IMG/VR virus record: IMGVR_UViG_3300032087_000620
Span: 1-21,678 of that record
Length of the DNA: 21,678 nucleotides
From: a virus
Strand: one strand, 5' to 3'
Numbering within the stretch: the stretch's first letter is position 1; every line of letters starts with the position of its first letter. Shown piece after piece: positions 1 through 21,678 of the stretch. Made by a program: the position numbers and the translations under genes. The notes beneath the pieces were generated by a model. That model was given only the letters and a program-made list of their open reading frames with translations. It was not told the origin of the DNA and did no database searches.

Positions 1-268
1 ATTGAATAGTATCTACACTTGGTTGAAAATCATTTATTGTTAAAAAATGAACATTGTATGTACTTTCTTGTATAGAAGTAAAAATTGCACTAGATAAAGC
101 TGATACATTTTTAGTTTCAATTAATTCTAATTGTCCAAATGTAGTCCATTTATTATCTGCTACTAATTCATTTATTTCAGCAGGATTGAATACACCTTTG
201 TTTAATCCAAAACTTTGTGCAGGTATATCTACCCCTACATATCCATACTTATTACTTTTATCACTCAT
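1..268 (-). CDS. Partial CDS: fourth paralogue (related to paralogue A), cut by the left edge
   Basis: Starting at the ATG at 268, directly after the TAG of paralogue C, a frame stays open for 89 codons to the window edge. The visible product begins MSDKSNKYGYVGVDIPAQSF and continues FNPAEINELVADNKWTTFG, QLELIETKNVSALSSAIFT and YNVHFLTINDFQPSVDTIQ. These line up with YGYLGQNTPNQ, SISDVADLEKQGKFGG, SLELIEEKSISAVSSADF and YDIHFLTINNV of paralogue A. AAGG lies a few bases upstream of the ATG. The C-terminal half lies outside the window. Confidence 0.85.
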   Translation of the reverse strand, partial: MSDKSNKYGYVGVDIPAQSFGLNKGVFNPAEINELVADNKWTTFGQLELIETKNVSALSSAIFTSIQESTYNVHFLTINDFQPSVDTIQ

Positions 269-775
269 CTATAACACCTTATATAATGTAAATGTTCCAC
301 TTGCAAAATTACTTGCACTTTCCCAATAAAAAACAATAGTATCACAAGCACTTGCCTGTGTTACAACTCCACCACCTTGTTGTCCAATCATTAGATTTGT
401 ATATGTTAAATAATTAGTTTCATAGGTAATAAAAGAATATTCACTAGCATTATTAAAATTAAATAAATAAAATATTCCCTGTCCTGTTTCATTTGCACCA
501 TTACCTGTTGCACCATTAATATCAAACCTTGTTGCACCACTTGCAGAATTATTACCAAAAGTTGTATCTGGTCTTAAATCTTTACTTGCCCTGCTATAAG
601 GTGTTAAAACTGTTGCACCATTTTTAAGTTGTATTCTCATATCTTTATTATCAGTAGCACATTGAACATTATTCATAGCAATCATATAAACATCATCAGT
701 AGTAATTTGATTAAAAGATACTTCTGCTACTGCACTTGTTACTGTTTCTGTTGCTACTTGTACTAATTTACCCAT
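269..775 (-). CDS. Tail-tip/decoration-like beta protein, paralogue C (168 residues)
   Basis: A third, more diverged member: VTSAVAEVSFNQITTDDVYM, MNNVQCATDNKDMRIQLKNG, and the C-terminal FASGTFTLYKVL in place of FNSGSIKIYGL. The middle region (AFG/NN-rich, residues about 70-115) is variable among the copies, as expected for surface loops. AAGG/AGGG lies six bases before the ATG. The stop TAG is followed immediately by the ATG of the next, truncated member. Confidence 0.75.
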   Translation of the reverse strand: MGKLVQVATETVTSAVAEVSFNQITTDDVYMIAMNNVQCATDNKDMRIQLKNGATVLTPYSRASKDLRPDTTFGNNSASGATRFDINGATGNGANETGQGIFYLFNFNNASEYSFITYETNYLTYTNLMIGQQGGGVVTQASACDTIVFYWESASNFASGTFTLYKVL

Positions 776-1304
776 TATCTACCCTTAGTCCATAAATTTT
801 TATACTTCCACTATTAAAATTTTCACTTGTACTTCCATTAAAAATATGTATTCCTGTAATTGAAGTTAATTGCTTTAATACACCTATTTGTTTGTTTCCA
901 TAAGCATAAGTACCAACTAAATGTCCTTGATTTTGATTTATGTAAAATGTGTATGAACTAGATGAAAATGGATTAAAAATATATCCTACACTTCCACCAC
1001 CTACTGTGTTAGATTGTTGTAACCAAAAATCTGCTCTATCAATATTTGTTCTAGTAATTGGTCTTTCTAAAAAAACATCTCCACTTCTCATCATTAAAGA
1101 AGCCATATCATAATTACTTGCAGATATAATACTTCCACTAGAATTTACAAATCTTACATCTTGGTCTGCACCTGCAGTTGTGGTAATACATAAAGTTGAA
1201 ACAATTTTGTAAATATCAAAATCTGCTGAAAATACATTATTAATAGTGATTGCAGTTACAGAAGTATCAGCAACAGTTTCATTAATTAATCTTAAAGCAC
1301 TCAT
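768..1304 (-). CDS. Tail-tip/decoration-like beta protein, paralogue B (178 residues)
   Basis: The same beta domain as the preceding gene: VADTSVTAITINNVFSADFD, then IYKIVSTLCITTTAG, DQDVRFVNSSGSII, and a C-terminal FNSGSIKIYGLRVDNG that matches the FS-x-x-(A/I)-K-(L/I)-YG ending of paralogue A. The N-terminal YGYLG segment is absent. The ATG at 1304 overlaps the previous TGA (ATGA). A TTG at 1337 could extend it by 11 residues but has no ribosome-binding support. The stop overlaps the next start by 8 nt. Structural role; function unknown. Confidence 0.78.
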   Translation of the reverse strand: MSALRLINETVADTSVTAITINNVFSADFDIYKIVSTLCITTTAGADQDVRFVNSSGSIISASNYDMASLMMRSGDVFLERPITRTNIDRADFWLQQSNTVGGGSVGYIFNPFSSSSYTFYINQNQGHLVGTYAYGNKQIGVLKQLTSITGIHIFNGSTSENFNSGSIKIYGLRVDNG

Positions 1305-1927
1305 AGTTGTTTTACTCCATAGAGTTTTGCAGTACAAGAAAAATTTGTTCCTGCATTTGACAGTAATCTTATTGCATTAATTGTTTCTGCAACTGCATAT
1401 ACACCACCACCAAATCTCATTTCTAAATTTCCACTACTTCTAATAGAATTTGATTGCCAATTTTGAAAACTATATTTTGAACTGTTTGACAAATTATATA
1501 AATATATATAACTATTTGATTTTTCATTTGTTGCATTACCTGTCAAACAAGTAGTAATTAAACTTGTTCCTGTAGTTGTTCTACTTTCTTGAAATGTTCC
1601 ATCACTTTCCCCCTGTTGATTTGCATATTGGTAATTTGAACTTTCAAAAGTGCTTCCACTATCATTAGAAAATCTTAATTGTAATCTATCATCATCTGTT
1701 GCAACATCTACATTATTAATAGTTAGAAAATGTATATCATAAAGTGTACCTTTTATATTTGTAAAATCTGCTGATGAAACTGCACTAATAGATTTTTCCT
1801 CAATAAGTTCTAAGCTACCACCAAACTTACCCTGTTTTTCTAAATCAGCTACATCAGATATAGAAAATACACCACTATTAGATTTAGTTTGATTTGGTGT
1901 ATTTTGTCCTAGATAACCATAAGGCAT
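1301..1927 (-). CDS. Tail-tip/decoration-like beta protein, paralogue A (208 residues)
   Basis: The N-terminal MPYGYLGQNTPNQTKSNSGVF and SISDVADLEKQGKFGGSLELI segments are followed by a beta domain (SAVSSADFTNIKGTLYDIHF, LTINNVDVATDDDRLQLRF) and a C-terminal strand pair ending FSCTAKLYGVKQL. The later domain recurs in the next two genes and in the truncated gene at the left edge. Such domains are frequent in phage virion proteins near fibre genes. AAGGAG six bases before the ATG gives a clear start. The stop overlaps the next ATG by four bases (ATGA). Receptor binding is possible from position, but there is no direct evidence. Confidence 0.8.
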   Translation of the reverse strand: MPYGYLGQNTPNQTKSNSGVFSISDVADLEKQGKFGGSLELIEEKSISAVSSADFTNIKGTLYDIHFLTINNVDVATDDDRLQLRFSNDSGSTFESSNYQYANQQGESDGTFQESRTTTGTSLITTCLTGNATNEKSNSYIYLYNLSNSSKYSFQNWQSNSIRSSGNLEMRFGGGVYAVAETINAIRLLSNAGTNFSCTAKLYGVKQL

Positions 1928-1937
1928 ATGTAACTCC

Positions 1938-2267
1938 TTATGTTATTTCTACGACACCCAGATATGCTTCTAAATCGCCTGAAGCTGCACCACCTGTAAG
2001 TTGTATATAATCTCCAGTTTCAAGAATAATCTTACTTGTTCCTGCTAACTCTATTGTTGTGTCTGCTGGAACAGATAATGTATTTGCGATTCTTGCATTT
2101 CCAGAAGTTCCATCTACGACATCTGCTGTAATAGTATCATCTGCTGCACCATCAACATTGGTAATTCTCAATGTGATAACAACAGATTCTGTACTTGCAG
2201 GTGCAGTATAGATAGTCTGTGCTGAACTGGTTACATCCAGGTATGCGTTCTTAAATGCTTCTGCCAT
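1938..2267 (-). CDS. Small beta-rich virion protein (109 residues)
   Basis: The product has a compact all-beta appearance: AQTIYTAPASTESVVITLRITNVDG, then strands in DDTITADVVDGTSGNARI, TLSVPADTTIELAGTSK and a C-terminal GDYIQLTGGAASGDLEAYLGVVEIT. Similar short proteins lie beside fibre genes in marine phages and are taken as structural; I know of no tested function. GAGG and GAG lie just before the ATG, with three to five bases' spacing. It lies between the fibre-like gene (9 bases after it) and the first small paralogue (10 bases before that gene), so it is probably part of the distal tail or a capsid decoration. Confidence 0.8.
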   Translation of the reverse strand: MAEAFKNAYLDVTSSAQTIYTAPASTESVVITLRITNVDGAADDTITADVVDGTSGNARIANTLSVPADTTIELAGTSKIILETGDYIQLTGGAASGDLEAYLGVVEIT

Positions 2268-2276
2268 TTTCTCCTC

Positions 2277-3860
2277 TTATCCTAATGCTAATACTAATCC
2301 TAGACTAACGCCACCACCACCACCAGCAGCAGTTAGAACACCATTACTTGCTGTAATTGTAGAACCATCTGCCATAGCTGTTGCTAAGTCTGCAATACTT
2401 TCTTTCTTAGATGAATTATCATCTGCATCTATTATAGCAATACTATCGTTTGCTACACTAACACTCGCAGCAGATAAATCATTTAAGTCTAGTTTTAACT
2501 CTGTTGTATCTATTGATAAACCACCATTGGTTTTTAAGTCTGTACTAAATACTGTGCCTGTTAAATCTAAACCATCACCTGCTGTATATTCTGTGTTGGT
2601 ATCTGTTGCAGCAATAGTAATAGAACCACCACCATTTGTAATAGTTACATTAGAACCTTGTGTTAATGTTGCTTTGTCTAATGTGTTACCTGTAGAGTTA
2701 CCTATTAATAACTGACCATCTGTATAGCTTGTCTGTCCTGTACCACCACTACCAACAACTAATGTTGCAGATAATCCTGCTGCTGTACCAGATGTGTTTT
2801 GTGTACCAGCAGTATCAACACCTGGCAGAGATATGTTTGCTGTACCATCAAATGATACACCACCAATAGTTCTTGCTGTTTCTAAAGCTGTTGCTGTTGA
2901 TGCGTTACCAGTTAAGTCACCTGTAACATTAACAGTAATACTAGAAGGCAGACCTATTGTAAGTGTTTGTCCAGTAGCAGATGTTTCTATCTCGTTAGTT
3001 GTACCTGCTATGGTAAATGTCTGACTATCTAAATCTACAGAGCCTGTGCCTGTGTCACCACCAAAGTCTAAATCCTCTCCTGTCACTTGTGCATCTACAT
3101 AAGCAGTTGTTGCTACTTTAGTAGAGTTATCACTAGCAGATTGTGTTGTAGCTGTTACGCCATCTGCAAGTACAGAAGTAGCAGTTACATTACCAGTTAA
3201 ATCACCTGTAACATTTCCTGTCACATTGACAGTAATAGATGATGGTAGACCTATAGTAAGTGTTTGACCTGTTGCACTTGTTTCAACTTCATTTGCTGTA
3301 CCAGCAATAGTAAATGTTTGTGAATCTAAATCAACTGCACCAGTTCCACTATCACCACCAAAATCTAAGTCTTGTGCTGTTACCTGGCTATCTACATAGG
3401 CTTTAACTGATTGCTGTGTTACACCTTTAGTAGCACTATCAGAAACCATATCATCTTCATCTAAAAATAATGTTGTATTGACTGCTGTACCAGCTTCGTT
3501 AATTATGGTATCTACCCTGTCATTTATATCTTCAATGTGTTGTGCCATAGGAACATAACGAATTGTTGAACCTGATGCGTGTGATAAACCAGAAGTTGCT
3601 GATGAGCCTTTTAAAAATCTATATGATGAACCACCATCTCCTAATGTAATTGTTTTTGTACCAACATTAATTGCAGAAACAAGTACATACTCTCTGTTGG
3701 TTGATGAATCTGGTTCTATAACAAGATAACAAGGTGCTTCTATATTATTACTAGCAGCATCAGTAACTGCTGTTAATGTTGCAGTTGTGCCTGAAGCTCC
3801 TAATGTTGTTGATAAAGTTGTTTCAAACGCATTTAAAAGTTTTGTTTCTTGTGCTGTCAT
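2277..3860 (-). CDS. Tail fibre-like protein with internal duplication
   Basis: A 527-residue Thr/Gly/Ser/Asp-rich protein typical of trimeric phage fibres. The N-terminus (20-110) holds a beta module ending in an H-x-x-GS motif (SHASGSTIRYVP) and a helix, as in virion-attachment domains. A 63-residue unit (153-215 and 252-314) is repeated about 99 residues apart, with conserved AYVD-x-QVT, DLDFGGD, VDLDSQTFTIAGT and IGLPSSITVNVTG. The next segment TATALETARTIGGVSFDGTANI is a widespread fibre motif in marine phages. The C-terminus ends in a Gly-rich run (AAGGGGGVSLGLVLALG) with no obvious chaperone or enzyme domain. The likely role is the shaft of a receptor-binding fibre. The start is the ATG in GGATAGAATG, one base after the previous TAG. 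Confidence 0.88.
   Translation of the reverse strand: MTAQETKLLNAFETTLSTTLGASGTTATLTAVTDAASNNIEAPCYLVIEPDSSTNREYVLVSAINVGTKTITLGDGGSSYRFLKGSSATSGLSHASGSTIRYVPMAQHIEDINDRVDTIINEAGTAVNTTLFLDEDDMVSDSATKGVTQQSVKAYVDSQVTAQDLDFGGDSGTGAVDLDSQTFTIAGTANEVETSATGQTLTIGLPSSITVNVTGNVTGDLTGNVTATSVLADGVTATTQSASDNSTKVATTAYVDAQVTGEDLDFGGDTGTGSVDLDSQTFTIAGTTNEIETSATGQTLTIGLPSSITVNVTGDLTGNASTATALETARTIGGVSFDGTANISLPGVDTAGTQNTSGTAAGLSATLVVGSGGTGQTSYTDGQLLIGNSTGNTLDKATLTQGSNVTITNGGGSITIAATDTNTEYTAGDGLDLTGTVFSTDLKTNGGLSIDTTELKLDLNDLSAASVSVANDSIAIIDADDNSSKKESIADLATAMADGSTITASNGVLTAAGGGGGVSLGLVLALG
2919..3107 (-). repeat. Fibre repeat unit, copy 2
   Basis: This encodes residues 252-314 and lies about 99 residues after copy 1. 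The intervening 36 residues (VTGDLTGNVTATSVLADGV and onward) contain short VTG/LTGN units that also follow copy 2, suggesting the whole block was duplicated. Confidence 0.85.
3216..3404 (-). repeat. Fibre repeat unit, copy 1
   Basis: This encodes residues 153-215 of the fibre-like protein. It shares nearly every residue with the copy at 2919-3107, with small changes such as TAQ versus TGE and GAVDLD versus GSVDLD. The DNA of the two copies has drifted at third positions, so the duplication is not recent. Confidence 0.85.
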
Positions 3861-3861
3861 T

Positions 3862-5778
3862 CTATCCTAATCTATCTACTCCTAATAATCCTACACCTAA
3901 TTTAGAACTTGCAGTAGAAACTGTAAATATTTTACTACCTCTAAATCGTACTAAACAATATACAGTTGTACTACCTCTATTGCTTATTTCCTCAATAGGT
4001 GCTGATACATTCTCTATGATACCACGCAAAAAGGTTTGTGGTCTGTATATCTCTAATTGGACATTCTTACCTTCTTTGTTACGCAGAGCTTGATATATAA
4101 GGTCACCTTGACCTGTCACTTTAAGTGCTTTTCTATATGGTCTTTCTACTTGGTCAGATATATTTATAGGCATATCTACAATTAAATCCTCTACTAACTG
4201 GAAGCCTCTAACAGCAAATGACAGTAATTCAGGAGATATATTTGTATCATTTGTTGTAATATCTATCTTGACTGCTAACCATCTACCTATAACATTTTCT
4301 ACAATCTGTTCTTCACCACCAACACCACCAGTAATACTTACTTGTTCTGACCAAGTATTAGCAGTAGGTGCATTTATATCTTCAGGTGATATAGATGTAG
4401 ATAGCTTTACAGAACCAGCAGATACTGTATTACAAGTAACTTTTGCTCCTACCCATTGTTTCTTTTCTGATGTAAAGAAATCAGCTAGTGCCATAATTAC
4501 ATATCCTGCTGACACATAACTTGTGCTTTCTCTATACAAACCACCACCTGATACTGTTGCAAATATTCTGTCAGAGAATACTGCTATACCCTCTACTATC
4601 CCACTTTCACCAAACTCTAAATCTCTAGCTATACCACCTGTTGGTAGATAATATCGCCACAGATTTGTTTTACTTGCACTATCTACTATGCCTGTATAAA
4701 TACTATCTCTAGTGGATATAATTTTATAAGGTGCTTGATTAAGTGTTGTTGAACCATTACCCCATTGTTTAAGTAACTGTGCATTGACTAAGACATACAA
4801 ACTATTTGCATTTGTTATTTCTGCTACATATAGTCTGCCAATCTTTCCACTAGCAGTGTTCTGATATGTACCATAAAATATAAGACCTTGTGCTGCATCT
4901 ATTGCATTAGGCACTTCCCCTTCTATAAATGTCTGACCTTTTAGTGTAAGACTTGATGATTCATCTGCAAAAGAATATATATAACCATCTGTTGCACAAG
5001 CTAATACTACTGCACCACCATCTGCTAAGTCTGTCCACTCTGTGCCAGTAGGTAATGTTTTCATAGTTGTTGGTGTGCTACCATCAGGTATTTCAAACAA
5101 ATCACCAGAAGTATCACTAGCAACAATACGACCTTTCATAGACCATATTTTGCTATAAGTCTTATGATTGTTGTGTACAGAGTAAGTAGAAGCAGCAGTT
5201 CTTACATACACATCACCATTAGCAACTAGGTATAGCCTTGTTCCTAAGACAGCCATACCTGTAATATCATTACCTGCACTAGGTGCAGTTTCAGATGTTA
5301 CAGATGGACTAGTATCTAATGGCGAATCAATCCTTTTTAACACATCACCATCTGCAAAGAATATAGAACCACTTAATTCTTGCATATATAAATTTGTTTC
5401 TGTTGTGCTACTTAATTCATCAGTATCGTGTAGTAATGATACTTTGTATTCGTTACCTACATCTTTACCACTAAATACATCTACACCTTTACTATCCCAA
5501 TATTTTTGGAAATCAAATTGTCCTGCATTTCTCTGATGTGCTTTATCTAAACCACTACCACCAGAAAAGTCTGTCCTAGAATAAATCTGACCAAACTCTT
5601 GTTGGAAATCTTCTGGTGTTTCTGATGTATTTATAGCTTGTGCCTGTAGTGGCGAAGTGTTTATATTAAGTTGCCTACCAGGACCAGCAGCAAAGCGTAA
5701 AAACAAATCATCTAAATCTGCTTCATAGCCAAAAGCCTGTGGGTGTGATGTGTTAGCAGAGGAAGGTAATACTGCCAT
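3862..5778 (-). CDS. Large beta-propeller-like tail protein
   Basis: A 638-residue beta-rich protein. The N-terminus (1-110) has FGYEADLDDLFLRF and a YWDSKGVD segment. Residues about 130-425 repeat short units in which a hydrophobic strand follows a turn, for example YMQELSGSIFFADGDVLKRI, MAVLGTRLYLVANGDVYVRT and IWSMKGRIVASDTSGDLFEI, as in a beta-propeller. Residues 440-527 look like a beta-sandwich (TCNTVSAGSVKLSTSISPED to FAVRGF), and 530-638 form a final beta domain, as in tail hub or nozzle proteins. Its order after the adaptor and before the fibre agrees with a tail nozzle or hub component of a short tail; the exact role is inference. It starts by TAATG coupling without a Shine-Dalgarno. 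Confidence 0.82.
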   Translation of the reverse strand: MAVLPSSANTSHPQAFGYEADLDDLFLRFAAGPGRQLNINTSPLQAQAINTSETPEDFQQEFGQIYSRTDFSGGSGLDKAHQRNAGQFDFQKYWDSKGVDVFSGKDVGNEYKVSLLHDTDELSSTTETNLYMQELSGSIFFADGDVLKRIDSPLDTSPSVTSETAPSAGNDITGMAVLGTRLYLVANGDVYVRTAASTYSVHNNHKTYSKIWSMKGRIVASDTSGDLFEIPDGSTPTTMKTLPTGTEWTDLADGGAVVLACATDGYIYSFADESSSLTLKGQTFIEGEVPNAIDAAQGLIFYGTYQNTASGKIGRLYVAEITNANSLYVLVNAQLLKQWGNGSTTLNQAPYKIISTRDSIYTGIVDSASKTNLWRYYLPTGGIARDLEFGESGIVEGIAVFSDRIFATVSGGGLYRESTSYVSAGYVIMALADFFTSEKKQWVGAKVTCNTVSAGSVKLSTSISPEDINAPTANTWSEQVSITGGVGGEEQIVENVIGRWLAVKIDITTNDTNISPELLSFAVRGFQLVEDLIVDMPINISDQVERPYRKALKVTGQGDLIYQALRNKEGKNVQLEIYRPQTFLRGIIENVSAPIEEISNRGSTTVYCLVRFRGSKIFTVSTASSKLGVGLLGVDRLG

Positions 5779-6680
5779 TATGCACTATAGTTTATGTTCA
5801 TTATGGACACAGGTGCAGGATAAAGAGAACGAAGATTACCTCGTGCTTCATCTATCAACAACGACCTAAGTCTAAGTAGTGCATTTCTAAGTCTTTCTCC
5901 TGAACCAACTGGATAGTTTTCTTGTGCTAGTTTTTCTGTAATAAACTCTTGTGTTGTTGCATCTATATCTGTAGCACCTACAATGTCAGCTACAGCACCA
6001 ACCATAACTATTTGTTCGTACTCGTTAGATATTAAACAAGTAGTTGCAAGGTCATCTGTTTCTGCTGTTGGTCTTACAAACTTTCTCTTAACAACTAAAT
6101 GTACTGTTTTACCATTAGTTGTGTTGTAAAACTGTACAGCAGTATTAGTTGTAGAAGGTGGAAAATCTCTAAGTAGTTCTATACCAGCAGATGTGTATTG
6201 TTCTCCACTAGCATTCTGTACATAAGAAGTTAGTATCTCAACTGTACTTGCCGGAACTTCTGCGTATGTTGAATTAGAGGTTACATTAGTTGTAGTTACA
6301 TTGTATAAACTTGGATATAACCTTACTATGTTATCTGCTACTGCATCAAACACAGACTTACGAGGAAATGTTGGATTTAAAAATATATTATCTTTGTCAG
6401 AATGTGCTGCTGCTGTTGTACCAGCATATCCTCTGGAAACTGTTAATACTCTTGTAGAAGGGTTAGCATCAGTAACTAACATAAGTTCTTGGTCTATTTC
6501 TACTAATGCACCTGCTTCTAACAAGTTTTCTTCTTCTACACTAAACAAACCATCTTCATAAGTAAGTGAGGTATCTGAATCTGTAATAGCACCATCTAAC
6601 CTAGAGAACGCTGCTAAATCATCAGGTTTGTTTAAAAAATCTCTATATATTCTATCTACAAGTGTGCTTACTGCTGCCAT
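5778..6680 (-). CDS. Head-tail adaptor / connector candidate
   Basis: The 300-residue product follows the capsid gene, where connector proteins usually sit. An N-terminal helix (VDRIYRDFL) is followed by a small beta domain at about residues 30-100: VEIDQELMLVTD, then TVSRGYAGTTAAAHSD and IFLNP. Next comes a helix (FPRKSVFDAVADNIVRLYP, 105-123), then beta-rich sequence and a C-terminal helical part (SGERLRNALLRLRSLLIDEA, 255-274). The RGY-x-GT-x-AA-x-H pattern with a following NP-x-F is familiar from proteins beside phage capsid genes. A related module appears at the N-terminus of the fibre-like protein in this window. Gatekeeper or tail-tube-like functions are alternatives. The stop overlaps the next start (TAATG), without any Shine-Dalgarno. 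Confidence 0.82.
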   Translation of the reverse strand: MAAVSTLVDRIYRDFLNKPDDLAAFSRLDGAITDSDTSLTYEDGLFSVEEENLLEAGALVEIDQELMLVTDANPSTRVLTVSRGYAGTTAAAHSDKDNIFLNPTFPRKSVFDAVADNIVRLYPSLYNVTTTNVTSNSTYAEVPASTVEILTSYVQNASGEQYTSAGIELLRDFPPSTTNTAVQFYNTTNGKTVHLVVKRKFVRPTAETDDLATTCLISNEYEQIVMVGAVADIVGATDIDATTQEFITEKLAQENYPVGSGERLRNALLRLRSLLIDEARGNLRSLYPAPVSIMNINYSA

Positions 6681-6695
6681 ATATACCTATGTTAC

Positions 6696-6723
6696 TAGAG
6701 GGAGAAGTATTTATCTCCCTCTA
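6696..6723 (-). terminator. 10-bp hairpin after the capsid gene (attenuator or processing element)
   Basis: TAGAGGGAGA (minus strand 6723-6714) and TCTCCCTCTA (6705-6696) form a perfect 10-bp stem with an 8-base loop, the most stable stem that I noticed in the window. It lies between the capsid stop and the next start. No U-run follows on the minus strand, so it is not a classical intrinsic terminator. It more likely stabilises the abundant capsid mRNA 3' end, is cut by an RNase, or partly reduces read-through into the tail genes. Confidence 0.55.
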
Positions 6724-6732
6724 ATAAATATA

Positions 6733-6762
6733 CTATCTAACTACTTATTAGGAAGTAGATAG
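6733..6762 (-). repeat. Inverted repeat spanning the capsid stop codon
   Basis: CTACTT (6758-6753) pairs with AAGTAG (6746-6741) around a six-base loop holding the first part of the stop region. An outer CTATCT (6762-6757) can instead pair with AGATAG (6738-6733). The stop codon TAA (6750-6748) falls at the loop. It forms a pair with the stronger hairpin just downstream. Confidence 0.5.
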
Positions 6763-7686
6763 TGTTGTAATTTTGCCGTGGAATTGCTCTGGACCATATT
6801 CTAATCCGACCTCTCCATAGATTTGGAACTTATAAGCTGAACCAGTTTGTGCAAGTGGCTCTGCGAAGAAGTGTCCTTTTCCAGGAATGTCTAAGAATAC
6901 TGGCTTACAATACGCAAGGTCAGCAATCATAATATCATCAACAGGCATATGTCTGTCATAGACAATACCTACTTCACCAAAGTCAGTTTCAATGGTTGTG
7001 ATATTTACACCACCAATGTTTCTATCTCTTGGTGCAAGTGATAATGCACTTGAATAGATTGATGATAGTTTTTGCTTTTGAAAAGCGTTAGCAAAAATAA
7101 CTGGTTGCTCAAAAGGAGCTCCATTATCTGCCATTGACTTTAACAATGAATCAACTTTAGCTTGGTCAAGAGCTGCTGAAGCTGCTGCTACTTCGTTAGT
7201 TGTAATAGCTGCCAACATACCTCTTGTTTTTCTAGCTGTTGATACATCTGTGTCTGCAACATAAGTACCTTTCAAGAAAGAGAACTCTATATCTCTAGCT
7301 GCTCTTTTCATAGCCATATCCAATTGGAAAGCTAATTCATCTTGTACTGGTTGGTTTCCTAAAATGGATTCTCCACTTAGGTTACCTGTTGCTGCTTGTT
7401 TTGTGTATGAAACGTGTACACCATATTGCATAATTTGAGTAACATTTGTTACTTCGCTTCTACTTCTTTCTGCGAAAGTTGCATCTGCACCTTCAGCAAC
7501 TACTGTTTGAGCTGCTGCTGCATTGTCAACTGTTTGCCAGGTGAATTGTTTAGAGGTAACTGATTTACCGCCTGTCATTCCACCAATTGCAGAAAGGAAA
7601 GGTGTATCGTTAGGTGTTATGTTAAATAACTCTCCTACGTAATTCGGGAGGTCATACGAGTCTCCCAATCCTGATACTGCACCCAT
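6748..7686 (-). CDS. Major capsid protein, SU10-like HK97-fold family
   Basis: The 312-residue product forms the capsid shell. Features matching the SU10-type major capsid family (formerly a DUF5309 family, by memory) include the N-terminal NITPNDTPFLSAIGG (22-36), the QFTWQTVDN segment (47-55), EGADATFAERSRSEVTNVTQ (65-84) followed by a VSYT motif, a helix with QDELAFQLDMAMKRAARDIE (about 115-135), and the C-terminal IYGEVGLEYGPEQFHGKI. There is no N-terminal prohead-protease extension. AAAGGAG six bases before the ATG is the best Shine-Dalgarno in this part of the window, consistent with high expression, and a dedicated promoter lies upstream. The gene is followed by tandem inverted repeats in the only other small gap. 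Confidence 0.92.
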   Translation of the reverse strand: MGAVSGLGDSYDLPNYVGELFNITPNDTPFLSAIGGMTGGKSVTSKQFTWQTVDNAAAAQTVVAEGADATFAERSRSEVTNVTQIMQYGVHVSYTKQAATGNLSGESILGNQPVQDELAFQLDMAMKRAARDIEFSFLKGTYVADTDVSTARKTRGMLAAITTNEVAAASAALDQAKVDSLLKSMADNGAPFEQPVIFANAFQKQKLSSIYSSALSLAPRDRNIGGVNITTIETDFGEVGIVYDRHMPVDDIMIADLAYCKPVFLDIPGKGHFFAEPLAQTGSAYKFQIYGEVGLEYGPEQFHGKITTLSTS

Positions 7687-7697
7687 TTAAATCTCCT

Positions 7698-8156
7698 TTA
7701 CTGTTTTTTAGTTAGTGCTCTTAATTTATCTGCTTTGAGATTAGAACTTGTTTGCCAATCACCATCAGCTTGTGCTTGATTTATTTGGTCATCTAAGCCT
7801 ACAGGTTCTACAGGAACTGATGCTTCTATAACAGTATCTAAACTATCTTGACCAGAAACAACTCTTTGTCTTTGTAGTTCTTCTTGAGTTGGCTCAGCTG
7901 GAGTTTCTCCCCAACCATAATCAGCAGCAAATTGCTTTATAGCATCTACTTCTAACTCACCTTTGTACAAGTCTTTTAATGCTTTACCTTCACCAGAGTT
8001 AGGGTCAAATCCTGCATCTTTAATAGCGTTTGCCATCTGTACAGATTTAAACTCTTTCTCTACTGACTCAAGTTCTTTAATACGCTCACGCATTTGCTTG
8101 ATAGCATTATTATCTTCTTGTGTCTCTTCTACTGTATTTTCTACTTCGTTTTCCAT
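7698..8156 (-). CDS. Capsid scaffolding protein
   Basis: The 152-residue product sits directly before the major capsid gene, the usual place of a scaffold, and has the usual composition. It has an acidic N-terminus (MENEVENTVEETQEDNN), a coiled-coil-like helix (IKQMRERIKELESVEKEF, about 19-36), a central helical/Gly segment (ANAIKDAGFDPNSGEGKAL), a Pro/Glu-rich linker, and a basic C-terminal helix (SSNLKADKLRALTKKQ) that in scaffolds contacts the capsid protein. It would direct prohead assembly and leave or be degraded afterwards. I see no protease motif, so it is probably not a fused maturation protease. The start at 8156 is set by a strong Shine-Dalgarno. The major capsid ATG follows 11 bases after its stop. 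Confidence 0.82.
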   Translation of the reverse strand: MENEVENTVEETQEDNNAIKQMRERIKELESVEKEFKSVQMANAIKDAGFDPNSGEGKALKDLYKGELEVDAIKQFAADYGWGETPAEPTQEELQRQRVVSGQDSLDTVIEASVPVEPVGLDDQINQAQADGDWQTSSNLKADKLRALTKKQ

Positions 8157-8161
8157 ATTTT

Positions 8162-8166
8162 CTCCT
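8162..8166 (-). promoter_or_regulatory. Shine-Dalgarno AGGAG fixing the scaffold start at 8156
   Basis: AGGAG is five bases upstream of the ATG at 8156 on the minus strand, close to ideal spacing. No such site precedes the TTG at 8246, so the shorter reading frame is the real one. Confidence 0.75.
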
Positions 8167-8188
8167 ACTCCAAGTATTGCTATAAACT

Positions 8189-8212
8189 GCATTACCCTTG
8201 GGAATGTAATGC
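8189..8212 (-). repeat. 7-bp inverted repeat in the capsid leader
   Basis: The minus-strand RNA would pair GCATTAC (8212-8206) with GTAATGC (8195-8189) around a 10-base loop. It lies about 30 bases upstream of the scaffold start codon. No U-run follows, so it is not an intrinsic terminator. A role in mRNA stability, processing or ribosome access is possible. Confidence 0.45.
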
Positions 8213-8369
8213 GATAGGCGACAAATAAAATAATTAAGAATAACAAAAATTGTCAGCCACTTTCGGCTATTCAGATACTAGGCGAATTGTATACTCAGTT
8301 TACACGCCAGATATAAACCGGAGGTGCAGAGTCAATTTCTTACGCAGACTACCGCTATGCGTTAATTTT

Positions 8370-8396
8370 ATTATACCACTAGATATAGTATGTCAA
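8370..8396 (-). promoter_or_regulatory. Sigma70-type promoter for scaffold and capsid genes
   Basis: On the minus strand TTGACA (8396-8391) and TATAAT (8375-8370) are both exact consensus hexamers, separated by 15 bases (17 is usual). The site starts directly behind the TAG of the preceding gene and points into the scaffold and major capsid genes. Transcription would begin near 8363 and leave a leader of about 200 nt before the scaffold ATG. An exact match in the only sizeable gene-free gap of the window makes chance unlikely. Extra output of capsid protein is the expected purpose. Confidence 0.75.
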
Positions 8397-8398
8397 GT

Positions 8399-9223
8399 CT
8401 ATTCTTGTGTAAGACCTGTTACCCTACGTCCTCTTCTTGCAGCACCTGTAAGAGGTGTAAATCTTGTTTGTTCTTCTGCTTCAAGCACTCTTATTTCTTC
8501 TAATTCTTCAGGTGACCTAAATACTGCAGCTTCTGTAAACTCTTCTACATCAAACAAATCTTCTTCTGCAACTTCTCTACCACCCCTTTGTTGTAGCTCT
8601 TGTATTCTTGGAACTTGTATTTGTGCTGCTTGGAATGTCTCCCTAGCTTGTCTTTGTGTTACACCAAACCTTTGAAGTCTTTCTATTTGTGTTTGGTCTA
8701 ATTCAAAACCTCTTGCTTCGGCTTCTCCTCCTATTTGTGACTGTGCTATTTGTCCAGACAATATAGCGTCACCTAATGTAGTATCTACTGCTGCTACAAA
8801 TATTGATTCTTCTGATAAATCAATACCAAAATTAGTTGCATAATATTCTTTTACTTCAGGTATGTTTTGTTCTATACCGCTATAGACAGTATTAAGTCTT
8901 GATTGAAACTCTGTTGGTGCAACATCTCCTTCTATAAGTTGAGCAAAATTATTCGCAAATATATCTGGATTAACACCAAATTTTCTTAGGTCATCCTTAT
9001 AAGATTCTATAACAGAACCATATTCTGCTTCGGATAACCTTACAGAACCGTCAGCTCTCTTATTTCCTGGAAAAAAATTATCATAGTTATCATCTGCTCT
9101 CACTGCGTTTAACGCTAGATTCACATTTTTATCAAAGTCAATATACTTTTCTATAAATAAATCTACTAGAGCATCCGGTAAAAATGGATAAAGTGTTTTT
9201 ACTTCTTGTTCAAAGTTTGCCAT
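8399..9223 (-). CDS. Virion protein of unknown function (274 residues), last gene of the ejection block
   Basis: The sequence reads as a helical, charged protein with three parts: an N-terminal helical region (PFLPDALVDLFIEKYIDF, about 13-30), a central stretch in which a gene-specific aspartate/alanine-rich segment (about 145-170) leads into GFELDQTQIERLQRFGVTQ (173-191), and a C-terminal tail rich in Glu and Arg that ends TGAARRGRRVTGLTQE. The order of a 'G-x-GG-x-A-x-x-x-G' segment, a short helix pair and an Arg/Gly-rich tail recalls proteins common in actinobacterial and marine phage structural modules; I know of no assigned function. The ATG overlaps the upstream TAA (TAATG) with only a distant GGAG. 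Its TAG lies directly against the promoter that serves the capsid genes. Confidence 0.8.
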   Translation of the reverse strand: MANFEQEVKTLYPFLPDALVDLFIEKYIDFDKNVNLALNAVRADDNYDNFFPGNKRADGSVRLSEAEYGSVIESYKDDLRKFGVNPDIFANNFAQLIEGDVAPTEFQSRLNTVYSGIEQNIPEVKEYYATNFGIDLSEESIFVAAVDTTLGDAILSGQIAQSQIGGEAEARGFELDQTQIERLQRFGVTQRQARETFQAAQIQVPRIQELQQRGGREVAEEDLFDVEEFTEAAVFRSPEELEEIRVLEAEEQTRFTPLTGAARRGRRVTGLTQE

Positions 9224-10692
9224 TATACTATTCTAACTCCCTGACCAAACACTTTCATAGCATCTAAAGCTTCATTAACTACTTTATCTACGCCTTGTTC
9301 TAATCCTTTTTTTGTAAGATATTTATTTACTTTGGTTGAATCATTTAACTTTAACACTTCTTGAAATACATCACTTGTAGTATCAATTTGTGTTCCCCAC
9401 GCATTATTTGTAAAGTTTTGCCAAGGAGCAGCAAACTCTTCGTAAGTAACATTTTCTTCATACATAGGAAACAAACTTTTCTTTTGTGATGTTAATTTTT
9501 TAATAAGTTCTGTTTCGTAATCAACGTCATTTCTTAATTTGCCAGCCTCTTCTGCAATCAAAGTATCATTAATATTACCAAAAACTGGACCTAGATATCT
9601 ATTATATAATTGTGAAACTCTATCTTCACCTGCTGTAGTAGAATCAATATCTACGCCTGATATAAAATCTTGAAGCTCTGTGTCTAAATTTCCTACTTTT
9701 GATGGGTCAGCAATTAATGATATTTGGTCTTGTGTATATACGCTAGACCAACTGCCACTTGTAAATTTATTAGAAACCCAATTAATAACATTTTCTGGTG
9801 GATTAGCTATACCTGCTTCTTGCATCAAATTACGTATTTGAATTTTATCATCTTGTATTTTGCTTTGTGCATCTTGAGGTAATTCGTCTAGTGGTTTTCC
9901 TTGTGATAACAACAACCAATCTCTTTCATCTTGTGTGTGTGTTCTCCACCAATTTGTTGTTTTCCATTCTGCTTCTGTTACTGCACGACCTTCTAGTGTT
10001 GCTTCTGCTAACAAAAACACCATTTCTTCACTATCTAACCAAGGTCTTAATTCTGCTTCTTTATCAAGATAATCAATAAATCCTTCCCAAGGAGTAAGAC
10101 CAGTTTGTAAATATTCAGGGTTATATAACTCAGCAACATTTCCAAAAGCTACTGTAGAATTTATATACTCAGAATTGACTTCTCTAAATTCTTGTTTGTC
10201 AAAAGTTAAAGGCAATAAACCTCTTACGTCTTGTTCTGTTGCACTGTAATTTATTTGTAAATTAGTTCCAGGTATTGGATATAGAATAAAATACATATCT
10301 CCGGACTTTACAATTTCACCTCCTTGAGGAATTGTTTGTAAGTTTTCTACAGGTATACCGTTTTCTGTAACTACTACTTCACCACTTTCATCTACAGTTG
10401 TATAATCTTTAGGGTCATAATTTGTGTTACCAATACCAACTACACTTTCTCTTTCATCCATAGGTGTTGAAGCATCTTCTCCACCATAATCTCCTGGATA
10501 GTCTGGTGTAAGAAGTTCTGGAGATTGATAGTTTTTATCGGCATCTTTATATCCTTCTCTACCTGGTATTTCTCCATCTAATAATCTTTCATACTCTGAT
10601 TTTGTAAAACCTCTAGCTTTATCTAGTTCGGTAAGTACATTGTTGGCTGTTGTTCTAGCTCCATTAGGTCCATAAACTACTATTTGTGCCAT
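9223..10692 (-). CDS. Virion protein of unknown function (489 residues), ejection-block member
   Basis: No enzymatic domain is recognised. The N-terminal 130 residues are acidic and rich in Gly, Pro and Tyr, likely extended. From about residue 217 there is a helical segment ending in a Trp-rich motif (EAEWKTTNWWRTHTQDERDW, 240-259) that I recall from phage structural proteins encoded near lysozyme-like genes; its function is unknown to me. The C-terminal half is helical and charged. The ATG overlaps the stop of the lysozyme-like gene (TAATG), with GGGAG six bases upstream, and the gene ends with another TAATG. Chain position and length suggest a structural or ejection component. Confidence 0.8.
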   Translation of the reverse strand: MAQIVVYGPNGARTTANNVLTELDKARGFTKSEYERLLDGEIPGREGYKDADKNYQSPELLTPDYPGDYGGEDASTPMDERESVVGIGNTNYDPKDYTTVDESGEVVVTENGIPVENLQTIPQGGEIVKSGDMYFILYPIPGTNLQINYSATEQDVRGLLPLTFDKQEFREVNSEYINSTVAFGNVAELYNPEYLQTGLTPWEGFIDYLDKEAELRPWLDSEEMVFLLAEATLEGRAVTEAEWKTTNWWRTHTQDERDWLLLSQGKPLDELPQDAQSKIQDDKIQIRNLMQEAGIANPPENVINWVSNKFTSGSWSSVYTQDQISLIADPSKVGNLDTELQDFISGVDIDSTTAGEDRVSQLYNRYLGPVFGNINDTLIAEEAGKLRNDVDYETELIKKLTSQKKSLFPMYEENVTYEEFAAPWQNFTNNAWGTQIDTTSDVFQEVLKLNDSTKVNKYLTKKGLEQGVDKVVNEALDAMKVFGQGVRIV

Positions 10693-11399
10693 TACATTCT
10701 CCCTAAGCTAGAAAATAATTTAACAAACACATCATTAATTTTTTGTTTTCTAGGTGTCATAGTTCTTTGTTCTATTTCTTTAGCTCTAAATGCTTCTTGT
10801 TGTCTTTGTCTTAAAAAGTTTTCTTGTTGCATTAATTGTGGCTCTACAGTAGGTTCTTCTACCTTTGGTATTTCTACAACTTCTTCTACTGTTTCTTCTT
10901 CCATCTTTACCTCATCTTTAGGTTGTAAAGACTGCATATATGCTTCCATAGCATTGGTAGCCATATTCCAATCTTTTTGCTCTCTGTTTACTGGTTTGTT
11001 ACCACCATTATATGCAGACCAAGCTTCCCAACCAGTAGGACTATTTTTACTTCTCTTCCTATCTGACCATATTTTGAAAGCAGCCTCTGCATTGTTCAAA
11101 GGGTCTTTTAACCATTCTACAGCATCTTCCCTAGTATTTACACCTCTTTGCTTAAACCATTTACGCATAGGATTATCTTCGCCTTTTTTATCCCAATGTG
11201 GTTTTAAATCTACTTGAAATAATCCTACAGCAGGGTCATCAGCTTTTTCTTGTAAAGCAGTTGGTACACCTTTAGATTCAAGTAATACTATTCTTACTGC
11301 TTCAGGTATTTCCTTTTCTGGAAAGCCTGCTTTTTTTGCAAAACCTGCAATATCACTAGGACTTAATCCACCTTCTACATCATATGGATTTTCAGCCAC
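10692..11399 (-). CDS. Lysozyme/lytic transglycosylase-like virion protein
   Basis: A peptidoglycan-cleaving protein, by resemblance to the goose-lysozyme/SLT fold. Numbered from the upstream ATG at 11447, the candidate catalytic Glu is E57 in VLLESKG, followed by the usual GLFQVDLKPHW segment (75-85), DPLNNAEAAFKIW (115-127) and GWEAWSAYNGG (139-149). The C-terminal third has a Glu/Val-rich linker and a Gln/Arg-rich helix. I chose the GTG at 11399 because AGGAG lies five bases upstream and the overlap with the previous gene is then only 8 nt, giving 235 residues. The ATG at 11447 (251 residues) would add a hydrophobic leader resembling a signal peptide, but it has no basic N-terminal residue and lies wholly inside the upstream gene. 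The protein probably digests the wall locally during DNA entry and is not the late-lysis endolysin, since no holin is nearby. Confidence 0.88.
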   Translation of the reverse strand: MAENPYDVEGGLSPSDIAGFAKKAGFPEKEIPEAVRIVLLESKGVPTALQEKADDPAVGLFQVDLKPHWDKKGEDNPMRKWFKQRGVNTREDAVEWLKDPLNNAEAAFKIWSDRKRSKNSPTGWEAWSAYNGGNKPVNREQKDWNMATNAMEAYMQSLQPKDEVKMEEETVEEVVEIPKVEEPTVEPQLMQQENFLRQRQQEAFRAKEIEQRTMTPRKQKINDVFVKLFSSLGRM

Positions 11400-12342
11400 C
11401 GATGCTCCTGAGCCCAGCAACACTAGACTTAATAATATTGGCAACATTTTGTGTTTGCTCCCTTCTTTGATTTAAGTCCATTTCAGGTTTAAATAGCTCT
11501 CTAACTTTAGAAGTAAATTTTTCTTCTGCGTTTTCAACAACTACCTCTGGTTCTTCTAACTTTCTTACACCGCCTGTAGCTATATTTTTACCTTCAAACA
11601 TAATTTTTTCCATCTCATATTGTGGACCTGCTTGTGCAATTAAAGCACTTACGCCTTGTTCAAACTCTTCTGTTTTGTAACCTGACAAAATGCCAGTAAG
11701 TATATCTAATTCTTCTTTAGTAGGTTCTCTACCTATCTCGCTTTTTACAGATGTAATTACTGTATTTGTTATTTCGTTATAATCTAGTTGAGGTTTGTCA
11801 GGTATTTCAGATAAATCTAATTTTGGATTAGTTAATACTCTATTTAAAAATCCTCTCCACTTACTACCATTATTGTTAGAATCTTTAAGTAATTCATTAA
11901 ATTTTTGATAAGTTACTTCATCTAATATTCCTGCAAAATATGAACCTTGTTTTAAATATCCTGCATCTTGTAGTTGTTGTTGTATTTCTTTAATTTGTGA
12001 TTCTGTTCTAAAAGAATCTAATATTGTTTTTGCGTCACCTGTTACATAAGGAACAAAACCAGGAAACTCTCTTACTAAATAATCGTATGTATTTACTACC
12101 TCTCCATTTACCACTATCTCATTAGGTAAACCAACTGGGTCTTTAAGTATTCTTTCTTCTTGTACATCTTTTATTGCGTCAAAATTTGCTCGTAAATCTA
12201 CACCAAAATTATCAAATATATACTTAACTCTTGCATCAACACCTACAACTTCTGGTGGTATAACATAATTGTTAGCTGCTACTATTTGATTTATATAACT
12301 AATAAATTCTAAATTATTTTCTAATTCTTCTCCGTTAGACAT
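11392..12342 (-). CDS. Virion protein with peptidoglycan-binding-like segment
   Basis: The 316-residue product has a segment at about residues 115-153 (IKEIQQQLQDAGYL, then a G-x2-D-x2-T pattern at G138, D141, T144) resembling the helical peptidoglycan-binding domain type 1. In that family, QxxL..xGY(L)..G.xD..T..A is the usual signature. A second motif, IGREPTKEELDIL at about 203-215, is a short helical element that I associate with phage virion proteins of unknown function. The N-terminal 110 residues and the C-terminal 60 residues are not recognisable. The start is well supported: GGAGG three bases before an ATG that overlaps the upstream stop (TAATG). Placement between the giant protein and the lysozyme-like protein suggests a cell-wall-docking subunit of the ejection apparatus; the domain call is by eye and moderate. 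Confidence 0.8.
   Translation of the reverse strand: MSNGEELENNLEFISYINQIVAANNYVIPPEVVGVDARVKYIFDNFGVDLRANFDAIKDVQEERILKDPVGLPNEIVVNGEVVNTYDYLVREFPGFVPYVTGDAKTILDSFRTESQIKEIQQQLQDAGYLKQGSYFAGILDEVTYQKFNELLKDSNNNGSKWRGFLNRVLTNPKLDLSEIPDKPQLDYNEITNTVITSVKSEIGREPTKEELDILTGILSGYKTEEFEQGVSALIAQAGPQYEMEKIMFEGKNIATGGVRKLEEPEVVVENAEEKFTSKVRELFKPEMDLNQRREQTQNVANIIKSSVAGLRSIGG
11405..11409 (-). promoter_or_regulatory. Shine-Dalgarno AGGAG favouring the GTG start at 11399
   Basis: On the minus strand AGGAG is followed by five bases and then GTG GCT GAA. The upstream ATG at 11447 has only GGGAG at ten bases. The better spacing and the short 8-nt overlap with the preceding gene make the GTG the more likely start of the lysozyme-like protein. 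Confidence 0.6.
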
Positions 12343-15300
12343 TATCCTCCGACTTTATATCTCTTATTGTATTGTATCTCATAACTTAACACTTCATCGT
12401 AAACAACAGCAAAATCTGCATTTTCTGATATTAATATATTTGCTACTTCTCTTAATTGCTCTCTTTCATATTGTGCAATATCAGAATTACCAGTTGCAAG
12501 TTGTCTTTCAAGTTCTTTTTTATTTTCTGGAAATGTATAAGTTTTTGATTTGTTAGATAAATTAATTAAAGCTATATTTCTTCTTTGAAAGTATTCTTTG
12601 ATGTATTGTTGTACTTCATAATTTTCTAATGAGTCATCAAATGCTATTTGTTCTAACTCATTCATTTTAGTTACCCAACGTGACCTGTAATCTTTAGGTT
12701 CTCTTACTTTTCTTCCTACAAGGGCTTCATAGTTTATTTCTGTTCTACCGTCACCAAATGGAAAATCCTCTCTACAATTTGTTAAAACATTATTTCTAGC
12801 ATCCCTTGCTTTTTGACTATTATCTCCTCTATACATTTTTGTACCTGATTCATAACATATGTTAAATAAAAATTCTTGTGCCTCTATCATAAAAAATATA
12901 GGGTCAATAGCTTCTTTATCTCCTTTACGTATTTGTTCAAAAAATAATGTTGGTTCTAACTCTCCTGCCTCACTAATACCAGACATTAAATAAAGATATG
13001 TTTCATCATATTTTTCTACAATTTCAGGATTTGCTTCTGCAAATGCTAAATCTTCTCTTGTTCGTGGTGATTTACCTACAAGGTCATCGTACTTACCTTG
13101 TTTAGATAAAGCATTAGATACAACACCAGATAAATCTTCAATACTATTTACACCTGTCATTTGTGAGAATGTTAACCAAGCGTAGAAAGGACCGTCTGTT
13201 TCTCCAAACTCTTCAATCATAGATTGTTGTAGTTCAGAATAAAATAAACTCAATACTCCTAGTCCTACGTAATGTTTACCGTCTTCTATATCTATTTTTC
13301 CTAAATCCATATCTGCTATTACTGCATCTACAAAAGGTTTAAATCTTACACCTACATCTTCACCTTGTATATCTAAAGGTGTTTGAAATATTAATCTAGG
13401 TGGAGATGGAGCAAAAGATTTTATAATGCCTTCAAATAATAATCTTGCTGCTGTACCCTCTACAACTTTTCTATCAAACTCCCTAAACTGTTCTTCAGTT
13501 TGTAAAGGAGTGTGTGTGTTTGCTCCTACTATTTTTACTTGGTCTAAAGCCCTACTGTTTATAGTTTCTTGTTGAAATATACTTTGCAAGTTTCCTGTTG
13601 CTGCTATTTCTGCTGATGATAACAATGACTTTAAATAGCTAGGTATAAATATTCTTCCTAATACTGTAGGAACACTACTTGGTGACAGTTCATCTAAATC
13701 TTCAATAGGTGTGCCATAAGGTACAATAATTTTATATGTGTCTCTACCAAATATTTTTTTAAGTTCCCCAGAAAATGCACCTATAAGTACACCTACAACA
13801 GGTCCTACGCCTGGCAATAATGTTGCACCAACTAAATTAAATCCACTTAGAGGTACAGTTACGTATGGTTTTAATTTACTTGCTCCTTCGCCTAATATTT
13901 TATTTGCCATAAATCCTGGTATAGGAATAGCCACATAATCATCTTCTGTTAATGGGTCTTTATATATAATGCCTTCATTTCTTCCTGCTTTTATACCGTG
14001 TGTTACTTTAGTTGCAGCACCTGGTTTTTGTCTTATACCTTTTAACATAGAAAAACCTACTTCTTTAAATGCTTCAAAAAACGGAAATGTAAATCTTAAA
14101 GTATCAGCTGCTAAACCTTTGTTACTTAAATTGTAAAATATTCTATCGCTTTCTTGTTTTGCAAATGTTTGTGCTCTTAAATCCAATGCTTCAAGCGACA
14201 ACTTAGGCAAATTATTTTTTTGTACTAGCTCTTGTATTTCTGCAGTTGATTTTCTCAATTCTGGATGTAGCTCATAAAGTTCTTTACGTAAAGATTTAGG
14301 CAGTTTTTTTATTCTACCTACAATATTAGTAAGTGCTTTTTCGTCTGCTATAAATACATCCTCTGCTATCTTTCTAAAATATAATTGTTTGTAAAAAGGT
14401 ATTCTTATAGCGTTTGCTTCTATAGAAGATGCAAAATACCAAATAGCATCTTGCCAAGTTTGAAAACCTTTTCTACCTTGTTCTTTTAACCAGTCATCAA
14501 AATTATCAGCAATTTTTAAATCTAAAGGAGTTGGTATTTCTGTAGGTCTTTTACCTCCTGCTGTGCGTAACATATCTTCTATACCTTCTGTAACTGCTTT
14601 TATGTTCTCTGTTCTTTTTCTATCAAAACTTCTCATATCTACTTTTTTATAAACACCTGTTATAAAACTTTCCAGTAACTCAGAGTTGCCTCCGGTTAAA
14701 TTAAGAATATGGTTTTGATAAGCTTGTAGTTCTTGTAATACTTCTTTTGCAGATGTTGTAACTTCGTCAGCATCTAAAGATACGAGGTAGTCATCCCATA
14801 ATTCTTTTTTATCTCCACTCCAAAACCTATCTGCAAGTTCATTTAAAGATTTGTTATTTACTGTGTAATCAGAAACTAATTGTGTAATATCATCTTGCCA
14901 CATACCTGAAAATTGTATTCTTAAAGATTCAACAGCTTTCTTCATTTTTAAAACACCAGATTGTGTATTATCAAATATTTCATCGTTGTATTTAGCTAAC
15001 TCAAAATTTTCTCTGAATGCTTTTTTAAGAGCTTTTGGTCCTGCTATTTTTGTTCTAGCAACACCTAATGCTTTTTCTAACTCTCCTTGTAATTGTCTGT
15101 TTGAAAATCCTCCTTCTTTAAATGCACGACCTAGTATATCTTCTGGTACATTCATTAAATATTCAAAGTAGGCTCCTGAACCTAATGAATCTAAACCATA
15201 CAAATACCCTCTAAATAATCCTTCTAAAGTTAGTCTTGTTGGATATGCAAGTCTTGTAGGTAACATAGCTGTACTCCAAGCCATTTGTTTACCCCACAAC

Positions 15301-17327
15301 CAGTCTGATAAGTCAGTAAATGTTTCTGGTAAAGCTAAATCTAAATCGTCTAATGTTAATTGTGCTTCATCTAAAAATTTGCCAAGAGGAGTATCTGAGT
15401 TTACTCTTCTGCCTAATTTACCAATAGGTCTTGACAATACTTGGTCTAACGTATTTACTGTTCTTTTAACATCTCTAAAGTCTGTAAAATAAAAAGTATG
15501 AGACATAGTTTGATAGGGAAACGGTATATCCTCTACTTGTGGTTTTCCGTTATAAATACCTAATCTTTTTATAGCCCTTGTTTCTGCACCGTCTCTAGGT
15601 GTTGTATAAGCAACGTCTGTTCCTTGAAATTTTTGTAAAGTTTTATCTGACCATTTTTGGTAACTTTTTTTGGTTTGATTATTTTTGGCATATTTATTAA
15701 TTAAATGCCCATAAAAATCTTTTACAAGTATTTTTTGTGCAAGCCCATATTTTTTATTAGCAAGAGCGTCTGTGAGTTCTAAAGCTATTTTATTTGCAAA
15801 CCCTTTTTCTACTCTAGCTAGTGATGCAAAGTTTATAAATGTTTCCATAGTTTCTGTTAAATTATCAAGATTGACTTCTTGTTGCGGTACATATTTACCT
15901 AAAGTACTTAAAGGGTCACCAGCTTTAGCGGCTGCTTGGTCATCTCTTAGCTTTTTATAACTTGCATTATTTAACCAGTCAGGTATAACTTTTGTACCAT
16001 TAAAACTTGGTGTATTCCAAACTGTACCATCAAACAATACTTCTTCGTAAGCAGCAAATACTTCTTCTTTTGTATTTGCATCGTATAATTTTTTTGCAAA
16101 TATTGGGTCTTTATTGGCTCTTACTAATGTTAAAAATTTGTCTGGGCTTTTATCGTTAATTATAAAATCTACTAACTCATCGCTAACATCTTCTTTTATA
16201 AACGTTTGTGCTAAATCTGTAGCCTCTTCTAATTTGCCTGCCTTTTGTAATTTAACAAGCTTTCTTAGTACTTCGTTGCCTTTTTGCAAAGCCTTTGCTG
16301 GTTTGTTTAGTAAATTAGCAGGGTCTAATGCCATTAAAGTTGCTGCATCAATTATTCCGGAAACCCAAAAATCAGCTCTTTCGTTTTCAATACCTAGTAA
16401 ATCTGATATATACCTACCGCCAGTTATAGTTCTGTTGTTGTATAGGTTTGCTTCTTTTATTTCATTTGCTAAATCTACAGCTTCTCCTGCTGCTATAAAT
16501 CCTTCACCTGTAAATTTATCGTAAGCGTCTGCAACGCCTCTCACACCTAATCTTTTGTACATTTCTGGAACTTGAGATATTAAACTTTTGTCAGATGTAA
16601 TTTCTGCTTCTTCAGCTATCAATTTTAAAGTTTGTTCTAAATCAGGACCACCTGCTTGTTTTCTAACTCTTTGTACTTTTTGCTCGTTATATGAATCAGG
16701 TATTGCAAATTTTTTACGTGTAAGTAATTTACCTAAAGCGTTGGTTAGCCCTCTTCTTTCTGCTTCTGCTGGTAATATTCCTAAAGCATTGTAAAGATGA
16801 CTAATTCTTTCTGCTTCTTTTTCTTCAAGACCTTGATTAATTAATTCTTCCTCTACTTCTTTTGCCAACATTATACCTGTTCTAATCGGTCTTGTTACAG
16901 TTTCTTCATATGCTGCTTGTGCTAATTGCAAAGCAAATCTAAGAGTTCTTTTTCCTCCTGATAAGAAATCTTTTAATCCTGTAGAAACACCCTGACCTAT
17001 AGTTCCAAATGCTTTTCCTAGCATAAGCTGAGGTAGTGCAGAAACATACTCTGTATTTAAAGGTGAATAATCTGTGTTTCTTTGTGCATTTATCTTTTCT
17101 TGTTCTATAGCTGTTTGTGTTACTTGTTCAGGACTTGCATTCGTAGCAACTAAAGAACTAATAAGCCCAGTAGATAAATGTGGGTAAGAGTATTTCATAG
17201 CCAAAGTTTTATTAACTATATTCTCATCAATAAAACTATCTTGATAAGATTTTATCTGAGCACGTTCTAAATCTTTTTTATCTGATTCGCTTTTATATTT
17301 ATCGCCAAACGTATATTGATAAACCAT
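12342..17327 (-). CDS. Giant 1661-residue virion-associated protein, candidate internal/ejection protein
   Basis: This is the largest gene in the window. I see no enzymatic signature; most of the protein is predicted-helical, charged sequence rich in Lys, Glu and Leu, as in large internal virion proteins of short-tailed phages. A Gly/Pro/Val-rich hydrophobic stretch at residues 1162-1187 (GFNLVGATLLPGVGPVVGV and onward) is the only obvious membrane-compatible segment; it is preceded by helical sequence (FTFPFFEAFKEVGFSML) and followed by a basic patch. The C-terminal 200 residues are charged and helical. It starts with TAATG coupling to the preceding gene and without a visible Shine-Dalgarno, and ends in GGAGGATAATG, which both stops it and starts the next gene. 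Neighbours with peptidoglycan-directed motifs suggest a joint role in crossing the cell envelope during DNA delivery. A tape-measure protein is an alternative, but no tail tube genes are seen. Confidence 0.88.
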   Translation of the reverse strand: MVYQYTFGDKYKSESDKKDLERAQIKSYQDSFIDENIVNKTLAMKYSYPHLSTGLISSLVATNASPEQVTQTAIEQEKINAQRNTDYSPLNTEYVSALPQLMLGKAFGTIGQGVSTGLKDFLSGGKRTLRFALQLAQAAYEETVTRPIRTGIMLAKEVEEELINQGLEEKEAERISHLYNALGILPAEAERRGLTNALGKLLTRKKFAIPDSYNEQKVQRVRKQAGGPDLEQTLKLIAEEAEITSDKSLISQVPEMYKRLGVRGVADAYDKFTGEGFIAAGEAVDLANEIKEANLYNNRTITGGRYISDLLGIENERADFWVSGIIDAATLMALDPANLLNKPAKALQKGNEVLRKLVKLQKAGKLEEATDLAQTFIKEDVSDELVDFIINDKSPDKFLTLVRANKDPIFAKKLYDANTKEEVFAAYEEVLFDGTVWNTPSFNGTKVIPDWLNNASYKKLRDDQAAAKAGDPLSTLGKYVPQQEVNLDNLTETMETFINFASLARVEKGFANKIALELTDALANKKYGLAQKILVKDFYGHLINKYAKNNQTKKSYQKWSDKTLQKFQGTDVAYTTPRDGAETRAIKRLGIYNGKPQVEDIPFPYQTMSHTFYFTDFRDVKRTVNTLDQVLSRPIGKLGRRVNSDTPLGKFLDEAQLTLDDLDLALPETFTDLSDWLWGKQMAWSTAMLPTRLAYPTRLTLEGLFRGYLYGLDSLGSGAYFEYLMNVPEDILGRAFKEGGFSNRQLQGELEKALGVARTKIAGPKALKKAFRENFELAKYNDEIFDNTQSGVLKMKKAVESLRIQFSGMWQDDITQLVSDYTVNNKSLNELADRFWSGDKKELWDDYLVSLDADEVTTSAKEVLQELQAYQNHILNLTGGNSELLESFITGVYKKVDMRSFDRKRTENIKAVTEGIEDMLRTAGGKRPTEIPTPLDLKIADNFDDWLKEQGRKGFQTWQDAIWYFASSIEANAIRIPFYKQLYFRKIAEDVFIADEKALTNIVGRIKKLPKSLRKELYELHPELRKSTAEIQELVQKNNLPKLSLEALDLRAQTFAKQESDRIFYNLSNKGLAADTLRFTFPFFEAFKEVGFSMLKGIRQKPGAATKVTHGIKAGRNEGIIYKDPLTEDDYVAIPIPGFMANKILGEGASKLKPYVTVPLSGFNLVGATLLPGVGPVVGVLIGAFSGELKKIFGRDTYKIIVPYGTPIEDLDELSPSSVPTVLGRIFIPSYLKSLLSSAEIAATGNLQSIFQQETINSRALDQVKIVGANTHTPLQTEEQFREFDRKVVEGTAARLLFEGIIKSFAPSPPRLIFQTPLDIQGEDVGVRFKPFVDAVIADMDLGKIDIEDGKHYVGLGVLSLFYSELQQSMIEEFGETDGPFYAWLTFSQMTGVNSIEDLSGVVSNALSKQGKYDDLVGKSPRTREDLAFAEANPEIVEKYDETYLYLMSGISEAGELEPTLFFEQIRKGDKEAIDPIFFMIEAQEFLFNICYESGTKMYRGDNSQKARDARNNVLTNCREDFPFGDGRTEINYEALVGRKVREPKDYRSRWVTKMNELEQIAFDDSLENYEVQQYIKEYFQRRNIALINLSNKSKTYTFPENKKELERQLATGNSDIAQYEREQLREVANILISENADFAVVYDEVLSYEIQYNKRYKVGG

Positions 17328-17740
17328 TATTCGTCAATGTCAAATCTAACTAATCCGTCATCAGCTAAAGCAAAAGTATCAGATGTAGGAAATTTCTCTG
17401 CTAAAGCAACAATAAATAAATCTCCTATTTCTTGTGGAGTTAGGTTTACACCTTGTCTTCCAGGTCCTAATGCAGCACCATCAGTGATTGGTTGGTCAGG
17501 TAGTTGTGATTGTCCAAAAACATTTACTGGTTGAAAAGGTCTAGCTGCAGGTTGTGCTGGTATATTATCTTTTGCTAATGGTGCAGCTTTTTGTTGTTCT
17601 ACTAATTCTTTTTGCTCGCCATATTCCATACCAGGTATTCTTCTAATTGACTGTGTATTATCCTGTGTATTTCTTGCAGCAGGTGGTACATTTAAATTTC
17701 TACCTGTAACACCTTTGTTTGCATTACTCCGTGTTGCCAT
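17327..17740 (-). CDS. Hypothetical protein between portal and giant virion protein
   Basis: I do not recognise a family. The product is about 137 residues, with a basic, low-complexity N-terminus (MATRSNANKGVTGR), a Gln/Pro/Ala-rich middle (about residues 45-95) that looks disordered, and a C-terminal segment that looks folded and ends in DGLVRFDIDE. Three in-frame ATGs lie close together (17752, 17746, 17740). I chose 17740 because GAGG lies six bases upstream of it and because it shortens the overlap with the previous gene; the ATG at 17752 would add four residues (MRMK). The gene ends with TAA overlapping the ATG of the giant gene (TAATG). Location next to the portal suggests a minor virion or assembly protein, without direct evidence. 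Confidence 0.75.
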   Translation of the reverse strand: MATRSNANKGVTGRNLNVPPAARNTQDNTQSIRRIPGMEYGEQKELVEQQKAAPLAKDNIPAQPAARPFQPVNVFGQSQLPDQPITDGAALGPGRQGVNLTPQEIGDLFIVALAEKFPTSDTFALADDGLVRFDIDE

Positions 17741-17930
17741 CTTCATCCTCATCGTAATACATAAATGTTGAACTAATAATTAAATATCCAAAAGGAAACA
17801 TAAGAGGTGGCATTTGGTCTTGAAATATTCTTGCATCATCTTTTTCCTGAAATATTATATTGTCACCTATTTCATCTAAATCACCTAATGAGTTATGTAC
17901 AATATCTGCAAAATCTTTGTTTATTGACAT
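17724..17930 (-). CDS. Small hypothetical protein, acidic C-terminus
   Basis: A 68-residue product that I do not recognise. Its start codon overlaps the portal stop as TAATG, and its end overlaps the start of the next gene, so it sits in a translationally coupled chain and is likely expressed. The N-terminal half is charged (DFADIVHNSLGDLDEIGD). The centre has a short hydrophobic stretch (PPLMFPFGYLIISSTFMYY, about residues 41-59), and the C-terminus is very acidic (DEDEDGNTE). The hydrophobic stretch is short for a membrane span. A virion accessory or packaging-associated role is possible from position only. Confidence 0.7.
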   Translation of the reverse strand: MSINKDFADIVHNSLGDLDEIGDNIIFQEKDDARIFQDQMPPLMFPFGYLIISSTFMYYDEDEDGNTE

Positions 17931-19675
17931 TACCCACCAAGACCTTGTAATAATTGTTGTATGCCTGGTGGAGGACCCTGTGGTGGTAGGGAACCTCCTC
18001 CAAGCAGTTCTTGTTCAGCGACTGGTATTTCAGGTTCTTCTGCAGTAAAGAACTTATCCAATATGCCTTGCATATTATCTGGATTCTTTCTTATCTGCAC
18101 AACAGCCATAGTTGCCTTTGTGTCACCTTGTTGTGCTTGAGCCAATAATGTATCAAATAAAACTTTATCTGCTTTTTCTTTTGTAATTCTGCTATTTACT
18201 GCAGATAGATTATCAAGACCATCTAAGTTTTCTTGTAGTGTTTGTGTGTCTATAATGCCTGCTTGTAGTAACTGCAGCCCTGTTACAATTTTTTGTGGCT
18301 CATCATATCCTGCCATAGCACCATAAACTCTTCTAGTTTTGAATGCACCTTGTATATCTTTTGCAGGGTCATACTTTTCACTAAAGAATTGATTGTTATA
18401 GTAACCAGATAATTCTTTTGCTTTACCGCCATACATCTTTTCATCCCACTCTAATCTCTTAGAGTCAATCATCTCTATAGCATCAGCCATAACTGTGTGA
18501 TATTCTCTAATCATAAGTGACATACTTGCACCTAGTTCTTCTAATCCTCTACCAGTAGCGAAGCTAAGTGGTGATTGTGAATCATCTGTTATAGGATATG
18601 AACCACCTACACGTAGTTGTCTCTCTATTCTGTCTATCTGTTGGAAAATCTGATAAGGAACATTTGATGCAGGTTTACTTACTTGTGTACCTGGAGCTAA
18701 ATAGTTTACAGCAAATCTACCTTTACGATACTGTCCTGATTCTATCTCACCAGATATGTTTGTTTCTGTAAATACTGCATCTTCCATAGCTATTATTGAC
18801 ATCACATTTATTTTTGCCATAGAAGCCATAAGTCCTATGATTTGGTCATACTGTCCTTGTAATCTATCAAAAGCAAATTTCTTTGCAATTACAAAAGCAG
18901 GTCCACTATCTAGTGGATTAGGTATGAAGTCAAGAATAGTTGCAGAGGTCATATGGAAAATGTATGTACCTTCATCGTTATAGTACTCTGCAATAAGGTC
19001 ACCTTCGCCATTTGAGTTTGCCCAAGAACCATTGTATGAGTCTGTATAAGCAGAAGCATAAGCATTACCAACACCTAATGTATTTGTTTGATAAAAATCT
19101 TTGCTGTTTATTTTGTCAGCAGAGTTTGGATATGCTTTTGACAACGCAGCTTTAGGTACTCTACGAACAATAGCCATTTCTTTTGGTTGTTGGTCTGCAC
19201 CAAAGTAACCAGGAAAACAGTTGTAAGGGTCACGTAGTTCTGCACACGGATATGGTGTACCATCAGGACCTATTTTTTCTCTAATAACCCATACCGCAAA
19301 ACCATAACCAGGTAACCATCTACCTACTTGTGGCATTTGTAAATCTAGTTTTTGTGTATCATCATACGAAGTTACAATACGAGCTATCTTATCTGCTTTA
19401 GCTCTAGCTCTGTCAGAATCTTTATTGTTAGGTACATCTACTTTTAAATTAGGAATACGACCTATCTTTTGTGACAAGTGTTCTAAACCTGACATCATTA
19501 AGTTAGGTACAGGTATTTGGAAATCTTGAAAACCTTTTATCTGGTCACCTAGTAAAGCTAGTAAACCATCAGGTCCACCATTCATAATTGCACGAATACG
19601 ACCTCTAGTAGAATATGCACTCTGGTTATCAAAGTGTAATTGCGTTATTTTATATTGTATCTCTTCAGGTTTCAT
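17930..19675 (-). CDS. Portal protein
   Basis: The 581-residue product is the dodecameric ring at the capsid vertex through which DNA enters and leaves and onto which the terminase docks. Support comes from its place right after the terminase, its typical portal length, an alpha/beta N-terminal half (residues 50-260 include WLPGYGFAVWVI and the aromatic/proline-rich LRDPYNCFPGYFG region), and a long helical segment at about residues 345-415 (from IFQQIDRIERQL to a helix containing MIREYHTVMADAIEMI) resembling the stem and wing helices of portals. The C-terminus is Pro/Gly-rich (SLPPQGPPPGIQQLL), probably flexible. The start is the ATG one base after the terminase TAG, inside the string GGATAGAATG, which also occurs at the 3860 gene start. 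Its TAA overlaps the next ATG (TAATG). Confidence 0.9.
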   Translation of the reverse strand: MKPEEIQYKITQLHFDNQSAYSTRGRIRAIMNGGPDGLLALLGDQIKGFQDFQIPVPNLMMSGLEHLSQKIGRIPNLKVDVPNNKDSDRARAKADKIARIVTSYDDTQKLDLQMPQVGRWLPGYGFAVWVIREKIGPDGTPYPCAELRDPYNCFPGYFGADQQPKEMAIVRRVPKAALSKAYPNSADKINSKDFYQTNTLGVGNAYASAYTDSYNGSWANSNGEGDLIAEYYNDEGTYIFHMTSATILDFIPNPLDSGPAFVIAKKFAFDRLQGQYDQIIGLMASMAKINVMSIIAMEDAVFTETNISGEIESGQYRKGRFAVNYLAPGTQVSKPASNVPYQIFQQIDRIERQLRVGGSYPITDDSQSPLSFATGRGLEELGASMSLMIREYHTVMADAIEMIDSKRLEWDEKMYGGKAKELSGYYNNQFFSEKYDPAKDIQGAFKTRRVYGAMAGYDEPQKIVTGLQLLQAGIIDTQTLQENLDGLDNLSAVNSRITKEKADKVLFDTLLAQAQQGDTKATMAVVQIRKNPDNMQGILDKFFTAEEPEIPVAEQELLGGGSLPPQGPPPGIQQLLQGLGG

Positions 19676-19676
19676 T

Positions 19677-21566
19677 CTATCCCCAAGGACTTTCGTTCAT
19701 ATCGCTTAAATTCCATTCTCCAAAACTAGGTTTATAATCTAATCCTACCTCAGCTAGCCGTTCTTTTCCTAATCTTCTAATAACTTTTAGTGGAAACCAA
19801 CTAGCCATTACGACATCTGATTTGTAGTTTTTCGCCTTACTTGCCTTACTAGCAGCAGATGAAAAATAAATTAGTTGCCTACGATATATATTACTCTTAG
19901 TTTCGCTTTCTGTGTCACCATATGGTAGATTTATTAGCTTTTGTTCAAATAACTGTTGCATACTTCCAACACCATAAATCGGGTCATACTTGTTCTTTTG
20001 TGTCTGATGTCCTTCTAAATAAATACCAAAACGACTTGTATAGTCTTTAATATCTTTATCTTGTCTAATAGCTTTCTGAAAACCATTTTCTTCTATAACC
20101 CAATGTGCAAGATTATATTTTTCGTACCATCTCTGTATAGATTTTTTAGCTTGTATAACACCGCCACCTTTTTCGTTTTCTATATCTACAAGATACAACT
20201 GACCTGTTTCTGGATTTGCTGCCCATAAAACACACGCTTGAAAGCCTGTAGATGCAGGGTCTAATCCTGCAATTAGATGTGTACCTGCAGGTATGTGACC
20301 TATCCTTCTGTTAACATCTCTACATTGGTCTATATCTTCTGAATTAAACATTGTTATTCCTTCAACAAATGCTTTGTTAAGATATACCATCTCGTATATA
20401 GCTCTACCTCCTGTAGTGTCTGCATTATTTTTTTGTGACATTAACCATTTGTAAGTACGCTTACTAGCCCACAACATACAGTCTTGATGTTCTTCTATTT
20501 CTGTCTCTGGCAATATACACTCGGAACTATGTGCTTCTTCTACTATTGTTTCAAACTCTGGGTTTTCTAGTAAGAAGTTATATAAATCTTCTGGGTGCTG
20601 TCTTGACCCAATAACAACTACAGCAGTATGTTCCTCTTTACGAGATGACAAAGTAGTTGTCCACCATTGTCTAGTTTGTTCTCTAGCACTAGGTTGTATT
20701 GTTGTACCGTGGTCTTCTATATCGTCTGCAATAATTAAGTCACAGTCACGAGAAAGTATTTTACCACCTTTACCTACAGCTACCATAGTTGGTGATTTGA
20801 TACCGGTAACTGTTCTGGTACCTATAGTAAATTGACCAGAGGACCAAGACTTACCGCTGCGGATTTTTGGTTGAAACTTTACTCCTGGACCGTTTATTTC
20901 TTCATTGAGTAATTCGTTATTTTCTAAATGGTCCAGTACAGCACCTACTGCATTTTTTGCAATATCTTCGTTTCCACCTACCCACATAATTCTTATGTTT
21001 GGATTTTTACATATCTGCCATACAGCAAAATGTGTAAGCAAATCTGTCTTACCGTGACGTGGTGGTGACAGTATCATTTGTTGTTTACCATTCTCTATAG
21101 CATCTACAATATTGTTTATCCAGTTTTCGTGAAAATCTGCTGTCTCGTATAGTTCGCCTGTTTCTGTTTTAAAATATCTATCTCTAAAATCTTTAAAGTC
21201 TTGTAATGACTTGACTGTATCTTCTGCTATCTCCCAGTCTTTTTGTAATTCGTAGTTTTCTTTATCTTCTACATAAGCAGCTAACATTTTTGTAACAACA
21301 CTACGAGATATATTCATAGCGTCTGCAACTTGTTGATGTGTAAGTTTTTTAGATTCTAATTTAGCTGCATACTTTTGTACAAACTCTGGGTAGTCATTAC
21401 CTCTTGAAGTAGAAGTTATAACTTTCTCTTCTGTATCTATAGTTTCTTTTTTACTGCGTTTCCATTCAGCATTTCTTTTACAAGGTTTAGAACAATAAAT
21501 CTGTCTTCCAGAAGGTTTAAACTTATTTCTGCAGCCTGTATTTTTACAAGTTTTACTAGCTGCCAT
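19677..21566 (-). CDS. terL: Terminase large subunit (packaging ATPase/nuclease) with N-terminal Cys knuckle and HTH
   Basis: This is the motor that pumps phage DNA into the prohead and cuts concatemers. The 629-residue protein has a Walker A motif SPPRHGKT at residues 167-174 and a Walker B DLIIADD at 276-282. The C-terminal RNase H-like nuclease half carries likely metal ligands D436 (GLDPAST), E492/E493 (IEENG) and D584 (SDVVMASW). Ahead of the ATPase are two extra pieces: Cys7, Cys12, Cys25 and Cys29, spaced like a small zinc knuckle, followed by a basic stretch; and a helix-turn-helix-like segment at about residues 77-97 (HQQVADAMNISRSVVTKML). Most large terminases start close to the ATPase domain, so this N-terminus may do part of the DNA-recognition work of a small subunit; that is inference. 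The start overlaps the upstream stop (TAATG), with no clear Shine-Dalgarno. The portal begins one base after its TAG. Confidence 0.95.
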   Translation of the reverse strand: MAASKTCKNTGCRNKFKPSGRQIYCSKPCKRNAEWKRSKKETIDTEEKVITSTSRGNDYPEFVQKYAAKLESKKLTHQQVADAMNISRSVVTKMLAAYVEDKENYELQKDWEIAEDTVKSLQDFKDFRDRYFKTETGELYETADFHENWINNIVDAIENGKQQMILSPPRHGKTDLLTHFAVWQICKNPNIRIMWVGGNEDIAKNAVGAVLDHLENNELLNEEINGPGVKFQPKIRSGKSWSSGQFTIGTRTVTGIKSPTMVAVGKGGKILSRDCDLIIADDIEDHGTTIQPSAREQTRQWWTTTLSSRKEEHTAVVVIGSRQHPEDLYNFLLENPEFETIVEEAHSSECILPETEIEEHQDCMLWASKRTYKWLMSQKNNADTTGGRAIYEMVYLNKAFVEGITMFNSEDIDQCRDVNRRIGHIPAGTHLIAGLDPASTGFQACVLWAANPETGQLYLVDIENEKGGGVIQAKKSIQRWYEKYNLAHWVIEENGFQKAIRQDKDIKDYTSRFGIYLEGHQTQKNKYDPIYGVGSMQQLFEQKLINLPYGDTESETKSNIYRRQLIYFSSAASKASKAKNYKSDVVMASWFPLKVIRRLGKERLAEVGLDYKPSFGEWNLSDMNESPWG

Positions 21567-21678
21567 TATTTTTTCTTTTTGTCTTTTACCCTAGACTTTT
21601 GTACTTTTTTTATATTTACTTTCTTACCTAACTTGTAAGCCTTAGCAGTTCGTTTTATCTCTGCAGCTCTTTTTCTAG
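21566..21678 (-). CDS. Partial CDS: lysine/arginine-rich C-terminus of an unidentified protein
   Basis: An open frame enters from the right edge and runs for 36 codons before a TAA whose last base is the first base of the terminase ATG (TAATG). No ATG lies inside the visible part, so the start is outside the window. Of the 36 residues, 18 are Lys or Arg and only two are acidic, and the protein ends in a run of four Lys. Such a tail suggests nucleic-acid binding. A small terminase subunit or another packaging-associated protein would fit the position directly before the large terminase, but no diagnostic motif is visible. The tight TAATG junction supports that this is a real gene and not chance reading. 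Confidence 0.6.
   Translation of the reverse strand, partial: RKRAAEIKRTAKAYKLGKKVNIKKVQKSRVKDKKKK

Follow-up and report, generated by a model that had tools for sequence, protein, structure and literature searches.

The record of an uncultured marine phage analysed here, a stretch of 21,678 nt referred to as the window, carries on its minus strand, behind a tail fibre gene, part of an array built from cassettes of three paralogous genes. Across related viruses, the three genes keep the order 1-2-3, each position (slot) has its own lineage, and the cassettes are conserved in synteny with fibre genes, hypervariable in sequence, and exchanged slot by slot. We infer, with a probability of roughly 0.6, that each cassette encodes a heterotrimeric receptor-binding tip carried on the fibre, and that the subunits of this tip are shuffled slot-wise between phages. 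The overlapping genes of one cassette would give three paralogous beta-sandwich subunits (positions 1, 2, and 3), which most likely assemble 1:1:1 into the tip. The leader of subunit 1 would hang the tip on the upstream fibre, perhaps via a small adaptor protein, and a typical virus would bear two tips from cassettes A and B, differing in leaders and base residues. The outer parts of the subunits would diverge fast, phages would swap whole single subunits or cassettes by recombination at conserved gene ends and always into the same slot, and the six slots would provide a combinatorial diversity of host recognition.

The array occupies bases 2-1927 and consists of three genes in full and a fourth truncated by the contig end, all encoding paralogous beta-sandwich proteins (Table 1). 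As the record starts at base 1, the end of the array is absent from it. Judged by sequence, the array reads 1a-2a-3a-1b(cut), so that the remainder of 1b as well as 2b and 3b are probably missing beyond the window edge. For 2a, the ATG at 1304 (forming an ATGA overlap with the stop codon of 1a) is preferred to the TTG at 1337 suggested by the ORF finder; such an overlap is common across the triplet family. The leader of 1a is of the first-cassette type, and that of 1b (residues 1-44, bases 137-268) is of the second-cassette type, as at position 1b of arrays with six genes (hexamers). Along the minus strand, the packaging end is followed by a 1661-aa protein, the capsid protein, two conserved genes, the fibre, the 109-aa protein, and the array.

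Table 1. Features of the window in and upstream of the cassette array.
Feature	Position	Strand	Description
1b, position-1 gene of the second cassette, cut	2..268	-	89 aa visible; long leader and start of the beta domain
3a, position-3 gene of the first cassette	269..775	-	168 aa; single beta domain, without leader
2a, position-2 gene of the first cassette	768..1304	-	178 aa counted from the ATG at 1304
1a, position-1 gene of the first cassette	1301..1927	-	208 aa; leader residues 1-35, beta-sandwich 36-208
1a leader	1823..1927	-	Leader kind seen on position-1 proteins only (alignments of positions 1-3)
Small beta protein, proposed adaptor	1938..2267	-	109 aa; between fibre and cassette; phrog_1276 1.6e-7
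Tail fibre	2277..3860	-	527 aa; PHROG tail fibre matches; C-terminus GGVSLGLVLALG
Conserved gene	3862-5778	-	Between capsid protein and tail fibre
Conserved gene	5778-6680	-	Between capsid protein and tail fibre
SU10-type major capsid protein	6748-7686	-	PF17236, 3e-82

An earlier reading made from the sequence alone (the sequence-only reading) had described these genes as three complete and one partial paralogue with a shared beta domain, the partial one being most like the first, and had placed them beside fibre genes; all of this was borne out. Local alignments gave scores of 182 for 1a/3a (z 21), 159 for 1a/1b (z 25), 98 for 1a/2a (z 10), and 86 for 2a/3a (z 8.5), each matched by 0 of 1000 shuffles, and by this measure the paralogy of the array genes is certain. 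The visible part of 1b clearly matches 1a only (1b/2a z 0.1; 1b/3a z 2.6, reached by 19 of 1000 shuffles), because 1b ends early in the domain, and the cut gene resembles 1a because it is position 1 of the second cassette. A recent duplication of gene 1 was rejected, as the cut gene bears the leader of the 1b lineage.

An AlphaFold2 model of 1a, based on 98 rows of position-1 relatives, has a mean pLDDT of 89.5. It predicts a beta-sandwich of 11 strands, with a pLDDT of about 97 for residues 40-200, and a short helix in the leader (residues 23-31) that is preceded by a stretch of low confidence. Genes 1 and 2 of a relative are predicted to have a strand order of the same kind, in line with one shared fold. 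Solved structures resembled 1a weakly (Foldseek best E 2e-3; best Z 8.7), namely the C-terminal sandwich of GH32 (Z 8.7, rmsd 3.1, 122 residues), the N domain of galectin-8 (Z 7.1, rmsd 3.2, 121 residues), and residues 83-207 of lambda J (Z 6.7). The galectin and GH32 scores of the model fall within the range of common arrangements, and the PDB matches leave the oligomer unsettled. A C1q-like fold was absent among the structure matches listed for 1a, which counts nothing against such a fold, and a profile search of solved structures gave one match at chance level. Predicted viral proteins, in contrast, matched the fold strongly with 126 models at E <= 1e-3 (best 2e-22); annotations among them include tail fibre, Stf-repeat, and collagen triple-helix protein. 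Stf-repeat and collagen triple-helix proteins are trimeric. We read these matches as suggesting that the beta-sandwich is a receptor-binding tip domain of a type often carried on trimeric stalks.

At the level of profiles, no array member had a significant Pfam match (window members searched at E <= 1, members of the close relative L109 at E <= 0.01), and in the same searches the collar domain PF07484 was not found in positions 1-3. The profile of PHROG 14820, a family of unknown function, matched 1a with E 1.2e-4 over 21-206 of its 206 positions and 3a with 0.032; in L109, the values were 1.1e-5 for 1a and 7.9e-4 for 3a, and a single gene in L053 reached 1.9e-10. Positions 1 and 3 are matched weakly only, and the position-2 proteins of the window and L109 not at all. 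By profile and fold, the cassette proteins thus share a domain with PHROG 14820 and with single-gene proteins of marine phages; these relatives are single genes or fibre C-termini, unlike the cassettes. Searched by tblastn against deposited phages, 1a of the window remained without a match at E <= 1e-5, as did one relative each of positions 1, 2, and 3 at E <= 0.01, in a collection which may miss uncultured viruses; the viral structure library does contain relatives.

Whether the array grows by amplification was decided by its copy number. Altogether 317 sequences including the window, from scans with 1a, the capsid protein, and positions 1, 2, and 3, were searched, and their genes were classed by three position profiles, giving 253 runs that formed 163 groups after merging runs with an identical protein. 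A run was taken as complete with at least 600 bases on both sides (73 groups), and 90 groups with less than 600 on either side were set aside. Among the complete runs, 48 were 123123, one was 123123 with a weak 2, 19 were 123, one was irregular, and four were divergent single-gene relatives. Therefore, 68 of the 69 complete arrays of the triplet family have exactly three or six genes in the order 1-2-3, and all 90 incomplete runs, lone genes included, are consistent with a cut 123123 or 123. Copy number is quantised, and amplification in the sense of copy-number growth, as assumed in the sequence-only reading, was rejected. As the scans with positions 1-3 could favour triplets, the 22 long records of the window lineage found via the capsid protein are a fairer sample: five carry the triplet family with one or two whole triplets each (L017, L022, L047, L053, and L060), two carry single-gene relatives only (L026 and L036), and 15 carry none, some of these being fragments. 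The commonest junctions are -4 or -1 between genes 1 and 2, -1 between 2 and 3, and 0 or +2 in most cases between 3 and 1.

A few loci deviate from the usual arrangement. In the sole irregular array (L254 6001-8525), the first cassette has no position-2 gene and short ORFs are present, which reflects decay or an assembly error. Two separate triplets are found about 1.2 kb apart on one contig in L226 (5376-7034 and 8242-9847). Divergent single-gene versions with another N-terminus occur in L053 (15896-16543), L080 (6721-7359), L026 (16439-17997), and L067 (11421-12011), most of them followed by an own small assembly-like protein, and they possibly represent the ancestor type.

The three positions behave as separate lineages. 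Of 483 proteins drawn from 161 cassettes, 482 have a nearest neighbour of their own position once their own locus is disregarded, a count that is partly circular as the labels were assigned by sequence; no such circularity affects the order in which the labels follow each other on the DNA. In a maximum-likelihood tree of 64 rows, the positions form separate groups with the single-gene relatives outside, with several weakly supported forks, long branches, and one position-3 row standing apart. These comparisons indicate that positions 1, 2, and 3 are old and non-interchangeable lineages. The genes of one cassette nevertheless co-diverge as a unit that is decoupled at the 3a|1b boundary: across 71 hexamers (2485 pairs), identity vectors correlate within a cassette with r 0.27-0.54, whereas the abutting 3a and 1b are uncoupled (r 0.05; 0.06 in subsamples). 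Without pairs having any gene above 55% identity, the values are 0.29-0.57 within the cassette vs 0.07 at 3a/1b.

Variation among close relatives is strong. L109 matches the window at 92.9% DNA identity along a 3.3-kb stretch reaching to the fibre, and the identity of two neighbouring proteins is 97%, whereas the array proteins share 42% (1a), 53% (2a), 46% (3a), and 55% (1b, 84 residues compared) identity, a contrast that points to hypervariability within one close lineage. Within 1a, the mean entropy is 1.96 bits in strands vs 2.04 bits in loops; the conserved strands and variable loops described in the sequence-only reading are thus borne out in part only, the variability being spread over both. 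Variability in 1a is among the lowest at residues 38-50 (first strand), 145-152 (a turn), and 196-206 (last strand), and the most variable stretches lie around 76-81, 121-129, and 163-167.

Part of this variation comes from exchange of single genes. Among the 2485 hexamer pairs, 79 share a gene at >= 75% identity, in 68 cases exactly one gene, these counts resting on 71 hexamers of which 22 have a short flank. Measured by medians, the block in common begins 25 bases ahead of the gene and extends 45 bases past it, and in 52 of the 68 cases neither breakpoint is more than 150 bp away from the gene end. Less than 10% of the shorter flank could be aligned in 45 of the 68, and nothing in 18. The first 30 bases of the genes have a mean identity of 0.70-0.84 vs 0.35-0.6 for much of the interior, and these conserved gene starts could serve recombination. 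In all 90 exchange pairs between hexamers, the gene remained in the same slot of the same cassette, with no a-to-b transfer and none across positions, and 13 further pairs involving lone triplets also kept the position. One trace of exchange is present in the window itself: over its final 132 visible bases, 1b matches gene 1 of L034 at 93% identity, and L034 is a lone triplet whose leader differs. Judged from these alignments, variation arises by divergence and slot-wise exchange of single genes and cassettes, not by gain or loss of copies.

Covariation between the three proteins was assessed in the 194 cassettes in which none of the genes is incomplete, and it gave signs of mutual fit. Residues at the base of the proteins, at either terminus, vary together between positions and split the cassettes into two classes, A and B, which were picked from the same data after inspection and are concordant in all three proteins in 170 of 194 cassettes, openly mixed in 7, and accompanied by other residues at one or more sites in 17. 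First cassettes are of class A in 67 of 69 cases, and second cassettes are of class B in 62 of 77 and never all-A. Within both classes, the best pair between positions 1 and 2 exceeds all 60 permutations, and the best 2-3 and 1-3 pairs are not above the permutations. In L175, all three genes are in one frame; the read-through of its genes 1 and 2, modelled as one chain (37 rows), reached pLDDT 85 and pTM 0.67, a value lying between independent and firmly packed domains and speaking clearly for neither.

Constant whole triplets, coupling by overlaps, one leader per triplet, mutual fit, and closed slots are as a 1:1:1 complex predicts. A point against the heterotrimer is that extensive exchange of single subunits needs interfaces tolerant of new partners. 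The main rival, which we consider unlikely, assumes that each of the three (or six) receptor-binding proteins of a phage forms a homotrimer of its own for a distinct receptor, with the genes kept together as an operon, and explains the constant gene number by fixed docking sites on the tail instead of one mixed complex. This would agree with the exchange of genes on their own, with the single-gene relatives (L053 15896, L067, L080, and L026), and with a fibre-fused version of the domain in L056, all of these relatives presumably being homotrimers. Separate homotrimers would, however, lead one to expect lone 1s, 2s, or 3s or other numbers, yet 68 of 69 arrays are whole triplets; moreover, a leader is present on position 1 only, the terminal residues covary across the three proteins, and docking sites alone would not force 1a, 2a, and 3a to co-diverge while 3a|1b is decoupled.

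That decoupling also speaks against a larger assembly, in which the six proteins would build a single hetero-hexamer or a stack of two trimers on the same fibre. Six-gene arrays do dominate (49 of 68), and the identities of 1a and 1b correlate somewhat (r 0.29). Yet a single cassette makes up 19 of 68 complete arrays, and the cassettes of L226 are separated by about 1.2 kb, so we regard a larger assembly as improbable, and one heterotrimer per cassette is preferred.

The neighbourhood suggests how such a tip could be anchored. The fibre C-terminal motif GGVSLGLVLALG is common to proteins upstream of other cassettes: in 106 arrays with 2 kb of upstream sequence, a protein ending in (G)V(S/T)LGLVLAL lies within 1.6 kb upstream in 55, and the nearest upstream gene encodes 100-119 aa in 84. 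Homologues of the 109-aa protein type of the window occur at 46 of 250 array loci. Behind the array, a protein of 80-130 aa with QLD/QFD is present in 86 of 95 arrays with room downstream. The module would thus comprise a fibre, an adaptor, a single or double cassette, and an assembly-like protein, with function names that are putative. L109, in which a complete six-gene array precedes a protein of 100 aa (phrog_9114), a threonine/glutamate-rich one of 631 aa, and a DUF5675 protein, probably shows what follows beyond the cut end of the window, as judged from the close sequence relationship. The 631-aa protein (L109 8695-10590) has a signal-like start, a TTT/PPP run, and a very acidic tail, and a similar protein is encoded in L321 (10805-11740). 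In L056 (9160-11313), the fibre type of the window, here with 717 aa, carries the same beta domain at its C-terminus (residues 557-713) instead of a cassette.

Neighbourhood, fibre-tip homologues, and hypervariability argue for receptor binding, and leader and adaptor would provide the anchor for the heterotrimer. The role in host recognition that the sequence-only reading had suggested for the array is likely; the members have one fold and vary strongly between close relatives, so neither of the outcomes that would have refuted that reading, different folds or a lack of variation, occurred. Capsid decoration or another surface function instead of tail-borne receptor binding would fit the missing Pfam matches, the functionless PHROG 14820, and a virophage precedent whose tails were placed on the capsid by modelling (PMC12724248), but is very improbable given the fixed place behind fibre and small beta protein, the fusion of the domain to a fibre in L056, and viral structural matches that include annotated tail fibre proteins.

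The closest known system is this precedent, Dishui Lake virophage 2 (DSLV2), in which the proteins of three consecutive tail genes are reported to co-purify as a heterotrimer and to bind Synechococcus cells (PMC12724248). As in the marine arrays, three consecutive genes of similar size keep their order across viruses and form position-specific clades (PMC12724248). DSLV2 shows that a heterotrimer can be made from a row of three tail genes with conserved positions. DSLV2 is, however, a virophage and not a tailed phage, has a gp37-tip-like fold with a PF07484 collar and one triplet, and, in the part of the report considered here, no single-subunit leader or slot-wise exchange is described, unlike for the marine cassettes (PMC12724248). 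Marine phages have metaviromic islands rich in recognition genes, including C1q-like receptor-binding genes of pelagiphages (PMC3909814). Known in kind are tip domains, host-recognition islands, and one virophage heterotrimer. Phage receptor-binding tips are generally homotrimers from one gene, and the head of C1q mixes three beta-sandwich chains that are encoded by adjacent paralogous genes; the cassettes may work like this head, which is meant as an analogy only. A literature search, with subscription journals mostly outside its reach, gave no case of a heterotrimeric fibre or receptor-binding protein in tailed phages recognisable by title or start of the abstract. The doubled triplet in tailed phages with slot-locked exchange of subunits, which this search did not find described, appears to be new.

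In its widest form, the proposal says that Actinomarina and other abundant marine bacteria have tailed phages with two heterotrimeric tips and six slot-specific subunits, drawn from a pool of slot alleles reassorted gene by gene between distantly related backbones; we give this even odds. If true, the combination of three different chains would determine specificity. The host-recognition islands of marine phages could then be explained in a testable way, as could the ability of phages of uncultured actinobacteria to keep pace with the diversity of envelopes. Annotations counting such genes as duplicated copies would also be corrected.

Candidatus Actinomarina is one host of array-bearing phages: a single-cell contig of Ca. 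Actinomarina AG-919-G14 (L321) carries a complete 123123 array behind a tape-measure protein. For this genome, a phage sequence of 29 kb was described that contains WhiB as well as a variable part (PMC7771536). Its complete array is like those of the cassette family, and the variable part was known from metagenomic recruitment; in the part of the paper considered here, it is described as proteins for sialic acid removal and not as a cassette (PMC7771536). The AG-919-G14 phage differs from the window in having a tail with a tape-measure protein. WhiB, taken as a mark of the host, was present in 3 of 36 records tried and in 0 of 22 of the window lineage. A position-3 relative is located on a 4.6-kb contig of a Maricaulis MAG (L322 1183-1683), which is possibly misbinned. 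For the window itself, the nearest deposited relatives of the capsid protein are those of mycobacteriophages (48.6%) and Propionibacterium phages, with identities ranging from about 49 to 45%, and an actinobacterial host is likely.
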